In this document: positions 1-63,877 of the stretch, piece by piece
Numbering within the stretch: position 1 is the stretch's first letter
Layout: each line of letters starts with the position of its first letter
Position numbers and translations under genes: made by a program
The notes under the pieces: model-generated
Seen by the model: the letters and a program-made list of their open reading frames with translations, nothing else
The model's database searches: none
Told to the model about the DNA's origin: nothing
Source: Syntrophaceae bacterium
GTDB lineage: Bacteria > Desulfobacterota > BSN033 > UBA1163
DNA length: 63,877 nucleotides
Reading direction: 5' to 3'
NCBI GenBank assembly: GCA_013388635.1
Contig: JACAEX010000022.1
Location: 1-63,877, forward strand

Positions 1-56
1 CCACAAAGCCGACGACGAACTTCTAAAATTGCTTAAACCGATCGAAAAACCAAGGT

Positions 57-109
57 GTGCACTTTTAAACTTTAAATCCATAAAAACGGTGCACTTTTAA
101 TTCTTAAAT
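57..109. repeat. Pair of 21-bp direct repeats upstream of the first gene
   Basis: Two copies of a sequence beginning GTGCACTTTTAA and ending TTAAAT lie at 57-77 and 89-109, 32 bp apart (three helical turns). They sit about 80 bp before the response regulator-LpxC gene. The copies differ only in the middle three bases. They could be an operator or the remains of an older repeat. I see no gene in 1-190 and no convincing sigma-70 promoter there. Confidence 0.45.
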
Positions 110-190
110 GACATTCCAATAAAAGTGGTTGATTGTTTGGCGAGGTTGTGATAAAGGAACTTTAGACGGAACAACCTGAAGGGACATTTC

Positions 191-1549
191 ATGGAGAAAA
201 AGATCCTCGTTGTCGATGATGAAGAAAGGGTGCTTCAATCGATTGCGGGCGTTCTGGAGGATGAAGGGTATCGGGTCGCCACCGCGCGAAGCGGGGAGGA
301 GGCGATCGGGGTCTTTCAGCGAGAGGAGCCGGATGTCGCCCTGGTCGATATCTGGATGCCAGGGATCGACGGCATCGAGGTGTTGAAAAGGCTCAAATGG
401 ATTGCTCCGGACTGTCAGGTGATCATGATTTCAGGCCACGCCACGATTTCCACAGCGATGACCGCTGTGAAATTGGGAGCCTTCGATTTCATTGAGAAAC
501 CTCTCTCCCTTGACGTTCTCCTCATGACGGTCCGCCGGGCGATCGATCGTCAACAGGAGTTGCTATCGGCTCAGCGGTCTGAGGAGATCGTCGTCGAAGA
601 TTCTGCCTTCACAACGAGGTCCGTTCCGTTGAACGAATTGACCGGTCCTCCTTTCACCTCTCTGCGGGAAGCGATCTCCCTGTCCCAAAGGACCTCAAAG
701 AAGAAGGAGAGCACTTTGCTGCACCAGCGGACCCTTAAACGGAGCATGGTGCTTTACGGAACAGGCCTTCATTCCGGTATGAAGACAGGACTTCTCCTCC
801 AGCCCCTTCCTCCCAACAGCGGGATCCTGTTCGGCAACATCTCATCGGACGAGGTCGTCCCTGCCCATCTCGACTATGTCCAGACGACGGAATTTGCCAC
901 CTCCCTGAGGAAGGGGAGAGCGGTCGCCAGAACGATCGAACACCTTATGGCCGTGCTCCATGCCTATCGCATTACGAATTTGATGGTCAAGATGATCGAA
1001 GAGATTCCGGTGATGGATGGGTCAGCATTGGAGTTTTGTAAGGTGATCGAAGAGGCAGGGGTGGAGGAGCAGGAGGAGAGCCTTGAAGAGCTCGTCATCG
1101 ATCAACGGCTGGAGGTGGTTCATGGGAACAAATCGCTGGTGGTTGAACCTGCCGATCTCTTTTTAATCTACTTTTTTCTCGACTATCCTCCCCCGATCGG
1201 ACAGCAGGGTTTTGCCTTTGCCTTAGAGAATGAGAAGGTCTTCAGGGATCAGATTGCGCCGGCGAGGACATTTGGTTTTCTGAAAGATGTGGAGATGCTC
1301 GAGAGGATGGGGATGGGAGGAGGAGGGAGGCTTCACAACTTCATCCTGCTCGACGATGAGAAGATCGTGAACACCGAACTTCGGTTCTCGGATGAATTTG
1401 TCCGGCATAAGATATTAGACCTGATCGGCGATTTCTATCTCCTCAATCGGCCGGTTCGGGGCAGGGTGATGGCCCGACTGACCGGCCACACGGAAAACAT
1501 TGCCCTCCTGAAGAAGATCCAGGAAGCGATCAGAGAGAAAGAACGGTGA
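191..1549 (+). CDS. lpxC: Response regulator receiver fused to LpxC deacetylase
   Basis: The 452-residue protein joins two domains. Residues 1-120 are a CheY-like receiver with acidic pocket D9/D10, phospho-acceptor D53 and the conserved KP at 103-104. After a linker of about 55 residues, residues 178-450 are UDP-3-O-acyl-N-acetylglucosamine deacetylase, the committed step of lipid A synthesis in the cytoplasm. The LpxC catalytic set looks complete: E250-H251, zinc ligands H406 and D410 in the stretch FVRHKILD, and H433 in the GH..N motif. LpxC alone is about 300 residues, so the receiver is an extra N-terminal module. The start has AAGGG about 9 nt upstream. The next gene follows after 6 nt, so the two are probably cotranscribed. 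A phosphorylation input controlling LPS synthesis is the natural reading, but that is inference. Confidence 0.9.
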   Translation: MEKKILVVDDEERVLQSIAGVLEDEGYRVATARSGEEAIGVFQREEPDVALVDIWMPGIDGIEVLKRLKWIAPDCQVIMISGHATISTAMTAVKLGAFDFIEKPLSLDVLLMTVRRAIDRQQELLSAQRSEEIVVEDSAFTTRSVPLNELTGPPFTSLREAISLSQRTSKKKESTLLHQRTLKRSMVLYGTGLHSGMKTGLLLQPLPPNSGILFGNISSDEVVPAHLDYVQTTEFATSLRKGRAVARTIEHLMAVLHAYRITNLMVKMIEEIPVMDGSALEFCKVIEEAGVEEQEESLEELVIDQRLEVVHGNKSLVVEPADLFLIYFFLDYPPPIGQQGFAFALENEKVFRDQIAPARTFGFLKDVEMLERMGMGGGGRLHNFILLDDEKIVNTELRFSDEFVRHKILDLIGDFYLLNRPVRGRVMARLTGHTENIALLKKIQEAIREKER

Positions 1550-1555
1550 GGAGAG

Positions 1556-1954
1556 ATGGCACACGAAGAGATCCGACCCCCGGTTAAAGAGTTCCTCGAT
1601 CTATTGGCCGACCTGCTGGCTGAGAAGTATTTCGAAAGAATGGACGAACGGATGAAGAAGATCCCTGAGCTCAGGAGGTTGATCACCGCCAAAGAGGCGG
1701 GCCAGTATCTGAGCCTCTCCACGGATACCATCTACCGATTGGCCTCGCTGAAGAAACTTCCCTATCTCAAGATCGGAGGCCGGGTCCTTTTTGATGTGAA
1801 GGCCCTGGACCACTGGATTGACAGGCACCTAATTCGAGAGAAGGAGTGGAAGAGACAGGAACTCATGCCTGAGATCGAAAAGGAACGAGGGGATGCCAGG
1901 ACCTCCAGGGAGTCCGATCTTCTCGGCCTCCTCAAGAAGAAGGGAAAGGATTGA
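1556..1954 (+). CDS. Excisionase-type helix-turn-helix protein
   Basis: This 132-residue protein has a MerR/excisionase-like winged helix (HTH_17 type) at about residues 40-90, with the typical sequence ITAKEAGQYLSLSTDTIYRL followed by a GGRVLFD wing. The N- and C-terminal flanks are charged and probably helical, with no second domain I recognise. It starts 6 nt after the receiver-LpxC stop codon with GGAGAG as ribosome site, so it belongs to the same operon. Proteins of this class are usually small DNA-binding regulators or recombination-directionality factors. No integrase lies nearby, so a regulator role is more likely. The target is unknown. Confidence 0.75.
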   Translation: MAHEEIRPPVKEFLDLLADLLAEKYFERMDERMKKIPELRRLITAKEAGQYLSLSTDTIYRLASLKKLPYLKIGGRVLFDVKALDHWIDRHLIREKEWKRQELMPEIEKERGDARTSRESDLLGLLKKKGKD

Positions 1955-1990
1955 GTCCGAAACGTTAGACCTCTCTCAACCGGGTGGATC

Positions 1991-2917
1991 ATGAAGACGA
2001 AATTGATACTCCGGCATCCGATCTCCACACTCTCCAATCAGGTACTCTTCCCTGCGGGGACCTTGATGACTGAAGAAGCGTTGGATGGTGTGATCGATTC
2101 CAACACGGCTTATCCCTATCCAAGCGCTCCGCTTCTTTCGTACGGTACGGTCAAGGAGGACTGCTTAAATTTTCTCAGCGCCCCTCCTTACCGGACGGTC
2201 TTCTCAGCCAAGGGCCAGATCGATGACCTCCTCCAGGTCATGGAAAACGTTTCTCTTTCGATGCCCATTTTGCAATCGCTGGACTATTTCAAGAAGTATG
2301 ACTTCCACACCTACTCCCATGTGCTCACGGTCTTTGCCCTGTCCACCCTTCTGGCAAAGGATCTGATCCCTGATCACCAGGAGTGTATCCGACTCTCAGC
2401 CACTGGCCCCACCCATGACATCGGCAAGATCTGTGTGCCTCTGCCCATTCTGAAAAAGACCACACCTCTGACCAGGGCGGAGCATAGTTTTATTGAACAT
2501 CACGCCGCGGCAGGCTATGTGCTGCTCAGTTATTACTCCAAAAGGACCGAGCACCTCGGATCCAAGGTAGCCTTAGACCATCATGAGAGGAGAGATCGAT
2601 CAGGATATCCTCGAGCCGTTCCGCTCGACGATCCCATGGTAGAGATCGTCGCCGTGAGTGACATTTACGATGCACTGATCAAGCCCAGGCCTTATCGATC
2701 CGGACCTTATGATAATCGGACCGCCCTGGAGGAGATCACTGAAATGGCGGAACAGAATAAGATCGGGTGGGATGTGCTCAGGGTGCTCATCGCTCATAAC
2801 CGGGAATCCAAACCCGACTATCGAGAGATCAGGATCTCCGCGGAAAAGAGGGGGACTCCACCTTCTTACAATGTGCACGGTATGATCGCTGAAGAAGAGG
2901 CGGACCCGAAGGACTGA
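1991..2917 (+). CDS. HD-GYP domain phosphodiesterase-like protein
   Basis: The C-terminal two thirds of this 308-residue protein form an HD-GYP domain: the metal-binding HD pair is H142-D143 (THDIGK), HH at 197-198 opens the HHE-type motif, and the GYP triplet is at 205-207. HD-GYP enzymes hydrolyse the second messenger cyclic di-GMP. The first 90 residues match no sensor domain I recognise, and no receiver or membrane segment is seen. The gene is 36 nt downstream of the HTH gene in the same direction and may complete a three-gene regulatory operon headed by the receiver-LpxC fusion. It converges with the oxidoreductase gene on the other strand 26 nt away. Confidence 0.85.
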   Translation: MKTKLILRHPISTLSNQVLFPAGTLMTEEALDGVIDSNTAYPYPSAPLLSYGTVKEDCLNFLSAPPYRTVFSAKGQIDDLLQVMENVSLSMPILQSLDYFKKYDFHTYSHVLTVFALSTLLAKDLIPDHQECIRLSATGPTHDIGKICVPLPILKKTTPLTRAEHSFIEHHAAAGYVLLSYYSKRTEHLGSKVALDHHERRDRSGYPRAVPLDDPMVEIVAVSDIYDALIKPRPYRSGPYDNRTALEEITEMAEQNKIGWDVLRVLIAHNRESKPDYREIRISAEKRGTPPSYNVHGMIAEEEADPKD

Positions 2918-2943
2918 ACCGGCCGGTCACCGGATTTCGGCCT

Positions 2944-4791
2944 TTACCTCGACAGCCCCAGCTCCCTTAATTTTTCAGGAGTGGGGATGCCCTCTTCAGA
3001 CCAGCCTCGATACTCGTAGTATTCGCCGAGCATCTGACCGAGGGGAGGAAGATTGGGCGTCAGGCCCTTTCCAATCCGCTTAAACGTCAGGGAACGGAAG
3101 GGGAGGAAGTCGTCTTTTCTACTGATCCCTAACCTCACGTTATACAGCCTCTTCAGATTGAAGATCCGGTCTCCGGTCTTCATAAACTCCTCGATCGTCA
3201 TCTCCGCCCCTGTCACGTCCCGATACCATTTCACGATGTCGGTGAGCGTCACCCCTCCGAAAAGGATGAACTTGCAAAGTTTGAGGGAGTCCATCATTCC
3301 CATCACGTTTTGAGTCTTGGCGGCAAGGGCTGCTTTGCCCTCGACCTTGAATCGGTCAAGGGGCTCCGGGATCCCGATCTCAGGGGCTTTTAACACCCTC
3401 TCGAAGGTATGGCTGAGGCCGGAAAGGTGGCAGGCTCCTCTTGCTGAGGTTGCAAACGCCACAGCCCCTGCGTTATATCCTCTCGGATCATGGGCAGGCA
3501 GTTCGAGACCTTTGACGTGCATGGCGAATTCCACAGAATTCTTTCCTATCTCTTCAGAGGCCTTTTTTACTCCCTTCCCAAGAATTTCTCCGGCCCCTTT
3601 CTTCTGGGCGATCATCTTGATCATCCCGATCAATGCCTCAGCGCTTCCCCACCGAAGCTCGATGCCACCGGTATCCTCTCGATCGATCAAACCCTTCTCA
3701 TAGGCTTCCATGCCAAAGGCAATCGCCCCTCCGGTTGAGATCGTGTCGAGGCCGAAGCGGTTGCAGAGTTCGTTGGCGAAACAGAGGGCCTCCAGATCAT
3801 CGACCAGACAGCTGCTTCCGAGCAGGGCCAGGGTTTCGTATTCTGGGCCTGCACCGTCCACGCCCGCATAGGGACCTTTCTCCACCTTCACCTTTCTTCC
3901 GCAGCCCAGGATGCAGGCGTCGCAGTAGTATCGGCCGGTCAAGACCGTTTCAGACATCGTAAAGCCATTGATCTTTTCTGCAGACTCCTCCCATCTTCCA
4001 ACAAATTTCCAGTTCTGGAGAGGAAGTGTGCCCATGGCCTCAAAGGCGGAGAGTCCGCCCGAGGTCCCATATTTTCTGAAGTTCTCTGCATTCTTATTGA
4101 TCAGGGGAGCGAACTCCTTCGGCAGCCGGGCCACGCTCTCCGGGTCGTGGACAGAGACATTTCCGGTTCCGTAAACGACGATGGCCTTCAGGTTCTTTGA
4201 ACCCATCACCGCTCCCATTCCACAGCGGCCAGCAGCCCGCGCGTCCTTACCATCTGTCAGAATGGCAGCGAGCGGGACCAGGTTTTCTCCTGCCTGACCG
4301 ATGGTGCTCACCACGGCCTTTTCGTGGGTCTCCCCCCTCAGAACGGGATCGATCTCATAGGTATCTTTTCCCCAGAGGTGGGAGGCATCTCGGATCTCCC
4401 ATCTCCCGTCGTGAAGCCAGAGGTAGACCGGCTTTTCAGATCTGCCGGTGATGATGATCCCATCGAACCCGGCCCTTTTCAGGTTGGCGCCCCAGCTCCC
4501 GCCCACATCCGATTCGCCAAAGATGCCCGTAAGAGGAGACCTGCAAACCACCGCGTGCCTTCCGCTCAGCGGAACAGACGTTCCTGTAAACGGGCCGGTC
4601 ATGAAGATCAGCGGATTCTCCGGAGCGAGAGGGCTTGTCCTCTCATCGCTCATTTCATACAGAAATTTTGCTCCCAGACCACTCCCGCCGACGAACTGGC
4701 GAGCCCATTCTTCGTTCAGATCCTCAACACGGACTCTGGAATTTGACAGGTCGACATATAAAAGCCTACCGGCATAACCTCTTAATTTCAT
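2944..4791 (-). CDS. Aldehyde ferredoxin oxidoreductase family protein
   Basis: The 615-residue protein is a full-length member of the tungsten-dependent AOR family, which oxidises aldehydes to acids, or runs in reverse, with ferredoxin as partner. The N-terminal region shows the family start GYAGRLLYVDLS and the FVGGSGLGAKFLYE stretch. The [4Fe-4S] ligands are visible as C290-x2-C293-x3-C297 and, far downstream, C506 in LKLCKF. The start has GGAG 6 nt before ATG. No partner subunit or MoaD-like gene is adjacent. The tungstate transporter at 35-38 kb could supply the metal. The substrate cannot be read from sequence, because paralogues act on many aldehydes or on benzoyl-CoA. Confidence 0.92.
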   Translation of the reverse strand: MKLRGYAGRLLYVDLSNSRVRVEDLNEEWARQFVGGSGLGAKFLYEMSDERTSPLAPENPLIFMTGPFTGTSVPLSGRHAVVCRSPLTGIFGESDVGGSWGANLKRAGFDGIIITGRSEKPVYLWLHDGRWEIRDASHLWGKDTYEIDPVLRGETHEKAVVSTIGQAGENLVPLAAILTDGKDARAAGRCGMGAVMGSKNLKAIVVYGTGNVSVHDPESVARLPKEFAPLINKNAENFRKYGTSGGLSAFEAMGTLPLQNWKFVGRWEESAEKINGFTMSETVLTGRYYCDACILGCGRKVKVEKGPYAGVDGAGPEYETLALLGSSCLVDDLEALCFANELCNRFGLDTISTGGAIAFGMEAYEKGLIDREDTGGIELRWGSAEALIGMIKMIAQKKGAGEILGKGVKKASEEIGKNSVEFAMHVKGLELPAHDPRGYNAGAVAFATSARGACHLSGLSHTFERVLKAPEIGIPEPLDRFKVEGKAALAAKTQNVMGMMDSLKLCKFILFGGVTLTDIVKWYRDVTGAEMTIEEFMKTGDRIFNLKRLYNVRLGISRKDDFLPFRSLTFKRIGKGLTPNLPPLGQMLGEYYEYRGWSEEGIPTPEKLRELGLSR

Positions 4792-4859
4792 GGCGAACTC
4801 CTCTGTCCCTGAGATGGATTAGGATTAAAATGTGCCCCAGCCGAACCCCCTTTGTCAAC

Positions 4860-5579
4860 TCATGGGTCGATTCTTGCCGGCAGCTCAGGAAGTTCGATGA
4901 TCAAATTGATTCCTTTGCCTATGTCAATGGTCAAGGTCACTTTCCCTTTCTGCTTGGCAATCACTCCACCCATCAGCTGGAGCTCCAGGTCCACTTCTTT
5001 ATCGTAGGTTTTCTCAAAGACTGTTTTCAGAAAAAGGGTCAATATTTCGGAAAGGGCCTCTCCGGAGATGAGCGATCCCTCTGCATTGACTCTCATGCAG
5101 ACGTTGTTTCCTTCCTGGTAGGATTCAAAGGTCAAATGGTTTGCCCGATCGATGGCCTGACGCATCTTCGCGATCACCTCTCTGACAATTGCAATTTCTT
5201 CCCTCTGTTCCAGCGTAGTGTAGATGATCTTTTTCAACTCTTCGTTTTTCCACGGCTTGGAAATAAACCGGCATACCTCCCCCTCATTGATCGCTCCGAT
5301 CAGGACATCGATGTCAGTAAAGCCGCTTAAGAGGATTCGGATGGAATCCGGATACCGTTGCTTGATCTGGGTCAGCAGCTCGATCCCGGACATCCCGGGC
5401 ATGCGCTGGTCAGAGATCACCATATCGATTCCGTTCGGAGGGATCTTCTCTAATGCCTCCTGACCACTGGTAGCGGTAATGATCTCAAAACGCTTCTCCT
5501 CCCCCAAGACCCGTTGGAGGATCCGGAGAATATATTCCTCGTCGTCGACCAAGAGAAGTGTGTACTTATCCTTCTTCAT
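4860..5579 (-). CDS. Response regulator with unassigned C-terminal region
   Basis: Residues 1-125 form a receiver domain with DD at 12-13, phospho-acceptor D57 (VISDQRMPGMSG) and KPW near residue 107. This is the RpfG-like receiver subtype often found with HD-GYP outputs. The remaining 115 residues contain a helical stretch and then a beta-rich segment (KVTLTIDIG) with no output domain that I can name. I chose the ATG at 5579, which has AGGAGG 10 nt upstream; a TTG three codons earlier would overlap that site. The gene is 68 nt upstream of the AOR gene on the same strand. Total length is 239 residues. Confidence 0.82.
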   Translation of the reverse strand: MKKDKYTLLLVDDEEYILRILQRVLGEEKRFEIITATSGQEALEKIPPNGIDMVISDQRMPGMSGIELLTQIKQRYPDSIRILLSGFTDIDVLIGAINEGEVCRFISKPWKNEELKKIIYTTLEQREEIAIVREVIAKMRQAIDRANHLTFESYQEGNNVCMRVNAEGSLISGEALSEILTLFLKTVFEKTYDKEVDLELQLMGGVIAKQKGKVTLTIDIGKGINLIIELPELPARIDP

Positions 5580-5655
5580 TTTGTCCAAACCTCCTAAGAA
5601 GCATAAATTTTGGGCCGAACCAGGAATTCATCAGAAACCCTTCAAATCGCAGCCT

Positions 5656-6492
5656 CTATTTCACGGCCCCTGTGACGAGCCCGGTCAGCAGATGGCGTCG
5701 AAAGCAGTAATAAAGGATGACAGGCGGAATGGAGTAGAGGACAGACTCCGCCATCAAAAGATTCCAAGGCGCATCATCCGTGGCCAAGAAGTTTCCCATG
5801 GCCACGGGGATGGTGATGTTGGTCTCGCCTGATAGGAAGAGCACGGCATAGAGGTATTCATTCCAGGAATAAAGGAAAGCATAGGTCGCAATGGCCACAA
5901 TGGCCGGGAGGATGAGCGGCAAGTAGATGTGGAAGAAAAGCTGCCAGGATCCTGCTCCGTCTATGGCTGCGGCCTCATCGATCTGCGATGGTACGGTCTT
6001 CCCATAATCCCAGAGGATCCAGACGGCATAGGGTGAGGTGAATGTAATCATAACCAGGATCACCGAGAGCTTCGTTCCAATCAGGTCATAGTCTGCCATC
6101 AGTTTGAAGAAGGGGATGGAGAGGAAGGAAGAGGGAATGATGTAGGTGAAGAGGGCCATGCCGGAGATAAAGCGGCTTCCACGAAATCGGATCCTGGCCA
6201 GCGCAAAGCTTCCCAGAGTTCCCACGATGAGGACTGCTGCTGTGGTCAGCAGGGCGATGGCCACGCTGTTGTAGAGCTGGGTCCAGAATTGGCTGACGAA
6301 GTAGTTGCTCTGCTGGAGCGTCTGGGTGTAATTTTCCAGGGTAGGGCTGTTCACATAGAGCTTGGGCTTGAACAGATCCTCCCAGGGTGTCAAGGAAAGC
6401 AACGACATATAGTAGACGGGAAAGATGGTCCAGACAGCAATGAGGCCACACAGACCAAAGAAAAGAATTTTTCGCAAGCCTCGTAGACGCAT
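5656..6492 (-). CDS. Carbohydrate ABC transporter permease, MalG/UgpE type
   Basis: This inner-membrane permease has about six hydrophobic segments and the binding-protein-dependent transport signature with the EAA loop near DEAAAIDGAGSWQLFFHIYLP, which contacts the ATPase. I place the start at 6492 (MRLRGLRK), with AGGAG 8 nt upstream and 11 nt after the end of the partner permease; a longer reading would run back through that gene. It forms a three-gene unit with the MalF-type permease and the binding protein. No ATPase gene lies in or next to the unit, so a shared ATPase encoded elsewhere is likely. The sugar is unknown. Confidence 0.88.
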   Translation of the reverse strand: MRLRGLRKILFFGLCGLIAVWTIFPVYYMSLLSLTPWEDLFKPKLYVNSPTLENYTQTLQQSNYFVSQFWTQLYNSVAIALLTTAAVLIVGTLGSFALARIRFRGSRFISGMALFTYIIPSSFLSIPFFKLMADYDLIGTKLSVILVMITFTSPYAVWILWDYGKTVPSQIDEAAAIDGAGSWQLFFHIYLPLILPAIVAIATYAFLYSWNEYLYAVLFLSGETNITIPVAMGNFLATDDAPWNLLMAESVLYSIPPVILYYCFRRHLLTGLVTGAVK

Positions 6493-6503
6493 CTGGTAGA
6501 CTC

Positions 6504-7421
6504 CTACTTCACCTTTCGGATCAGGATGAAAATGAAAAGGAGCGTCACGGGCAGTGCCGTGGTGAAGACCCCAACTCCCCAATCAATTTTGCCCATCTGA
6601 AACGTGTACCGGTATGCCAGGGTTGCAAGGACGTGAGTCGAATCGCCTGGAGCCCCGCCTGTCATGAGCTTGATGATCACAAAGTCTCCCAGTGTGAAGA
6701 CCATGGACAAAAGACTGCAAATCAGGTAGAGATTCTGGAGCATAGGGAAGGTGACGTATCGAAATTTCTGAAGAGGTCTCGCTCCGTCAATATCCGAGGC
6801 TTCATAAAGCTCCCTGGGAATGCTTCGTCGTCCTGCCACGAAGATCAGCGTCCAGAAGGGAAGGTACTTCCAGATGTGGTAGATAATAGCAGCCGCCAAT
6901 GCGGTCGGACGCCGGACCAACCAGGGATAGCCCTCCAATCCAAAATCGATCAGGATCTTGTTTATAATTCCCCATTGCCCGTTCAGCATCCACCGAAATG
7001 AGAATATGCCGGGCAAGGAAGGAATGGCCCAGGGGAGCAGAAAGAGACCACCCAGGACCCGGATCGCCCAGTGCTCCACGCAGAAGAGAGCTGAAAGCAC
7101 CAGAGCCAGGAACATCTTGACGTTCACCGCCACGCCCACAAAGATGATGGTATTGAAAATGGTCTGGATGAAGATCGGATCTGAAAAGATGGCAGGGTAG
7201 ATCGTCCGGTCCAACCCCAGATAAACCTCGTACAGCATGGGAGTGATGACGAGAACGAGAAAGATGAGGATCAATGGAGAGCAGAAGAGCAACCCAAGGC
7301 TGGTCTTCCGGCTCCAGTGTTCCCTGCGGACGACGGTAGGTGAAGGCATGGCTACAGGTAGAATCTCTGCCATAGAATCCAAAATAGAGCGGGTGGAAGG
7401 GCCCGGGTCTCCCACCCGCAT
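6504..7421 (-). CDS. Carbohydrate ABC transporter permease, MalF/UgpA type
   Basis: The 305-residue protein has about six membrane segments and the EAA-loop motif ELYEASDIDGARPLQKFRYVTFP, typical of the first permease in sugar importers. It lies 27 nt after the binding-protein gene. The ATG at 7421 lies at the edge of a small inverted repeat (TTCGGGG/CCCCGAA) and lacks a strong ribosome site. Internal ATG codons at 7373 and 7349 are alternatives, because the first 25 residues are not hydrophobic or conserved-looking. Confidence 0.85.
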   Translation of the reverse strand: MRVGDPGPSTRSILDSMAEILPVAMPSPTVVRREHWSRKTSLGLLFCSPLILIFLVLVITPMLYEVYLGLDRTIYPAIFSDPIFIQTIFNTIIFVGVAVNVKMFLALVLSALFCVEHWAIRVLGGLFLLPWAIPSLPGIFSFRWMLNGQWGIINKILIDFGLEGYPWLVRRPTALAAAIIYHIWKYLPFWTLIFVAGRRSIPRELYEASDIDGARPLQKFRYVTFPMLQNLYLICSLLSMVFTLGDFVIIKLMTGGAPGDSTHVLATLAYRYTFQMGKIDWGVGVFTTALPVTLLFIFILIRKVK

Positions 7422-7436
7422 TCGGGGTTCCCCGAA
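7421..7436. other. Small inverted repeat between binding protein and permease genes
   Basis: TTCGGGG and CCCCGAA face each other across 2 nt between the binding-protein stop codon and the permease start. In mRNA this could form a short stem covering the permease initiation site. Hairpins at this position are common in ABC importer operons, where they let the binding protein be made in excess of the permeases. Its effect here is inferred. Confidence 0.35.
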
Positions 7437-7448
7437 AATGTTCTTCCC

Positions 7449-8837
7449 TTACTTCCAGCCAGCAAAGATTGTCTGGATTCGGCTTATTGCCTCATCCGCT
7501 GCCTTCTCGTTTGTCCATTTCTCCGTCACCACTCTGGAGATCGCCTTTCCCCACACATTCTCTGTGTAAACCTGGGAGTAGGCGGGATGGTGGCTATAGT
7601 AGAAGGCGCGTGTAGGGTTCTTCAGGAACTGATCGGTGACCACTGGAATGTGCGGATCTTTTGGATCGTGGAAGAAGGGATCTGCTGCCACATCCTTGAA
7701 GGACGGGAACCAGCGGCCGTTCGACGCCTTGACATACTCGGTGAAATGTTTGGGCCCCAAGACATACCTGATGAATTTTCTGGCCAATACCTGCTCCTTC
7801 GCATCCTTCGGGATGATGACGGACTTCACAGAGACGAGGTAGGGGTAACCCTTTCCATCCGGAGCAGCAGGCTGCAGGATGGTTCCAATCTTATTGTAGT
7901 AATTGTCTTTGTTGGTGAAGAAATGGGCGCCCGGGATCGAGATGGAAGGATTGGGCGTCATCACGACTGTCTTGTTGTGGAAGTTGGCGTTGTTGTCGCC
8001 GTCCGTCCAGGTCAAGGCATCCGTGGGCACATAACCTTCGTTATAGATGCTGGTAAAGAAAGCCAATGTCTTGACGATGGCCTCGCGATTCTTAGGCTCT
8101 CCGGCTATCACCTTCCCATCGGGTGATAAAATCTCTCCTCGAAAGGCGAGCAGATACTGTTCGAAGTTGTAGAAGGTGTCGGTGGCACGGCTGGAAGAGG
8201 TCATGCCGATCCCATAAACCTTACCGTACTTGGCAGGATCCTTCTTCCGGAGGTTATCCTGCACCTTCTTCCAGAATGCCCAGTGTTCATCCCACTTCAT
8301 CGGGATCTTCTTGGGATCAGGATCGAAGCCGGCCTCCTTCACGAGATCCTTCCAGTAGTGGGTGCCCAGCGCCTGTGCCTCAATGGGGATGGAGTAGTAA
8401 CTCCACTTCTTCTCAACGTTGTTATAAAGCCATCCGGTCTTGAGATGCGATTCCAGGTAGCGGGGCTTCAGATCGTTAATGACATCGGAGACATCAGACA
8501 ATCTTCCCTCCCACGCAAATTTGGGCGCGATCTGCCAATCCGTGAAGAAACAGAAAGCCACATCAGGCACCCGCCGGGCGATCAGGGCACTGATGATCTT
8601 TGGACCCAGGTCATCCTGAATGGTGAAGGTGAGGTCCACATCGACATTGTTGAACTGAGCAAACTCCGTAGCCAGCTTTTGCATGCCTGCATCTTCCTCT
8701 TTGTAATAACCCTTGTTCCACCAGACAACGAGCTTGGGCTTCGAAAAGGCCATCTCAAGGCCCGGCCCAAGGAAAGAAAAGATGACACCGAGTGCAACGA
8801 TCCAGAGAATATGCCGTCTGAGAAAATGTCTTTCCAT
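7449..8837 (-). CDS. Extracellular solute-binding protein (sugar ABC importer)
   Basis: The 462-residue protein starts with a Sec signal peptide (residues 1-32, charged ERHFLRRH then a hydrophobic run) and has no lipobox, so it is probably periplasmic. The mature part begins KPKLVVWWNKG and continues like family 1 carbohydrate-binding proteins (MalE/UgpB fold). It is the first gene of the importer operon, with AAAGGAGGAG upstream of the ATG and a sigma-70-like promoter at 8892-8919. The aromatic-rich composition fits sugar binding, but the ligand is not identifiable. Confidence 0.88.
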   Translation of the reverse strand: MERHFLRRHILWIVALGVIFSFLGPGLEMAFSKPKLVVWWNKGYYKEEDAGMQKLATEFAQFNNVDVDLTFTIQDDLGPKIISALIARRVPDVAFCFFTDWQIAPKFAWEGRLSDVSDVINDLKPRYLESHLKTGWLYNNVEKKWSYYSIPIEAQALGTHYWKDLVKEAGFDPDPKKIPMKWDEHWAFWKKVQDNLRKKDPAKYGKVYGIGMTSSSRATDTFYNFEQYLLAFRGEILSPDGKVIAGEPKNREAIVKTLAFFTSIYNEGYVPTDALTWTDGDNNANFHNKTVVMTPNPSISIPGAHFFTNKDNYYNKIGTILQPAAPDGKGYPYLVSVKSVIIPKDAKEQVLARKFIRYVLGPKHFTEYVKASNGRWFPSFKDVAADPFFHDPKDPHIPVVTDQFLKNPTRAFYYSHHPAYSQVYTENVWGKAISRVVTEKWTNEKAADEAISRIQTIFAGWK

Positions 8838-8891
8838 CTTTTTACTCCTCCTTTCTTTGTAAAGTAGGCCTCCCCTTGGACTCCAAAGAGC

Positions 8892-8919
8892 AATTTACCA
8901 TATCCACAGGGAATGTCAA
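8892..8919 (-). promoter_or_regulatory. Promoter for the sugar importer operon
   Basis: On the minus strand TTGACA (8919-8914) is followed after 16 bp by TAAATT (8897-8892), about 55 bp upstream of the binding-protein ATG. It is back to back with a plus-strand promoter at 8933-8961. The two -35 boxes form an inverted repeat, TGTCAA-N13-TTGACA, that could also be an operator. Confidence 0.5.
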
Positions 8920-8932
8920 TCCTTCGAAATGC

Positions 8933-8961
8933 TTGACAGGAATGAAGACCAGACTTATCAT
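8933..8961 (+). promoter_or_regulatory. Near-consensus sigma-70 promoter reading into a small ORF
   Basis: TTGACA at 8933-8938 and TATCAT at 8956-8961 are separated by exactly 17 bp. The predicted start of transcription near 8968 lies only a few bases before a strong ribosome site (GGAAGGAGGTGA, 8971-8982). The unit ends at the hairpin terminator at 9095-9131, giving a transcript of about 160 nt. Confidence 0.6.
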
Positions 8962-8987
8962 TACCTTATGGGAAGGAGGTGAGGTCC

Positions 8988-9050
8988 ATGAGATGGATGT
9001 TCCCCCACGCAACCCATTGTTCGGCCTGTGGCTCGATACGCGGGTCCTGA
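8988..9050 (+). CDS. Putative 20-residue peptide, MRWMFP...CSAC
   Basis: A 20-codon ORF starts at an ATG 5 nt after a very strong ribosome site (GGAAGGAGGTGA) and ends in TGA at 9048. The peptide begins MRWMFPHATH and contains C-S-A-C. Promoter, ribosome site, ORF and terminator are all present in 200 bp, which argues for a real transcript. No family is recognised. It may be a small protein, a leader peptide, or an RNA whose translation only affects stability. The rest of 8838-9154 holds nothing else I can support. Confidence 0.4.
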   Translation: MRWMFPHATHCSACGSIRGS

Positions 9051-9094
9051 GCATGACATAAAACTGCTCATCGGAATTTAGATGGTCTGGATTG

Positions 9095-9131
9095 AAAGGC
9101 CGGTGGAATCTGCACCGGCCTTTTCTTTTTT
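9095..9131 (+). terminator. Rho-independent terminator
   Basis: AAAGGCCGGTG (9095-9105) pairs perfectly with CACCGGCCTTT (9113-9123) across a 7-nt loop and runs into a T-rich stretch to 9131. The T-tract is on the plus strand, so it ends the transcript of the 20-residue ORF. The A-run on the other side could give weak termination for the VOC gene on the minus strand. Confidence 0.8.
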
Positions 9132-9154
9132 AATGCTTCTTCTGGAACCGAGAC

Positions 9155-9547
9155 TTATTTGAATTTCAGGAGCGGAGCACTTCGCCTGCACAGCTGAATG
9201 GGGAGCCCCCACGGGTCGCGCAACATCGCCAGCCGGGAGCCATCGGCAAGTTGCTCATCCTTGACCAGAGTGGCGCCTGCTTCGAGCAATCTCGATTTGT
9301 CTGCCTCCGGGTCCTTTGAGACAAAAGCGAGATGGAGCAGGAGGGGATCCATCTCGGCGTAGGAGGGAACCTGATCCGGCGGGTTGTGATAGATTTCGAT
9401 CATCATCAGGCCGGTAGCCTCTCTCAGGAAGTGGGTGTACGGAGGGGTGGTCATTCCCTTTGCGATCTCGAATCCCAGGTGTTCCCGATACCAGGATGCC
9501 ATGGCAATGGGATCAGCCACATTGAGGGCAACGTGTTCCATCTTCAT
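9155..9547 (-). CDS. VOC (glyoxalase/dioxygenase superfamily) protein
   Basis: The protein of about 130 residues has the paired beta-alpha-beta-beta-beta units of the vicinal-oxygen-chelate fold. It starts MKMEHVALNVADP, carries a metal-site-type His (H5), and ends with the typical RDPWGLPIQLCRR segment. I place the start at 9547, where GGAG stands 6 nt upstream; a reading from 9619 adds about 24 unconserved residues. VOC proteins include glyoxalase I, dioxygenases and resistance proteins. Neither the neighbours nor the sequence say which reaction this one performs. Confidence 0.75.
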   Translation of the reverse strand: MKMEHVALNVADPIAMASWYREHLGFEIAKGMTTPPYTHFLREATGLMMIEIYHNPPDQVPSYAEMDPLLLHLAFVSKDPEADKSRLLEAGATLVKDEQLADGSRLAMLRDPWGLPIQLCRRSAPLLKFK

Positions 9548-9661
9548 TCTTTTCTCCATTGCTATTGAAGATGATCTCCACGGGTTTTCGACTGCTCGGG
9601 TTGGTCCTTCCACGGCCACAACTTTACCATAATGTCACAGTTTGTCAAGCAAATTTGCCTC

Positions 9662-9690
9662 TTGACATCCGATCGATCAAGGCATAACAT
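9662..9690 (+). promoter_or_regulatory. Sigma-70 promoter of the TRAP binding protein
   Basis: TTGACA (9662-9667), 17 bp, then TAACAT (9685-9690). This lies 44 bp before the dctP-type start codon and leaves a short 5' leader containing AAAGGAGG. Confidence 0.6.
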
Positions 9691-9733
9691 GGGGCATAAA
9701 ATAGGTCATCCATGTTAACCAAAGGAGGTTCGT

Positions 9734-10726
9734 ATGAAGAAGGGTCTGACTGCTTTTCTGATCGGATTGTTTGCCATTTTTCCTTTCACCGTTTTTTTGT
9801 CATCAAAGGCCTCTGCTGGCCCCATGGTCATGAGGGTAGGGGAAACCCATGCACAGGATTATCCTACGACGAAAGGTCTCTATGAATTTGCGAGGCTGGT
9901 CAAGGAACGAAGCAATGGCAGGATCGTCATTGAGATCTATCACAGCAAACAGCTGGGCGAGGAAAGGGCGGTGATCGAGCAGGTCCAGTTAGGGGCTGTT
10001 GAGATGACCCGTGTGAGTGTCTCTGCAGCCTCTGCCTATGTGAGAGACCTCGATGCGCTTCAGCTCCCCTATCTCTACCGGAATTCCGATCACATGTGGA
10101 AGGTCCTGAACGGCCCGATCGGGGCGGAGATCCTGAAGAAACTGGAGGCCTCCAATTTTATCGGCACCGGATGGTTTGAAGCCGGCTCCCGAAATTTCTA
10201 TACCAAAAGACAGGTGAAGACCGTCAGCGATCTCAAAGGGATGAAAATTCGGGTTCAACAGGCTCCGTTGATGGTGGGGATGATCGAGGCCCTCGGCGCT
10301 GTGGCCGCACCCTTGCCCTTTGGGGAGGTCTATTCTGCACTTAAGACCGGCGTGATCGACGGGGCAGAGAACAACTGGCCGAGCTATCTCTCCACCAGCC
10401 ATTACGAAGTGGCCAAGTACTTTATCGTGGATGAACACACACGAGTCCCTGAGATTACCCTTGGGAGCAAGAAGGTCTTCGACAAGCTGTCGAAAGAGGA
10501 CCGTGCCCTCATCATCAAGGCCCATCAGGATGCCGTGCCATACCAGATTAAACTGTGGAATGACTTTGAAAAGGTGGCTGAAAAGGCGGTCCGCGAAAAG
10601 GGGAGTGTGATTACGGAAGTGAGCCCGGCAGAGAAGAAGAAATTTATGGATGCCATGAAACCCCTCTATGACAAGCAACCGGCCGAGATCTTAGCAGTTG
10701 CGAAGAAGATCAGGGAGGTCAAGTAA
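9734..10726 (+). CDS. TRAP transporter substrate-binding protein, DctP family
   Basis: This 330-residue periplasmic binding protein has a signal peptide ending at about residue 28 (SSKASAGP). The family signature follows: MRVGETHAQDYPTTKGLYEF, KMIEIY-like HSKQLGEERAVIEQVQLG, and DGAENNWPSY near residue 215. TRAP systems import organic acids using an ion gradient. AAAGGAGG precedes the ATG. The gene converges on the two membrane-component genes of what is probably the same transporter, rather than preceding them in an operon. A terminator follows directly. Confidence 0.92.
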   Translation: MKKGLTAFLIGLFAIFPFTVFLSSKASAGPMVMRVGETHAQDYPTTKGLYEFARLVKERSNGRIVIEIYHSKQLGEERAVIEQVQLGAVEMTRVSVSAASAYVRDLDALQLPYLYRNSDHMWKVLNGPIGAEILKKLEASNFIGTGWFEAGSRNFYTKRQVKTVSDLKGMKIRVQQAPLMVGMIEALGAVAAPLPFGEVYSALKTGVIDGAENNWPSYLSTSHYEVAKYFIVDEHTRVPEITLGSKKVFDKLSKEDRALIIKAHQDAVPYQIKLWNDFEKVAEKAVREKGSVITEVSPAEKKKFMDAMKPLYDKQPAEILAVAKKIREVK

Positions 10727-10754
10727 ATCCCATTTTTGAAAGCGGATCGCAGAG

Positions 10755-10789
10755 GAGGCAAGAGGCTCCGGGCCCTTGCCTCTTTTTTT
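10755..10789 (+). terminator. Rho-independent terminator after the TRAP binding protein
   Basis: GAGGCAAG (10755-10762) pairs with CTTGCCTC (10775-10782), followed directly by seven T residues. The hairpin separates dctP-type (+) from dctM-type (-) transcription. Confidence 0.85.
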
Positions 10790-10815
10790 CTCTCTTCGCC
10801 TTGCGATATCTGGGG

Positions 10816-12153
10816 TCATTTTCCAGGCATGAGCAGGTTGGGCAGAAAGAGGGTGATGGCAGGGATGTAGGTGACCAGCATGAGGGTGATCAGCATCGAG
10901 ATGTAGAAAGGAATACAGCCTTTTGATGCCCTCTCGATTGGGATCTTCCCGACCGCACTTCCTACAAAGAGGGCGGAACCTACGGGAGGCGTGCAGAGCC
11001 CGATGGAGAGGTTCAAAAGGAGCATGATGCCGAAATGGACCGGATCCATCCCCATCTTTAAAACTAAGACGGGAAAGAGGATGGGCGTGCAGATGAGGAT
11101 AAGGGGCGCCATGTCCATGATGCATCCCAGGGCAAGGAGCATGAAATTGATCAACAGGAGAAGCAAGTAATAGTTGTCCGTGATGGAGAGGAGGAATTCT
11201 GTCGTCAGTCTCGGAACCTGCAAACGGGAGAGTAAATACCCATAGGCACTTGCAGCAGCGATCAGGCTCATGACTATGGCCAGGGTTTTGAGCGAGGAAT
11301 AGAGTATCTTCACAAATCTGATCAAAGGGGCATCTCGGTAGATGAAGAAGGTGACAATGAAGGCGTAGATGACGGCAAAGGCTGCAGCCTCGGTGGCTGT
11401 AAAAATGCCGATGATCACCCCGCCCACCACAATCAATGCAGTGAACATGGCGAGGGCCCCATCTAAAAGGATGAACAGACCTTCTTTTAAGGTATAACCC
11501 TTGCCTCTCGGGTATTTCCTCCTGATCGCAATCACGAGGGAGATGATCAGCATCGTGATGCCCATCAGGATTCCGGGGAGATAACCTCCTAAGAAGAGCT
11601 TGCCCACAGAGACCACCAGCAGTGTTCCACCTGCCAATTGCGAAGCGCTCCCAACGGCAAAGGCATAGATGATCATATTGTGGCTGGGCGGGATGATGAT
11701 CCCCTGACAGGCAGAACAGACCGTAAGCCCAACGGCAAATTCATCATCATAGCCTTGTTTCTTCATCATGGGGATGACGATGGAGCCTAGGGAAGAGACA
11801 TCCGCCACAGCAGAACCCGAGATCCCGCCGAAAAACATGCTGTCCATCACATTGACCATGGCCAGCCCGCCCGGAAGCCTCCCCACCAGGAGATTGGCTA
11901 AGTTGACCAGCCTCTGGGAGATGCCCCCTTCGTTCATGATCTCACCCATGATGATGAAGAAGGGAATCGCGAGAAGGGAAAAATTCATCACGCCATCTGC
12001 CATGACCTTCACGATCGCCTCCAAGGGAACATTCAAATAGATACCCGTGACGATGGCCGAGATGGCCAGGCAGAAGGTGATGGGCACCCGAAGTAAAACC
12101 AAGACTCCGAACGTGGCCAACAGAAGGGTGATCCCTGTATGGTCAACGATCAT
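10816..12153 (-). CDS. TRAP transporter large permease, DctM family
   Basis: The 445-residue membrane protein has 11-12 hydrophobic segments and DctM signatures such as FFGGISGSAVADVSSLGSI and the internal PPSHNMIIYA turn, which mark the ion-coupled transport core. It overlaps the small permease gene by 11 nt, so translation is likely coupled. Length is normal for the family. Confidence 0.93.
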   Translation of the reverse strand: MIVDHTGITLLLATFGVLVLLRVPITFCLAISAIVTGIYLNVPLEAIVKVMADGVMNFSLLAIPFFIIMGEIMNEGGISQRLVNLANLLVGRLPGGLAMVNVMDSMFFGGISGSAVADVSSLGSIVIPMMKKQGYDDEFAVGLTVCSACQGIIIPPSHNMIIYAFAVGSASQLAGGTLLVVSVGKLFLGGYLPGILMGITMLIISLVIAIRRKYPRGKGYTLKEGLFILLDGALAMFTALIVVGGVIIGIFTATEAAAFAVIYAFIVTFFIYRDAPLIRFVKILYSSLKTLAIVMSLIAAASAYGYLLSRLQVPRLTTEFLLSITDNYYLLLLLINFMLLALGCIMDMAPLILICTPILFPVLVLKMGMDPVHFGIMLLLNLSIGLCTPPVGSALFVGSAVGKIPIERASKGCIPFYISMLITLMLVTYIPAITLFLPNLLMPGK

Positions 12154-12664
12154 GTTTCTCCCCCACGCTCATGAATTTTTGGTCGAGATAATGATCCTCC
12201 TTCTCAAAACCGAGAAGATCCATGAGCGAGTCGTACAGGATCAAAAGACCGGCCAGAGGGATCATGATAAATTGAAGGGAGGCAGGTAGACTGGGGATGG
12301 AGGCGATGCTGCCTTTGATCCCCATGATGAGCAGGATGCCGTAGTATAAAAGGACAAAACCAATGACCGACAGGATCAGATATTTCAGCCTCAACAGGAT
12401 CGTTGTGATCCATTGAGGGGCTCGTTTGGGAATAAGATTGACATGGATATGGGAGTCGAGCTTTACCCCGATAGCCATACTTAGAAAGGTGAAGGCCGTC
12501 ATGAGCACATTGCTCGAGATCTCTTCTGTCCAGGAGATACCTGAACTAAAGCCGTATCTCAATATCACATTGACCGAGATGATCATGAGTTGAAAAGCTA
12601 AGAAGACGCAGGCCAGGATCGCACTGACAAAGTGAATTCTGTTAAAAATATCCCTCACCTTCAT
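12143..12664 (-). CDS. TRAP transporter small permease, DctQ family
   Basis: This 173-residue protein has four membrane segments and the DctQ-typical RYGFSSGISWTEEISSNVLM stretch. It is the first gene of the two-gene membrane operon, behind a promoter at 12690-12717. It would form a complex with the DctM component and receive substrate from the DctP-type protein encoded on the opposite strand. Confidence 0.88.
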   Translation of the reverse strand: MKVRDIFNRIHFVSAILACVFLAFQLMIISVNVILRYGFSSGISWTEEISSNVLMTAFTFLSMAIGVKLDSHIHVNLIPKRAPQWITTILLRLKYLILSVIGFVLLYYGILLIMGIKGSIASIPSLPASLQFIMIPLAGLLILYDSLMDLLGFEKEDHYLDQKFMSVGEKHDR

Positions 12665-12689
12665 CAGGCCCGAGCCTCCTCCGGGAAGT

Positions 12690-12717
12690 TTAATACCAAA
12701 AACGGAGCGCTTGTCAA
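12690..12717 (-). promoter_or_regulatory. Promoter of the TRAP membrane genes
   Basis: On the minus strand TTGACA (12717-12712) is followed after 16 bp by TATTAA (12695-12690), about 26 bp before the DctQ start codon. GGAGGAGG lies between -10 and start. Confidence 0.5.
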
Positions 12718-12863
12718 GCTGTTTTCATCCTGCTAACCTAAAAATGATTCAGGAATCCAAAAAATAAATGGCGCTTTGGGCCGATAGGTTCCGGTGGTTT
12801 AGAATATCATTTTTATCAATCTCGGCCTTTTTTCTGAATTGGAATTTCGGTGCAATCTCGGAT

Positions 12864-12892
12864 TAGACATTTGCTCTTTTTTTGGATATGAT
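12864..12892 (+). promoter_or_regulatory. Promoter giving a probably leaderless mRNA
   Basis: TAGACA (12864-12869), 17 bp, TATGAT (12887-12892). The CooC-type ATG at 12901 begins 8 nt after the -10 box, where transcription should start, and no Shine-Dalgarno sequence is present. Confidence 0.5.
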
Positions 12893-12900
12893 TATAAATT

Positions 12901-13674
12901 ATGAAGATCGCCATTTCAGGGAAAGGGGGCGTGGGCAAGACCACACTCGCAGGAGTGATGGCCCGGATTCTTGCGGATCAGGGCAGGAAGGTCCTCGCGA
13001 TCGATGCAGATCCGGATTCCAACCTGGCCTCGGCGATCGGATTTTCCAAGGAGGCGCTGGCTAGGCTTTCGCCCATTGCATCGATGACCTCTTTGATCGA
13101 GGAGAGGACAGGTGCAAAAAAGGGGACCTTTGGCTCACTGTTCAAGCTCAATCCCAAGGTGGATGACCTCCCTGAAGAGTTGGGCGTGACCTATCAGGGC
13201 GTGAGGCTTCTGCTGTTAGGATCCATCCCCCAGGGCGGCGGAGGCTGTTTCTGCCCAGAAAACGTTCTTCTGAAAAACCTGGTGCGGCATCTTCTGGTTC
13301 AGCGCGAGGAGGTTCTGATCATCGATATGGAGGCGGGGCTGGAGCACCTGGGAAGGGGAAGCACAGGGTATGTGGATGCGCTGATCATCGTCGTGGAGCC
13401 TGGGCAGAGGGCGATCAATACGGCGAGACAGATCAAGAAACTGGGCGAGGACTTGCGGATCAGAAATATGTTGATCGTTGGAAACAAGGTCAGCTCCGAA
13501 GGGGACAGAAGGATCATCGAGGAGAACCTTTCCAATTTTCCGGTCTTGGGCCATATGAGCTTCAACCCAAAGGTCCTCCAGGCTGACCGGGAGGGAAGGT
13601 CTCCTTATGATATGGATGAGAAGATCAGAGAAGAGGTAAAAGGGATTCTCAAGGAACTGGAGAAGAGAATTTGA
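12901..13674 (+). CDS. CooC-like nickel-insertion ATPase
   Basis: The 257-residue protein is a MinD/ParA-class ATPase with deviant Walker A GKGGVGKTT (residues 7-15) and Walker-type IDADPDSN. The CFC motif (C116-x-C118) after a four-glycine run is the metal-binding signature of CooC/AcsF, which load nickel into carbon monoxide dehydrogenase in the cytoplasm as dimers. No CODH gene is in the window, so this maturation factor would act on an enzyme encoded elsewhere. Its presence suggests CO or acetyl-CoA (Wood-Ljungdahl) metabolism. The mRNA appears leaderless. Confidence 0.85.
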   Translation: MKIAISGKGGVGKTTLAGVMARILADQGRKVLAIDADPDSNLASAIGFSKEALARLSPIASMTSLIEERTGAKKGTFGSLFKLNPKVDDLPEELGVTYQGVRLLLLGSIPQGGGGCFCPENVLLKNLVRHLLVQREEVLIIDMEAGLEHLGRGSTGYVDALIIVVEPGQRAINTARQIKKLGEDLRIRNMLIVGNKVSSEGDRRIIEENLSNFPVLGHMSFNPKVLQADREGRSPYDMDEKIREEVKGILKELEKRI

Positions 13675-13820
13675 AAATAACCAAATTCCAGGCACCAAGC
13701 GCCAAGTAATGACCAAAGGTCTCAATGACCAAAACCTGAAAGTAATTTCAATTTACGCTTCCGGGATTTGGATATTGGGGATTGTTTGGAGTTTGGGATT
13801 TGGTTATTGGAATTTACTTT
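13675..13820. repeat. AT-rich intergenic repeat-like segment
   Basis: The 146 bp between cooC-like and plsC consist of short degenerate phrases such as ATGACCAAAGG, TTTGGATATTGG and GTTTGGGATTTGG. Related phrases occur near 18310, 23050, 23280, 30960, 36030, 36200, 43985 and 51370. An open frame continues through it into plsC, but codon use there is not gene-like. Confidence 0.5.
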
Positions 13821-14534
13821 ATGGCAAGGACGATCTTTGTATGGTTTTGTATTGTGGTGGCTACGTTGGTTTTAGGTTTTCTTGCATTCGTCACCTATCC
13901 CTTTGATCGAAAGGGAAGGGCGGTCCATCATTACGCAAGGCTTTGGGGCAAAGCTGCCCTTCTGGCGAATGGGGTGAGGGTGAGGTTAGAGGGGATGGAT
14001 CGCCTAAAAGGAGAAGGCCCTTACATCTTCATGTCAAACCACCAGGGGAGTTACGACATCTTTGTCCTCTTGGGTTATCTTCCTTTCCAATTCAAATGGC
14101 TGGCCAAGAAAGAGCTTTTCTCCATTCCCTTTTTCGGCTGGACGATGGCTGCTGCAGGGTATATCAGCATCGACCGGGAAGGGACGCGCAAGACCGTGGA
14201 GGCGATGAACGAGGCGGCTCAAAAGATTCGAGATGGAATGTCGGTCGTGGTCTTTCCCGAGGGTTCGAGGAGCCCTGACGGTTCGATCCAACCCTTTAAA
14301 AAAGGCGGTTTCACCTTGGCGATTAAGTCCCGGGCACCCATCGTCCCCATTGCCATCCATGGAAGCCGAGAGGTCATGCCAAAGGGCAGATTGAAAGCAG
14401 TCCCTGGGGAGATCAGGGTTCGGGTCGGCGATCCCATCGAAACCCGCAATTACTCGTTAAAGGAGCGGGCGTCTTTAATGGAGAAGGTGAGAGAGACCAT
14501 CGCTCAGAATTTTAGGTCGATTTCTGAAGAGTAG
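13821..14534 (+). CDS. 1-acyl-sn-glycerol-3-phosphate acyltransferase, PlsC family
   Basis: This acyltransferase of about 237 residues makes phosphatidic acid from lysophosphatidic acid at the inner membrane. The N-terminal membrane segment (FIVWFC...LVLGFLAF-like) is followed by the catalytic NHQGSYD box (the NHxxxxD motif), then KKELFSIPFFGW, FPEGSRS (acyl-acceptor site) and the PIVPIAIHGS block. I chose the ATG at 13821; an in-frame ATG at 13782 lies in repeat-like sequence. It precedes ftsK by 13 nt. Related acyltransferases act on other lipid acceptors, so the exact substrate is inferred. Confidence 0.88.
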   Translation: MARTIFVWFCIVVATLVLGFLAFVTYPFDRKGRAVHHYARLWGKAALLANGVRVRLEGMDRLKGEGPYIFMSNHQGSYDIFVLLGYLPFQFKWLAKKELFSIPFFGWTMAAAGYISIDREGTRKTVEAMNEAAQKIRDGMSVVVFPEGSRSPDGSIQPFKKGGFTLAIKSRAPIVPIAIHGSREVMPKGRLKAVPGEIRVRVGDPIETRNYSLKERASLMEKVRETIAQNFRSISEE

Positions 14535-14547
14535 GCGAGGAAGCATC

Positions 14548-16773
14548 GTGAGAGAGGATTCCTTCAAGGAGAGATTGGTGCATGAGATCGTAGGGATCCT
14601 GTTGATCGCGCTGGCGGTCTTTCTCTTCCTGAGCCTGCTCTCCTACGCCCCGGCTGACCCTTCTTTCTTTTCCCATACTTCTCCGAGGTTGAAGACCATC
14701 CATAACTGGATGGGGGTTGTGGGGGCCTACCTTTCCAGCCTTCTCTTCCTGGGGTTTGGATTTTCCTCATACCTGGTTCCTCTCTTCTTGGGCCTCTATG
14801 CCTGGTGTTTCATTTTTGGATGGGAGGTGAGACTCCTCTCCTTGAAGATGGCAGGCTGGGTGGCGATGATTCTGGCCATGTCTTCACTTTCCGGTTTATG
14901 GTTGAAGCCGATTCCTCTCTCCCATCAGGATATGCTGGTGGGTGGAATTCTCGGAGAGGTTCTTTCAAGATACCTGGTTCGATATTTCAATGTCCCCGGT
15001 GCAACCGTTCTCTTAGTGGTGATTTTGATCCTCTCTTTCATCCTGGGAACAGGCCTCTCGTTCATCTCCGTTGTCCATCATTCTGTGAGCTGGGTTGGAC
15101 GCCTCTGGGAGAAGGTGGGTACCCTCAAGGTGCTAAGGAAGGAGCGCGGTGAGAGGGCAAAAAAGCTGGGGAAGCGAAAACAGGAGAAGGAAGAGGCAAA
15201 AGAGATAGCACCTCCGGTGGTTGTAGAGGCCCCCTCTCTCTCTGTAAAAAAGGAGGAGATCGTTGAACAGGTCTCCTTCGAATTCCTGCAGCCGAGGAAG
15301 GCCTTTCAGCTCCCGCCGATCTCTCTGCTCGAGGCCGATTTGGAGAAGAGACAGAAGATCGACCGAGAAAGTTTGATCATGAACTCGCGCATCTTAGAGA
15401 AGAAGCTCTCAGACTATGGCGTGGAAGGCCGCGTCGTCGAAGTGAGGCCAGGTCCGGTCATCACCGTCTATGAATTTGAGCCGGCTCCCGGGGTGAAGGT
15501 CAGCCGGATCGTCAACCTGGCGGATGACCTGGCGCTGGCATTGAGCGCTCTCTCGATCCGGATCGTGGCTCCCATTCCCGGTAAGGCGGTGGTGGGGATC
15601 GAGGTCCCTAATGCCAATAGGGAGACGGTCTTTCTAAAGGAGATCATCGATTCCGACGCATTTCGAGCCTCCAAATCGAAGCTCTCCTTCGGCCTCGGGA
15701 AGGATATTTCAGGCGAACCGTTCACCGTCGATCTGGCAAGAATGCCCCATCTCCTGGTCGCAGGATCCACAGGCTCCGGGAAGAGCGTCTCGATCAATTC
15801 GATGATCTGCAGCATTCTCTTCAAGGCCACTCCGGATGAGGTGCGATTTCTCATGATCGACCCCAAGATGCTCGAGCTCTCGGATTATGAGGGCATCCCT
15901 CATCTGCTTCTGCCCGTGGTTACCAATCCCAAGAAGGCTGCAGTTGCTCTGAAGTGGTTGGTGGACGAGATGGAGCGGAGGTACAGCGTCCTCGCCGAAA
16001 GGGGGGTGAGGAATATTGAGCATTACCACCAGAAGATGGAGAAGGAGTTAAAGGAGAAAGGGAAGGTCTACAAACGGAAGGGCGACACCTTAGAAGGAAC
16101 CGGAGAAGAACTGTCTGAACCGATGGAGAGGCTCCCCTACATCGTGGTGGTGATCGATGAATTGGCCGATCTGATGATGATCTCTTCCAGAGAGGTAGAG
16201 GAATACATCACCCGCCTGGCTCAGATGGCCAGGGCGGTCGGGATTCATCTGATACTGGCGACCCAGAGGCCCTCGGTCGATGTGCTGACAGGGATCATCA
16301 AAGCGAACTTCCCTGCTCGAATCTCTTTTCAGGTGACATCGAAAGTCGACTCCCGGACCATCTTGGACACGATTGGGGCGGAGCATCTTCTTGGATCTGG
16401 CGATATGCTCTTCCTCCCCCCTGGAAGCTCGAAGCTGATACGGGTCCATGGCGCGTTCGTCTCAAGCGCGGAGATCAAGCGGGTCGTTGAATTCTTAAAG
16501 AAGCAGGGAAAGCCTTCCTATGACCCCTCTATTCTCGAGGAAGTGAAGAAGGAAAAAGAGGCCTCTGGCGAAGAGGAATATGATGAGAAGTATGATGAGG
16601 CGGTCGCCTTTGTGGCTGAGACCGGCCAGGCCTCCATCTCGCTTATCCAGAGGCGATTTCGGATCGGCTATAATCGAGCCGCTCGCATCATCGAAAAGAT
16701 GGAAGAAGAAGGGGTCGTAGGACCTTCAGATGGGATTAAACCGAGAGAGGTTCTCATTAAAAAAATAGAGTAG
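14548..16773 (+). CDS. ftsK: DNA translocase FtsK/SpoIIIE
   Basis: The 741-residue protein has four or five N-terminal membrane segments (to about residue 185), a charged linker, and the hexameric motor domain with Walker A GSTGSGKS near residue 409 and Walker B VVIDELADLMM. At the C-terminus is the winged-helix gamma domain (AVAFVAETGQASISLIQRRF), which reads the orienting KOPS sites. It pumps DNA at the septum and activates dimer resolution. The start is GTG at 14548 with GAGGAAG upstream. The linker is short compared with E. coli FtsK, giving a SpoIIIE-like size. lolA follows in the same operon. Confidence 0.95.
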   Translation: MREDSFKERLVHEIVGILLIALAVFLFLSLLSYAPADPSFFSHTSPRLKTIHNWMGVVGAYLSSLLFLGFGFSSYLVPLFLGLYAWCFIFGWEVRLLSLKMAGWVAMILAMSSLSGLWLKPIPLSHQDMLVGGILGEVLSRYLVRYFNVPGATVLLVVILILSFILGTGLSFISVVHHSVSWVGRLWEKVGTLKVLRKERGERAKKLGKRKQEKEEAKEIAPPVVVEAPSLSVKKEEIVEQVSFEFLQPRKAFQLPPISLLEADLEKRQKIDRESLIMNSRILEKKLSDYGVEGRVVEVRPGPVITVYEFEPAPGVKVSRIVNLADDLALALSALSIRIVAPIPGKAVVGIEVPNANRETVFLKEIIDSDAFRASKSKLSFGLGKDISGEPFTVDLARMPHLLVAGSTGSGKSVSINSMICSILFKATPDEVRFLMIDPKMLELSDYEGIPHLLLPVVTNPKKAAVALKWLVDEMERRYSVLAERGVRNIEHYHQKMEKELKEKGKVYKRKGDTLEGTGEELSEPMERLPYIVVVIDELADLMMISSREVEEYITRLAQMARAVGIHLILATQRPSVDVLTGIIKANFPARISFQVTSKVDSRTILDTIGAEHLLGSGDMLFLPPGSSKLIRVHGAFVSSAEIKRVVEFLKKQGKPSYDPSILEEVKKEKEASGEEEYDEKYDEAVAFVAETGQASISLIQRRFRIGYNRAARIIEKMEEEGVVGPSDGIKPREVLIKKIE

Positions 16774-16802
16774 ATCAGGAATTGTGGAAGAGGGAGGCGG
16801 AC

Positions 16803-17495
16803 GTGAAAAGAATCTCTTTAATGAGCGGGATGGCCCTGATTCTATTGGGTCTGGTCCTCGGCCAGGGGGCCTTTGGAGCAAGCGGAGAATCTGTTCTGTC
16901 GGAGATCCAGAGGCGATACGAAGCGACTCACGATTTGGAGGCCACCTTTGTCCAGGAGTATATCGGTAAGGTGATGAAAAAGCCTCAACGAGGAGAGGGC
17001 AAGGTCTATTTCAAGAGGAAGGGGATGATGCGATGGGACTATCGTGTTCCCAACCAGAAGCTCATTTCCGATGGACACCGCCTCTGGTACTATCAACCCG
17101 AGGAGAACCAGGTCTTCGTATCCGAGGTTTCAAAGATTTTAAAGGAAAAGGCCCCCCTTGCCTTCTTATCCGGGGAAGGGGACTTGCGCCGTGATTTCAA
17201 GCTTCTCAATCTTAACGAATCTCTCTCCGAGAGAGAGGAGAACTTTATCCTGGAACTGGTTCCGAAAGAGCCGGACGCCGCTCTGTCAAAATTGATTTTA
17301 ACGGTCGATAAAAAGACCTACTCCGTGCTTCAGGCCGACGTCTTTGACGGTCTGGGTAACGTGACACGCACGAGGTTCATCGACATCAGGACGAATGTGG
17401 GCCTCCCGGAAAGCCTCTTCCATTTTTCCATTCCACCGGGGACAGAGGTGCTGAGGATGCAGGAATCCTCCCCGCCCCCGGCTCAGAAACGTTAA
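16803..17495 (+). CDS. lolA: Outer-membrane lipoprotein carrier protein LolA
   Basis: The 230-residue periplasmic chaperone carries lipoproteins from the LolCDE complex to the outer membrane. A signal peptide (KRISLMSGMALILLGLVLG) ends at about residue 25. The mature part shows the LolA pattern DLEATFVQEY, GKVYFKRKGMMRWDY and DGHRLWYYQPEENQV. I place the start at the GTG at 16803, preceded by GGGAGG; a TTG at 16782 would add seven residues. It sits between ftsK and recO, and the ftsK-lolA order is common in Gram-negative bacteria. Confidence 0.88.
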   Translation: MKRISLMSGMALILLGLVLGQGAFGASGESVLSEIQRRYEATHDLEATFVQEYIGKVMKKPQRGEGKVYFKRKGMMRWDYRVPNQKLISDGHRLWYYQPEENQVFVSEVSKILKEKAPLAFLSGEGDLRRDFKLLNLNESLSEREENFILELVPKEPDAALSKLILTVDKKTYSVLQADVFDGLGNVTRTRFIDIRTNVGLPESLFHFSIPPGTEVLRMQESSPPPAQKR

Positions 17496-17543
17496 TTCCG
17501 TTGAGTTCGTCATAAACGATCTTAACGATCATAACGGTAACCG

Positions 17544-18308
17544 ATGCCCCTCTACACGACCAACGCGATTGTGATCCGGTGTTACCCCTATGGAGAGTCG
17601 GACAAAATCGTCACCTTCCTCACCAAGGATTTCGGAAAGATCAAAGCGATCGCAAAAGGGGCGAGGAGGAGCAGGAGGCGATTTCAAAACGCCCTCGATC
17701 TCTTTTCTCATATCCGTCTCATCTTTTTCGATCGTGAAGGGATGGGCCTGGTCAGAGCCGATAATTGCGATCTCCTCCACAGCTTCCCGAGAATCAGGGA
17801 AGATCTCAAAAAGATCCTCTACGGGAACTACTATCTGGAATTGGTGAATGAGATGGCTGGAGAGCGAGAGGCGAATTCCGAGGCGTTTGATCTCCTCCTC
17901 TTTTTCTTGTCGGCCCTCGAAGAGATGGAGCCTCAAGAGGAGCATCTGAGGATGTTTGAGATCCGGATGCTCTCCTTGTTTGGCTATCAGCCCAATGTGA
18001 AGAGGTGTAACCTTTGCAAAAGGGACTGGAGAGAGCTGAGGGAGACCCCGTCCCTTTTTTTCTCCCTTGAAAGAGGGGCCTCGGTCTGCGAATCCTGCTC
18101 GAGCGCATTGAACAGCGTCATCCCTTTTTCCTTAGGGACGGCCCGTTTAATCGAACGGATTTCTCAGATGGATCTGGAGAAGATCCGCAGATTCAAGTTC
18201 ACCGCTCAGGCCTTGTCAGAGAGCCGAGAGGTTCTCACAAAATTTATTACCTACCACTTGGGGAAGGAATTGAAGTCGCTAAAGGCTCTGGGAACGATTA
18301 AGACCTAA
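17544..18308 (+). CDS. recO: DNA repair protein RecO
   Basis: This 254-residue protein of the RecFOR pathway loads RecA on SSB-coated gaps. The N-terminal OB fold (TTNAIVIRCYPYGESDKIVTF) is followed by the conserved KGARRSRRRF basic stretch. A four-cysteine zinc site follows (CNLC near residue 153 and CESC near residue 181). Length is normal. It is the last gene of the plsC-ftsK-lolA-recO run, followed by about 100 bp of AT-rich repeat-like sequence. Confidence 0.93.
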   Translation: MPLYTTNAIVIRCYPYGESDKIVTFLTKDFGKIKAIAKGARRSRRRFQNALDLFSHIRLIFFDREGMGLVRADNCDLLHSFPRIREDLKKILYGNYYLELVNEMAGEREANSEAFDLLLFFLSALEEMEPQEEHLRMFEIRMLSLFGYQPNVKRCNLCKRDWRELRETPSLFFSLERGASVCESCSSALNSVIPFSLGTARLIERISQMDLEKIRRFKFTAQALSESREVLTKFITYHLGKELKSLKALGTIKT

Positions 18309-18406
18309 TCGGTTAGAAATTTGGATTTGTTTTGATATTCGATTTTCGGATTTGCGACGAACCATGGAGTTGACATATCAGACTTAAACATGATAGATGA
18401 GGGAGC

Positions 18407-19291
18407 ATGAATTTTCAAGACCTGATTTTTTCACTGGAGAGGTTTTGGGCAGATCAGGGCTGCGTCATTCAACAGCCCTACGATACTGAGGTGGGCGCGG
18501 GCACATTCCATCCAGCTACCTTTCTCCGTGTTTTGGGCCCTGAGCCCTGGCGGGTTGCGTATGTGGAGCCTTCCCGTCGGCCGACCGATGGTCGATACGG
18601 GGAGAATCCCAATCGACTTCAACATTACTATCAGTATCAGGTGATCGTCAAACCCTCTCCGCTCGATATCCAGGAGGTCTACCTCAACAGCCTGAAGTCC
18701 TTGGGCATCGATCCGCTGAGCCATGACATCCGATTCGTCGAAGACGATTGGGAGTCTCCCACCCTCGGTGCATGGGGGTTGGGATGGGAGGTCTGGCTCG
18801 ATGGGATGGAGATCACCCAGTTCACCTACTTTCAGCAAGCCGGAGGGATCGAACTCAATCCGATCCCTGTGGAATTGACGTATGGGATCGAAAGGATCGC
18901 CATGTATCTTCAGGGTGTGGATAATGTCTTCGATCTGGAATGGACTGAAGGGGTGAAGTACGGCGATATTCACCACCGGAGCGAGGTTGAATTTTCTCGG
19001 TACAATTTCGAAGAGGCCGACGTAGAGATGCTCTTTCGTCTCTTCGATATGTATGAGAAAGAGGCCAAGGCCCTGAAGGAAAAGGGGTTGATCCTCCCCG
19101 CTTATGATTACTGTCTAAAGACATCCCATATCTTCAACCTGCTTGATGCCCGAGGTGCGATCAGCGTGACCGAGAGAGTGGGATACATATTGAGAGTTCG
19201 GACCTTGGCAAGACTGTGTGCGGAGGGGTACCTTAAGCAGAGAGAGGAGATGGGGTTTCCGCTGTTGAAGAAGGCCAGAGGTGAAAGGTGA
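18407..19291 (+). CDS. glyQ: Glycyl-tRNA synthetase alpha subunit
   Basis: The 294-residue catalytic subunit of the bacterial alpha2-beta2 glycyl-tRNA synthetase begins [20 protein letters not shown]. It contains the class II motif segments [21 protein letters not shown] and [26 protein letters not shown] precedes the ATG. The stop codon overlaps the glyS GTG start (GTGA), so both subunits are translated together. Confidence 0.97.
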
Positions 19292-21372
19292 AAGGTAGAA
19301 GCGAGATAAAAGAGCTTCTTCTGGAGATCGGGACAGAGGAGATCCCGGCAGGCTTTGTTCCCCAGGCCCTGAACGATTTTGCGAGCCTCATCCAAAGAGA
19401 GCTTGAGGCAAACCGGATCGATTTCGATGGGGTGAAGACCCTTGGGACTCCAAGACGGCTCGTCCTTTACATCCAGTCGGTTTCGGAAAGGCAGAGAGAC
19501 GAGGAGATCAGGAGGATAGGCCCCCCGAAGCGGGCTGCTTTCGACTCAAAAGGGAATCCCACCCAAGCAGCCATTGGTTTTGCAAAGAGCCAATCGGTCC
19601 CCCTCGAATCCCTGGAGGTCGTTCAAACAGAAAAAGGAGAATATATCTGCGCTCTGAAGAAAGAGTTAGGGAGGCCGACTCCCGAACTTCTTCCTTCCGT
19701 TCTCCCCAAGGTGATCCTTTCCATTCCCTTCCAGAAGTCGATGCGTTGGGCAGACATTCCCGTTCGTTTCGCGAGGCCGATTCACTGGATCTTGGCTCTC
19801 TTCGGAGGCGTTCCGATACCTTTTGAAATTGGCAATATCCGGAGCGGAGACGTGACCTTTGGCCATCGATTTATGCATGCCGGTCCGGTTCGGGTGAACG
19901 ATTTCAACTCCTATCTCCGCAGGATGAGGGAAGCCTTTGTCATCGTCGACCCGGTGGAGCGCAGAAAGCGGATTGAGGAGGAGATGGTTCGGGAGGCGGC
20001 TTCTGTTTCTGGAAGGTTTGTCAGAGACGAGGAGCTCCTCGATGAGGTCAACTTTCTGGTGGAATATCCGGTTGCCATGTGCGGGAGGTTTGATGAGGAA
20101 TTTCTCTCGCTCCCCGGCGAGGTCCTGATCCACTCGATGAAGGAGCATCAGAGGTATTTTCCGGTTGTGGATGAATCTCAAAAGTTGCTCCCCTACTTCG
20201 TCTTCGTCAGCAATATCATCCCGAAGGATCGGAAGGTAGTTATCAAGGGAAATGAGAGGGTCCTCAAGGCAAGACTCTCGGATGCCGCCTATTTCTTCCG
20301 GGAGGATTTGAAGGTCCCCCTGGAGAAAAGGGTGGAAGAGTTAAAGCACGTGGTCTTTCAGGCAAAGTTAGGGACTTCTTATGAAAAGATGACCCGTTTT
20401 AGGCAACTGGCCCTGTTCATCTGTGAACGAATTGATCCGGGGCTCCGTTCATCGGTTGAGAGGGCGTCCTTCTTATGCAAGGCAGATCTGGTAACCGGGA
20501 TGGTCGGTGAATTTCCAAAGCTCCAGGGGATCGTGGGAAGGGAGTATGCACGACTTTCAGGAGAGAGACCTGAGGTGGCTGAAGCGATCTACGAACATTA
20601 CCTACCCGGTTTTGCAGGCGACCGGTTACCTTCCGGTCCGATCGGAGACATCATCAGCATCGCTGACAAGATGGATACCATTGTAGGCTCCTTTGGAATC
20701 GGTCTCGTCCCCACTGGAACAGCCGACCCCTTTGGCCTGAGACGCCAGGCATTAGGGATCATCCGGATCATCCTCGAAAAAGGGTATTCACTCTCGTTAA
20801 CCGGTTTGATCCAGGAGAGCGGAGGACTGTTGAAGGAGAAGATGGAACGTCCTTTCTCCGATGTGGAGAGGGAGGTATTGGAATTCTTCAGGGTCCGCTA
20901 CCAACATCTTTTGCTGGATAGAGGCTATCCCCTGGACGTGATCGAAGCGGTGCTTTCTGTTTCTTTTGATGATTTGCTCGACGTTCAGAGGCGTATCGAT
21001 GCCCTGAATCGGGCAAGAGGGTTGCCGGATCTCATGTCCGTAGTGATTGCCTTCAAACGGGCGGTAAATATCTTGAAGGAGTCTCCTCCCCGAGGAACGA
21101 TTCAAGTTCGCCTATTTTCTGAACCTGCTGAGCACAACCTTTACCAATCATTTGTGGAAGTAGAGGGAAGCGTGACTTCTTATCTATCAAATGATCCGAT
21201 CTACGATGCTGCTATCAGGGAGATGCTTCGACTCAAAGAGCCGATCGATGAATTCTTTGACAAGGTTATGGTCATGGTCGAAGATGAGGCGATACGCAAT
21301 AATCGGCTGGCTCTTCTCGATGAGATCGGGAAACTCTTCCTCAGGGTCGCCGACTTCTCGAAACTCACCTGA
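19288..21372 (+). CDS. glyS: Glycyl-tRNA synthetase beta subunit
   Basis: The 694-residue beta subunit binds tRNA-Gly and carries editing- and HD-like domains. It starts with GTG inside the glyQ stop codon, and its first conserved block is [19 protein letters not shown]. Further family markers are [15 protein letters not shown] and [11 protein letters not shown](G)IG. Length is normal for the family. No terminator is obvious before the promoter-like site at 21417. Confidence 0.97.
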
Positions 21373-21416
21373 TCCCAACCCCCGTCTTCCAATAGCCTTC
21401 CCACGTTCATCCTGTT

Positions 21417-21445
21417 TTGACTTTTTATCCGGGATAAGATACATT
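21417..21445 (+). promoter_or_regulatory. Promoter upstream of the hisS structured leader
   Basis: TTGACT (21417-21422), 17 bp, TACATT (21440-21445). Transcription would begin near 21452, a few bases before the first arm of the long imperfect hairpin. Confidence 0.45.
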
Positions 21446-21457
21446 GCCTAGAAAATA

Positions 21458-21746
21458 ACCTCCAAAGACCTCCTCTCCCCTGGGAGACCGTGTCATAATG
21501 ACGATAGGGGGAAGAAGTGGGTCGGACAGGCAGTCAGGCTTCTCAGCGTTAGGATGCGGTCATTTAAGGTTATGGGTCATCGGCCTTTTTGAAAATGCGA
21601 TTCTTTTCATCGGCTTGCGACTCAGAAGCTGAGCGAATAAGAGGTTTCCGCCCTAAAGCTTCGTCACCTGACCGCCTGTCCCGTGTTGGAGCGGAACCAG
21701 TTTCTGCCTAATTACGACACAGCCCCTGATGGGAGAGGATGGAGGT
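21458..21746 (+). ncRNA. Rod-like structured RNA or leader upstream of hisS
   Basis: The 366 bp between glyS and hisS contain nested complementary blocks: ACCTCC (21458) with GGAGGT (21741); CCTCTCCC (21472) with GGGAGAGG (21731); GTGTCATAAT (21490) with ATTACGACAC (21711), one mismatch; a 15-nt block (21524-21538) with 21667-21681, one mismatch; and AGCGTTAGG (21545) with CCCTAAAGCT (21651). A local hairpin CTCAG-AAG-CTGAG sits at 21621. Together they make an interrupted rod of about 290 nt. The outermost helix would hide GGAGGT just before the hisS start, so a cis-acting control of hisS is plausible. A 6S-like RNA or a MITE are alternatives. I recognise no Rfam consensus. Confidence 0.5.
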
Positions 21747-21765
21747 GAGGGGGATCAAGGATCGT

Positions 21766-23028
21766 ATGACGGAGATCAAGGCGATTCGCGGTTTCAACGA
21801 TATTCTTCCGGGTGAGATTGGGAAGTGGCAGTTCGTTGAGAATACGGCCCGAGAGGTATTTGAGGGGTTTGGTTTCTCGGAGATCCGCATCCCCATTCTC
21901 GAACGGACAGAGCTTTTCGCTCGAGGCATCGGTGAAGCTACGGACATCGTTGAGAAGGAGATGTATACCTTTACCGACCGGAGCGGCAACTCTTTGACTC
22001 TTCGTCCCGAAGCCACAGCCTCGATGGCGCGGGCCTATCTGGAACATCAGCTCCACTCCTTTGATCCGGTGGCGAAGCTCTATTGCATCGGTCCGATGTT
22101 CCGTTATGAGAGACCCCAGAAGGGCCGCTACCGCCAGTTCTACCAGATCGATGCAGAGGTCTTCGGGGTGGATAACCCAATGGTGGATGCCGAGGTCATC
22201 CACATGCTCATCCATTTTCTCAGAAGGGTCGGGCTGGAAAGGCTTGAACTCCAGATCAATTCCCTGGGCTGCCGGGAATGTCGTCCCAGGTACCGGGAAG
22301 AACTGAAAGGATTCTTGACGAAGCGGTCGTTTCGACTCTGTGAAGATTGTCAGAGAAGGCTTGAGACCAATCCCCTTCGCATCCTCGACTGTAAGGTTGA
22401 GAGCTGTCAAGAGGCCATCGCCGGCGCTCCGAAAGTGACCGACTATATCTGCGAGCAGTGTCGTAAACATTTTGATAGAGTGAAGGAATACCTTGCCATG
22501 GCAGGTCTCTCATTCATCCTAAACCCCAGGATGGTGAGGGGTCTGGATTATTACACGAGGACTGCCTTTGAGGTGATCTCCTATCAGTTAGGCTCCCAGA
22601 ATGCGGTGACCGGTGGAGGCCGGTATGATAATCTCTTCCAGGAGATTGGGGGTCTCGATATTCCGGGAATTGGTTTCGCTGTCGGCATGGAGAGGCTGGT
22701 CTCCTTGTTGCCAGCGGGCAAAGGGTTTGTACAGAATCCTTCACTCTTCGTTGCTGCCTTAGGAGATGAGGCCCTTAAAGAGGCTTATCGGATCGTCAGT
22801 CAACTCCACCTTGAGGGGATTCGAGCGGAGTTGGACTACGAGGGGAAGAGCCTGAAAAGCCAGATGCGAAGGGCCGATAAGTTGAAGGCTCGTTACGTCC
22901 TGATCTTCGGAGAAGAGGAGTTTAAGCGGGGGAGAGCAGTGCTTCGAAATATGGAGACCAAGTCACAGGAAGAGATCCCTTTGCAGGGCGTTCTGAATAC
23001 TCTAAAGAAGAGAATCATCGGAGATTGA
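21766..23028 (+). CDS. hisS: Histidyl-tRNA synthetase
   Basis: The protein of about 420 residues starts in the usual way with EIKAIRGFNDILPGE. It carries class II motif 2 (YRYERPQKGRYRQFYQ-like), the histidine-specific LDYYTRTAFEV and GGGRYDNL motifs, and a C-terminal anticodon-binding domain (ALGDEALKEAYRIVSQL onward). I place the start at 21766 (MTEIKAIRG, AAGGAT upstream); the ATG at 21739 adds nine residues but lies inside the structured leader. Expression may be controlled by that leader. Confidence 0.95.
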   Translation: MTEIKAIRGFNDILPGEIGKWQFVENTAREVFEGFGFSEIRIPILERTELFARGIGEATDIVEKEMYTFTDRSGNSLTLRPEATASMARAYLEHQLHSFDPVAKLYCIGPMFRYERPQKGRYRQFYQIDAEVFGVDNPMVDAEVIHMLIHFLRRVGLERLELQINSLGCRECRPRYREELKGFLTKRSFRLCEDCQRRLETNPLRILDCKVESCQEAIAGAPKVTDYICEQCRKHFDRVKEYLAMAGLSFILNPRMVRGLDYYTRTAFEVISYQLGSQNAVTGGGRYDNLFQEIGGLDIPGIGFAVGMERLVSLLPAGKGFVQNPSLFVAALGDEALKEAYRIVSQLHLEGIRAELDYEGKSLKSQMRRADKLKARYVLIFGEEEFKRGRAVLRNMETKSQEEIPLQGVLNTLKKRIIGD

Positions 23029-23153
23029 AAAAGAAGCTCATTAGTGGTAATATATCTTTAAAGTTCGAAATCCGAAACACGAAATTCTAAACCATGCCAA
23101 AAATTTTGATATTACTAATCGGTCCATAATTGTATAGACACTCGCCTTGCTTT

Positions 23154-23217
23154 GTCATTCCTGGCTTGGCCAGGAATCCAGTCTTTTTTTCTGGGTTCCC
23201 GCCTTCGCGGGAATGAC
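23154..23217. repeat. GTCATTCC-type inverted-repeat element
   Basis: GTCATTCC at the left pairs with GGAATGAC at the right, and GGAATCCAG with CTGGGTTCC inside, in the style of the dispersed GTCATTCCCGCG palindromes found in many bacterial genomes. The remainder of the 306-bp gap 23029-23334 is AT-rich repeat-like sequence (TTCGAAATCCGAAACACGAA, ATTTCGGATTTGG). I see no gene in it. Confidence 0.6.
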
Positions 23218-23334
23218 GTTATGTCTTGTCAATGATGGACTCCTTAGTAACTGTTCCAAAACATTAGTTTAGGATTTTGGTCATTCGGATTCGTTTTGAA
23301 TTTAGAATTTCGGATTTGGATATGGTCAGAGGGT

Positions 23335-23408
23335 TGGGGGATCGTTCAATGGTAGGACAACGGACTCTGACTCCGTGAATTGAGGTTCGAATCCTCATCC
23401 CCCAGCCA
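23335..23408 (+). tRNA. tRNA-Gln (anticodon CTG)
   Basis: The acceptor arms TGGGGGA (23335) and TCCCCCA (23398) pair perfectly and are followed by discriminator G and an encoded CCA. The anticodon stem ACGGA/TCCGT encloses the loop CTCTGAC with anticodon CTG. The T arm GAGG-TTCGAATC-CTC is normal. Its 3' part (23361-23408) is duplicated at 25266, marking it as an integration site. Glutaminyl-tRNA synthetase is encoded just beyond the inserted element. Confidence 0.95.
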
Positions 23409-23453
23409 AATGATTTCAATAAGTTAGGCATCATGCCCAATTTCATCATCGCT

Positions 23454-23475
23454 CATTGTGCTAAATTTGTGCTAA
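23454..23475. repeat. 22-bp direct repeat inside the element (left copy)
   Basis: A 22-bp sequence containing GTGCTAAATTTGTGCTAA is present here and again at 25117-25138. Each copy itself contains TGTGCTAA twice, 11 bp apart. Position near both attachment sites suggests recombinase arm-binding sites; this is inferred. Confidence 0.6.
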
Positions 23476-23750
23476 TTTTTTTCTCTTTCCTGTCCAGCAT
23501 TAAGACCGCATCGTTTCATCAAAGTCAGTTCCCTGTTGATGGTCCCGGGAGAAGCCTTCTCTTCATATCTCCTGTTCTTGTAAGCATTGATCATTTTGGG
23601 AGCGATCTCCACTAAACAATAATTCCCAAAATATGGGAGCAGATGACCGAGGCTACTTCTGTCCCTGATATGCTGCTTCAAAGGTTTTCCTACAGTCCAT
23701 CATTGTTTCTTCCCAATCTCCATTCCTGTAGTTTTTTTGTTGACGCTCAT
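23472..23750 (-). pseudogene. Remnant of a tyrosine-type phage integrase
   Basis: Reading the minus strand, LLPYFGNYCLVEIAPKMINA followed by YKNRR, then SPGTINRELTLMKR, is the SAM-like core-binding domain of tyrosine integrases. Upstream (from about 23750, MSVNKKT) there are stops and frameshifts. Downstream the frame ends after about 15 unrelated residues, so the whole catalytic domain with its R..HxxR..Y residues is missing. It lies next to attL as expected for an integrase of this element. Confidence 0.75.
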
Positions 23751-23789
23751 GACTTGACCGCCTGGGAAGAGGGGGAGAATATTTTACGG

Positions 23790-25007
23790 TCATGCATCCC
23801 AGGGATAGACGCAGTGTCTGTCTTTCTGTATCCCGTTCAGGCCCACGACCTTGTAATTATTGATGCCGTAGTGTTCGTTGAAGTATCTGATGGCCGTCGG
23901 ATTAAACTGCTCATAATTGAGCTTCACCTCGATGGGGATGAGATCGTCTCTCACTTTCAAAATAAAATCGATCTCCTTCTTGTCTTTTGTTCGCCAATAA
24001 AAGACACTTTCTCTCCCATATTTCTTTACCAATTCCGAAAAAACCCCCGTCTCAAAGGCCTGACCGATAATCTCCCTCTGTAAACCTTTCAGCCAAAGCA
24101 TCTGCATGAGTCCCGAATCGTAAAAGTATATTTTGGGTAGCTTAAAGAGTTCTGAACGGATGTTTCTGCTGAAAGGTCTCACCAACCTCAGGATATAGGT
24201 GTTTTCCAGCATAAAGAGATATCGCTCTATTGTCTGAGTCGCAATTCGGGTTGTATTGGAAAGCTCGCTCATGTTGAGTAACTGGCCACTCTGGCTGGCA
24301 AGGGCTTCAAGTAGCTTATTAAACTTATCGATGTCTTTTACGCTGGCGAGGTCCCTGATATCCTTCTTCACGTAGGTGTCTATAATTTGCTGCAAATATT
24401 TCTCCTTTTTATCCACCTCAGGTGTCAGGACAATCTTGGGATACCCTCCATAAAGGACGTACTCTCTGAACTTATCTCTGAGTTCATCTCTTTTCTTTCC
24501 GGTGTATACCTTGCCTTCCTCGAAATGATATTCCTGGAAGAGAAGGAATTCCTTGAACGAGAGAGTAAAAATTTCAAAATTTACTGTTCTGCCGACAAGC
24601 GCGTCTTTGAATTTCGTCTTTATAGCAAAACTTGATGACCCTGAAACGATAAGCTTTATACGCTTATGGTGGTCTGCCACCAACTTCAAGAAAGAGGATG
24701 GATCTGCGAGGTACTGGATTTCATCGACCAGGACAAAACATTTTCCGTCTCCGCCGGAGGAAGTGATTCCCTCTTCCTCAAGGTGTTTTAAGAAGGCGTC
24801 AACCCCTGCATCAAGAATTCTTACATAACGGGAATCTTCGAGGTCAATGAAATAGGTGGTCTTGCCCTGTTTTTTTAACTGGTCTTGAAGGTAGCGGAGA
24901 ATGCAGGTCTTCCCCACCTGTCGCGCTCCGTGGAGAACAATAACGTCATCGCTATCCACGTACTTATTGATCTCATCCATGACAGTTCTTTTAAAAATTC
25001 TTTCCAT
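23790..25007 (-). CDS. AAA-family ATPase with DUF4143 domain
   Basis: The 405-residue protein starts with an AAA_14 ATPase domain: Walker A GARQVGKT near residue 27 and Walker B FVLVDEIQYL near residue 90. The C-terminal half is a DUF4143 region with a nuclease-like fold pattern (SVFYWRTKDKKEIDFILKVRDDLIPIEVK, of the D..ExK type). Such genes are widespread, often as mobile cargo, and no biochemical role is settled. It is the only intact gene in the tRNA-Gln element and is AT-rich compared with flanking glnS. It could be a defence or selfish module. Confidence 0.85.
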   Translation of the reverse strand: MERIFKRTVMDEINKYVDSDDVIVLHGARQVGKTCILRYLQDQLKKQGKTTYFIDLEDSRYVRILDAGVDAFLKHLEEEGITSSGGDGKCFVLVDEIQYLADPSSFLKLVADHHKRIKLIVSGSSSFAIKTKFKDALVGRTVNFEIFTLSFKEFLLFQEYHFEEGKVYTGKKRDELRDKFREYVLYGGYPKIVLTPEVDKKEKYLQQIIDTYVKKDIRDLASVKDIDKFNKLLEALASQSGQLLNMSELSNTTRIATQTIERYLFMLENTYILRLVRPFSRNIRSELFKLPKIYFYDSGLMQMLWLKGLQREIIGQAFETGVFSELVKKYGRESVFYWRTKDKKEIDFILKVRDDLIPIEVKLNYEQFNPTAIRYFNEHYGINNYKVVGLNGIQKDRHCVYPWDA

Positions 25008-25116
25008 TGGCGACCAGACTTCTTTTTATTGTAATAATAAGTTCAACCTATTTAAAAGTCAAGTTTTATTTAGGTTAAACTTCAAGACAACCTATCAGGC
25101 CTTGGCCTCCATAGAT

Positions 25117-25138
25117 CATTGTGCTAAATTTGTGCTAA
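25117..25138. repeat. 22-bp direct repeat inside the element (right copy)
   Basis: This is identical to 23454-23475. Between it and the attR-like copy (25139-25265) I see only AT-rich sequence without a gene. Confidence 0.6.
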
Positions 25139-25265
25139 AAATAAGCCAAAAAAAACGAAATAGATGGAAAAAACTTAACTAGATGGAAATGAATTTTAGC
25201 CAATATTTTTAACAACTTAGGAGAAACCAGGCGAACAATCAAGGGGTTAGAAAAATTGCTATTTT

Positions 25266-25313
25266 CGGACTCTGACTCCGTGAATTGAGGTTCGAATCCT
25301 CATCCCCCAGCCA
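25266..25313 (+). repeat. Partial tRNA-Gln copy (attR-like)
   Basis: This is an exact 48-bp copy of 23361-23408: anticodon arm from CGGAC, variable loop, T arm, 3' acceptor strand and CCA. It lacks the 5' half, so it is not a functional tRNA gene. It marks the right end of the integrated element. Confidence 0.93.
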
Positions 25314-25345
25314 TTTTTTAGCAAGAGCAGTGCGCAAGACCTCAC

Positions 25346-27046
25346 CTATTCATTCTTCTGCTGCTGGTTGGCGATTTTGGCCCAGGAGTCGCGGAGGGAG
25401 ACGATCCGATTGAACACAAGTTTGTTGGAAGAAGAGTCTTTCGCATCGACGCAGAAGTAGCCAAGCCTTTCGAACTGGTATCTACTCCCCGGTGCCGCCC
25501 CTTTCAGACCGGACTCCACCCGGCATGAGGCGAGGGTTTCCAGAGATCTCGGATTCAGGTATTTTGTAAAGTCATCTCTCTCCGCGGTTGGATCGGGAAC
25601 CCGAAAGAGTCGATCATATAATCTTACTTCAGCAGGAACCGAATGGTCCGCTGATACCCAGTGGATGACCCCTTCCACTTTGTGTCCGTCTGGAAGTGGG
25701 CCATTGCGTGTCTCTGGATCACAGGTACAGTGCACCTCTTTCACTTCCCCGGTCTTTTCGTCCTTAACCACCCCCACACATTTTACGATGTAGGCGTATC
25801 GCAATCGCACCTCCCGACCAGGAGCGAGACGGTAGTATTTTTTCGGCGGTTTTTCGAGGAAGTCATCCTGTTCGATGTAGAGTACCTTCGAGAAGGGGAG
25901 CCTCCGCGATCCCATGTCAGGGTTCTGCGGATGGTTCGGGCATTCGATCTCCTCCACCTGGCCTTCAGGATAGTTGTCGATGATCAGACGAAGAGGTCTC
26001 AGCACGGCCATCACACGTGGGGCGCGTTCATTCAAATCCTCGCGGACGCAATGTTCAAGAAGAGACATATCCACGGTGTTTTCATTCTTGGCCACCCCGA
26101 TCCTAACACAGAAGTTACGGATCGCCTCGGGTGTATAGCCCCTTCTCCTCATTCCTGCGATGGTCGGCATGCGTGGATCGTCCCACCCTGTGACATACCC
26201 TTTTCGCACCAGTTCGATCAGCCGTCGCTTACTGAGGATCGTATAGCTGAGGTTGAGACGAGCGAATTCGATCTGCTGGGGGTGACAGTCCACATCCAGC
26301 TGATCCAGGATCCAATCATATAAGGGGCGGTTATTTTCAAACTCCAGCGTGCATATCGAATGGGTGACCTTTTCAATGGAATCCGAAAGGCAATGGGCAA
26401 AGTCGTACATCGGATAGATGCACCATCGTGTCCCCGTTCGATAGTGGTGTGCCCGCTTGATCCGGTAGAGGATCGGATCCCGCATGGTGATGTTGGGTGA
26501 GGCCATATCGATTTTGGCACGAAGGACATGGGCACCATCCTCAAATTCACCGGCTCGCATCCGCGAAAAGAGATCCAGGTTTTCCTCAACGGAGCGGTTC
26601 CGATACGGACTCTCCTTGCCGGGCTCGGTCAGGGTGCCACGGTACTCCCTGATCTCATCTGCGCTCAGGCTGCAGACATAGGCTTTGCCTTTTTTGATCA
26701 ACTGGATTGCAAATTCGTAGAGTTGCTCAAAATAGTCCGAGGCATAGAAGAGCCTGTCCTGCCAGTCGAACCCCAGCCAGCGGACGTCCTGGATGATCGA
26801 TTCGACGTATTCCAGGGATTCACCGCTGGGATCCGTATCATCCATCCGTAAATTGCAGGTGCCATGGTACTGTGCAGCAATGCCGAAATTGAGGCAGATC
26901 GATTTGGCATGTCCGATATGGAGATAACCATTGGGCTCAGGAGGGAAGCGTGTTGCCACACGCCCTCCGTGTTTGTTTGTCTTCAGATCCTCTTCGATGA
27001 TCTCTCGAATAAAATCGGTTGCAGGAGGAGAATCCTTTTGAGTCAT
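25346..27046 (-). CDS. glnS: Glutaminyl-tRNA synthetase
   Basis: This 566-residue class I synthetase has the HIGH motif ([23 protein letters not shown] at 43-46), the KMSKS equivalent (ILSKRRL) and the two C-terminal beta-barrel domains for anticodon recognition. Family markers include [11 protein letters not shown] and [15 protein letters not shown] direct GlnRS means this organism need not make all Gln-tRNA by the amidotransferase route. It faces tRNA-Gln across the integrated element, so synthetase and tRNA genes would otherwise be neighbours. Confidence 0.96.
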
Positions 27047-27261
27047 ATCCTCAAATTCCCTTCATCTTATTCTTACCATAAGCGGCTTGCTCTTTCAATC
27101 TCCCTGTATTTGCCGATGGTCTAAGAATTGATTGCAAGTTGTGGAAGGAGTATCATATCTTTGGGTCTTAGGGACTGTGCGCGTAGCAGGGAATAAAGTT
27201 TGGAGGTGATTCAGTAGCAGGATAAGAGGTGCTGGATCCAGAGATTCAGGGAGGGAGGCAT

Positions 27262-27531
27262 ATGGAAGAAGAAAAGATCGAGGCCAAGTTTATGGGTACG
27301 GTGACAAGGGCGAAGGGGAGGTGTCATGCGAATCACCAGGTGGGTCAAAGATTTGAATTGAGCTGCTACGATTCGGGTGGACTCTGTGGTTTCTTTTATC
27401 ACGATATCTTCCCTTATCTCTCAGTGATGCAGTTCGGCGGAAAATATCCCTGGTGGGATAAGGATGTCATTGAAGTGGAGTGTCCGGATCGCTATAATAC
27501 CGTTTCCCTCAAGGTCGAAAGAAAGGGATAA
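27262..27531 (+). CDS. TIGR04076-like small protein
   Basis: The protein of about 89 residues has the pattern of the small TIGR04076 family: CHANHQVGQRFELS, a GGLCGFF segment, QFGGKYPWWDKD and VECPD near the end. GGGAGG precedes the ATG at 27262. Function is unknown; conserved cysteines suggest a metal or redox role. It converges with the ATP-grasp gene, 6 nt between stop codons. Confidence 0.7.
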   Translation: MEEEKIEAKFMGTVTRAKGRCHANHQVGQRFELSCYDSGGLCGFFYHDIFPYLSVMQFGGKYPWWDKDVIEVECPDRYNTVSLKVERKG

Positions 27532-27537
27532 ATCACG

Positions 27538-28239
27538 TTACCCCTCATCCTCAAGGACGATCCTTGCATCGACTGCGACAGCCCGATCTTTATAGGCGAA
27601 GACCGGATTCAGATCGATCTCTTTGATCTGGGGGTTTTCATTTACCCAGTTCGATATCTTGAGGATCGTTTCGACCAAGGCGGCAATATTCGCGGGCTCT
27701 TTTCCCCGATATCCTTGGAGAAGGGAATAGCTCTTTATCTCTCTGATCATCTCCTCGGCATCGGTCCGGTCGACAGGGATGATCCTGAAAGAGACATCTT
27801 TGAGGACCTCAACAAAGATCCCTCCAAGGCCAAACATGATCACCGGTCCGAATTGAGGATCTTTGGTGGCGCCGATGATCACTTCGGTCGCCGGAGGGAG
27901 CATTTTTTGTACAGAGACACCGTGGACGGCTGCATCGGGATACTTCTGACGAACACTCTCCATAATCTGGGTGTAGGCGGCTCTGACCTGGACAAGATTG
28001 GATAGGGCGAGCTTCACCCCATCGGAGTCGGTTTTGTGAATCACATCCGGGGAGGCGATCTTTAGGGCCACAGGAAAGCCGATCCTCTTGCTGAGCAAGA
28101 CCGCTTCATTTTTTGTTCTCGCCAGTCTGGTCTCTACGACAGGGATGCCTACCTGTTTGAGAAGTCTTTTGGACTCAAATTCGGTAAGGATCGATCGTCC
28201 CTCTCTTCGCACCTTATCGATGATCGAGTACTTTTCCAT
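27538..28239 (-). CDS. ATP-grasp protein, acyl-CoA synthetase (ADP-forming) beta-type
   Basis: The protein of about 233 residues matches the ATP-grasp_5 domain of ADP-forming acetate/acyl-CoA ligases: LTEFESKRLLKQVGIPVVET, the ATP-binding GFPVALKIASPDVIHKTDSDGV, and the GLGGIFVEVLKDVSFRI and EIDLNPVF blocks. In this family the beta part transfers phosphate to ADP, working with a CoA-binding alpha part. No alpha subunit is adjacent, so its partner must be encoded elsewhere. The ATG at 28239 with AAGGAAG upstream is preferred to one 37 codons earlier. Confidence 0.85.
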   Translation of the reverse strand: MEKYSIIDKVRREGRSILTEFESKRLLKQVGIPVVETRLARTKNEAVLLSKRIGFPVALKIASPDVIHKTDSDGVKLALSNLVQVRAAYTQIMESVRQKYPDAAVHGVSVQKMLPPATEVIIGATKDPQFGPVIMFGLGGIFVEVLKDVSFRIIPVDRTDAEEMIREIKSYSLLQGYRGKEPANIAALVETILKISNWVNENPQIKEIDLNPVFAYKDRAVAVDARIVLEDEG

Positions 28240-28392
28240 TCTCTTCTTCCTTTCTTCCGGAATGTCTTTTGTGGACGAATGGACCCTAACAAGGTCTCGG
28301 CGAAACACCTCATCAAAGTTAACAAGTTTGGCTGCCCTTTTCAACCTCATTTTAAGAGGAATTCTACTTTGTTGCGCAGAACAATTTTTCGG

Positions 28393-28421
28393 TTGACAAT
28401 CTTTTTATCCTCTAATAATTT
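28393..28421 (+). promoter_or_regulatory. Promoter of the MFS transporter gene
   Basis: TTGACA (28393-28398), 17 bp, TAATTT (28416-28421), 25 bp before the ATG at 28447. Confidence 0.45.
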
Positions 28422-28446
28422 TCTTCAGCAGGCGGACCAATCTTTC

Positions 28447-29742
28447 ATGAAGCCTGAAAAAGACTCTTTTTTTCACTGGAATATCATAGGGTTCAGCTTC
28501 GTCACCTTAGCCCTTGTTTACGGGATATGGTATGCCTATTCCGTCTTCTTCGTCGCTCTTCTGAAGGAGTTTGGTTGGAGCCGATCAGTCGGTGCTGGTG
28601 CCTTTTCGCTGTTTATCATCGTCAGCAGCAGCATCAGTCCTTTCGTGGGTAACATGGTCTATTCTGCCGGTCCCCGGAAGGTGATCATCGGAGGTGCTTT
28701 CCTCCTGGGAGGAGGTCTTATCCTCTGCAGCCTGACTCAATCCTGGTGGCAACTCTATCTCTTTTTCGGTGTGATCACAGCGATGGGGCTGGGCGCTTCC
28801 GGTTGGGTTCCCAATATTACGCTTATCCAACTCTGGTTTAAAGAGAAGAGAGGTTTGGCTACTGGAATCATCTCTTCTGGAATAGGGGTGGGGATCCTGG
28901 TTTGTGTTCCCGCTGTCCAGTATCTCATTGACCGGGTGGGGTGGCGAATGGCTTACCGGATTGTGGCCATCTTTGTGCCGCTTGTCGTGATTTCGATGGC
29001 AATGGGATTCTTAAAGAGACCACCAAAGACATCCCTGTTTCGGTCTGGCGAAGAGAAGGAGTCTGGTCCCATCCGTAAGGATCGTTTGGTCGTTGATGAG
29101 ACCTGGACTTCCCGGTCCTGGACCATCCGGCAAGCCCTTAGCACGAAAAAGTTTTGGCTTCTCGGCCTCTCCTTTTTCCTCGGCAATTCCATCACCCAGT
29201 CGATCTTCACGCACCAGGTGGCCTTTTTTGTGGACCGTGGTCTTGAGGCCCTGTTTGCCTCCTATCTGGTTGGAATTGTTGGAATTGTGAGCCTTGGTAG
29301 CAAAATCCTTTGGGCAGCGCTGTCGGACAGGATCGGAAGGGAGATCACTTACACCATGGGCATTACGTTCTCCATATTGAGCATGGTTGCCCTTATCCTG
29401 TTCAGTTTCTTTCCGCTCTCTTTCCTGCCGTACTCTTATGCTCTCTGTTTCGGTATGGGATATGCGGTTACAGCGGCCCTTCCACCCCTGATCACAGCAG
29501 ATCTTTTCGAGGGACACGCCTATGGCGGGATCTTCGGATCCCTGATGATCTTCGTTGGGATTGGCGGAGCCTTTGGAGCATGGTTTGCGGGTTTTATCCA
29601 TGACTGGACAGGCACTTACATCCCTTTATTTATGATTATGATCATCTTTACCATTGTCGCCTGTCTTAACCTCTGGTGGGTAGCCCCAAGAAAGATTAGG
29701 ATGGTTCCGGGGAGAAGCCGTAAAGTCGCTGCTTCGCCGTGA
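28447..29742 (+). CDS. MFS transporter, oxalate/formate antiporter-like
   Basis: The protein of about 431 residues has 12 hydrophobic segments in two halves with a charged central loop (residues about 190-220). The start WNIIGFSFVTLALVYGIWYA followed by YSVFFVALLKEFGWSRS resembles the OFA/monocarboxylate branch of the major facilitator superfamily. The ATG at 28447 follows the promoter closely; the frame is open further upstream but that part is not hydrophobic. An organic acid substrate is likely but unproven. It is divergent from the ATP-grasp gene. Confidence 0.83.
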   Translation: MKPEKDSFFHWNIIGFSFVTLALVYGIWYAYSVFFVALLKEFGWSRSVGAGAFSLFIIVSSSISPFVGNMVYSAGPRKVIIGGAFLLGGGLILCSLTQSWWQLYLFFGVITAMGLGASGWVPNITLIQLWFKEKRGLATGIISSGIGVGILVCVPAVQYLIDRVGWRMAYRIVAIFVPLVVISMAMGFLKRPPKTSLFRSGEEKESGPIRKDRLVVDETWTSRSWTIRQALSTKKFWLLGLSFFLGNSITQSIFTHQVAFFVDRGLEALFASYLVGIVGIVSLGSKILWAALSDRIGREITYTMGITFSILSMVALILFSFFPLSFLPYSYALCFGMGYAVTAALPPLITADLFEGHAYGGIFGSLMIFVGIGGAFGAWFAGFIHDWTGTYIPLFMIMIIFTIVACLNLWWVAPRKIRMVPGRSRKVAASP

Positions 29743-29774
29743 TGAGCAATGAGGATAATTCTGATCTCCGGCGG

Positions 29775-30764
29775 TTATAACAACCTCAACCCCTGATCCA
29801 GGACTTGAACTTCGAGGAAGAGATCGCCTCGGTTCCCAGCGTTATCTCTTTGACCCAATCCTTTCAACCGTAGACGGGTGCCATTGTCGATCCCCGGCGG
29901 CACGGTGACGATCAGTGTTCTCCTTCTCAATCCTTGGGGGATGGAGACCAGTTTGCGGGTGCCATATTTGGCTTCTTTCGGGGTGAGTGTGATCACTCCA
30001 TAGGTGTCCAGTTCGTCCGGGAGATACTGGGGTGAGAGGGCGTGAATCCTGGGGGTCTTATGCCTTTCTGTAAACCGGCGGAGGCTGCCATCGATCCCTG
30101 CTCTCGGAATGACGTCGAATATTTTGACAAAGATAAAACCAGCGACAAATCCGCCGATATGGGCCCAGAACGCAATGCCGCCCACGTTGCTCGGGGTGAG
30201 ACCTGCGGATACCAGCTGGATGAGAAACCAGTACCCGAGAAAGATGAAGGCTGGAAGCTCCACGAATTGGAGAAAAAGAAAGATCGGTATCAACGTCAAG
30301 ATTCTCGCCCGAGGGTAAAGCAGGAGGTAGGCTCCCATGACCCCTGAAATCGCTCCGCTTGCTCCAATGGTAGGGATCCTGGAATTCCAGTTGGTCAAAA
30401 GATGGATCAGACCCGCGGCGATGCCGGTGAGCAGATAGAAGAAAAGGTATCGGAGATGGCCAAGCCTGTCTTCGATATTATCCCCGAAGATGTAAAGGAA
30501 CCACATGTTTCCGAGGATATGAAGAAATCCCCCATGGAGAAACATCGAGGTCAGGAAGGGAAGAAGCTGCTGGAATGCGGTAAACTGAGCCGAAAGGCTG
30601 GGATCGGAGTACCGGACAGGGACGATACCGAAGAGAAAGAAGATCTCTTCTAAATTGGGAGCCTGTGAGAGTTGCCATAAAAACGCAATGGCATTAAGGC
30701 CGATGAGGAGGCTGTTGATGATCGGAAAATTTTTGGAACGAATGGCGTCTCGAATCGGGATCAT
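29775..30764 (-). CDS. Rhomboid protease fused to a DnaJ C-terminal-like domain
   Basis: Residues 1-215 form a rhomboid intramembrane serine protease: six membrane segments, HILGN with N86 in the oxyanion region, nucleophile S136 in GASGA, and H202 in AHIGGFVAG. Residues 255-325 look like the second C-terminal domain of DnaJ: ITLTPKEAKYGTRKLVSIPQ, then VPPGIDNGTRLRLKGLG and GDLFLEVQVLD. In DnaJ this region binds client polypeptides, so the cytosolic tail may present substrates to the membrane protease. No J-domain is present. The fusion is visible within a single uninterrupted frame. Confidence 0.85.
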   Translation of the reverse strand: MIPIRDAIRSKNFPIINSLLIGLNAIAFLWQLSQAPNLEEIFFLFGIVPVRYSDPSLSAQFTAFQQLLPFLTSMFLHGGFLHILGNMWFLYIFGDNIEDRLGHLRYLFFYLLTGIAAGLIHLLTNWNSRIPTIGASGAISGVMGAYLLLYPRARILTLIPIFLFLQFVELPAFIFLGYWFLIQLVSAGLTPSNVGGIAFWAHIGGFVAGFIFVKIFDVIPRAGIDGSLRRFTERHKTPRIHALSPQYLPDELDTYGVITLTPKEAKYGTRKLVSIPQGLRRRTLIVTVPPGIDNGTRLRLKGLGQRDNAGNRGDLFLEVQVLDQGLRLL

Positions 30765-31020
30765 AGAGTTAGCTTCTCGGTTTCAGTGCCGTATGGGGAC
30801 TCCTGTCATTGCATAGTATAAACCTTATCGGTTTTGAAAACAAGGTGCACGGACATCCCTGCATAGTACTAAATTCTTGATTTTCAGCAAGATGTGAGTT
30901 AACCTAAGCACGATAGAATAAGGGCCAAACCCAAATTTCCAGTATCCATATAATGACCGGGGTTTCAACGATGGTCATTTGAGATTTGGAGTTTGGTTAT
31001 TGAGATTTCATCCATAAAGG

Positions 31021-31096
31021 GGTCCCATCGTCTAGTGGCCTAGGACATCGGCCTCTCACGTCGAAAACACGGGTTCGAATCCCGTTGGGACCACCA
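31021..31096 (+). tRNA. tRNA-Glu (anticodon CTC)
   Basis: GGTCCCA (31021) pairs with TGGGACC (31086), followed by A and an encoded CCA. The anticodon stem TCGGC/GTCGA encloses the loop CTCTCAC with anticodon CTC. The T arm is CGGGTTCGAATCCCG. No duplicated copy of its 3' end is seen nearby, so nothing is integrated here. Confidence 0.95.
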
Positions 31097-31314
31097 GGTT
31101 TATCCAATGCCAATTCATCCCAGTGCCAACAAAGCGTCTATTTTATTCGAGGGGAAGTAGGTAGGAGGGTAACTTTGTGGCATGAAGGAGTAAAAAATTG
31201 CAGAAATCTGATGGATCTCTGGGTGTACCCAAAAATATTTATGAATATATTCAAATAGTTACGAAAAGCTTGATTTCTGGTATACTATTTGCTATATTTG
31301 AATTAAGAAAAAGC

Positions 31315-31343
31315 TTGACATCTGGCAAATTTTTTTGTAAAAA
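31315..31343 (+). promoter_or_regulatory. Promoter of the NYN gene leader
   Basis: TTGACA (31315-31320), 17 bp, TAAAAA (31338-31343). It would give a leader of about 125 nt holding two hairpins before the NYN gene. The region 31097-31314 upstream is AT-rich and has no gene I can support. Confidence 0.45.
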
Positions 31344-31360
31344 GCTGTTCGTAAATTTTC

Positions 31361-31390
31361 CCTTCTCGTTTTCATTGGAAGACGAGAAGG
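31361..31390 (+). other. Leader hairpin 1 before the NYN gene
   Basis: CCTTCTCGT (31361-31369) pairs perfectly with ACGAGAAGG (31382-31390) across a 12-nt loop and is followed by TTTT. It could be a weak terminator or a regulatory stem. Confidence 0.55.
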
Positions 31391-31401
31391 TTTTAATCCG
31401 T

Positions 31402-31445
31402 CCCCCTTGTTTCTCTTTTGAGCGATAAGGGGGTTTAATTTTTTT
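31402..31445 (+). terminator. Intrinsic terminator or attenuator before the NYN gene
   Basis: CCCCCTT (31402-31408) pairs with AAGGGGG (31427-31433), followed by TTTAATTTTTTT. It lies 30 nt upstream of the NYN start codon, between that gene and its promoter. So it either ends a short RNA of about 95 nt or attenuates the gene. Confidence 0.65.
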
Positions 31446-31474
31446 GAGGCTTAGTAGGAACAGAGCACGGAAAG

Positions 31475-32035
31475 ATGAGAACAGGGGTTTTCATTGATGG
31501 AGGCTATTTCGAAAAAATCATAAAGAATGAATTTGGAGAAGTGCCGATTGATTTCTCAAAACTTATTGCGGTCCTTGTAGAAGGGAGAGAACTCTTAAGA
31601 ACTTATTATTACAACTGTCTGCCGTACCAGAGCAGTCCCCCCACCGAGGAAGAATCTCAACGATTTGCAAGAAAGGAGAGATTCTTTTCCTATTTAAGAA
31701 GGTTGCCCCGTTTTTGTGTTAGGCTCGGTAAGTTAGCTTATAGGGGGATGACTAATGATGGGAAGAAGATTTTTGAACAAAAGGGTATTGATACCCTGTT
31801 GAGTATTGACATGGTTAACTTGGCAGCTACGAAACAGGTTTCGAACATTATTCTGTTAGCCGGGGATAGTGATTATATCCCAGCCGTTGAGGTGGTAAAG
31901 AGTCATGGTGTTGGCGTGATTCTTTACCATTCCCAGAAAAAGGATAGCTACCATGTTGATTTATGGCAGACTTGCGATGAAAGGTTTCCAATAAATCAAA
32001 GCCTGATTAACAAAATAAGAATTCCAAGCCCCTAA
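31475..32035 (+). CDS. NYN domain (PIN-like) protein
   Basis: This 186-residue protein has the LabA/DUF88 NYN pattern: VFIDGGYFEKI with the first acidic residue, KGIDTLLSIDMVNLA, and ILLAGDSDYIPAVE. These acidic positions form the PIN-like metal site of single-strand ribonucleases. Substrate is unknown; NYN proteins act in RNA turnover or defence. The start ATG at 31475 has AGCACGGAAAG upstream. The leader carries a terminator-like hairpin, suggesting regulated read-through. Confidence 0.85.
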   Translation: MRTGVFIDGGYFEKIIKNEFGEVPIDFSKLIAVLVEGRELLRTYYYNCLPYQSSPPTEEESQRFARKERFFSYLRRLPRFCVRLGKLAYRGMTNDGKKIFEQKGIDTLLSIDMVNLAATKQVSNIILLAGDSDYIPAVEVVKSHGVGVILYHSQKKDSYHVDLWQTCDERFPINQSLINKIRIPSP

Positions 32036-32535
32036 CTTAACCTAATTCTCAATTTATGATATAAATGTAACTCAAGAGCATAATTTCTTTTGTGTTTTAT
32101 TTGATGGTCTGAGAGTTCCTTCCAGATTTTGAACTGTCCCCCTCAAGTACTCAGGGAAAAGGCGAGAATACCTCAAAGTCGATTTCTCAGGCTTTTATGT
32201 TCAAGAAGGGTTTGAACCAACTTTGAATTGGCCATTCTCGTTAGGAAGATTTGAATAACCTGCAATCTTTTATCCTGCTTTAATTGATTTCAGAAATTTA
32301 GAACATGCCTCGTTGCGAATTGCCATCTGTTCGGCAGTCGCCTTGAATCCGACAGGGTAAGCTTTACAATGTGCTTAAAAACCTCTAAACGTACGAGGGG
32401 GAGACATATTCGCTAAGCTTTCATCTGGGCACAAACGAGCTCAACTTCCATTGAAACTCCTGAAACTCAAAAATCCTTGACCAGGAATTTAAAAGAGATT
32501 TAAGTTAGATCGTTCGGAGCAGTGAAAAATAAAGG
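32036..32535. other. 500-bp gap without a recognisable gene
   Basis: No frame in this stretch looks like a gene. The sequence is moderately AT-rich and is not made of the dispersed repeats seen elsewhere. It may be decayed sequence between the NYN gene and the broken ATPase gene. Confidence 0.5.
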
Positions 32536-34048
32536 ATGGCGAATCCGGATCCATATAATATGGAATACCTTCCTGTCACCGTAGATAAAAGTCATCTGAT
32601 CACGATTGGGGAAAGGCTCTATTCGGAGAGCATTGAACTCATCCGGGAGCTGGTCAACAATGCTTACGACGCCGATGCGACTGAGGTCCATATCAAAATG
32701 ACCGATGAATTCATCGAGGTCAGGGACAACGGCACAGGAATGGATCGCGAAGGGCTAAAACAATACTTTAATATCGGTTCTCCAGAGAAGATCAGCAAAG
32801 CGAAGTCGCCTGTTTTCCATCGAGACCTGATCGGTCAGTTCGGCATCGGGAAGTTTGCCAGTCTCGCAGCCTGTGAATGCTTTGAGGTCCACACCCAGAA
32901 AGGTGACTTTGCAGCCAAGGTGACCTTCGACAAAAAGGAATGGGAAAAAGAAGGCGATCAGTGGAATCTCCCACTCCAAATCCTTCCACCGGATAAAGAG
33001 AGAGGGGACGGGACAACCGTTACCCTCCTCCGATTGACCAAAGCATTTGAACCAGAAGAGGTCATGCGAAAGATTGTGGAGGGGACCCCTTTAAAGGCGT
33101 CCAATTTTGTGGTCAGGTTGAACGGAGTAAGGATCACTCCGAGAAGTCTGAGCGGGCACCGGATTCCCTTCCTTGAAGGGACGGAATTTGGCCCTGTCCA
33201 TGGAGAGATCATCATATTGCCCTCCTCGACCGCTTCTCCTGTTGAATTGGGGATCGAAGTCAAAGTGAAGCAGGTCACCGTTAAGAGGAAATTTTTCGGT
33301 TTAGAACATTGGGGAAAGACCCTTTCCAGAATTCGGGGAGGTGCATGCCGATTTTCTGCCGGTCACCACAGATCGTTCAGGGTTTGTTCAGGATAGTCCT
33401 CAATATCAAGCCTTCCAAAAGGTAATGACAAAGCTCATTCAGGAAGTGGATGACATTCTTAAAAGATTGGCCAGCCGTAAAGAGAAACGAAGAACCAGTA
33501 AGGCACTGAAGGAAGCCCTTCAAAGGGTTCACCGGGCGCTGGCCCTAAATCCGGATCTCTCTCCTTTCGGCGCCATTCCATTAGCTGGTGAAGGCGAAGG
33601 GATGGGGGGCGCAGGTGTCGTCCCAAAGAAATTGGATCAAAAAGAGGAGAGAGAACTTCAGCCTGCTGGGGAGAGAAGAGAGGGCGAAGAAGGTCAGCCA
33701 CCCATCACGAAGAAGAAACCGAGAAAAAAATCACCAAAGGTCAAACGTCTCACCCCCAATGCCGTTGTTCAGAGGATGAAGTTTGGAGAGACGGGCGTCT
33801 CTGTCTGCGTCGATGATTTCGGAGAGGATGGTCCGGAATCCTTCACAGAGGGGACGGTCATTTATATCAATCAGCAGCACCCCCTTTATCAGCGGGAAGC
33901 CAAGAAACCAGAGACTTACATTCTGAACGTCACAAGGCTGATCACACAAGAGATCTCATTAATGAAGGATACAAAAAATCCACGTCAGGCCTTTACCAGA
34001 CAGAGCAAACTCCTCCGGGATGCCTTCATCGAACATCCTTCCGGCTGA
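32536..34048 (+). pseudogene. GHKL (HSP90-like) ATPase gene split by a frameshift
   Basis: The first part (32536-33396) encodes a GHKL ATP-binding domain: ELIRELVNNAYDADATEV (N-box), VRDNGTGM (G1 box), and IGQFGIGKFAS (G2 box). Near 33315-33340 the frame changes. The continuation in the other frame (to 34048) reads EVHADFLPVTTDRSGF, as expected for the next conserved block, then a helical and basic region of about 220 residues. The two pieces together give a normal-looking protein of about 500 residues. Either a real mutation or a single-base assembly error explains this. The role of this family is unclear; several members are in defence or DNA-topology contexts. Confidence 0.75.
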
Positions 34049-34136
34049 TCTGATTGCACATTTCCGAGAGACAAAAAGACCATTGCCCTTTGCCGGTTGG
34101 CAAGCCTTAAGGTCGCGCCATGTGCTCCGAGGAAAG

Positions 34137-34182
34137 GGTAATAATATGGAGTAAAAGGTAATAAAAAGTAATTCTTAGTAAT
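34137..34182 (+). promoter_or_regulatory. Helically phased GTAAT operator repeats
   Basis: Four copies of (G/A)GTAAT begin at 34137, 34157, 34167 and 34177, at 20, 10 and 10 bp spacing, all on the same DNA face. They end 9 bp before the -35 box. The natural candidate to bind them is the HTH protein encoded just downstream; this is inferred from position. Confidence 0.55.
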
Positions 34183-34190
34183 ATTTTTGC

Positions 34191-34219
34191 TTGACATTCT
34201 CTAAAATCTCCTTTAATAT
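34191..34219 (+). promoter_or_regulatory. Promoter of the tungstate regulon
   Basis: TTGACA (34191-34196), 17 bp, TAATAT (34214-34219), about 30 bp before the regulator ATG at 34250. A GGAGG lies between -10 and start. Confidence 0.65.
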
Positions 34220-34249
34220 AAGCAGGCGGAACTCTCCTCAGGAGGATCT

Positions 34250-35167
34250 ATGTCTGAGATGATGAATACAAAAGAGGTGGCGAAGTATCTCGGGATCCAT
34301 GAGAAACAGGTCTATGCGCTCATCAGATCGAAGAGAATTCCATCGACCCGGGTCACCGGGAAGTGGGTCTTTCCGAAGCGATTGATCGATGAGTGGATCG
34401 AATCGAATGCGAAGGGAGGCCTTGAGCAGGCCAAGGAGAAAAGCAAAAAGATCGAAGGGGCACTTCTCGCATCCGGCAGCAATGACCCCATCCTTGACAT
34501 GCTTCAGACCTATATGAGGAAATCATATCCTGAGTTTTATCTCTTTTCTGCGAACATAGGGAGCACGGAGGGACTCAAGGCCTTGAACATGGGCTATACC
34601 GATATTGCCTGGTCCCACCTCTTCGATCCGAAGAGCGGGGAATATAACACCCCATTTCTCCCGATCTATCTTCCCGATGTCAAGCCTGTGGTGGTCAACC
34701 TGTTTCAGCGAGACCTCGGATTTGTGGTCGCTCCTAAGAACCCTCTCCGCATCCACGAATTCGAAGATTTGACTCAGAAAGGGATCAGATTCATCAATCG
34801 ACAGAAAGGGTCGGGCACCAGGTTGCTTCTGGACTATCATCTGAAGAGGTTGCAGATCCCGGCCTCCAAGATCAATGGGTATGAAAGGGAGGTGTACACC
34901 CATTTTGAAGTGGGCCTCTCCATCCTCTCAAAAGAGGCGGACGTCGGCATTGCGACCATTGCCGTTTCCAAACTCCTCGGCCTTTCATTCCTACCTATCA
35001 CACGGGAGAGCTTTGATATGATCCTCGACCAACCGACCTTCTTTAACAAGGGGGTACAGGCCTTTATTGAGATTCTCAACTCATCAGAGTTTCGAAGGAG
35101 AGTCGAGGGGTTGGGGATCTACGATTTTAGGAATTCTGGTAAAATCCTTTATTCAAAGGATCGATAA
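34250..35167 (+). CDS. One-component regulator: HTH plus periplasmic-binding-like domain
   Basis: Residues 1-60 are an excisionase-type HTH (NTKEVAKYLGIHEKQVYALI). Residues 75-300 are a PBP-like domain of the kind found in molybdate/tungstate-binding sensors (IGSTEGLKALNMGYTDIAWS, GIRFINRQKGSGTRLLLDYH). The gene lies 5 nt before tupA, so it probably senses tungstate or a related oxyanion and controls the transporter. It is cytoplasmic, with no signal peptide. Regulation through the GTAAT repeats is inferred. About 305 residues, normal for this architecture. Confidence 0.83.
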   Translation: MSEMMNTKEVAKYLGIHEKQVYALIRSKRIPSTRVTGKWVFPKRLIDEWIESNAKGGLEQAKEKSKKIEGALLASGSNDPILDMLQTYMRKSYPEFYLFSANIGSTEGLKALNMGYTDIAWSHLFDPKSGEYNTPFLPIYLPDVKPVVVNLFQRDLGFVVAPKNPLRIHEFEDLTQKGIRFINRQKGSGTRLLLDYHLKRLQIPASKINGYEREVYTHFEVGLSILSKEADVGIATIAVSKLLGLSFLPITRESFDMILDQPTFFNKGVQAFIEILNSSEFRRRVEGLGIYDFRNSGKILYSKDR

Positions 35168-35172
35168 CGAGG

Positions 35173-36030
35173 ATGGATATGAAGATCAATAGGTGGGTTA
35201 CCCTATTGGGGGTCATTTCCCTGTTATTTCTTCATGGGAAGACATCGGTAGGAGCCCAACAAAAGACGATTGTCCTTGGGACCACGACGAGCACACAGGA
35301 TTCAGGGCTATTTGAAGTTTTAATCCCTATTTTTGAAAAGAAAACGGGTTATTTTGTCAAGACGATCGCGGTGGGTTCAGGTCAGGCGATGGTCCTGGGG
35401 CAGAGGGGGGAGGCTGATCTACTTCTGGTCCATTCGCCTGCCGCGGAAAAGAAATTTGTGGCTGAGGGCTGTGGAATCAATCGAAGGCTTGTTATGCATA
35501 ACGATTTTGTCATCGTTGGTCCTTCAGAAGATCCAGCTAAAGTTAAGGGATTAAGATCAGCCTCCGAGTCCTTTAAAAGGATCGCCTCAGCAAAGGCATT
35601 GTTTTTATCGAGGGCAGATAAATCAGGCACCCATGTAAAGGAAATGGATATTTGGAAGAGATCTGGGATCAATCCCGAAGGAGAAAAGTGGTATCAGCAG
35701 ACCGGGCTTGGAATGGGTCAGACCTTAAACGTGGCTGCTGAAAAAAAGGGGTACACCCTTGCTGATCGGGGGACCTATCTGGCTTTGAAGAAGAACCTCG
35801 AGCTCAGTATCCTCGTGGAAGGAGATGCCATTCTTCTTAACGCCTACCATGTCATCGAGATCAATCCTGCCAGATGGCCCAAAGTGAATGCTGCCGGGGC
35901 GAGGGCCTTTGCCAATTTTATGGTCTCAAGGGAGACGCAGGGAATTATCAAGACATTTGGAGTGGATAAGTTTGGATCTCCTCTCTTCTTCCCAGACGCA
36001 GGAAAGAAGGAAGAAGAACTCGGGAGATAA
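35173..36030 (+). CDS. tupA: Tungstate ABC transporter substrate-binding protein
   Basis: This 285-residue periplasmic protein has a signal peptide to about residue 28. The TupA signature LGTTTSTQDSGLFEVLIPIF (the TTTS oxyanion site) is followed by VGSGQAMVLGQRGEADLLLVHSP-type residues and GYTLADRGTYLA. TupA is selective for tungstate over molybdate. It is followed, after 210 bp with an inverted-repeat element, by permease and ATPase genes. Tungstate supply fits the AOR-family enzyme encoded at 2944-4791. Confidence 0.9.
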   Translation: MDMKINRWVTLLGVISLLFLHGKTSVGAQQKTIVLGTTTSTQDSGLFEVLIPIFEKKTGYFVKTIAVGSGQAMVLGQRGEADLLLVHSPAAEKKFVAEGCGINRRLVMHNDFVIVGPSEDPAKVKGLRSASESFKRIASAKALFLSRADKSGTHVKEMDIWKRSGINPEGEKWYQQTGLGMGQTLNVAAEKKGYTLADRGTYLALKKNLELSILVEGDAILLNAYHVIEINPARWPKVNAAGARAFANFMVSRETQGIIKTFGVDKFGSPLFFPDAGKKEEELGR

Positions 36031-36102
36031 ATCCGAAGCACGAAATCCGAAGTTCGAAACAAGCACGAATGTTCAAAATACGAATGGCCAAAACCCAGAG
36101 AC

Positions 36103-36193
36103 TGTCATTGCGAATGAAGTGACGCAATTCTTGTGCCGATTGAAGCGAGGGAGATCTTGAGATTGCCACGTCGCTTCGATCCTCGCAATGACG
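36103..36193. repeat. TCATTGCGA-type inverted-repeat element
   Basis: TGTCATTGCGAA at the left and CTCGCAATGACG at the right pair imperfectly, with further matching blocks inside (GAAGTGACGCAAT against ATTGCCACGTCGCTTC). Such 90-bp palindromic elements are dispersed in many anaerobe genomes. It interrupts the tup operon between tupA and tupB. The flanks (36031-36100, 36194-36242) are AT-rich TTCGAAATTC-type repeats. Confidence 0.6.
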
Positions 36194-36242
36194 AGATTCT
36201 CTTTTTCGGATTTCGATATTCGAATTTCGAAATTGAGGATAG

Positions 36243-36941
36243 ATGGATCTCATTCTGGAGGGAATAAAAAAGGCTCTTTGGCTCTTATTGACCTTGGATC
36301 CCGAGGTGAGGGGGGTCACGCTTCTTTCTATCAAAGTTTCTGGAACGGCGACCCTCATCAGCCTATTGATCGGGATTTCCATCGGGACAATCGTCGCTCT
36401 GTCAGAATTTCGGGGGAAAAGGTTTTTCGTAAGTCTGATCAATACAGGAATGGGACTTCCGCCGGTGGTGGTCGGCCTTTTCGTCACCATCTTTTTATGG
36501 CGGAATGGCCCCCTTGGTTTTTTCGGAATCCTCTACACCCCGATAGCCATGATCCTCGCCCAAGCTATCATCGCCACCCCTATTGTGATGGGTATTACTT
36601 TGGCGGCTATTCAGCAACTTCCCAAAAGGCTTCAGCTCCAGATTCTAAGCCTCGGTGCTACTCGTCTCCAGATGGTCTGGATCCTGATCAAAGAGGCAAA
36701 GCTTCCGCTTTTGGCTGCGGTCATGGCCGGATTCGGTGGGGTGATCTCCGAGGTCGGTGCCTCCATGATGGTGGGTGGAAATATCAAAGGTTATTCACGG
36801 GTCCTGACGACGGCGACCGTTATGGAGACGAGCCGTGGAAACTTCGACATGGCAATCGCCCTGGGGATCATCCTTCTCCTGCTGGCCTATATCATCAATT
36901 TGATCCTCACTCAGATCCAGCAGAGGGAGAGGCCGAGATGA
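36243..36941 (+). CDS. tupB: Tungstate ABC transporter permease
   Basis: This 232-residue inner-membrane protein has five to six hydrophobic segments and the EAA-type loop LGATRLQMVWILIKEAKLPLL, which contacts the ATPase. It has the short length typical of TupB/WtpB permeases. GAGGATAG precedes the ATG. The ATPase gene starts 4 nt later. Substrate is assigned from tupA. Confidence 0.88.
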   Translation: MDLILEGIKKALWLLLTLDPEVRGVTLLSIKVSGTATLISLLIGISIGTIVALSEFRGKRFFVSLINTGMGLPPVVVGLFVTIFLWRNGPLGFFGILYTPIAMILAQAIIATPIVMGITLAAIQQLPKRLQLQILSLGATRLQMVWILIKEAKLPLLAAVMAGFGGVISEVGASMMVGGNIKGYSRVLTTATVMETSRGNFDMAIALGIILLLLAYIINLILTQIQQRERPR

Positions 36942-36945
36942 AACG

Positions 36946-38067
36946 ATGCACAATGCACGATGCACGATAAACCAATTGGTTCCAATATTGGAAGCAAAGG
37001 ATCTTGAGGTGGAAAGGGGAGGGGTGCTGATATTAAGTATCCCATTTCTCTCCATACAGCAGGGGGAGACGCTTTCGCTGATCGGGCCAAACGGAGCAGG
37101 GAAGACGACCTTATTGCAGACCCTCTCTTATCTATTGAAACCCTTTCAGGGTGAAATTCTTTTTAGGGGAGAAGTAGTCAATTCGAATTGCCCTGTTTTT
37201 GAATACCGAAGAAAACTTGCCATGGTCTTTCAGGAACCGCTCCTCTTCGATACCACGGTTTTTAATAATGTGGCCTCAGGATTAAAGATAAGGAGGATGA
37301 AGAAAGAAGAGGTCCGTCATATCGTGGAGGAAAATTTAGATCGATTTGGGATCAGCCATCTGAGCCATCGCTCTGCCCGAACGCTTTCCACCGGGGAAGC
37401 ACAACGGACAAGCCTTGCCCGAGCCTTTGCCATCCAACCTGAGATCCTTCTCCTCGATGAACCCTTTGCCTCTCTTGACCCTCCCAGTCGTGAATCTCTT
37501 ATCGAAGATTTGGAACGTATCTTGAGACGAACCCGAACGACAACGATCTTTGCCACTCACGACAGGTTAGAGGCCTTAAGACTTTCAGATCGAATGGCTG
37601 TCATGAACAGAGGAAAGATTCTCCAGATCGGTCCTCCAGAAGAGGTGATGAATCAACCGGTTGATGAGTTTGTGGCCTCTTTTGTTGGGGTGGAGACCGT
37701 CCTCACCGGGAAGGTGGTGAGGAGCGACGGCGGGACCTTTTCTGTTTCGATTTCAGGACAGGAGGTCGAGGCCATTGGTGATGCCCTGCTGGAGGAGGTG
37801 GTTACCCTCTGTATACGTCCGGAAAACGTCACCCTGTCAAGCCCCTCTTCTCATGAAATCACAAGCGCCAGAAATGTCTTTCTCGGGAGGGTTGTGCGGA
37901 TCACTCCATTAGGATTCTATCATAAGGTTCAACTCCAGTGCGGATTTCCTCTCGTGGCCTACGTGACGAATCAATCTCTAAGAAATCTTTCATTGACCGA
38001 GGGTAAGGAAGTCAAGGCCTCTTTCAAAGCTACTGCCATCCATGTGGTAAGAAGACAGGGAAGATGA
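36946..38067 (+). CDS. tupC: Tungstate ABC transporter ATP-binding protein
   Basis: The 373-residue protein has an ABC ATPase domain: Walker A GPNGAGKTT near residue 46, a signature-loop variant LSTGEAQR, and Walker B ILLLDEPFASLDP. Residues 250-370 are a TOBE/MOP-like C-terminal extension (VFLGRVVRITPLGFYHKV) like that of ModC, often used for oxyanion feedback. The annotated ATG lies in a short ATGCAC tandem repeat and has no clear ribosome site; translation may start nearer to codon 14 (ILEAKDLEVERGG). A terminator follows. Confidence 0.88.
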   Translation: MHNARCTINQLVPILEAKDLEVERGGVLILSIPFLSIQQGETLSLIGPNGAGKTTLLQTLSYLLKPFQGEILFRGEVVNSNCPVFEYRRKLAMVFQEPLLFDTTVFNNVASGLKIRRMKKEEVRHIVEENLDRFGISHLSHRSARTLSTGEAQRTSLARAFAIQPEILLLDEPFASLDPPSRESLIEDLERILRRTRTTTIFATHDRLEALRLSDRMAVMNRGKILQIGPPEEVMNQPVDEFVASFVGVETVLTGKVVRSDGGTFSVSISGQEVEAIGDALLEEVVTLCIRPENVTLSSPSSHEITSARNVFLGRVVRITPLGFYHKVQLQCGFPLVAYVTNQSLRNLSLTEGKEVKASFKATAIHVVRRQGR

Positions 38068-38084
38068 TTTTCCGGCTGCGGAGA

Positions 38085-38127
38085 GCACCCCACGCAAGCA
38101 GTGGCCTGGTGGGGTGCAAATTTCTTT
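38085..38127 (+). terminator. Terminator of the tungstate operon
   Basis: GCACCCCAC (38085-38093) pairs perfectly with GTGGGGTGC (38109-38117), followed by an AT-rich run AAATTTCTTT. It ends tupC transcription just before the convergent exported-protein gene. Confidence 0.7.
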
Positions 38128-38135
38128 ACTGAGAT

Positions 38136-38558
38136 TCAGTTACACCGATGGTATCCCTCAACCCAAACCCTTCTCTCCACATAGCGGCCAGGGGTCTGGC
38201 GGTCCTCATAATGTCCTGCCACCCAGTTACCGCAGCTATCGTAATGACCCGGAACCCAGACCCTTTCCCATGTTCCCGGAACCCATTCCCGAATAATCTC
38301 CCAGTGGCCAGGAACATATTCAGGGGGCGGAGGGCAGTAGTGGGGCTCAGGAGGTGGATAGTAAACGACCTGAGGTGGCGGGGCTGGATGGGTATGGGTG
38401 TAGAGCTTATGGGCCATTGCTCCCAGGGCAACCGCTCCGAGGGCAATTCCTGCTCCCTTCCACATATTGCGTTGCTTTGCCCCTGCCTCGGCAGAGGCCG
38501 CAGCGAAGAGAGAGACCAAAGTGAAGACCAGAGCTACTGAGATCAATTTCTTCCACAT
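38136..38558 (-). CDS. Exported proline- and aromatic-rich repeat protein
   Basis: The 140-residue protein starts at the ATG at 38558 (GGAGGG upstream) with a signal peptide (MWKKLISVALVFTLVSLF, cut after AEA). A glycine-zipper-like helix GAGIALGAVALGAMAH follows, then PPPQVVYYPPPEPHY and four loose repeats of W/Y-VPGH-Y/W (YVPGHWE, WVPGTWE, WVPGHYD, WVAGHYE). Such repeats occur in secreted or outer-membrane proteins of unknown role. Function is not known. It is the most downstream gene of the minus-strand group that includes the ECF sigma factor, 140 bp from its neighbour. Confidence 0.7.
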   Translation of the reverse strand: MWKKLISVALVFTLVSLFAAASAEAGAKQRNMWKGAGIALGAVALGAMAHKLYTHTHPAPPPQVVYYPPPEPHYCPPPPEYVPGHWEIIREWVPGTWERVWVPGHYDSCGNWVAGHYEDRQTPGRYVERRVWVEGYHRCN

Positions 38559-38698
38559 ATCCAATCCCTCCTCTCGGACAGTTCTTTCGATTTCCACTTT
38601 TTTAGACGGAGCAAGCAAGGGATTTATTCAAGGCGACGGGCTTTTTTAATAAGGAATGGAGATGAAGGACAAACAGGGTCGCTTATCTTTAAGGAGGA

Positions 38699-39139
38699 TT
38701 AGAAATTGCCGGAAAGGGCATAGATGATCACACCATCCTGGAGTCTTGGCCCCCCGATCAAGACCGTCCTGCCGGAGGAAAGCCTGACCTGGGTGTTCAG
38801 GATATCCTTTCCCTCACGTACCACCCTTATCCTTAGTTCCGCAACACCCCTCTGGAGTCCAACCAACGTGGTCTCGATGGATGTCCTTCCTTCCCGGGCT
38901 GAGATCGAAACAGGCCGGTTAGAAGAGAGATGGAGGATTTCATCCCTGAGGAGATGATAGGATGTAAAGTTGAAAAGAGATCCCAGTTCTTTGTGAATGT
39001 CCTTTAATGAGGGATCTATACCCTGTCCAACATTTGAAGCCCGGATCACCCTCAATCGGACCTGAACCTCGGCGAGAGCGATTGAAGTCGAGACAAAACA
39101 GAAAATTAATAGGATGGGAACAAGATGAATTCTTCTCAC
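38699..39139 (-). CDS. Exported protein in the ECF sigma operon
   Basis: The 146-residue protein has a signal peptide (HLVPILLIFCFVSTSIALAE) and a beta-rich mature part with no domain I can name. Its start overlaps the anti-sigma stop by 4 nt, so it is translationally coupled to it. As the third gene of a sigma/anti-sigma operon it may be the envelope sensor or the effector. This is inference only. Confidence 0.7.
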   Translation of the reverse strand: MRRIHLVPILLIFCFVSTSIALAEVQVRLRVIRASNVGQGIDPSLKDIHKELGSLFNFTSYHLLRDEILHLSSNRPVSISAREGRTSIETTLVGLQRGVAELRIRVVREGKDILNTQVRLSSGRTVLIGGPRLQDGVIIYALSGNF

Positions 39140-39651
39140 GAGGAAGGTCTCTCCGTTTCAGATCCCTCGAAGAGCCAGATGACTGTCACTTTTGTCTTTT
39201 CTGGCTCATAGACCATCACATTATACGTTTGGCTTTCAACATATTGTACTACAGATAGACTTGGATGGGAAGGGGTTTTTTTGAAAAGCAGAGGGAGAGT
39301 GATGGCGAGAAGAATGACCGCAGCCGCCAGCGCCGGAACCCATACCCTTTTTTGAAGGTGGGGAAGGGTTGGAAACCACGATCCCAAACTCTCCCAAAAG
39401 GCAGGCTTCCTTGCCGAATGGATCCCCCTCTCGATCCTCTCCCAGGTCGATTGAAAGTCCTCTTTCTTCAGGGCTTCTTCAACCGGAGCCTTGACTAAAT
39501 TCCTGAGCTTCTCCATTGTCGCCAGCCGATCCTGACAGGCATGGCACTCGGAAAGATGAGACTCGACCAGGGACCTCTCCTCATCGGTCACCTCCTGGTC
39601 AAAATATCTTTCCAATAGGGTTGATATAGCAGAACAGGCCTCCTTCATCAT
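39136..39651 (-). CDS. Zinc-binding anti-sigma factor
   Basis: The N-terminus has the ZAS motif H-x3-C-x2-C (HLSECHACQ, near residues 32-40), which holds zinc and binds the ECF sigma factor. One membrane segment (WVPALAAAVILLAITLPLLF, about residues 103-122) is followed by a periplasmic tail of about 50 residues. It overlaps the sigma gene by 4 nt. The tail is short, so signal sensing probably needs a partner such as the exported protein downstream. Confidence 0.85.
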   Translation of the reverse strand: MMKEACSAISTLLERYFDQEVTDEERSLVESHLSECHACQDRLATMEKLRNLVKAPVEEALKKEDFQSTWERIERGIHSARKPAFWESLGSWFPTLPHLQKRVWVPALAAAVILLAITLPLLFKKTPSHPSLSVVQYVESQTYNVMVYEPEKTKVTVIWLFEGSETERPSS

Positions 39652-40214
39652 TCTCCCTCTTCCCCTACCTCATCCTTTAACAATTCCTGGATTCGTTTTC
39701 TCGCATAGTGCAGGCGAGACATCACCGTTCCGATGGAGCATCCCATTGCCTCTGCGATTTCCTGGTAGGAGAGACCTTCCACCTCCCTGAAGATGAGGGC
39801 CATTCTCTGATCCCTCGGGAGTTTCTCCAGGCTGGCCCTCACCCTTTGCTCCGACTCTTTATGCATGAGGATACTATCCGGTCTTTCTTCCACTCTGTCC
39901 GAGGGTTGGAACGCGCCTTCTTCCTCAAGGCTTGAAAGCCGGAACTTCTCCATATTCCGGGAGTGGTCAATGGCGGTGTTCATGGTCATTCGATAAAGAT
40001 AGGTGTAGAATTTCGACCTCCCCTGAAAATCCCGGATGGAGCGATAGAGCTTGATAAAGACTTCTTGAACGATATCAAGAGCTTCTTCTCTCTCCCGTAC
40101 CACCCCGTAGGCGATCCGGTAGACAGGCTTATGGTACTGATCGAATATTTCCTTCAATGCCTCCTGGTCTCCCTGTTTGCATCGGGAGATCAGATCCGCC
40201 TCCTCGGGATTCAC
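39648..40214 (-). CDS. ECF-family RNA polymerase sigma factor
   Basis: The 188-residue protein has sigma region 2 (YRIAYGVVREREEALDIVQE followed by VFIKLYRS) and region 4 (REVEGLSYQEIAEAMGCSIG followed by TVMSRLHYARKR), with no regions 1 or 3, as in extracytoplasmic-function sigmas. It heads the operon sigma, anti-sigma, exported protein. A TGTAAC-N18-CGTC element on the minus strand at 40321-40292 could be its own promoter. Confidence 0.92.
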   Translation of the reverse strand: MNPEEADLISRCKQGDQEALKEIFDQYHKPVYRIAYGVVREREEALDIVQEVFIKLYRSIRDFQGRSKFYTYLYRMTMNTAIDHSRNMEKFRLSSLEEEGAFQPSDRVEERPDSILMHKESEQRVRASLEKLPRDQRMALIFREVEGLSYQEIAEAMGCSIGTVMSRLHYARKRIQELLKDEVGEEGE

Positions 40215-40291
40215 TGCGCCTTCACCTATTATTAGACGAAAGATAGGATAGAATATTCATATTGATTTTATTGCTCAATTGTAATATTAGA

Positions 40292-40321
40292 AAGACGATA
40301 TTTTCCAATCCTTCCGTTACA
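40292..40321 (-). promoter_or_regulatory. Candidate ECF-type autoregulatory promoter
   Basis: On the minus strand TGTAAC (40321-40316) and CGTC (40297-40294) are 18 bp apart, resembling AAC/CGTC-type ECF promoters. It is about 78 bp upstream of the sigma ATG. The spacing is slightly long, so the call is tentative. Confidence 0.3.
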
Positions 40322-40344
40322 TCCCCTACGCGGATCGTTTGAAC

Positions 40345-40590
40345 ATGAATCAGTTAAAACAGATAGGGCTGCTCATCCTCGGCTGGGTCTTTATCGGGCT
40401 TGGCATCCTCGGCCTCTTCCTTCCCCTGCTCCAGGGAATACTCTTCATTATGATTGGACTGGCCATCCTCTCTTCTCGAAGTGAACGGGTTAAGCGTTTC
40501 TTAAAATATCTCGAAGAGCGTTATCCCGAACATTACCAACGTGTCCTGGTTTGGAAAGAGAGGGTCAAGGGTTGGTTTAAGAGAGATTAA
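40345..40590 (+). CDS. Small PGPGW-like membrane protein
   Basis: The 81-residue protein has two close hydrophobic helices (ILGWVFIGLGILGLFLPLLQ, then ILFIMIGLAILS) and a basic tail ending FKRD. The GLxGLFLP turn matches the PGPGW family of small inner-membrane proteins, of unknown function. Its start ATG at 40345 lacks a strong ribosome site. It is divergent from the ECF sigma gene. Confidence 0.6.
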   Translation: MNQLKQIGLLILGWVFIGLGILGLFLPLLQGILFIMIGLAILSSRSERVKRFLKYLEERYPEHYQRVLVWKERVKGWFKRD

Positions 40591-40603
40591 AGGGAGAGGG
40601 AGA

Positions 40604-41530
40604 TTAGCCAGCCTTTCCCGAACTCCCAAATAGCCTCATCTTAGACTGGACGGTCTCCTTAATCGCTTCGCGGCCGGGGCCCAAAATCTTTCGAGGATCG
40701 AACTCCTCGGGTTTCGTCGAAAGAATTTCCCTGAGGGCGCTGACAAAACTGAGCCTGAGATCGGTGTCGATATTGATCTTACATATGCCGAGCGAAATCG
40801 CCTTCTGAATGGCCTCGTCGGGGATCCCCTTTGCCCCGGAAAGTTTGGCGCCGAAACGCTCTGCCTTTTCAAGAATGGGCCTTGGGACACCGGAGGCACC
40901 GTGAAGGACTAATGGGATCTCCACTCTTGCAGCAATCTCTCTTAAGCGTTCGAAGTCGAGCCTGGCCTCCCCTTTGAATTTGTAAGCACCGTGGGATGTC
41001 CCGATGGCAATGGCGAGGGCATCGACGCCTGTCTTTTTTACAAACTCCTCTGCGGACCCGGGATCGGTAAGAAAGGCCTCCTGGCCGGTTACAGAGACTT
41101 TGTCCTCAATCCCCTTCAACCTGCCGAGCTCTCCCTCTACAGAGGTGCCCTTCTCCCTGGCCATCTCGACCACCTTTCTGGTGACCGCAGTATTCTCGTC
41201 GAACGGAAGATGAGAGCCATCGATCATCACAGAGGTAAAGCCATGCTCGATGCATGACTGAATGACTTTCAGATCTCTTCCGTGATCGAGATGGAGGGAT
41301 AAAGGGACTGAAGCATATCGGGCAGCAATCTGGACCATGGAGACGATATATGGCAATCCAGCGTACTGGATCGCTCCCTCTGAAACAGCGATGATCGCCG
41401 GAGACTTCTCTGACTCAGCGGCTGAGACGATGGCCTGAAGGATCTCCAGATTATTGATGTTAAAGGCGCCTACCGCATATCCGCCTTTTCTCGCGGCAGT
41501 GAGCAGTTCCTTATTCGTGAACAGATTCAT
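40604..41530 (-). CDS. fba: Class II fructose-bisphosphate aldolase
   Basis: This zinc-dependent aldolase of about 308 residues splits fructose 1,6-bisphosphate in glycolysis or makes it in gluconeogenesis. It has the start GGYAVGAFNINNLE, zinc ligand H in LHLDHGRD, the second zinc region VLHGASGVP, and KINIDTDLR near the phosphate site. I place the start at 41530 (AAGGAG upstream); a longer frame overlaps the divergent helicase gene. Tagatose-bisphosphate aldolases look similar, so substrate is by family majority. Confidence 0.9.
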   Translation of the reverse strand: MNLFTNKELLTAARKGGYAVGAFNINNLEILQAIVSAAESEKSPAIIAVSEGAIQYAGLPYIVSMVQIAARYASVPLSLHLDHGRDLKVIQSCIEHGFTSVMIDGSHLPFDENTAVTRKVVEMAREKGTSVEGELGRLKGIEDKVSVTGQEAFLTDPGSAEEFVKKTGVDALAIAIGTSHGAYKFKGEARLDFERLREIAARVEIPLVLHGASGVPRPILEKAERFGAKLSGAKGIPDEAIQKAISLGICKINIDTDLRLSFVSALREILSTKPEEFDPRKILGPGREAIKETVQSKMRLFGSSGKAG

Positions 41531-41627
41531 ATTGCTTCTCCTTTCTAAATCTATTAGTATCAGGAAAACGGGAGAATCGCAAATATAAAAATTCAGAGCG
41601 GACTTTACTCCGAACACCGAACTGTTT

Positions 41628-43979
41628 ATGTCGATCGAGGAGATCATTCAATCCTGGAAACGGTCACGCTCCATCTCTCCCTGTATTACCGATCTCAGGG
41701 TTTTTAAAGAGCGAGAGGGAGAGTATCGTCCCTTTCCAGACTTCATCCATCCCCTTTTAAAGGAGGTGTTAAAAGGGAAGGGGATCGAGCGCCTCTACTC
41801 TCACCAGGCCGAAGCCCTTGAGGCAATCCACAAAGGGAGGGATGTGGTGGTGGTGACCCCTACTGCCTCGGGGAAGACCCTCTGCTATAATCTTCCGGTT
41901 CTCAACCTAAAATTGAACAAACCCTCCTCCAAGGCCTTTTATCTCTTTCCCACAAAGGCCCTTTCCCAGGATCAGATGTTCGAGCTCCAGAGTTTGATCC
42001 AGGGGATGGAGAAACGAATAGCCACCTTTACCTATGATGGGGATACGCCTCCGGATGCGAGGCAGGCCATTCGCACGCAGGGCGATATTGTGATCACGAA
42101 CCCCGACATGCTTCATACGGGCATCCTTCCCCATCATACGAAGTGGGTGACCTTCTTCCAGAATCTGAGATTTGTGGTGATCGACGAACTTCACACCTAC
42201 CGGGGCGTCTTCGGCTCTCATATGACGAATGTCCTGAGGCGGTTCAATCGGATCTGCCGTTTCTATGGATCAAACCCCCAGTTCATCTGCTGCTCTGCGA
42301 CGATTGCCAACCCCAAGGAGCTGGCCGAGAGGCTGTTGGAGAGGGAGGTCTTCTTGATCGATCAGAACGGGGCCCCATCTTCGGAGAAGATCTTCATCTT
42401 CTACAATCCGCCGGTGGTCAATAAGGAGTTGGGCATCCGTAGTAGCCCGATCCATGCGGCCAGGAGGTTGGCCTCGCCCTTCATTGAGAAGGGGATTCAG
42501 ACCATTCTCTTTGCCACCAGCCGGCTCAACGTGGAGATCCTGACCAAGTATTTGAAGGACCGGTTTGAAAAGAGATTGGAGGACAGAGGAAAGATACGGG
42601 GCTATCGCGGAGGCTATCTTCCCGATCTTCGGAGGGAGATCGAGAAGGGGCTAAGGGAGAAGGAGGTCAAGGCCGTCGTCTCCACCAATGCCCTTGAACT
42701 CGGGATTGACATTGGAGATCTGGAGGTCTGTCTGATCGCAGGCTATCCAGGCACCGTTGCAAGCACTTATCAGCAGGCTGGTCGGGTGGGAAGACGCTCA
42801 GGCAAATCGCTGGCCATTCTGATTGCCCGGAGCCAGCCCCTTGATCAGTTCATCATCGAAAACCCGGACTACTTCTTCGGACGGTCACCTGAACACGGAT
42901 TGGTCAACCCGGACAACCTTCTCATTCTGCTCAGCCATATCCAGTGTGCTGCCTTTGAGCTCCCCTTTCAGGACGGGGAACGATTTGGCAGGGAAGATCT
43001 GACCGAGATGTTGAGGTACCTCGAAGAGAGAGGGGCGCTCCGTCATGTGGGCCAGACCTGGCATTGGACCCGCGATGCCTATCCGGCGGAGAAGGTGAGC
43101 CTTCGATCGACCTCCGAAGAGAACTTCGTCGTCGTCGATACGACGAGGAGAAAAGGAGAAGTGATTGCAGAGGTCGATTTCACCAGTGCCCATACGACCC
43201 TCTACGAGGGAGCGGTCTACCTCTGCGAATCAGAGGCCTACACTGTGGAGAAGCTGGACTACCCTAACCGGAGGGCTTATGTCAAAAAGGCCCAGGGAGA
43301 CTATTATACCGATGCGATCGACTACACCGATGTCTCCATCTTAGAGGGTTTTGAGAGGCGGGAGGGAGAGGGTATCGTCTCTGAACATGGCGAGGTGAAG
43401 GTGGCCACGCGCGTGGTCGGGTATAAGAAGATCAAATTCTATACGCTTGAAAACTTAGGGTATGGAAAGATCGAGCTGCCTGATCTTCAGTTCCATACCA
43501 CCTCTTACTGGATCACCTTTAGAAAGGATCTGGTGGAGCGGCTACCCTTTGATCGTCTGGAGGTGATCGAGGGTGTGCTGGGGCTTGGCTATGCGCTTCA
43601 TTCCATGGCAGCCCTCCATCTGATGTGCGATCCCCATGATCTCAGCCGTTGTGTGGGAGATCGGGGGGCGAAGTGGTTCCTCCGGCTCACAAGGGATTCC
43701 AAGGGCCTCTACGCTTCGTTCAATTCACCGGAAGAGATCCCCCCGGAAAAGATGGGTCTCTTTGAACCCACGCTCTTCCTCTACGATAACTACCCTGGAG
43801 GGATGGGGTTCAGCCACCAGCTTTTCGACGATACTCCACTGCTCCTTGAGAAGACGATGAGACTGATCTCCAGATGTGAATGCCGTAATGGCTGCCCCTC
43901 CTGCGTGGGGCCCACAAAAGGGGTCGGAGAGAAACCAAAAGAAGTGGCACTGGCACTTTTGAGGGAGATTATAAAATAA
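41628..43979 (+). CDS. mrfA: DEAD-box helicase with DUF1998 domain, MrfA-like
   Basis: The 783-residue helicase has motif I TPTASGKT near residue 81, motif II VVIDELH, motif III SATIAN and motif VI QQAGRVGRRSG. The C-terminal DUF1998 region carries four cysteines (MC about residue 665, then CECRNGCPSC), likely holding zinc. Bacillus subtilis MrfA (YprA), with exonuclease MrfB, removes mitomycin C adducts by a UvrABC-independent route. The next gene is an MrfB homologue, which strongly supports the assignment. Confidence 0.9.
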   Translation: MSIEEIIQSWKRSRSISPCITDLRVFKEREGEYRPFPDFIHPLLKEVLKGKGIERLYSHQAEALEAIHKGRDVVVVTPTASGKTLCYNLPVLNLKLNKPSSKAFYLFPTKALSQDQMFELQSLIQGMEKRIATFTYDGDTPPDARQAIRTQGDIVITNPDMLHTGILPHHTKWVTFFQNLRFVVIDELHTYRGVFGSHMTNVLRRFNRICRFYGSNPQFICCSATIANPKELAERLLEREVFLIDQNGAPSSEKIFIFYNPPVVNKELGIRSSPIHAARRLASPFIEKGIQTILFATSRLNVEILTKYLKDRFEKRLEDRGKIRGYRGGYLPDLRREIEKGLREKEVKAVVSTNALELGIDIGDLEVCLIAGYPGTVASTYQQAGRVGRRSGKSLAILIARSQPLDQFIIENPDYFFGRSPEHGLVNPDNLLILLSHIQCAAFELPFQDGERFGREDLTEMLRYLEERGALRHVGQTWHWTRDAYPAEKVSLRSTSEENFVVVDTTRRKGEVIAEVDFTSAHTTLYEGAVYLCESEAYTVEKLDYPNRRAYVKKAQGDYYTDAIDYTDVSILEGFERREGEGIVSEHGEVKVATRVVGYKKIKFYTLENLGYGKIELPDLQFHTTSYWITFRKDLVERLPFDRLEVIEGVLGLGYALHSMAALHLMCDPHDLSRCVGDRGAKWFLRLTRDSKGLYASFNSPEEIPPEKMGLFEPTLFLYDNYPGGMGFSHQLFDDTPLLLEKTMRLISRCECRNGCPSCVGPTKGVGEKPKEVALALLREIIK

Positions 43980-44042
43980 TAAAAATTCGAATTATGGAAT
44001 TCGGATTTCGATATTAGAATTTCGAATTTGGGGCAGTTTGTG

Positions 44043-45320
44043 ATGGATCTCAAAGAACGGCTCAATCGGCTGACCTCGGTTTCCAGAACTACCCCCGCTA
44101 TTGAGGGAGGCGGTGATCTGCGGCAGAGACTGGATCGGCTCTTCGAACCAAAGAAGATTTATCGAAAGAAGATGGCCCTTCCGATTGAAGATCTGGTCAA
44201 GGGAGAGATCATCTCAACCCCTGAAGGAGAGGTCTTTCAGGTGAAGGAATCCTTTCCTCCCCACTTTCGATATGGGGAGATGAGCCTGGCCGAGATCCTT
44301 GGTATCCCCACTTATCCCGCCCATCTCCTTTCAAGGGACGAGCGGCTCAGGGAACTGGATCTTCGTAGGGCGCTTTTTCTCGACACAGAGACGACAGGAC
44401 TGGCCGGAGGGACCGGAACGCTTGCCTTTATGATCGGGTTGGGTTTCTTCGAAGGAGACGGCTTTCTTGTCCATCAGTTCTTCATCAGGGACTATTCGGA
44501 GGAGAGGGTTTGCCTCTCTCTGGTGAGGGACGTCATTGAATCCTTTCAGTTCCTGGTCACTTTTAATGGAAGATATTATGACATCCCGCTGCTCGAGACC
44601 CGATTCATCCTCTCCCGTCTCTCTTCGAGGATCAGGGAGATGCCAAACTTTGATCTCCTCTATCCCTCGAGGAGGATCTGGAAGGGTGCCTATGACAACT
44701 GTCGGCTGATCACGCTCGAATCGCAGCTCCTGGGCATGGAGAGGATGGATGATGTCCCATCGGAATGGATCCCATACCTCTATTTTGAGTATCTCCGGAC
44801 TGGTGATGCCAGCAAGATCCACCGGGTTTTTTACCATAACCAGATGGATATCCTTACCATGGTGGCGCTGGCCGGAAGGATTCATCTCGTTTACCACGAT
44901 CCGCAGGCGGCCCGACCGAGAAAGGGTGTGGAGCACTTTGCACTGGGAAGGCTCTTCTGGGAGCATGGCGATCCAGGAAAGGCCATCTCCTGTTTTGAAA
45001 TCGCATTGAAACGGTGTGATGAGACCCTCACCTGGGAGGTGATGAGGTGGCTCTCCATGGCCTTCAAGAAGACAGGCCAGGTTGAAAGGGCTCGATCCCT
45101 CTGGGAGGAGATGGTGAGCTGGCCTTACCAAAAAGACCTCTTTCCTTACATCGAGCTGGCAAAATACCATGAACACCGGCTAAGGAATTTTGAGACTGCG
45201 ATCGCCTATGTGGAGAAGGCATTGGAGAGCGCCTCACCCGATCAACAGAGAGAGATCGAAATGCTCAAACAGAGGAGGTTGAGGTTAAGCCAGAAAAGGG
45301 TTGGGAATGGACGTGGATGA
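44043..45320 (+). CDS. mrfB: DnaQ-like exonuclease with C-terminal repeats, MrfB-like
   Basis: The protein of about 425 residues has an RNase H-fold 3'-5' exonuclease domain with all DEDD positions visible: ALFLDTETTGL, TFNGRYYDIPLLETR and YHNQMDILTMV. The C-terminal 120 residues form TPR-like helices. In B. subtilis MrfB works with the MrfA helicase in repair of mitomycin lesions. The gene follows mrfA after about 60 bp of AT-rich repeats. The ATG at 44043 is preferred to a TTG at 44028. Confidence 0.88.
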   Translation: MDLKERLNRLTSVSRTTPAIEGGGDLRQRLDRLFEPKKIYRKKMALPIEDLVKGEIISTPEGEVFQVKESFPPHFRYGEMSLAEILGIPTYPAHLLSRDERLRELDLRRALFLDTETTGLAGGTGTLAFMIGLGFFEGDGFLVHQFFIRDYSEERVCLSLVRDVIESFQFLVTFNGRYYDIPLLETRFILSRLSSRIREMPNFDLLYPSRRIWKGAYDNCRLITLESQLLGMERMDDVPSEWIPYLYFEYLRTGDASKIHRVFYHNQMDILTMVALAGRIHLVYHDPQAARPRKGVEHFALGRLFWEHGDPGKAISCFEIALKRCDETLTWEVMRWLSMAFKKTGQVERARSLWEEMVSWPYQKDLFPYIELAKYHEHRLRNFETAIAYVEKALESASPDQQREIEMLKQRRLRLSQKRVGNGRG

Positions 45321-46545
45321 CCGACGTCGATGGCTGATCTGGATCTCCCTGAGCGAGATCGGGACGATGCTCGTCTTCTCCAGCTATTCCGCCCTCCTCC
45401 CCATCCTCCAAAAAGAGTGGGCTCTGACCAACAGCCAGGCAGGCTGGATATACTCCTCCTATCAGATCGGTTACATCCTTTCGGTCGTCTTCCTCACCTC
45501 TCTCACCGATTATGTCAATCCAAGGTATATCTATGTCCTCACTGCCTTCTGGTCAGGGATCTCCGGAATTCTCTTCTCGCTATGGGCAGAAGGCTTCTAT
45601 TCGGCATGGATCTTGAGAACCTTGATGGGGATCGGATTTGCCGGGACTTACATGCCGGGGCTCAGGATGGTTTCGGAAAAATTTCCCTCCCATAAAAGAG
45701 GGAGGGCGGTCGGGATCTATGTGGGTACGTTCAGCCTCGGTGTCTCCCTTTCCCTGTTTCTGACCGGTTTCATCCACTCTCTTCTCTCATGGAGATGGGC
45801 CTTCTTCATCACCTCTTTAGGCCCGATCTCAGGAGGGGCGATTGCTTTTTTCCGGTTGGGGGAGATCAGATGGGCAAGGCAGGAGGAGATCAGGAAGGTC
45901 CCTCTTCGTGAGGTTTTGCAAAATCGTCCTGTCCTGATGATGATCGGCGGTTATGTGGCCCATATGTGGGAGTTATTTGGGATGAGAGGCTGGATGGTGG
46001 CCTTTCTCACAGCCTGTCTCCTGACCGCTCAGGTCGATTTTTCAAGGGCGGTCAGCCTCAGCGCAGCGATTGCTGGCGTGGTCACGCTGGTGGGAGCGAT
46101 CTCCAATGTACTGGGCGGGATGGTTTCCGACAGGTTTGGAAGGGTGAACACGGTCATTGTCATCATGCTGGGGAGCGGGCTCCTCTCCTTCCTGATCGGG
46201 TGGACAAGGACTTTTCCCTTTGGACTGGTCCTGACACTCTCCATCCTCTATGGCTTTCTGGTCACAGGAGAATCCTCTGTCCTCTCCACAGGGGTGACCG
46301 AATTGGCCCATCCAGCAGGTTTGGGCAGGACCATGGCCCTTCAATCCCTTTTAGGCTGGGGAGCGGCCTCTCTCTCTCCCATCGCATTTGGATATATTCT
46401 CGACATCACCAACCCCGCGGGCGCTCTGGATCGATTGGGATATGTTCCGAATTGGGGATGGGCATTCATGTCGCTGGGGATAGGAGTGCTGCTCGGCCCT
46501 CTTGCCGTCTGGCGGATAAAGAAATGGACTGGTCAACCGACTTGA
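45307..46545 (+). CDS. MFS transporter
   Basis: The protein of about 412 residues has 12 membrane segments. The first reads SEIGTMLVFSSYSALLPILQ, and the cytoplasmic motif DRFGRV follows helix 8. It starts inside the last codons of mrfB (14-nt overlap, ATG at 45307), so translation is coupled to the repair genes. Efflux of a toxic compound would fit that link, but substrate cannot be read from sequence; the closest look is to nitrate/cyanate-type MFS permeases. Confidence 0.83.
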   Translation: MDVDDRRRWLIWISLSEIGTMLVFSSYSALLPILQKEWALTNSQAGWIYSSYQIGYILSVVFLTSLTDYVNPRYIYVLTAFWSGISGILFSLWAEGFYSAWILRTLMGIGFAGTYMPGLRMVSEKFPSHKRGRAVGIYVGTFSLGVSLSLFLTGFIHSLLSWRWAFFITSLGPISGGAIAFFRLGEIRWARQEEIRKVPLREVLQNRPVLMMIGGYVAHMWELFGMRGWMVAFLTACLLTAQVDFSRAVSLSAAIAGVVTLVGAISNVLGGMVSDRFGRVNTVIVIMLGSGLLSFLIGWTRTFPFGLVLTLSILYGFLVTGESSVLSTGVTELAHPAGLGRTMALQSLLGWGAASLSPIAFGYILDITNPAGALDRLGYVPNWGWAFMSLGIGVLLGPLAVWRIKKWTGQPT

Positions 46546-46693
46546 CAGAGGAGCTCCAAATCTTTATATTAAGCCTTGATGAGGATGGCTTCTCATCAGT
46601 TACCAGGTGGTTCTTTATACCCCTTTGAGGAGTTACTTCCATTCTGTTTGCGGCATCGGAATTCGTGAATAAGAGAGAAAGGGGGGAGACGGG

Positions 46694-46858
46694 ATGCCAA
46701 GTTATGACTACCGATGTCTCAAATGCAACAAGGAGTTTTCTGTCATGCTCAGCATAAAGGAACATGAGGGAAACAAGGCGAAATGCCCTAAATGTGGAAG
46801 TAAGAGGCTCGAACAGTTGATCAGCCATTTCATGACCAAAACGTCAAGAAAGAGTTGA
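46694..46858 (+). CDS. FmdB-family zinc ribbon protein
   Basis: This 54-residue protein starts MPSYDYRCLKCNKEF and has the second zinc knuckle CPKCGS at residue 31, giving CxxC...CxxC, the FmdB/regulatory zinc-ribbon pattern. GGGGGGAG precedes the ATG. The C-terminal tail ends in basic residues. Function is poorly known: members were named for regulation of formamidase genes. Confidence 0.8.
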   Translation: MPSYDYRCLKCNKEFSVMLSIKEHEGNKAKCPKCGSKRLEQLISHFMTKTSRKS

Positions 46859-46879
46859 ACCCATTCCTTCTCATTTCGG

Positions 46880-46905
46880 GAAGCAGGGGCTTTGCCCTCT
46901 GCTTC
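46880..46905. terminator. Hairpin between convergent genes
   Basis: GAAGCAGGGGC (46880-46890) pairs with GCCCTCTGCTTC (46894-46905) with one bulged T and a TTT loop. No T-tract follows on either strand, so it is a weak or Rho-assisted terminator candidate between the FmdB (+) and ferredoxin (-) genes. Confidence 0.4.
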
Positions 46906-46916
46906 TCAAGCCTCTC

Positions 46917-47690
46917 CTAAAGATGGGAAGCCGATGGCCGCAGATGACGGGGAACCTCCGCCTCTTCCTCTGGTTTGATCTCCCCTCGAATTCCAATCTT
47001 CACTTTCCTAAGAGGAAAGTCCTTCCCTGATCCTCTGATGGCCTCCTCTGTCACCCTGACCAGGCCGAAACAGCAGGGCACCTCCATATACGCAACAGTG
47101 ATGCTTTTGATCGAATTTGTCTTAAAGATCTCTGTCAATTTCTCCTTATAGTATCGGATATCGTCCAGCTTGGGACAGCCCATAACCACGGCCTTGCCTT
47201 TGAGGAAGTCCTGGTGGAGGTTGGCATAGGCAAAAGGCACACAATCGGCTATCACCAGGAGATCTGCATCCTGAAAATAGGGTGCATTGACCGGCACCAA
47301 TTTTAATTGGACAGGCCATTGGGAGAGCATCGAAATCGAAGGGGTGGAGGCACGTTCTCCGGTGGCCTTGGGAACGTTAAAGTGAAGCGGCCTTGAGGAA
47401 GGGCAGCCGGTGAATAATGGAGCAGGTTGAGGTTTAGGTTCAGATTCCTTTTTATGGAGATGGGTTTCCACAGCCTCCTCATCAAAGTCTTCAGCCTCTC
47501 TCTCAATGATCGTGATCGCATCTTGCGGGCAGTGGCCGAGACATGCCCCAAGGCCGTCGCAGAACCTTTCGCTCAGCAGTTTCGCTTTCCCATCGACAAT
47601 TTGAAGCGCTCCCTCAGCGCAGTTCGGGATACAGAGACCACATCCATTGCATTTCTCCTCGTCAATCCTGACAATCTTTCTTCTCGCCAT
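46917..47690 (-). CDS. Protein with two [4Fe-4S] ferredoxin motifs
   Basis: The protein of about 257 residues starts MARRKIVRIDEEKCNGCGLC, with an eight-cysteine ferredoxin domain in the first 60 residues (CNGCGLCIPNC and CDGLGACLGHC). The next 190 residues contain further cysteines (DCVPFAYAN, MGCPKLDD, VPCCFGL) like other iron-sulfur proteins of anaerobes. The start has AAAGGAGG upstream. An FNR/DNR-like box lies upstream. It is probably an electron carrier or a scaffold in a redox complex; partner unknown. Confidence 0.82.
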   Translation of the reverse strand: MARRKIVRIDEEKCNGCGLCIPNCAEGALQIVDGKAKLLSERFCDGLGACLGHCPQDAITIIEREAEDFDEEAVETHLHKKESEPKPQPAPLFTGCPSSRPLHFNVPKATGERASTPSISMLSQWPVQLKLVPVNAPYFQDADLLVIADCVPFAYANLHQDFLKGKAVVMGCPKLDDIRYYKEKLTEIFKTNSIKSITVAYMEVPCCFGLVRVTEEAIRGSGKDFPLRKVKIGIRGEIKPEEEAEVPRHLRPSASHL

Positions 47691-47771
47691 CTTTAATCCT
47701 CCTTTTTTCGCTATGCGCACAGCGCTAAGCATCTTTTGATGAAAGAATAATCCCTTCCCAAGAGTTTATCC

Positions 47772-47785
47772 TTGATCTAAGTCAA
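47772..47785. promoter_or_regulatory. FNR/CRP-family-like binding site
   Basis: TTGATCTAAGTCAA is an imperfect dyad of the TTGAT-N4-ATCAA/GTCAA type, 82 bp upstream of the ferredoxin-protein ATG. A regulator of the FNR/DNR/HcpR group could act here under anoxia. Confidence 0.4.
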
Positions 47786-47920
47786 GAAGGATCAAAATTT
47801 TTGTGGACTTTCCTGGAAAAAATTGGTTAAATCTAACAAAGATTCGGGCCGTCCATCGTCAACTCTTCAGCTCGGGCCAAAAGCCTGGTTCTTCCCTTCC
47901 ATTGGATGGGGGCGAGAGGT

Positions 47921-48864
47921 ATGGAAAGGCCGCTCAGCCAATTCAGGTTCGCTAAGTTTTCATTTTCCCTTAGGGTAGAAAGCCCTATCACCCTCCCCGC
48001 TTATAAAGGGTCGACATTCAGGGGTGCATTCGGCCATGCCTTCAAGAAGGTGGTCTGTGTCAATAGAGGAAAAGACTGCGATTCGTGTTTACTTAAAGGG
48101 AAATGTGTTTACTCATACGTTTTTGAAACCCCCCCTCCTTCAGATTCCTCAAAAATGAGAAAATATCCCTTTGCTCCTCACCCATTTATCATCACTCCAC
48201 CTCTGGAAGAAAAAAGGGATTATCAAATCGGAGAGTCCTTCTCTTTTGAATTAACATTGATCGGTAAATCGATCGATTACCTTCCTTACTTCATTTATAC
48301 CTTTGACGAACTTGGAAGGATAGGGATCGGAAAAGGGAAGGGAAAATACCACCTTAAAAAGGTCAAAAGTGAAAGGCCAAAGGTCAAAGGCGAAAACATA
48401 ATTTATTCTGGAGAAGACAAAACCCTCAAGAATGATTTCAATATTTTGAATGTTAGTGACCTTTTACCTTACACCTGAACTTCATCACCCCTACCCGATT
48501 GAAATTTGATGGCAGGCTTTCTCCGAAGCTGGAGTTTCATATCTTTTTCCGGAATCTCCTCAGACGGATTTCTCTGCTATCCTATTTCCATTGCGGGCAG
48601 GAATTGGACTTAGACTTTAAGGGTTTAATAGAGAAATCCAAAGAAGTAAGAGTCCACAAAGAGAATCTCTCCTGGTTCGATTGGGACCGTTACTCCAATC
48701 GCCAGGAGACAAAGATGAAAATGGGTGGTTTCATGGGATCCATTGTTTTTGAGGGTGAGCTATCACCTTTCGTTCCGTATCTGATTCTTGGAGAATATAT
48801 CCACGTAGGAAAAGGCACCAGCTTTGGCTTAGGAAAATACAAAATTTTGAATCTTGAATCTTGA
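47921..48864 (+). pseudogene. cas6: Cas6 crRNA-processing endoribonuclease, frameshifted
   Basis: The N-terminal part (47921-48478) begins ERPLSQFRFAKFSFSLRVES and has LPAYKGSTFRGAFGHAFKK then the cysteine cluster DCDSC...KC. The frame stops at 48476. The continuation, in another frame from about 48460, reads LNFITPTRLKFDG, the conserved Cas6 block, and ends with the glycine-rich GKGTSFGLGKYKI. Just before the break the gene carries low-complexity AAAGGTCAAAAGTGAAAGG-type sequence like the intergenic repeats of this genome. Joined, the protein would be about 310 residues, normal for type III Cas6. Either the gene is disrupted or the assembly has a one-base error. Without Cas6 the array could not be processed in the usual way. 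Confidence 0.8.
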
Positions 48865-48943
48865 ATTTATCTTTTATGGGGAAACATTTCCAAAATATTT
48901 CTCTTGTTGATCACAACTAAAACAATAAAGTAAGATAGGATTC

Positions 48944-50113
48944 ATGAGCGTGAAGACCTATCGCGAAGTTCTGATCTTTGTTACGGGAACGACCCCTCAG
49001 ATCATCACAGAAACGCTTTATTGTCTCACGCAAGAAACTCAACCTCCGATCTTCCCAGATGAAATTCACATCCTCACCACCTCAAGCGGAAAGGAGAGGA
49101 TCGAAGAGGAACTTCTTCAAAAAGGTCGTCTTCGGGCCTTCTCTCAGGAATTTAGCCTTTCGCCAATTCCACTGACCAAAGAATCGATTCATGTCGTTTG
49201 TGACGAGGAGGGCAACCCTCTCACAGATATTCGAGAGGTCTCCCATAACGAGTCGCTGGGTGATTTCATCGCAGATTTCATTCGAGAAAGGACGAAGGAT
49301 CCCGGCGTAAGACTCCATTGTTCTCTTGCGGGAGGTCGAAAGACCATGTCTTTTTATTTGGGTTCAGCCCTTCAACTCTTCGGAAGACCCTGGGATAAAC
49401 TCTATCATGTCCTCGTTACACCTGAGTTCGAATCTCATGCAGATTTCTATTACAAACCCCCAAGAGATAAAATTCTTGAAATCGTAGATTCCAATGGAAA
49501 AGTCGTTAAGAGGCTTCACACCGATGATGCAGAGATTTCTCTTGCTGAGCTTCCTTTTGTCCGACTCCGGGAAAAAATTCCATTGGATATGAAGGGGTTC
49601 AGGGAGCTGGTCAGAGAAGGGCAGCGCGAGATCGACCTGGCCTGCGTCCAGCCTCCGGTCAGAGTGAATCTCACGGAGAAGGTGATCTACATCGGGCAGG
49701 TGGGAATTGATATGGTTCCCATGCAGATGGTTCTTTATGTAAACCTGTTGAGACGAAAGTTGGAAGGTTGCCATGTCCCTGAGCGACCCTATTGCCTTGA
49801 ATGCACGGAGTGTTTTCCGTACCTCGGAGACCTCTCGAAGAAAAAGGCATTTGATGAAATGGTGAAAGATTACAGAAAGGCCTATGGCCCCTTTTCAGGA
49901 AGGGTTGAGGAATTCTTAAAACACTGGGAAAAGAAGGGGGGTATCGACCAGGATACCCTGAGGCAGAATATTAGCAAGATCAATAAGACCTTAAAGGAAA
50001 GTATTGAAGACGAAACGCTTCACCCTTATTATGTCATTACTCCCATTGGCAAACACGGCAGCAAACGTTATGGCGTGAGGGTGGAGAGAGGCAAGATTGT
50101 GATTGGATCTTAA
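48944..50113 (+). CDS. NE0113-family CARF/ring-nuclease-like protein
   Basis: Residues 1-190 match the CRISPR-associated NE0113 (TIGR02584) family: VLIFVTGTTPQIITETLYCL at the N-terminus and LHCSLAGGRKTMSFYLG near residue 124. This is a CARF-type Rossmann fold related to ring nucleases that cleave cyclic oligoadenylate. After this the protein has about 200 further residues, with a CLECTEC cysteine cluster (284-290) and a winged-helix-like end (QDTLRQNISKINKTLKESI). It sits between cas6 and the csm genes. Its role may be to end signalling or to regulate transcription in response to the signal. Confidence 0.82.
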   Translation: MSVKTYREVLIFVTGTTPQIITETLYCLTQETQPPIFPDEIHILTTSSGKERIEEELLQKGRLRAFSQEFSLSPIPLTKESIHVVCDEEGNPLTDIREVSHNESLGDFIADFIRERTKDPGVRLHCSLAGGRKTMSFYLGSALQLFGRPWDKLYHVLVTPEFESHADFYYKPPRDKILEIVDSNGKVVKRLHTDDAEISLAELPFVRLREKIPLDMKGFRELVREGQREIDLACVQPPVRVNLTEKVIYIGQVGIDMVPMQMVLYVNLLRRKLEGCHVPERPYCLECTECFPYLGDLSKKKAFDEMVKDYRKAYGPFSGRVEEFLKHWEKKGGIDQDTLRQNISKINKTLKESIEDETLHPYYVITPIGKHGSKRYGVRVERGKIVIGS

Positions 50114-50143
50114 ATTTTGAATTCACCTTTTATGGAGATGGTT

Positions 50144-51376
50144 ATGTCTGATCAAGTCATTGTCTGTCCTTTTTGTCGAAAAGAGATTCCCCTAACTGAG
50201 GCCATTTCTCATCAGATCAGGGAGGAACTTAAAAAAGAGTTTGAGATAGGAGTCAAAAAGAAGGAAGAAGCCCTTCTCCAGAGAGAAGAAGCCCTCTCGA
50301 GAAGAGAGAAGGAGCTTAAAGCAGAGGTTTCAAGACTTGTTGATATTGAGAAGAAAAGGATAGAAGAGGAGGCAAAGAAAAGGGCAGAAGAGACGATCTC
50401 CCTTGAAATCAAAGATTTAAAAGAACAGTTGTTAGAAAAGGATCGAAGGTTACAGGAATCCCAGACAGCAGAGCTTCAATTGAGGAAAGAGCGGCGGGAG
50501 CTTGAGGAGAGGCACAAAAGCCTTGAGCTTGAGTTGTCACGAAGGCTGGATGAGGAGAGAGAAAGAATCAGGGAGGAAGCGGCAAAGGCGGTGTTGGAGG
50601 AACACAGGCTTAAGGATTTGGAAAAGGAAAAGAAGATAAGCGATATGCTCCAACAGATCGAGGAATTAAAGAGGAGGGCCGAACAAGGCCCGATCCAAAT
50701 CACAGGTGAAGTTTTGGAGATCGAGCTTGAGGAGATCCTGAGAAATCGTTTTCCGATTGACCAGATTGAAGCCATCTCAAGAGGGAAAAAGGGGGCTGAT
50801 GTGCTCCAAAGAGTCCATAATCCAAGTGGGCAGTATTGCGGGACCATTATCTGGGAGGCAAAAAGGACGAAGGGCTGGAACGAGGGTTGGATCGATAAAT
50901 TAAAAGAGGATCAACGAGAGGCAAAGGCTGAGATTGCCGTCATTGTGACAACAGCCATGCCCAAAGAGGTTGAACATTTTCAATTGATCGACGGGGTCTG
51001 GGTGACCAACTTTAATCTTGTCGCTTGCCTTGCAATAGCTTTGAGAACCAATCTGATTCAGGTGGCCAATGAACGAAAGGCGGCTGAGGGAAAGCATGAA
51101 AAGATGGAAGCCTTGTATGGTTATCTCTCCGGCTCAGAATTCAGCCAGAAGGTAGAAGCTATTGTTAAGGCCTTTCTATCGATGAGGAATGATCTGGAAA
51201 GCGAAAAGGCGGCCATGAACAAGATCTGGGCAAAGAGAGAGAAGCAGATCGAGCGAGTCATTACAAATATCACTCGAATGTATGGAGACATGCAAGGGAT
51301 CATCGGTGCCTCCCTCCCCGAAATCAAAAGCCTCGAATTCAAAAACTTAACCGAATTCACAGAACCCGAATATTGA
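50144..51376 (+). CDS. DUF2130 protein: coiled coil plus PD-(D/E)XK-like nuclease
   Basis: The protein of about 410 residues starts VICPFC-like (CPFCRKEI, a short zinc-knuckle-like segment). It has a long charged coiled coil (about residues 25-185), then a DUF2130 domain. In that domain the pattern E (IELEEIL), D219 (KGADVLQRV), E238-A-K240 (IIWEAKRTKGW) matches a PD-(D/E)XK nuclease core. The ATG at 50144 with GGAG upstream is chosen. It lies inside the Cas gene order, after the NE0113 gene and 54 bp before cas10. DUF2130 genes are usually free-standing, so a role with the CRISPR system is suggested by context only. Confidence 0.78.
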   Translation: MSDQVIVCPFCRKEIPLTEAISHQIREELKKEFEIGVKKKEEALLQREEALSRREKELKAEVSRLVDIEKKRIEEEAKKRAEETISLEIKDLKEQLLEKDRRLQESQTAELQLRKERRELEERHKSLELELSRRLDEERERIREEAAKAVLEEHRLKDLEKEKKISDMLQQIEELKRRAEQGPIQITGEVLEIELEEILRNRFPIDQIEAISRGKKGADVLQRVHNPSGQYCGTIIWEAKRTKGWNEGWIDKLKEDQREAKAEIAVIVTTAMPKEVEHFQLIDGVWVTNFNLVACLAIALRTNLIQVANERKAAEGKHEKMEALYGYLSGSEFSQKVEAIVKAFLSMRNDLESEKAAMNKIWAKREKQIERVITNITRMYGDMQGIIGASLPEIKSLEFKNLTEFTEPEY

Positions 51377-51430
51377 ATCCTGGGTTTTGAATCTTAAATT
51401 TTGAATTTGTTTTAAACACCGGAGGGAAAG

Positions 51431-53812
51431 ATGAGTTTTAACGAAAAAGAATTCCATGCCGTCGTCTTAGGCGCCCTTTTGCATGATATTGGGAAATTTT
51501 ATCAAAGGGCAGGCTATAAACTTGAGAAAGAGGATGATTACTGGATTCAAGTCTGCTGTAAAAGATTTCGAACTGCTTATGGCGATAGATATTCTCACAA
51601 ACATGCTGTATATAGTGGCAAATTTATTCGACATTATTTAAAGGGCTATGATGAATTGGAAATGTTGTCTATGCACCATCATATGCCAGAAAATGCTCCT
51701 GACCCTGTTAAAAAATACCTTGCAAAACTCATTACTCTTGCTGACTGGCTTGCTTCTGGCGAGAGAAGAGATCGAGAAGTTGATGAGGAGTTTGGAGATC
51801 CTTCAAGTGAACCCCTGATTTCTATATTTTCAAGAATTACCTTAGGCGATAGCAAGGCCATTCCTTATTATGTTCCGATTAGTGTATTGAATGCTGCTCT
51901 TGACGGAATGTTTCCTACAAAAAAGCCAGAAGAAGCAATTTCTAAAAATACCGAAGACCCTCGATCTTACCATTACTTATGGAAACAATTTATAGGAGAA
52001 ATTGATCGAATAGAGAATAAAAATATTATAAATCAAATTTTATTTCTCTTAGAGAAATATACTGTTTGCATTCCTTCAGCTGCGTATAAAGAGAGGCCCG
52101 ATTTATCCCTTTTCCACCATTTAAAATCAGTAGCAGCAATTACGGCATGTCTATATCATCTACGATTACCCGAAGGCAAAATAGATGAAATTTTATCTGC
52201 AATAAGAAATTGGAAAATTGATTGCGAAACGATGAAGGAATCGGGCCTTCTACTTGTTGGGGGGGATGTCTCCGGTATTCAAGATTTTATCTATTCTGTT
52301 ACTTCCGAAAAGGCATTAAAAGGGCTTCGTGGAAGGTCATTTTATATTCAACTTCTTTCGGAAAGTATCGCCCAAATGATTCTTAGAAATTTTAATCTGC
52401 CGGAAACCAATCTCCTATATTTAGGGGGTGGACATTTTAACCTACTTTTACCATTTGTGAAGGAAGCAGAAGAAAAGCTAGGTACGATAAGGGAATCGGT
52501 TGACAGAATCCTTTTCAATGCCCATAATGGAACACTTTCCTTAATAATTGGTTGGCAAGGGGTAAAATGGCAGGATTTTATGAATTTTGGAGACATTTGG
52601 AATCAATTGGGTTATTCCCTAGCTAAAAGCAAAAGAAAAAAATTCTCTTCCTTGCTTGATTCGAAAAAAGATGCTTTTAAGATTTTTGAACCTTTTGAAA
52701 TGGGAGGTGAGTTAAAAGCGTGCGAGGTGTGTGGTGAGGAAGTTGAAAAAGAAGGACAATGTTCCCTTTGTAGGAGCTTTGTATCGCTCTCCTTAGATTT
52801 GGCAAATAAAAAGGCAATAAGGATAATCCCAATAAACCCTAAACTTCTTAATAAAAAGCCTACAGATTGGTCAAACATTTTAGAATCATTAGGTTATTCC
52901 TACACATTTGTGGAAGAAAAGGATAAAAACGCCTTCATTATAAACTGTACAGATTTTCTTGGAAGTTATAGAGGATATAAGTTTATTGCTTCTAATACAC
53001 CCAAAAAAGGCGAAGAGGTGATGACCCTTGAGGATATCGCAAACGATGCGTGTGGAATAAAAAAGTGGGGCATTTTAAGAGCAGATGTGGATAATTTGGG
53101 AAAGATTTTTAAAGAAGGTCTAGGAGATGATAAAACCATCTCAAGAGTGTGTATGCTTAGTTATATGTTATCCCTTTACTTCTCTGCAAGGATTGACACA
53201 ATATCAAGGGCTGTTAGGAACAAGATTTATGTGGTCTATTCTGGAGGCGATGATCTTTTTATTCTTGGAGCTTGGTCAGTCTTACCTGAGATTGCAGGAA
53301 AGATTTATGAAGACTTTAGAAGATTTACGTGTCATAATCTGACACTTTCGGGTGGTATTTATATTGCGCCCTCAAAAAAATTTCCGGTATATCAGGCAGC
53401 CAATGAAGCCCGAGAGGCGGTTGAAAAGGCAAAGGCGGGTGGAAAAGATAAAATTACTTTCTTAGATAAGGCCATACCTTGGCAGGAATTAGACAAAATC
53501 TCCGATATGGCCGAGAAAATAAGACAACTCCTTCAAGATTATCAGAAACGCTCTGTTCCTCGCTCCCTTCTCTCGACTTTATATGCTGGCTGGCAGGAAA
53601 AGGAATTAGCAGAAAGAAAAGAGATTTCCATGCCAAGAATATGGAGGATTTTTTATTCCTTTAGAAAACTAATGAGAGGCTACAAAGAGGAGGATAGGCA
53701 ATTAATTGAACTCAACGAGCTTCTTAAAAAAACCATAACAGATTTTGGTTTAATGCCCTACATGGATATCGCTACCAGATGGGCTGACTATTTGACGAGA
53801 AAGGAGGCTTAA
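51431..53812 (+). CDS. csm1: Cas10/Csm1, type III-A large subunit
   Basis: The 793-residue protein has an N-terminal HD nuclease domain (LLHDIGKF, H18-D19) for single-stranded DNA cleavage. A zinc ribbon (CEVCGEE...QCSLC) follows, and the palm domain holds GGDD at residues 605-608, the site that makes cyclic oligoadenylate on target RNA binding. GGAGGGAAAG precedes the ATG. The gene opens the csm1-2-3-4-5 run, spaced by 1-11 nt or overlapping. Codon use is clearly more AT-rich than the genes on either side. HD and GGDD are intact, so both DNase and signalling activities are expected. Confidence 0.95.
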   Translation: MSFNEKEFHAVVLGALLHDIGKFYQRAGYKLEKEDDYWIQVCCKRFRTAYGDRYSHKHAVYSGKFIRHYLKGYDELEMLSMHHHMPENAPDPVKKYLAKLITLADWLASGERRDREVDEEFGDPSSEPLISIFSRITLGDSKAIPYYVPISVLNAALDGMFPTKKPEEAISKNTEDPRSYHYLWKQFIGEIDRIENKNIINQILFLLEKYTVCIPSAAYKERPDLSLFHHLKSVAAITACLYHLRLPEGKIDEILSAIRNWKIDCETMKESGLLLVGGDVSGIQDFIYSVTSEKALKGLRGRSFYIQLLSESIAQMILRNFNLPETNLLYLGGGHFNLLLPFVKEAEEKLGTIRESVDRILFNAHNGTLSLIIGWQGVKWQDFMNFGDIWNQLGYSLAKSKRKKFSSLLDSKKDAFKIFEPFEMGGELKACEVCGEEVEKEGQCSLCRSFVSLSLDLANKKAIRIIPINPKLLNKKPTDWSNILESLGYSYTFVEEKDKNAFIINCTDFLGSYRGYKFIASNTPKKGEEVMTLEDIANDACGIKKWGILRADVDNLGKIFKEGLGDDKTISRVCMLSYMLSLYFSARIDTISRAVRNKIYVVYSGGDDLFILGAWSVLPEIAGKIYEDFRRFTCHNLTLSGGIYIAPSKKFPVYQAANEAREAVEKAKAGGKDKITFLDKAIPWQELDKISDMAEKIRQLLQDYQKRSVPRSLLSTLYAGWQEKELAERKEISMPRIWRIFYSFRKLMRGYKEEDRQLIELNELLKKTITDFGLMPYMDIATRWADYLTRKEA

Positions 53813-53813
53813 T

Positions 53814-54233
53814 ATGAAGGATCTTAAAGGGCCAAGGCCAGAAAAAGAAAAAAAAGTGGAAGGTGGTGTACAGCAAGTAGATGAGGATAAGCTGAGAAGG
53901 ATCCTTGGCGGAGATGCTAAGGAACTAAATAGTTATGCAAATGAACTTGCTAAATCTTATCTTAATGCACGAAAAGAATCAGAGAAACTAACGACCTCAC
54001 AGATAAGAAATGTGCTTGACGAACTTCAAAGGATGCGAGAGTTTGATGAAGCAGCACTACATCTAATTAGACCAAAACTTGCTTACGCAGCAGGCAGACA
54101 CGGGGGAAGAGTGAAGGATTTCCAAAAGCTGCTTGACACTACAATTAAAATAACCAATAGAGAAAATTTCAAAAACTTTAAGAACTTTGTGGAAGCCATA
54201 GTTGCATATCATCGTTATTATGGCGGAAAGTAA
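53814..54233 (+). CDS. csm2: Csm2, small subunit of the type III-A effector
   Basis: The 139-residue helical protein has the Csm2 signature TTSQIRNVLDELQRM and LRPKLAYAAGRH (here IRPKLAYAAGRHGG). Csm2 lines the inner side of the effector along the crRNA-target duplex. The first 30 residues are a basic unstructured tail. It begins 1 nt after the csm1 stop. Confidence 0.92.
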   Translation: MKDLKGPRPEKEKKVEGGVQQVDEDKLRRILGGDAKELNSYANELAKSYLNARKESEKLTTSQIRNVLDELQRMREFDEAALHLIRPKLAYAAGRHGGRVKDFQKLLDTTIKITNRENFKNFKNFVEAIVAYHRYYGGK

Positions 54234-54243
54234 GGAGGGCGAT

Positions 54244-55065
54244 ATGGAAAATCTCGGTTTCTTAGGTAAAGTAATCATAAGAAGCAATATTGAGGTTAAG
54301 ACTGGCATGCGCATCGGTGGTAGCATGGGTGGACTTAAAATCGGTGGTGTTGACCTAAATGTAATAACAGACCCAGCGGGCAAGCCTTATATTCCTGGCT
54401 CATCGCTAAAGGGTAAGATGAGGTCACTGATTGAAAGGGTAGAGGCGTCTGGAAATTCAGCTTTTTGGAATAAAAAGGACAAAGATGGGAATGTAGTTGG
54501 CCACCAATGTGAAACTGATAATGATTATAAGAATTGCTCCGTGTGCAGAATATGGGGAATATTAGGTGATGCAAGATTTAGAGAACCAACTCTTACCCGT
54601 ATTACTGTCTGTGATGCCTACCTCGTTGAATCAAGCATCACGGAGGAAATGAAAGAGAATTTAGAATTAAAGTGGACAGAGGTTAAATTTGAGACCGCCA
54701 TTAATAGAATAACAGGAACCGCTCTTGGTGGTAGCCTCAGACAGGCTGAAAGGGTTCCTGCGGGTGCAAAATTTGAAGATGATGGAGGACTCATTCTATT
54801 TAATGTCTTTGTTGAACCCGATAAAGATTTGCTTAAAAAGGTATTTGTCGCGATGGAGCTTCTCGAGCATGACTACCTCGGAGGAATGGGTTCAAGAGGG
54901 TATGGCAGAATATCTTTTCAAAATATAGAGGTTTATTGGAATAAAAGAGACGATTATGAAAGAGGGAATATTGACTTAGACCCAAAGAGAAAAATTAATG
55001 ATATCTTGGATACTCCATCAAAACTTGTCGCAAACTTTGAAACACTCAAGAGCAAGCTTGTTTAG
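54244..55065 (+). CDS. csm3: Csm3, backbone subunit and target RNA ribonuclease
   Basis: This RAMP protein of about 273 residues forms the backbone of the complex and cuts target RNA at 6-nt intervals. The catalytic aspartate is D37 in GGVDLNVI, and the RAMP signature YIPGSSLKGKMRSLIE follows. The glycine-rich end (LLEHDYLGGMGSRGYGRI) is intact. The ATG at 54244 with AAGGAGG upstream is chosen, 10 nt after csm2. Confidence 0.93.
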   Translation: MENLGFLGKVIIRSNIEVKTGMRIGGSMGGLKIGGVDLNVITDPAGKPYIPGSSLKGKMRSLIERVEASGNSAFWNKKDKDGNVVGHQCETDNDYKNCSVCRIWGILGDARFREPTLTRITVCDAYLVESSITEEMKENLELKWTEVKFETAINRITGTALGGSLRQAERVPAGAKFEDDGGLILFNVFVEPDKDLLKKVFVAMELLEHDYLGGMGSRGYGRISFQNIEVYWNKRDDYERGNIDLDPKRKINDILDTPSKLVANFETLKSKLV

Positions 55066-55074
55066 GGGTTAATT

Positions 55075-56025
55075 ATGATATTCACTGTTATAAAATTGCG
55101 GCCTAGAGGACCTTTCCACATAGGTGAAAGGGAAGACTGGAAAGAGGGAAGTAAAACCTATATTCCGTCTGATACTATCTTTTCAGCCTTGTGTCATTCT
55201 TATCTGCTGCTGTATGGAGAAGTAGATAGCCTATTAAAAGGGTTCATAGATGGCAATCCGCCCTTCATTATCAGTTCTGCCTTTCCCTACTGGCAGCAGA
55301 GCTATTTCTTCCCTGTTCCTAAAAATCAAATTCCAAGTGACAAAGAGTTAAAAAAGATACAGTTTATAGAATTGATTGGTTTGCGGAGATTACTTTGTGG
55401 AGAAAGGCTTGATGATATTAAAGGAGAGATAAAAACTATCCCCTATTTTGACCATGGGGGATTGATATTTCCATGGAAGATGGAGAATGTCCCCCGCGTT
55501 GGCCTAAGCAGGTGGACAAATCATCCGGGGGAGAATTTCTTTCATTTTGGCCAGGTGACCTATCAGGGTGACGCCGGATTGTTCTTGTTGATAGATTTTA
55601 AGAATAATAGTCTTGATGAGAAACTCCTTGCAGCGTTTAATCTTTTGGCCCAAGAGGGCGTTGGAGGAAATAGAACTAATGGTAGAGGATTATTCTACAA
55701 ACCTGAGGTTTCAGAGATTAGGATTGATACGGCAGAATATGATGGAGTATATTCTATTTCTATGTATTATCCCTCAATACCGGAGATTCCGGGTATAGCA
55801 AAAGCATTCTACGAACTTGGGGATCGAAAAGGCTATATCTACTCTCCATCGGGACAATCGCTAAGAAGACGCTCGATCAGAATGTTTATAGAAGGGTCCG
55901 TTTTCCCTAATGATAAAAAAAGAGTTGGGACCATCGTGGATGTTACACCTGATGCATTCAATGCACATAGAGTGTACCGGTATGGATATATGTTTCCTAT
56001 ACCATGCAGATTGGAGGTAATATGA
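55075..56025 (+). CDS. csm4: Csm4, RAMP subunit at the crRNA 5' end
   Basis: This 316-residue RAMP protein begins FTVIKLRPRGPFHIGERE, with YIPSDTIFSALCHSYLLLYG as the first Csm4 block and LLAQEGVGGNRTNGRG as the glycine-rich loop. Csm4 contacts Cas10 and the 5' tag of crRNA. It overlaps the csm5 start (ATGA). Confidence 0.9.
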   Translation: MIFTVIKLRPRGPFHIGEREDWKEGSKTYIPSDTIFSALCHSYLLLYGEVDSLLKGFIDGNPPFIISSAFPYWQQSYFFPVPKNQIPSDKELKKIQFIELIGLRRLLCGERLDDIKGEIKTIPYFDHGGLIFPWKMENVPRVGLSRWTNHPGENFFHFGQVTYQGDAGLFLLIDFKNNSLDEKLLAAFNLLAQEGVGGNRTNGRGLFYKPEVSEIRIDTAEYDGVYSISMYYPSIPEIPGIAKAFYELGDRKGYIYSPSGQSLRRRSIRMFIEGSVFPNDKKRVGTIVDVTPDAFNAHRVYRYGYMFPIPCRLEVI

Positions 56026-56969
56026 AAATAAAAATTGAGATTCTAACCCCATTGCATATTGGCTCAGGAGAAGACATTAGCCCTTCAGAATACCTTGTCG
56101 ATACGAATTTGGACATTTTCAGCCGTCTCAATATGGATGCCCTTTTCCATGATCTCTCATTCAAAAAATACATGGATCGATTCATATCCGAGGCATGCAG
56201 GCAGAGATATATCGGCTCTATTATTGACCATTCTCTATTGAAAAAGTATCCTCTTTATTCAATCCCTATAAGCGGTGAGGCAAAATCTTATATAGCAAAC
56301 AATCAAACTAATGTAAGAGCTCTTATTAAGACTGGAGGTCGGGTCTTTATCCCAGGAAGTTCTATAAAAGGCTCCATTCTTTCAGCACTGATGTGGCATG
56401 TTCTAAAAAATAATTATGGAGTAAGTAGGACAAAAATCCATGAACTCATAACCAAGCGGCCTCAAAATAGAAGGGAAGAGGGAGAAGCTTACAACGAGCT
56501 CTTAAAACTTTCCTTATCACTCATCTCACCCGACTCAAAAAAAGGAAGATTCAGCCAGTGGGTAAACCTTTCTGACAGTACTTGCAACCCTCCTCAGGAA
56601 TCAATTGAGATTTACCTTTCAAGAGTTAAAGGTGCAAGGTGGGGAGGTGAACTTCCTATCCTTTTTGAAGGCATAAAAAAGGGTCAGACATTTGAGACAG
56701 AATTATCAATAGTAGGTTCTAAGTTTAGTGAGAAAGAGATATTAGAAACTGTACATGATTTTTACCTAAAGGTAGCAGATTATGACGAGGTTAATGTGGA
56801 CAAACAACCTTATCTTCTCAGGCTCGGACAGGGATCAACAGTTTATGCCACTTCTTTGTTGATCCTCGCTAGAGATCTCGGCATAAAAGATTACAGAGTT
56901 AGCCCTCCAAGAACAAGGAAAAGAATCGATGATAAGATCCCTATGGGATTTGTCAGGTTAACTTTATAG
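56022..56969 (+). CDS. csm5: Csm5, RAMP subunit at the crRNA 3' end
   Basis: The protein of about 315 residues begins MKIKIEILTPLHIGSGEDIS, with the RAMP motif VFIPGSSIKGSILSALMW and the end IPMGFVRLTL typical of Csm5. It caps the backbone and helps crRNA maturation. Start at 56022 (GGAGGTAAT upstream) overlaps the csm4 stop. The gap to the next gene (56970-57188) has AT-rich sequence without a gene. Confidence 0.9.
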   Translation: MKIKIEILTPLHIGSGEDISPSEYLVDTNLDIFSRLNMDALFHDLSFKKYMDRFISEACRQRYIGSIIDHSLLKKYPLYSIPISGEAKSYIANNQTNVRALIKTGGRVFIPGSSIKGSILSALMWHVLKNNYGVSRTKIHELITKRPQNRREEGEAYNELLKLSLSLISPDSKKGRFSQWVNLSDSTCNPPQESIEIYLSRVKGARWGGELPILFEGIKKGQTFETELSIVGSKFSEKEILETVHDFYLKVADYDEVNVDKQPYLLRLGQGSTVYATSLLILARDLGIKDYRVSPPRTRKRIDDKIPMGFVRLTL

Positions 56970-57188
56970 AACTTGCCGAATTAGGGAGTGGTTAGTTTAA
57001 ATTAAAGAATCTATAACTATCGAAGAGGTATTTGAATTTTGAATGTTGTGGATCGAAAATCGAAATGATTAAGTGGATTTCATTGAAAAAATGAGCCTTT
57101 TTATTTTGATAGAAGTCAGTCAAGAAGGTCGAGTGACGATCCAGATTTTTTCGTTAATTAGGGGGCTAGTTATCAATCTGATAAACCA

Positions 57189-57392
57189 ATGACGATGCGG
57201 CGGTCCATGGAGCTGGAGTGTCCTAAATGCAATACGAAGCAGAACGTCCTCCTTTACGACAGTATCAATGTTTCTTTGGATCCCAACCTGAAAGAAAGAC
57301 TGTTCAAAGGGGAGATCAATGTGTCTCAGTGTGAAAAGTGTGATCAGAAGATTTTCCTACCGATTCATTATTTTTCGGGAAAAACTCCATGA
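57189..57392 (+). CDS. CpXC-domain-like zinc protein
   Basis: The protein of up to 67 residues has two cysteine pairs, CPKC near residue 10 and CEKC near residue 48, with the central NVSLDPNLKERLFKGEIN stretch of CpXC-type zinc ribbons. There is no strong ribosome site; the ATG at 57207 could be the start instead. Its position between csm5 and the toxin-antitoxin pair does not show a function. The 190 bp after it hold no gene. Confidence 0.55.
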   Translation: MTMRRSMELECPKCNTKQNVLLYDSINVSLDPNLKERLFKGEINVSQCEKCDQKIFLPIHYFSGKTP

Positions 57393-57583
57393 ATTGTGGA
57401 GGGAAGCGAGCTGACCGGAAAAAAGTTTATGCAAATGAGGTAGTGGGGTTTGTTAATGATCGATAGGGGTTTTGACGAGTTAGTGGATGTTTCAGCACCA
57501 AGTGGCATTAGGATTTGAGGATTTCTGTTTGAGTTGCCTTTTCTTTATATAATTTCAGGTTGGGGGGTTGGGAAAAGTGGCTG

Positions 57584-58042
57584 TCAAGTGTGAAGATCGA
57601 GAGGAATCCGGTCGAGGATTATGACGTTGATATCGTGGATGGAGGAAAGATTTTCGTCGTTAGTCAAGAAGAAGCTTGAACCTGAAATGAGGGCGGTAGC
57701 CAATTGCAAAGCATCTGGAGTTTTCAGGTTTCGATTGGCCCTCAGCAGGGCAGCCCTCTCAGCTATATCATCTGTAACAGGAATTACGGAGAGGTGGGGA
57801 AAGTTTCGAAATAGTGCCATATATTGAGCAGCAAGGGTGAAGTTTTTCAGTCGGTATGGCTGAATCAAGCATTCGGTAATTGTCACCGTGCTGGTTACAG
57901 CCTCCATTTCCCCTTTTTCAAGGGCTGAGAAAAAGGGCCTGAGAAAGGGAAGATGAGCGGGGTCCTCCTCAAAGGCATAAATAAAGATCATGGTGTCGAT
58001 GGCAATCTTCTGACCTTTAAGACGCCTAAGAAAGGGGATCAT
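57584..58042 (-). CDS. PIN-domain toxin (VapC-like)
   Basis: The 152-residue protein has the four PIN acidic positions: IAIDTMIFIYAFEE, a TITECLIQP glutamate, KTPDALQLATAL and FFLTNDENL. PIN toxins cleave tRNA or rRNA. It starts with an ATG overlapping the antitoxin stop (ATGA at 58042), so the two are coupled. It runs opposite to the surrounding cas genes. Confidence 0.88.
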   Translation of the reverse strand: MIPFLRRLKGQKIAIDTMIFIYAFEEDPAHLPFLRPFFSALEKGEMEAVTSTVTITECLIQPYRLKNFTLAAQYMALFRNFPHLSVIPVTDDIAERAALLRANRNLKTPDALQLATALISGSSFFLTNDENLSSIHDINVIILDRIPLDLHT

Positions 58043-58275
58043 TTCCAATTGGCCCGCTCTTTTTTTATATACGATTTGGGATTGATACCTCTCCAGGCAT
58101 CTTTTCCCAGTCCAAACATGAATTCAGTAAAAGATTTCATATGGGGAAGAATGATGATTGCCCCATTGATCTCTTCCACAAGGACTTCCTCCTTGGGGAG
58201 AAGGGGAATTTTATTCCGGATGGATTGGGGAATCACCACCTGATACTTGGGGCCGACTTTGACTTTAACCCCCAT
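58039..58275 (-). CDS. AbrB/MazE-type antitoxin
   Basis: The 78-residue protein has a swapped-hairpin AbrB domain at its N-terminus (VGPKYQVVIPQSIRNKIPLL), and its tail probably wraps the PIN toxin. AAGGAGG precedes the ATG, behind a perfect consensus promoter. Repeated GTTATAC motifs around the promoter suggest autoregulation. Confidence 0.88.
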   Translation of the reverse strand: MGVKVKVGPKYQVVIPQSIRNKIPLLPKEEVLVEEINGAIIILPHMKSFTEFMFGLGKDAWRGINPKSYIKKERANWK

Positions 58276-58293
58276 AACACCTCCTTAGGATGA

Positions 58294-58332
58294 GTTATAC
58301 AATATTATAGTATCGTTATACGGGCTTGTCAA
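58294..58332 (-). promoter_or_regulatory. Consensus promoter and operator of the toxin-antitoxin pair
   Basis: On the minus strand TTGACA (58332-58327), 17 bp, TATAAT (58309-58304), a perfect match to the sigma-70 consensus. On the plus strand GTTATAC occurs at 58294 and 58315, 21 bp apart (two turns), flanking the -10 box. An AbrB-type antitoxin bound there would block transcription. Confidence 0.75.
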
Positions 58333-58425
58333 CGGAAATCCTTGGCATTTTTCAAAAGTTGGTTTTTGTAGTTATAAAAGTTTTTGCAACTTATGATACC
58401 TTAATAATTTTCTTCGGAGGGCCAA

Positions 58426-59667
58426 ATGATCAAAAAATTTAAGGCCATGATTATTTCGGTTGGTGGAACTTCTGCTCCTGTGATTCATTCCCTGAATAGT
58501 TCAAAGCCCGAATATGTTTGTTTCTTTGTTTCCAGAGAATCAAAAAAGATGCTCGAACAAGAGGTTCTACCCTGTCTTCTATTCAAACCCATCTTTTCTG
58601 ATTTAATCATTACTCAGAACGCGGAATTGCTTACGGATTGCTATTCGGTCCTTAAAAAGAACCTACCCAATATCCTCGAAAAGTGGGAGGTTGTTCCCTC
58701 AGAGGTCTGTGTGGATTACACAGGCGGAACAAAGACGATGTCCGTCGCCCTCGCCCTGGCGACGATAGATAACTCTTGTTGTTATAGCTATGTAGGAGGA
58801 GATGAACGTTCCAAAGGGGGAGTTGGGGTTGTCGTGAATGGCAAAGAAAAGATGTGGTTTCTCGAAAATCCGTGGGATGAAATAGCGTACTCTTCCCAAA
58901 AAGAGGCGTCAATTCTCTTCAACAAGGCGAGATATGCTTCAGCCGCTGAAGTGCTTGAGAAGTGTTTGGATAGGATCGGGAAAGAGAAAAAACCCTTTTT
59001 TAAAGCACTGGTGGAGATGGTAGAGGGTTATGAGTTATGGGACTGTTTTAAACATAAGGACGCGAGAGTGAAACTTTACAGATGTAAAGATACGATTTCA
59101 ACCTATGCCTTTGGTTCAGATAAGAAGGAGATCAAAGGTCTATCCAAAAAAATTGACGAGAATCTGAACTTTTTAGATCATCTTCAAGGGTCTCCAAAAT
59201 TTTATTTTTTTGACCTTCTTGCCAATGCCAAGAGAAGAGCAGAACTCGAGAGGAAATTCGATGATGCAGTGGCAAGGCTCTATCGTGCAATAGAGGTTCT
59301 GGCCCAAGGAGAATTGAAAGAAGAATTTGAAATTAATACATCTGATGTAAAAGCCGATAAGATTCCTGAAGAACTAAGGGATGAGTTTATTGTTAAATAC
59401 AGGGATGATAGAGATCAGAAGATAAAGCTCCCACTCTTTGCATCATACCAGCTCCTTAACGAATTAGGAGACTCATTAGCACAAGAATTTTTCAAATACT
59501 ACGAAAAGGAGATAAGGCCGATCCTCAATATAAGAAATCAATCCATTTTGGCTCATGGATTTAATGCTGTAAGTGAAGATTCGTTTCAGAAGTTATTACT
59601 GTCCGTAATGAAATTTTCTGGAACAAAAGAAGAAGATATCCCAGAGTTTCCTGTTTTAAACATATGA
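58426..59667 (+). CDS. CARF-HEPN ribonuclease, TIGR02710-like CRISPR effector
   Basis: The 413-residue protein has an N-terminal CARF-type domain: IISVGGTSAPVIHSL and VDYTGGTKTMSVALALAT (residues 97-113). The C-terminal helical region carries the HEPN motif R370-x6-H377 (RNQSILAH). This organisation matches the TIGR02710 Csm6-like family, in which cyclic oligoadenylate made by Cas10 switches on a non-specific RNase. It is separated from the csm genes by the toxin-antitoxin insert and is coupled to the next gene by an ATGA overlap. Confidence 0.85.
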   Translation: MIKKFKAMIISVGGTSAPVIHSLNSSKPEYVCFFVSRESKKMLEQEVLPCLLFKPIFSDLIITQNAELLTDCYSVLKKNLPNILEKWEVVPSEVCVDYTGGTKTMSVALALATIDNSCCYSYVGGDERSKGGVGVVVNGKEKMWFLENPWDEIAYSSQKEASILFNKARYASAAEVLEKCLDRIGKEKKPFFKALVEMVEGYELWDCFKHKDARVKLYRCKDTISTYAFGSDKKEIKGLSKKIDENLNFLDHLQGSPKFYFFDLLANAKRRAELERKFDDAVARLYRAIEVLAQGELKEEFEINTSDVKADKIPEELRDEFIVKYRDDRDQKIKLPLFASYQLLNELGDSLAQEFFKYYEKEIRPILNIRNQSILAHGFNAVSEDSFQKLLLSVMKFSGTKEEDIPEFPVLNI

Positions 59668-59687
59668 ACCTAAAACATATGAACCTA
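59658..59687 (+). repeat. 15-bp tandem duplication at the CARF/CAPP junction
   Basis: AAACATATGAACCTA is present twice without a gap. The first copy holds the CARF gene stop and the first CAPP ATG; the second copy holds another ATG five codons later, in the same frame. Five residues (NLKHM) are added to CAPP without changing frame. Confidence 0.8.
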
Positions 59688-61355
59688 ATAGACCTCGAAT
59701 CCCAAATCCGATCTGACCCCTTCAACCCCCTCCTCCATATCGCCCTGGCAAAGGCATATCTGGAGGGAGGTGATGAGGAGCGGGCTCGGAAGATCGTTGC
59801 CATTAAAAGGAGGCTTCCTTCCAAAGACTCAAAGGTTCATTTCGAATGGGGCCGCCTTTGTGAAGAGTTGGGGATGTCCCGTCAGGCAAGAGAATCTTAC
59901 GAAGAGGCGATCGCGCTCGATCCTGACAACCCAGATAATCATTTCCGTCTCGCCCTTCTCTGTCAAGAAAAGGGGGCCTGGGAGCGCACCTTAAAGCACT
60001 TGCAGAAAACGGTTTCTCTTTTCCCCCAACATGCTGAAGCTAAAGAGATGCTCGCCTCTCTTTATGAGGAGATAGGGTTGAAGGGGTCAGCCTTAGCCGT
60101 TCATGAGAAGAAAAGGGAAGGCGATTCGGTCTTTCATGCTTTTCCGTTCGACCTCACTGAGGATGATATAAACCTATTCCTTGATCTCTTCAAAGGGAAA
60201 GAGTTCGGTTATGCTACTTATCACCTGAGCAAGGCCGGGTTAGTCAATCATACCTTTGTGAAGGGTGTCCTTGGATTTGGTGAGGTTTACAAACATTTGA
60301 GAGGAGAGGAAACATACGGTGTCTATCCCCTGAGGGGAGACAGGACTCTAAAATTTACCTGTGTCCACGTTGCCATTCCTTGGAGAAAAGTGCTTGAGAA
60401 TATAAAGAACGAGGGATTTCTTACACTCTTAGAGCAGAAGGTTCATCAGTATGTTCGAAAGATATTGGAGAAATCACGAGAAATGGGGATCCCTGTTTAC
60501 CTTGAGGATTCTGGTGAAAGGGATCGAAGGGCCTGGTTCTTTTTCGAGGAGTTTCTTCCTGCGGAGCTGGCGGACCGGTTTCTCAATGCCATACTTGACG
60601 GAGTTCCCGCTCCTCCTTCAGATACCACATTAACTCTGCTTATGGGAGTGAAAGGGAAAGGAATCGGTCAGGAAGAGCATCCGATTATGCTCCCCCTGGG
60701 GTTCAACCGGCGGACGGCAAGAAGGTGCTTCTTCGTCAATGAATATGGGGATCCGTATGAAGACCAGCTTTTATGGATAAAGAAAATACGGCTAATTGGA
60801 AGAGCTGAGGCTCAGGGTTTCTGCCTCAGTGCCGGAAGACGAAAATATAGACGGGTTCAGATAGAATTCGATCCCTTAAAGAGGCTTATAAAGAGCTGTC
60901 CGGTGATTGACGAAATCTGCCGCAAGGCCCAATCTGGAAGAATGCTCAGCCACGAGGAAAAGTTAGTGATCTTCTTCACTCTCGGATTCTTGAAGGATAA
61001 TTTCAGATCTCTCCATCATTTTCTTGAACCCTGTCCTGACTACAGGCCCAAAAAGGTTGAGCGATTGGCGTCCCGGCTGAAGTCAAATCCGATCAGTTGT
61101 CCAAAGATCAGAGAGCTTCTGCCCGACCATACCGCTTACCTTCCCTGCAACTGTTATTTCAACATTCCGGAAGGCGGTTACCCCAACCCCCTTTTACATA
61201 TCGATCCAAGACTAGTACCTCACAGAGAAGATAGATTGTCAATGCCAGGCCACGAAGAAGTGCTAAAAGAATATCAAGATTTGAATAAGAGAATTGAAGA
61301 ACTGACGAAAAGAAGAAACGAATTGGAATCGATACTGAGAAATATTCAATTTTAA
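59664..61355 (+). CDS. TPR plus primase-polymerase (CAPP-like) CRISPR protein
   Basis: Residues 1-150 contain TPR repeats (LAKAYLEGGDEERARKIVA, HFRLALLCQEKGAWERTL). Residues 190-375 resemble the archaeo-eukaryotic primase domain of CRISPR-associated primase-polymerases: YGVYPLRGDRTLKFTCVHVA, YLEDSGERDRRAWFFFEEF, and PLGFNRRTARRCFF. The C-terminal 150 residues have a primase-large-subunit-like pattern with cysteines C412, C419, C479, C495 and C497, possibly an iron-sulfur or zinc site. The hhhDhD metal motif of active primases appears as F-TCVHV (residues 231-236), with no acidic pair, and the SxH motif lacks its histidine. So the catalytic centre looks lost. It is immediately upstream of cas1. 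Confidence 0.75.
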   Translation: MNLKHMNLIDLESQIRSDPFNPLLHIALAKAYLEGGDEERARKIVAIKRRLPSKDSKVHFEWGRLCEELGMSRQARESYEEAIALDPDNPDNHFRLALLCQEKGAWERTLKHLQKTVSLFPQHAEAKEMLASLYEEIGLKGSALAVHEKKREGDSVFHAFPFDLTEDDINLFLDLFKGKEFGYATYHLSKAGLVNHTFVKGVLGFGEVYKHLRGEETYGVYPLRGDRTLKFTCVHVAIPWRKVLENIKNEGFLTLLEQKVHQYVRKILEKSREMGIPVYLEDSGERDRRAWFFFEEFLPAELADRFLNAILDGVPAPPSDTTLTLLMGVKGKGIGQEEHPIMLPLGFNRRTARRCFFVNEYGDPYEDQLLWIKKIRLIGRAEAQGFCLSAGRRKYRRVQIEFDPLKRLIKSCPVIDEICRKAQSGRMLSHEEKLVIFFTLGFLKDNFRSLHHFLEPCPDYRPKKVERLASRLKSNPISCPKIRELLPDHTAYLPCNCYFNIPEGGYPNPLLHIDPRLVPHREDRLSMPGHEEVLKEYQDLNKRIEELTKRRNELESILRNIQF

Positions 61356-61416
61356 TTTCATCGGCTGCAGTTTTTTAAAAGTTCATCGTTCAGGATTCAT
61401 TGTTCAAGGTTAGAAA

Positions 61417-62496
61417 ATGAGCATCGTCTATTTAATGGAACAAAATGCTACTGTCTCGAAGGAGGGAGGCCGGCTCCTCGTCAAGAAGGAGGGCGTGGTT
61501 TCACACACGATTCATCTTTTTAAACTCGAGCAGATTGTCGTCTTCGGAAATATCTTTCTTAGCCCTGCTGCCATTCGTTACCTCCTCAAAGAGGGGATTG
61601 ATACAGCCTTCATGACAAGACAGGGGCGATATTTAGGGAGATTACAGAGTGCCTACGGTAAGAATATTATTTTAAGAAGAGAGCAATTCCGTAAGATGGA
61701 AGATGATCATTTCTGTCTTAAGACGGCCAAATCGATCGTTAAGGGAAAGCTCTCCAACCTGAGAACTGTGCTATTGAGGCTGAATCGGCAAAGAGAAGGT
61801 TTAGGGCTTGAGAACGAAATCCTGGCCATTCGAAATCTCATTGGAAAAGTGGATGAAGCCAATTCTCTGGAAACAGTGAGGGGCTATGAGGGAAGGGGAA
61901 GCGCCGTCTATTTTCAGGGTTTTTCGAAAGGCTTTATCCCTGAGGAATTGCAGTTTCCTGGCCGGGTCAGAAGGCCTCCGACAGATCCGATTAACGCACT
62001 GCTCAGTTTGGGATATACCCTCCTCCTGAATCAGGTAATCGCTGCAGTGAATCTGGTCGGGTTTGATCCCTATTTTGGATCTCTTCACTCAATGGATTAC
62101 GGTAGGCCTTCGCTGGCCTTAGACTTAATGGAGGAATGGAGGCCAACTATTGTGGATACACTTGTTCTAAGTGTATTTAATTTAAAAGCTTTAACTCAAT
62201 CAGATTTTGAGGTGAGAGAGGAACTAATTCAGGAAAGAAAAAACGGAGGAGAGACCGGTGAGAATAAGAATGAAATAATTCCCACCTCTCAGGAGAAATC
62301 AAAGAGTGTTGTCCTCACAGAATCCGGGTTCAGGAAATTCGTCACACAATACGAGAGAAAAATGAGTCAGAAGGTTCAATATCATTTAACAGGGGAGCAT
62401 TTTGCGTATCGGGATTGTATCCGCGAACAGGTGCGTCATTTTGCACGCTATCTGAGAGGTGAGGAAAGCGAATATCAACCCATGCCTTTAAAATAA
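61417..62496 (+). CDS. cas1: Cas1 spacer integrase
   Basis: The 359-residue protein inserts spacers at the leader end as a complex with Cas2. Metal ligands are visible: E158 (GYEGRGSA), H224 (GSLHSMDYGRPSLALDL) and E239 in the LDLMEE stretch. The N-terminal beta-domain and C-terminal helical domain have normal length, with an inserted polar segment (about residues 275-305, EERKNGGETGENKN). No reverse transcriptase domain is fused. Confidence 0.95.
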   Translation: MSIVYLMEQNATVSKEGGRLLVKKEGVVSHTIHLFKLEQIVVFGNIFLSPAAIRYLLKEGIDTAFMTRQGRYLGRLQSAYGKNIILRREQFRKMEDDHFCLKTAKSIVKGKLSNLRTVLLRLNRQREGLGLENEILAIRNLIGKVDEANSLETVRGYEGRGSAVYFQGFSKGFIPEELQFPGRVRRPPTDPINALLSLGYTLLLNQVIAAVNLVGFDPYFGSLHSMDYGRPSLALDLMEEWRPTIVDTLVLSVFNLKALTQSDFEVREELIQERKNGGETGENKNEIIPTSQEKSKSVVLTESGFRKFVTQYERKMSQKVQYHLTGEHFAYRDCIREQVRHFARYLRGEESEYQPMPLK

Positions 62497-62538
62497 GACG
62501 ATGAACATGACGAGAGAGAGTGGTAAAGGAAGACTAAA

Positions 62539-62814
62539 ATGTTTGTAATGATTTCATATGATATTGTTGATGATAAGACACGCTTACAGTTGATGAAATT
62601 TTTAAGAGATTATGGGGATCGTGTCCAGAAGAGTGTTTTTGAGTGCAATCTTAATCCAAAGACTTATCTTCAGGTAAAGGAAGGCGTAGAAAAACTTATC
62701 AATAGAAGAAAAGATAGAGTCCGGTATTATAAGATTTGTAAAGGATGCCTCGAAAAGATAGAAATCTCTGGATGGGGTGAGGTTTCTGAGGATGAGGAGT
62801 TTCATATAATATAA
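62539..62814 (+). CDS. cas2: Cas2 (first copy)
   Basis: The 91-residue protein begins MFVMISYDIVDDKTR, with the conserved SYDI aspartate, and has SVFECNL and the typical end RVRYYKICKGCLEK. AAGGAAG precedes the ATG. It would bridge two Cas1 dimers. Confidence 0.92.
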   Translation: MFVMISYDIVDDKTRLQLMKFLRDYGDRVQKSVFECNLNPKTYLQVKEGVEKLINRRKDRVRYYKICKGCLEKIEISGWGEVSEDEEFHII

Positions 62815-62837
62815 CGATGGACAATGGACGATGAACC

Positions 62838-63131
62838 ATGAAGGGTGAGATATTACATATTGTGGCAAGTTACGATATTAGTGACCCGAAACGTCTCGCA
62901 AAGGTTGCGCGGGCAATGAAGGACTTTGGCGAGAGAGTTTTAAAGAGCGTCTTTGAATGCAATCTTGATCAGGGACGTTTTGAGAAAATGAAAGAACGGA
63001 TTGATGAAGTCATTGAGCCCATTGAGGATAGCGTGAGGTACTATGTTTTATGCGAAAAATGCATCAAAGAAGTAGAATATTCTGGAAAAGGCGAAGCATT
63101 CCAAGAGGATGAAGAATATCTGGTCGTTTGA
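62838..63131 (+). CDS. cas2: Cas2 (second, tandem copy)
   Basis: The 97-residue protein resembles the first copy (ASYDISDPKR, SVFECNLDQGR, SVRYYVLCEKCIKE) but is clearly divergent, so the duplication is not recent. Both keep the SYDI aspartate and a CxxC near the end. The 23-bp gap between them contains GATGGACAATGGACGATG-type repeats. Confidence 0.9.
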   Translation: MKGEILHIVASYDISDPKRLAKVARAMKDFGERVLKSVFECNLDQGRFEKMKERIDEVIEPIEDSVRYYVLCEKCIKEVEYSGKGEAFQEDEEYLVV

Positions 63132-63374
63132 GGGACTGGTTTTCCGCCAACCCTATTTCGAGGACAGGAGTTCTTAGTTTATTGAAATCAAAGAGGAATT
63201 TTAGTTAGGAAATTTGGGTATGCGGGAAATGGAATTCACTATTAATTTAAGGAAGTTAGATAAGGGGCCGATTCTCTTATATGCTTGCTTGGCCCCCCGT
63301 CGAAGAAGTTTTCACAGGGGTTTGCGCAGATCACTTGAAATCTCCAATCATAATCTCTGGAAAGGAGGGCCGCT
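63132..63374 (+). other. CRISPR leader region
   Basis: 243 bp of AT-rich non-coding sequence between the second cas2 and the first repeat (63375). Its position upstream of the array on the cas side makes it the leader, carrying the array promoter and the integration site. A GGCCGATT...TTGGCCCC inverted pair lies at about 63268-63295. Confidence 0.7.
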
Positions 63375-63877
63375 GTTGGAAGGATTGACCTGATGAAGAA
63401 GGGATTGCGACTTGATCGTCAGATTCCTCCAGGTGTAAACATCAATCGTTGGAAGGATTGACCTGATGAAGAAGGGATTGCGACCGGGTTTGGCACTAAC
63501 CTCTCAGTTTTGCCATCCCAGTTGGAAGGATTGACCTGATGAAGAAGGGATTGCGACTTCTTAATCTCTGTCATTCTATATCCCTCCCTCCGTGTTGGAA
63601 GGATTGACCTGATGAAGAAGGGATTGCGACGGAGGGACGCCAAACCCGATGAATCGGAGTTCGTCCCTGTTGGAAGGATTGACCTGATGAAGAAGGTATT
63701 GCGACGGCGCTGGCCTCGAAGACCAGCGACGATACAACAAGAGTTGGAAGGATTGACCTGATGAAGAAGGGATTGCGACACCTCCCTCCGTTTGGATTTA
63801 CCATACATAAATGCAAGTTGGAAGGATTGACCTGATGAAGAAGGGATTGCGACGTCGCTGGCCTCGAAGACCAGCGA
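63375..63877 (+). CRISPR. CRISPR array, seven repeats in view, runs off the edge
   Basis: Seven 37-nt repeats start at 63375, 63448, 63521, 63594, 63669, 63743 and 63817. Each begins GTTGGAAGGATTGACC and ends GGGATTGCGAC, except the fifth, which has a T for G near its end (AAGGTATTGCGAC). Spacers are 36, 36, 36, 38, 37 and 37 nt, plus an incomplete seventh. The last eight bases, ATTGCGAC, would be the crRNA 5' tag for a type III system. The array is transcribed on the plus strand, away from the leader; the newest spacers are at the left. Confidence 0.98.

Follow-up and report, generated by a model that had tools for sequence, protein, structure and literature searches.

The question raised by the hisS locus of a Syntrophaceae bacterium is what the long rod-like structure in front of this gene represents. 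In an earlier note on the window (the whole analysed stretch of 63,877 nt), this structure was read as a hisS control element that possibly responds to tRNA-His or histidine, with a 6S-like RNA or a MITE as alternatives. The nested complementary blocks on which the note was based are real: an arm search of the 21417-21766 region recovered nested inverted repeats upstream of hisS, both arm pairs were located, and they belong to one predicted rod. The rod consists of two repeated pieces, one within the other, and is not a single element. The features of the locus are, in order:

21417-21445, + strand: hisS promoter TTGACT-N17-TACATT, found by consensus scan, with a counterpart before hisS in 13/13 family members
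21471-21483, + strand: target palindrome, arm on the left side, CCTCTCCCC, plus TGG (21481-21483), the duplication copy on this side
21471-21499 and 21711-21739: outer inverted-repeat arms, 29 nt, 76% complementary
21484-21726, + strand: 243-bp MITE, delimited as a multi-copy element with common ends and 3-bp duplications
21484-21499, + strand: left terminal inverted repeat of the MITE, GAGACCGTGTCATAAT, with 1 mismatch to the consensus GAGACTGTGTCRTAAT
21524-21681, + strand: foldback core of the MITE
21524-21553 and 21652-21681: arms of the foldback core, 30 nt, 77% complementary
21711-21726, - strand: right terminal inverted repeat, GGGGCTGTGTCGTAAT as read on this strand, with 2 mismatches to GAGACTGTGTCRTAAT
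21727-21753, + strand: right duplication copy TGA (21727-21729), right palindrome arm TGGGAGAGG and a third tract of purines, GGAGGTGAGGGGG, assigned from the BoxC/PIT-type motif consensus (PMC4666352)
21757-21768, + strand: hisS start region, with AAGGA (21757-21761) as the likely ribosome site and ATG 21766 as the likely start codon, placed from the starts of homologues

The promoter noted ahead of the rod is supported by comparison with related genomes. In the 13 family members, TTGACT-N17-TAAATT is located 18-33 nt (in one case 99 nt) before the hisS start, whereas the corresponding TTGACT-N17-TACATT of the window is found 321 nt before it. The conserved promoter is thus displaced by about 300 bp, so that the palindrome and the MITE lie between promoter and gene. 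Transcription of hisS is predicted to start at ~21452. The 350 nt of 21417-21766 are predicted to fold into a single long rod of -120.8 kcal/mol (z = -1.85), and 3 of 100 shuffled versions fold as well as the native sequence. According to these predictions, the rod folds well and is, by energy alone, only modestly unusual for its composition.

The outermost helix of the rod is supplied by the target palindrome, as is the motif GGAGGT (21741-21746), which the earlier note had described as covered by this helix in front of the hisS start. Its pairing is borne out by the predicted leader, where the rod closes at 21746. The implied role of the motif is not: it belongs to the target palindrome, ends 19 nt before ATG 21766 and is probably not the hisS ribosome site. 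The most likely start codon, judged from homologues, is ATG 21766, while ATG 21739 is no more than the earliest ATG in the open frame. Both AAGGA, which probably serves as the ribosome site, and the start region lie outside the predicted rod; a small local hairpin between the start region and the beginning of the coding region is possible.

The copy number of the element was determined with the region 21373-21790 as query. Besides the window itself, ten other places in the same genome were recovered at E < 1e-40 and 77-90% identity, together with several fragments; many copies was the outcome that the earlier note had named as speaking against a control element. Many more copies were found in genomes of the same family at ~70% identity, mainly with the core in common, and a core of ~158 bp is common to three genera at ~70% identity. 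The aligned copies terminate in GAGACTGTGTCRTAAT and its reverse complement, the consensus of the 16-bp terminal inverted repeats. With up to 2 mismatches, this end is present at 24 sites in the genome of the window (G000) versus 1 for the reversed control pattern; with up to 1 mismatch, it occurs at 36-78 sites in each of four relatives and the control at 0. The element of the window is short (243 bp, below the limit of about 500 bp for a MITE), has no transposase gene and only short chance ORFs inside, and combines terminal inverted repeats and dispersed copies with a target-site duplication that contains one mismatch in the window. Of the alternatives considered at the outset, the MITE is confirmed by common ends, dispersed copies and 3-bp target duplications.

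The same GAGACTGTGTCRTAAT ends delimit further size classes of about 131-159, 230, 282 and 354 bp, some of which have unrelated cores. Several such classes with common ends and differing cores are present in G014, G015, G003 and G016 (L084-L102). Among these, the 131-159-bp class carries a TGTCACCCTGAACTTGTTTCAGGGTCTC-type palindrome, the 282-bp class corresponds to the 230-bp class with a 52-bp insert, and the 354-bp class apparently has another repeat nested within it.

The insertion target has the layout of a BoxC/PIT-like palindrome, CCTCTCCCC-loop-GGGAGAGG...GGTGAGGGG. In the window, CCTCTCCCC-TGG is followed by the MITE and then by TGA-TGGGAGAGG, an imperfect duplication with one mismatch; three other copies (L217, L220, L223) are arranged alike, and there TGG/TGG is perfect. 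An exact 3-bp direct repeat is located directly outside the ends in 51 of 76 copies (1.2 expected), a repeat of 4 bp in four and of 5 bp in two of the 76. A comparison of the arms at fixed offset was weak (7.7 versus 7.2 for swapped arms and 5.2 for shuffled letters), and pairing at the insertion sites was judged instead by a hairpin search of the rejoined flanks. These flanks form hairpins around the duplicated bases, with a mean score of 7.6 versus 4.9 for shuffled arms, and pyrimidine/purine arms are found at 52 of 75 rejoined sites. The rejoined site of the window, CCTCTCCCC-TGG-TGGGAGAGGATGGAGGTGAGGGG, has the layout of the BoxC/PIT/TM motif without matching the strict letters of its consensus, CCCTCNCCCN3-6GGGNGAGGGN3GGGNGAGGG (PMC4666352). 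Uninterrupted strict BoxC/PIT palindromes (first two tracts) number 20 in the genome of the window.

Long elements in G150, a genome from the same phylum and another family, were characterised by their ends, length and flanks. All nine (L225-L233; 1.65-2.2 kb) have exact GAGACTGTGTCGTAAT ends. The palindrome whose loop they occupy is a different dispersed one, ATGCCGGA-TCAAG-TCCGGCAT, and CAA or TTG is duplicated. Because elements with the same ends use a different palindrome here, their sequences argue for palindrome targeting rather than for one fixed target sequence. Uninterrupted BoxC/PIT-type palindromes are also located just upstream of the hisS promoter in several relatives (L061, L062, L066, L067), and a MITE end with a palindrome arm is found upstream of this promoter in G007:C177 (L059). 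To judge from these relatives, the neighbourhood of hisS looks like a place where such elements land repeatedly.

A candidate for the type of transposase involved is provided by an insertion sequence of 1731 bp in the genome of the window (G000:C95:6898-8628, L083), which shares the ends of the MITE. Its ends match the consensus GAGACTGTGTCRTAAT at 15/16 and 14/16 positions, and it is flanked by ACTGG on both sides within a palindrome similar to that at hisS, CCCCTCCCC/GGGGAGAGG. The transposase gene is split by one in-frame stop; both halves match the IS1182-family transposase model, each alone below the whole-protein cut-off, and the gene matches Pfam DUF772 and DDE_Tnp_1_6. The core of the MITE was not found in this insertion sequence, the resemblance being confined to the terminal repeats. 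On sequence grounds, the element of the window is classed as a type II MITE, related to an IS1182-family insertion sequence by its ends alone. The copy in G000:C95, the only such insertion sequence with a readable transposase, may not be the actual parent, because of its in-frame stop and because it matches the MITE in the terminal repeats only. A search for an autonomous partner in 16 relatives (G001-G010, G017-G022) returned only a 195-bp fragment at a contig end in G006, with a terminal repeat within a similar palindrome.

The copies, their ends, the target duplications, the palindrome, the IS1182-family insertion sequence that shares these ends and the displaced promoter are direct observations. 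The locus is very probably the product of nested insertions, in which a MITE, presumably mobilised in trans by a transposase of the IS1182 family, entered the loop of a BoxC/PIT-type palindrome and became a passenger of the hisS leader. In the order of events that we infer, a BoxC/PIT-type palindromic repeat would have been present between the hisS promoter and the start codon, and the 243-bp MITE would have inserted into its loop, duplicating 3 bp. The transposase would presumably recognise the common GAGACTGTGTCRTAAT ends. Since the MITE is a foldback element flanked by the arms of its target, DNA and transcript would then fold as one long nested rod. As a passenger in the 5' leader, the MITE is probably tolerated for two reasons: the rod does not include the AAGGA/ATG start region, and it is not followed by a terminator. 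Against this account count the imperfect TGG/TGA at the window copy, the in-frame stop and ends-only match of the insertion sequence, and the pairing of the core, which is kept across genera and not strictly needed by a pure passenger. A genome-collection search with hisS returned distant relatives only, 61% identical at best, with no empty site among them.

The pairing of the core was analysed in 19 copies from several genera, using 34 pairs of the core and the ends. These are 93.5% paired versus a shuffled mean of 90.4, and the covariation score of 0.145 (shuffled 0.095) was reached in 0 of 500 shuffles. Pairs changed on both sides number 7 versus 5.2 in shuffles, which is within the shuffled range (76/500). 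The foldback shape is kept across genera, in a form compatible alike with RNA function, a DNA foldback, shared descent and arm-to-arm correction. The paired changes were rejected as proof of an RNA, since shared descent and arm-to-arm correction could produce the same counts and the double changes are within shuffles.

Among the other explanations, co-option fares best. A MITE that is mobile by origin could now affect hisS expression, for example through RNase III cleavage, mRNA stability or translation. It lies in the 5' leader, its strong predicted fold stops just before the ribosome site, and cleavage by RNase III of transcripts with Correia elements offers a precedent (PMC10969869). However, the duplication has diverged and the rod is seen at hisS in the genome of the window alone, and co-option is regarded as unlikely. 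By analogy, an incidental or passive effect of the MITE on hisS expression, mRNA stability or translation is possible.

A dedicated role is a different matter, and we infer that there is none. A cis-regulatory RNA of hisS that senses uncharged tRNA-His or histidine, as a T-box-like element, attenuator or riboswitch, would suit the position of the rod downstream of the conserved promoter, its good fold and the pairing retained through some double changes. Against it, copies occur at multiple unrelated places, the rod is absent between promoter and start codon in all 13 family members compared, and the element has precise transposon ends and target duplications. In Rfam, neither the search with the window nor a permissive one with the element gave a meaningful match for the rod, T-box and 6S included, and a T-box or other known leader RNA was discarded for lack of a covariance-model match. 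A His-leader attenuator was likewise discarded, as the leader contains neither a His-rich leader peptide (ORF inspection) nor an intrinsic terminator on the + strand (terminator scan). The control element proposed earlier is accordingly not supported and must be considered highly improbable. Equally little weight can be given to a free-standing structured RNA made from each copy, 6S-like or of a new family: the ~158-bp core with its kept pairing would agree with it, but the Rfam result, the transposon ends with their duplications and the non-RNA explanations of the pairing oppose it. Elsewhere in the window, two tRNA genes are encoded (23335-23405 and 31021-31093; Rfam RF00005).

With nested insertion as the preferred reading, the MITE before hisS is mostly ordinary, and its preference for a BoxC/PIT-type palindrome is the noteworthy part. 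One tempting false riboswitch is struck from the list, and the locus illustrates how the nesting of one repeat in another can imitate a long regulatory RNA in the leader of a gene. Specialists may be interested in the repeated occurrence of MITEs and an IS1182-family insertion sequence within the loops of BoxC/PIT-type motifs, accompanied by duplications of 3 bp. BoxC/PIT triplex repeats have long been unexplained, and genome instability has been reported around them. Tentatively, they might be docking sites for an IS1182-type transposition system that recognises not sequence but folded DNA, such as a triplex loop or an extruded hairpin, and leaves a short duplication in the loop. If true, some of the reported instability would have a concrete cause in mobile elements.

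Several known systems share parts of this arrangement. The BoxC/PIT/TM intrastrand-triplex motif, near which no mobility genes were reported in E. coli, has the layout CCCTCNCCC-loop-GGGNGAGGG-GGGNGAGGG of the target palindrome; in contrast, the MITE splits the copy in the window, whose right arm GGGAGAGGA misses the strict consensus, the likeness being one of sequence layout (PMC4666352). The type II MITEs Correia and QMITE2 are similarly short and non-coding, with terminal inverted repeats, target duplications, a foldback transcript and similarity to insertion sequences restricted to the ends, whereas the MITE of the window has other ends and another core and prefers BoxC/PIT-type palindromes (PMC10969869). 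Compared by the description available to us, the Chunjie MITE of the deltaproteobacterium Geobacter uraniireducens (~235 bp, dispersed, intergenic, with one copy inside an operon) is alike in size, dispersal and intergenic sites (PMC10969869). Specific insertion into repeated extragenic palindromes is also known from the REP-targeting IS1397, IS621 and ISPpu9, but the families listed for REP-targeting elements are IS3, IS110, IS4, IS256 and IS5, not IS1182, and REP sequences are different (PMC1525189). Alike in transposase type is IS1272 of the IS1182 family, which is reported to use stem-loop targets and to replace the target stem-loop without duplication (PMC5678879). It shares with the present case an IS1182-family transposase, here on an insertion sequence with the same ends as the MITE, and insertion into palindromes; unlike in IS1272, the target arms are kept here and usually 3 bp are duplicated.
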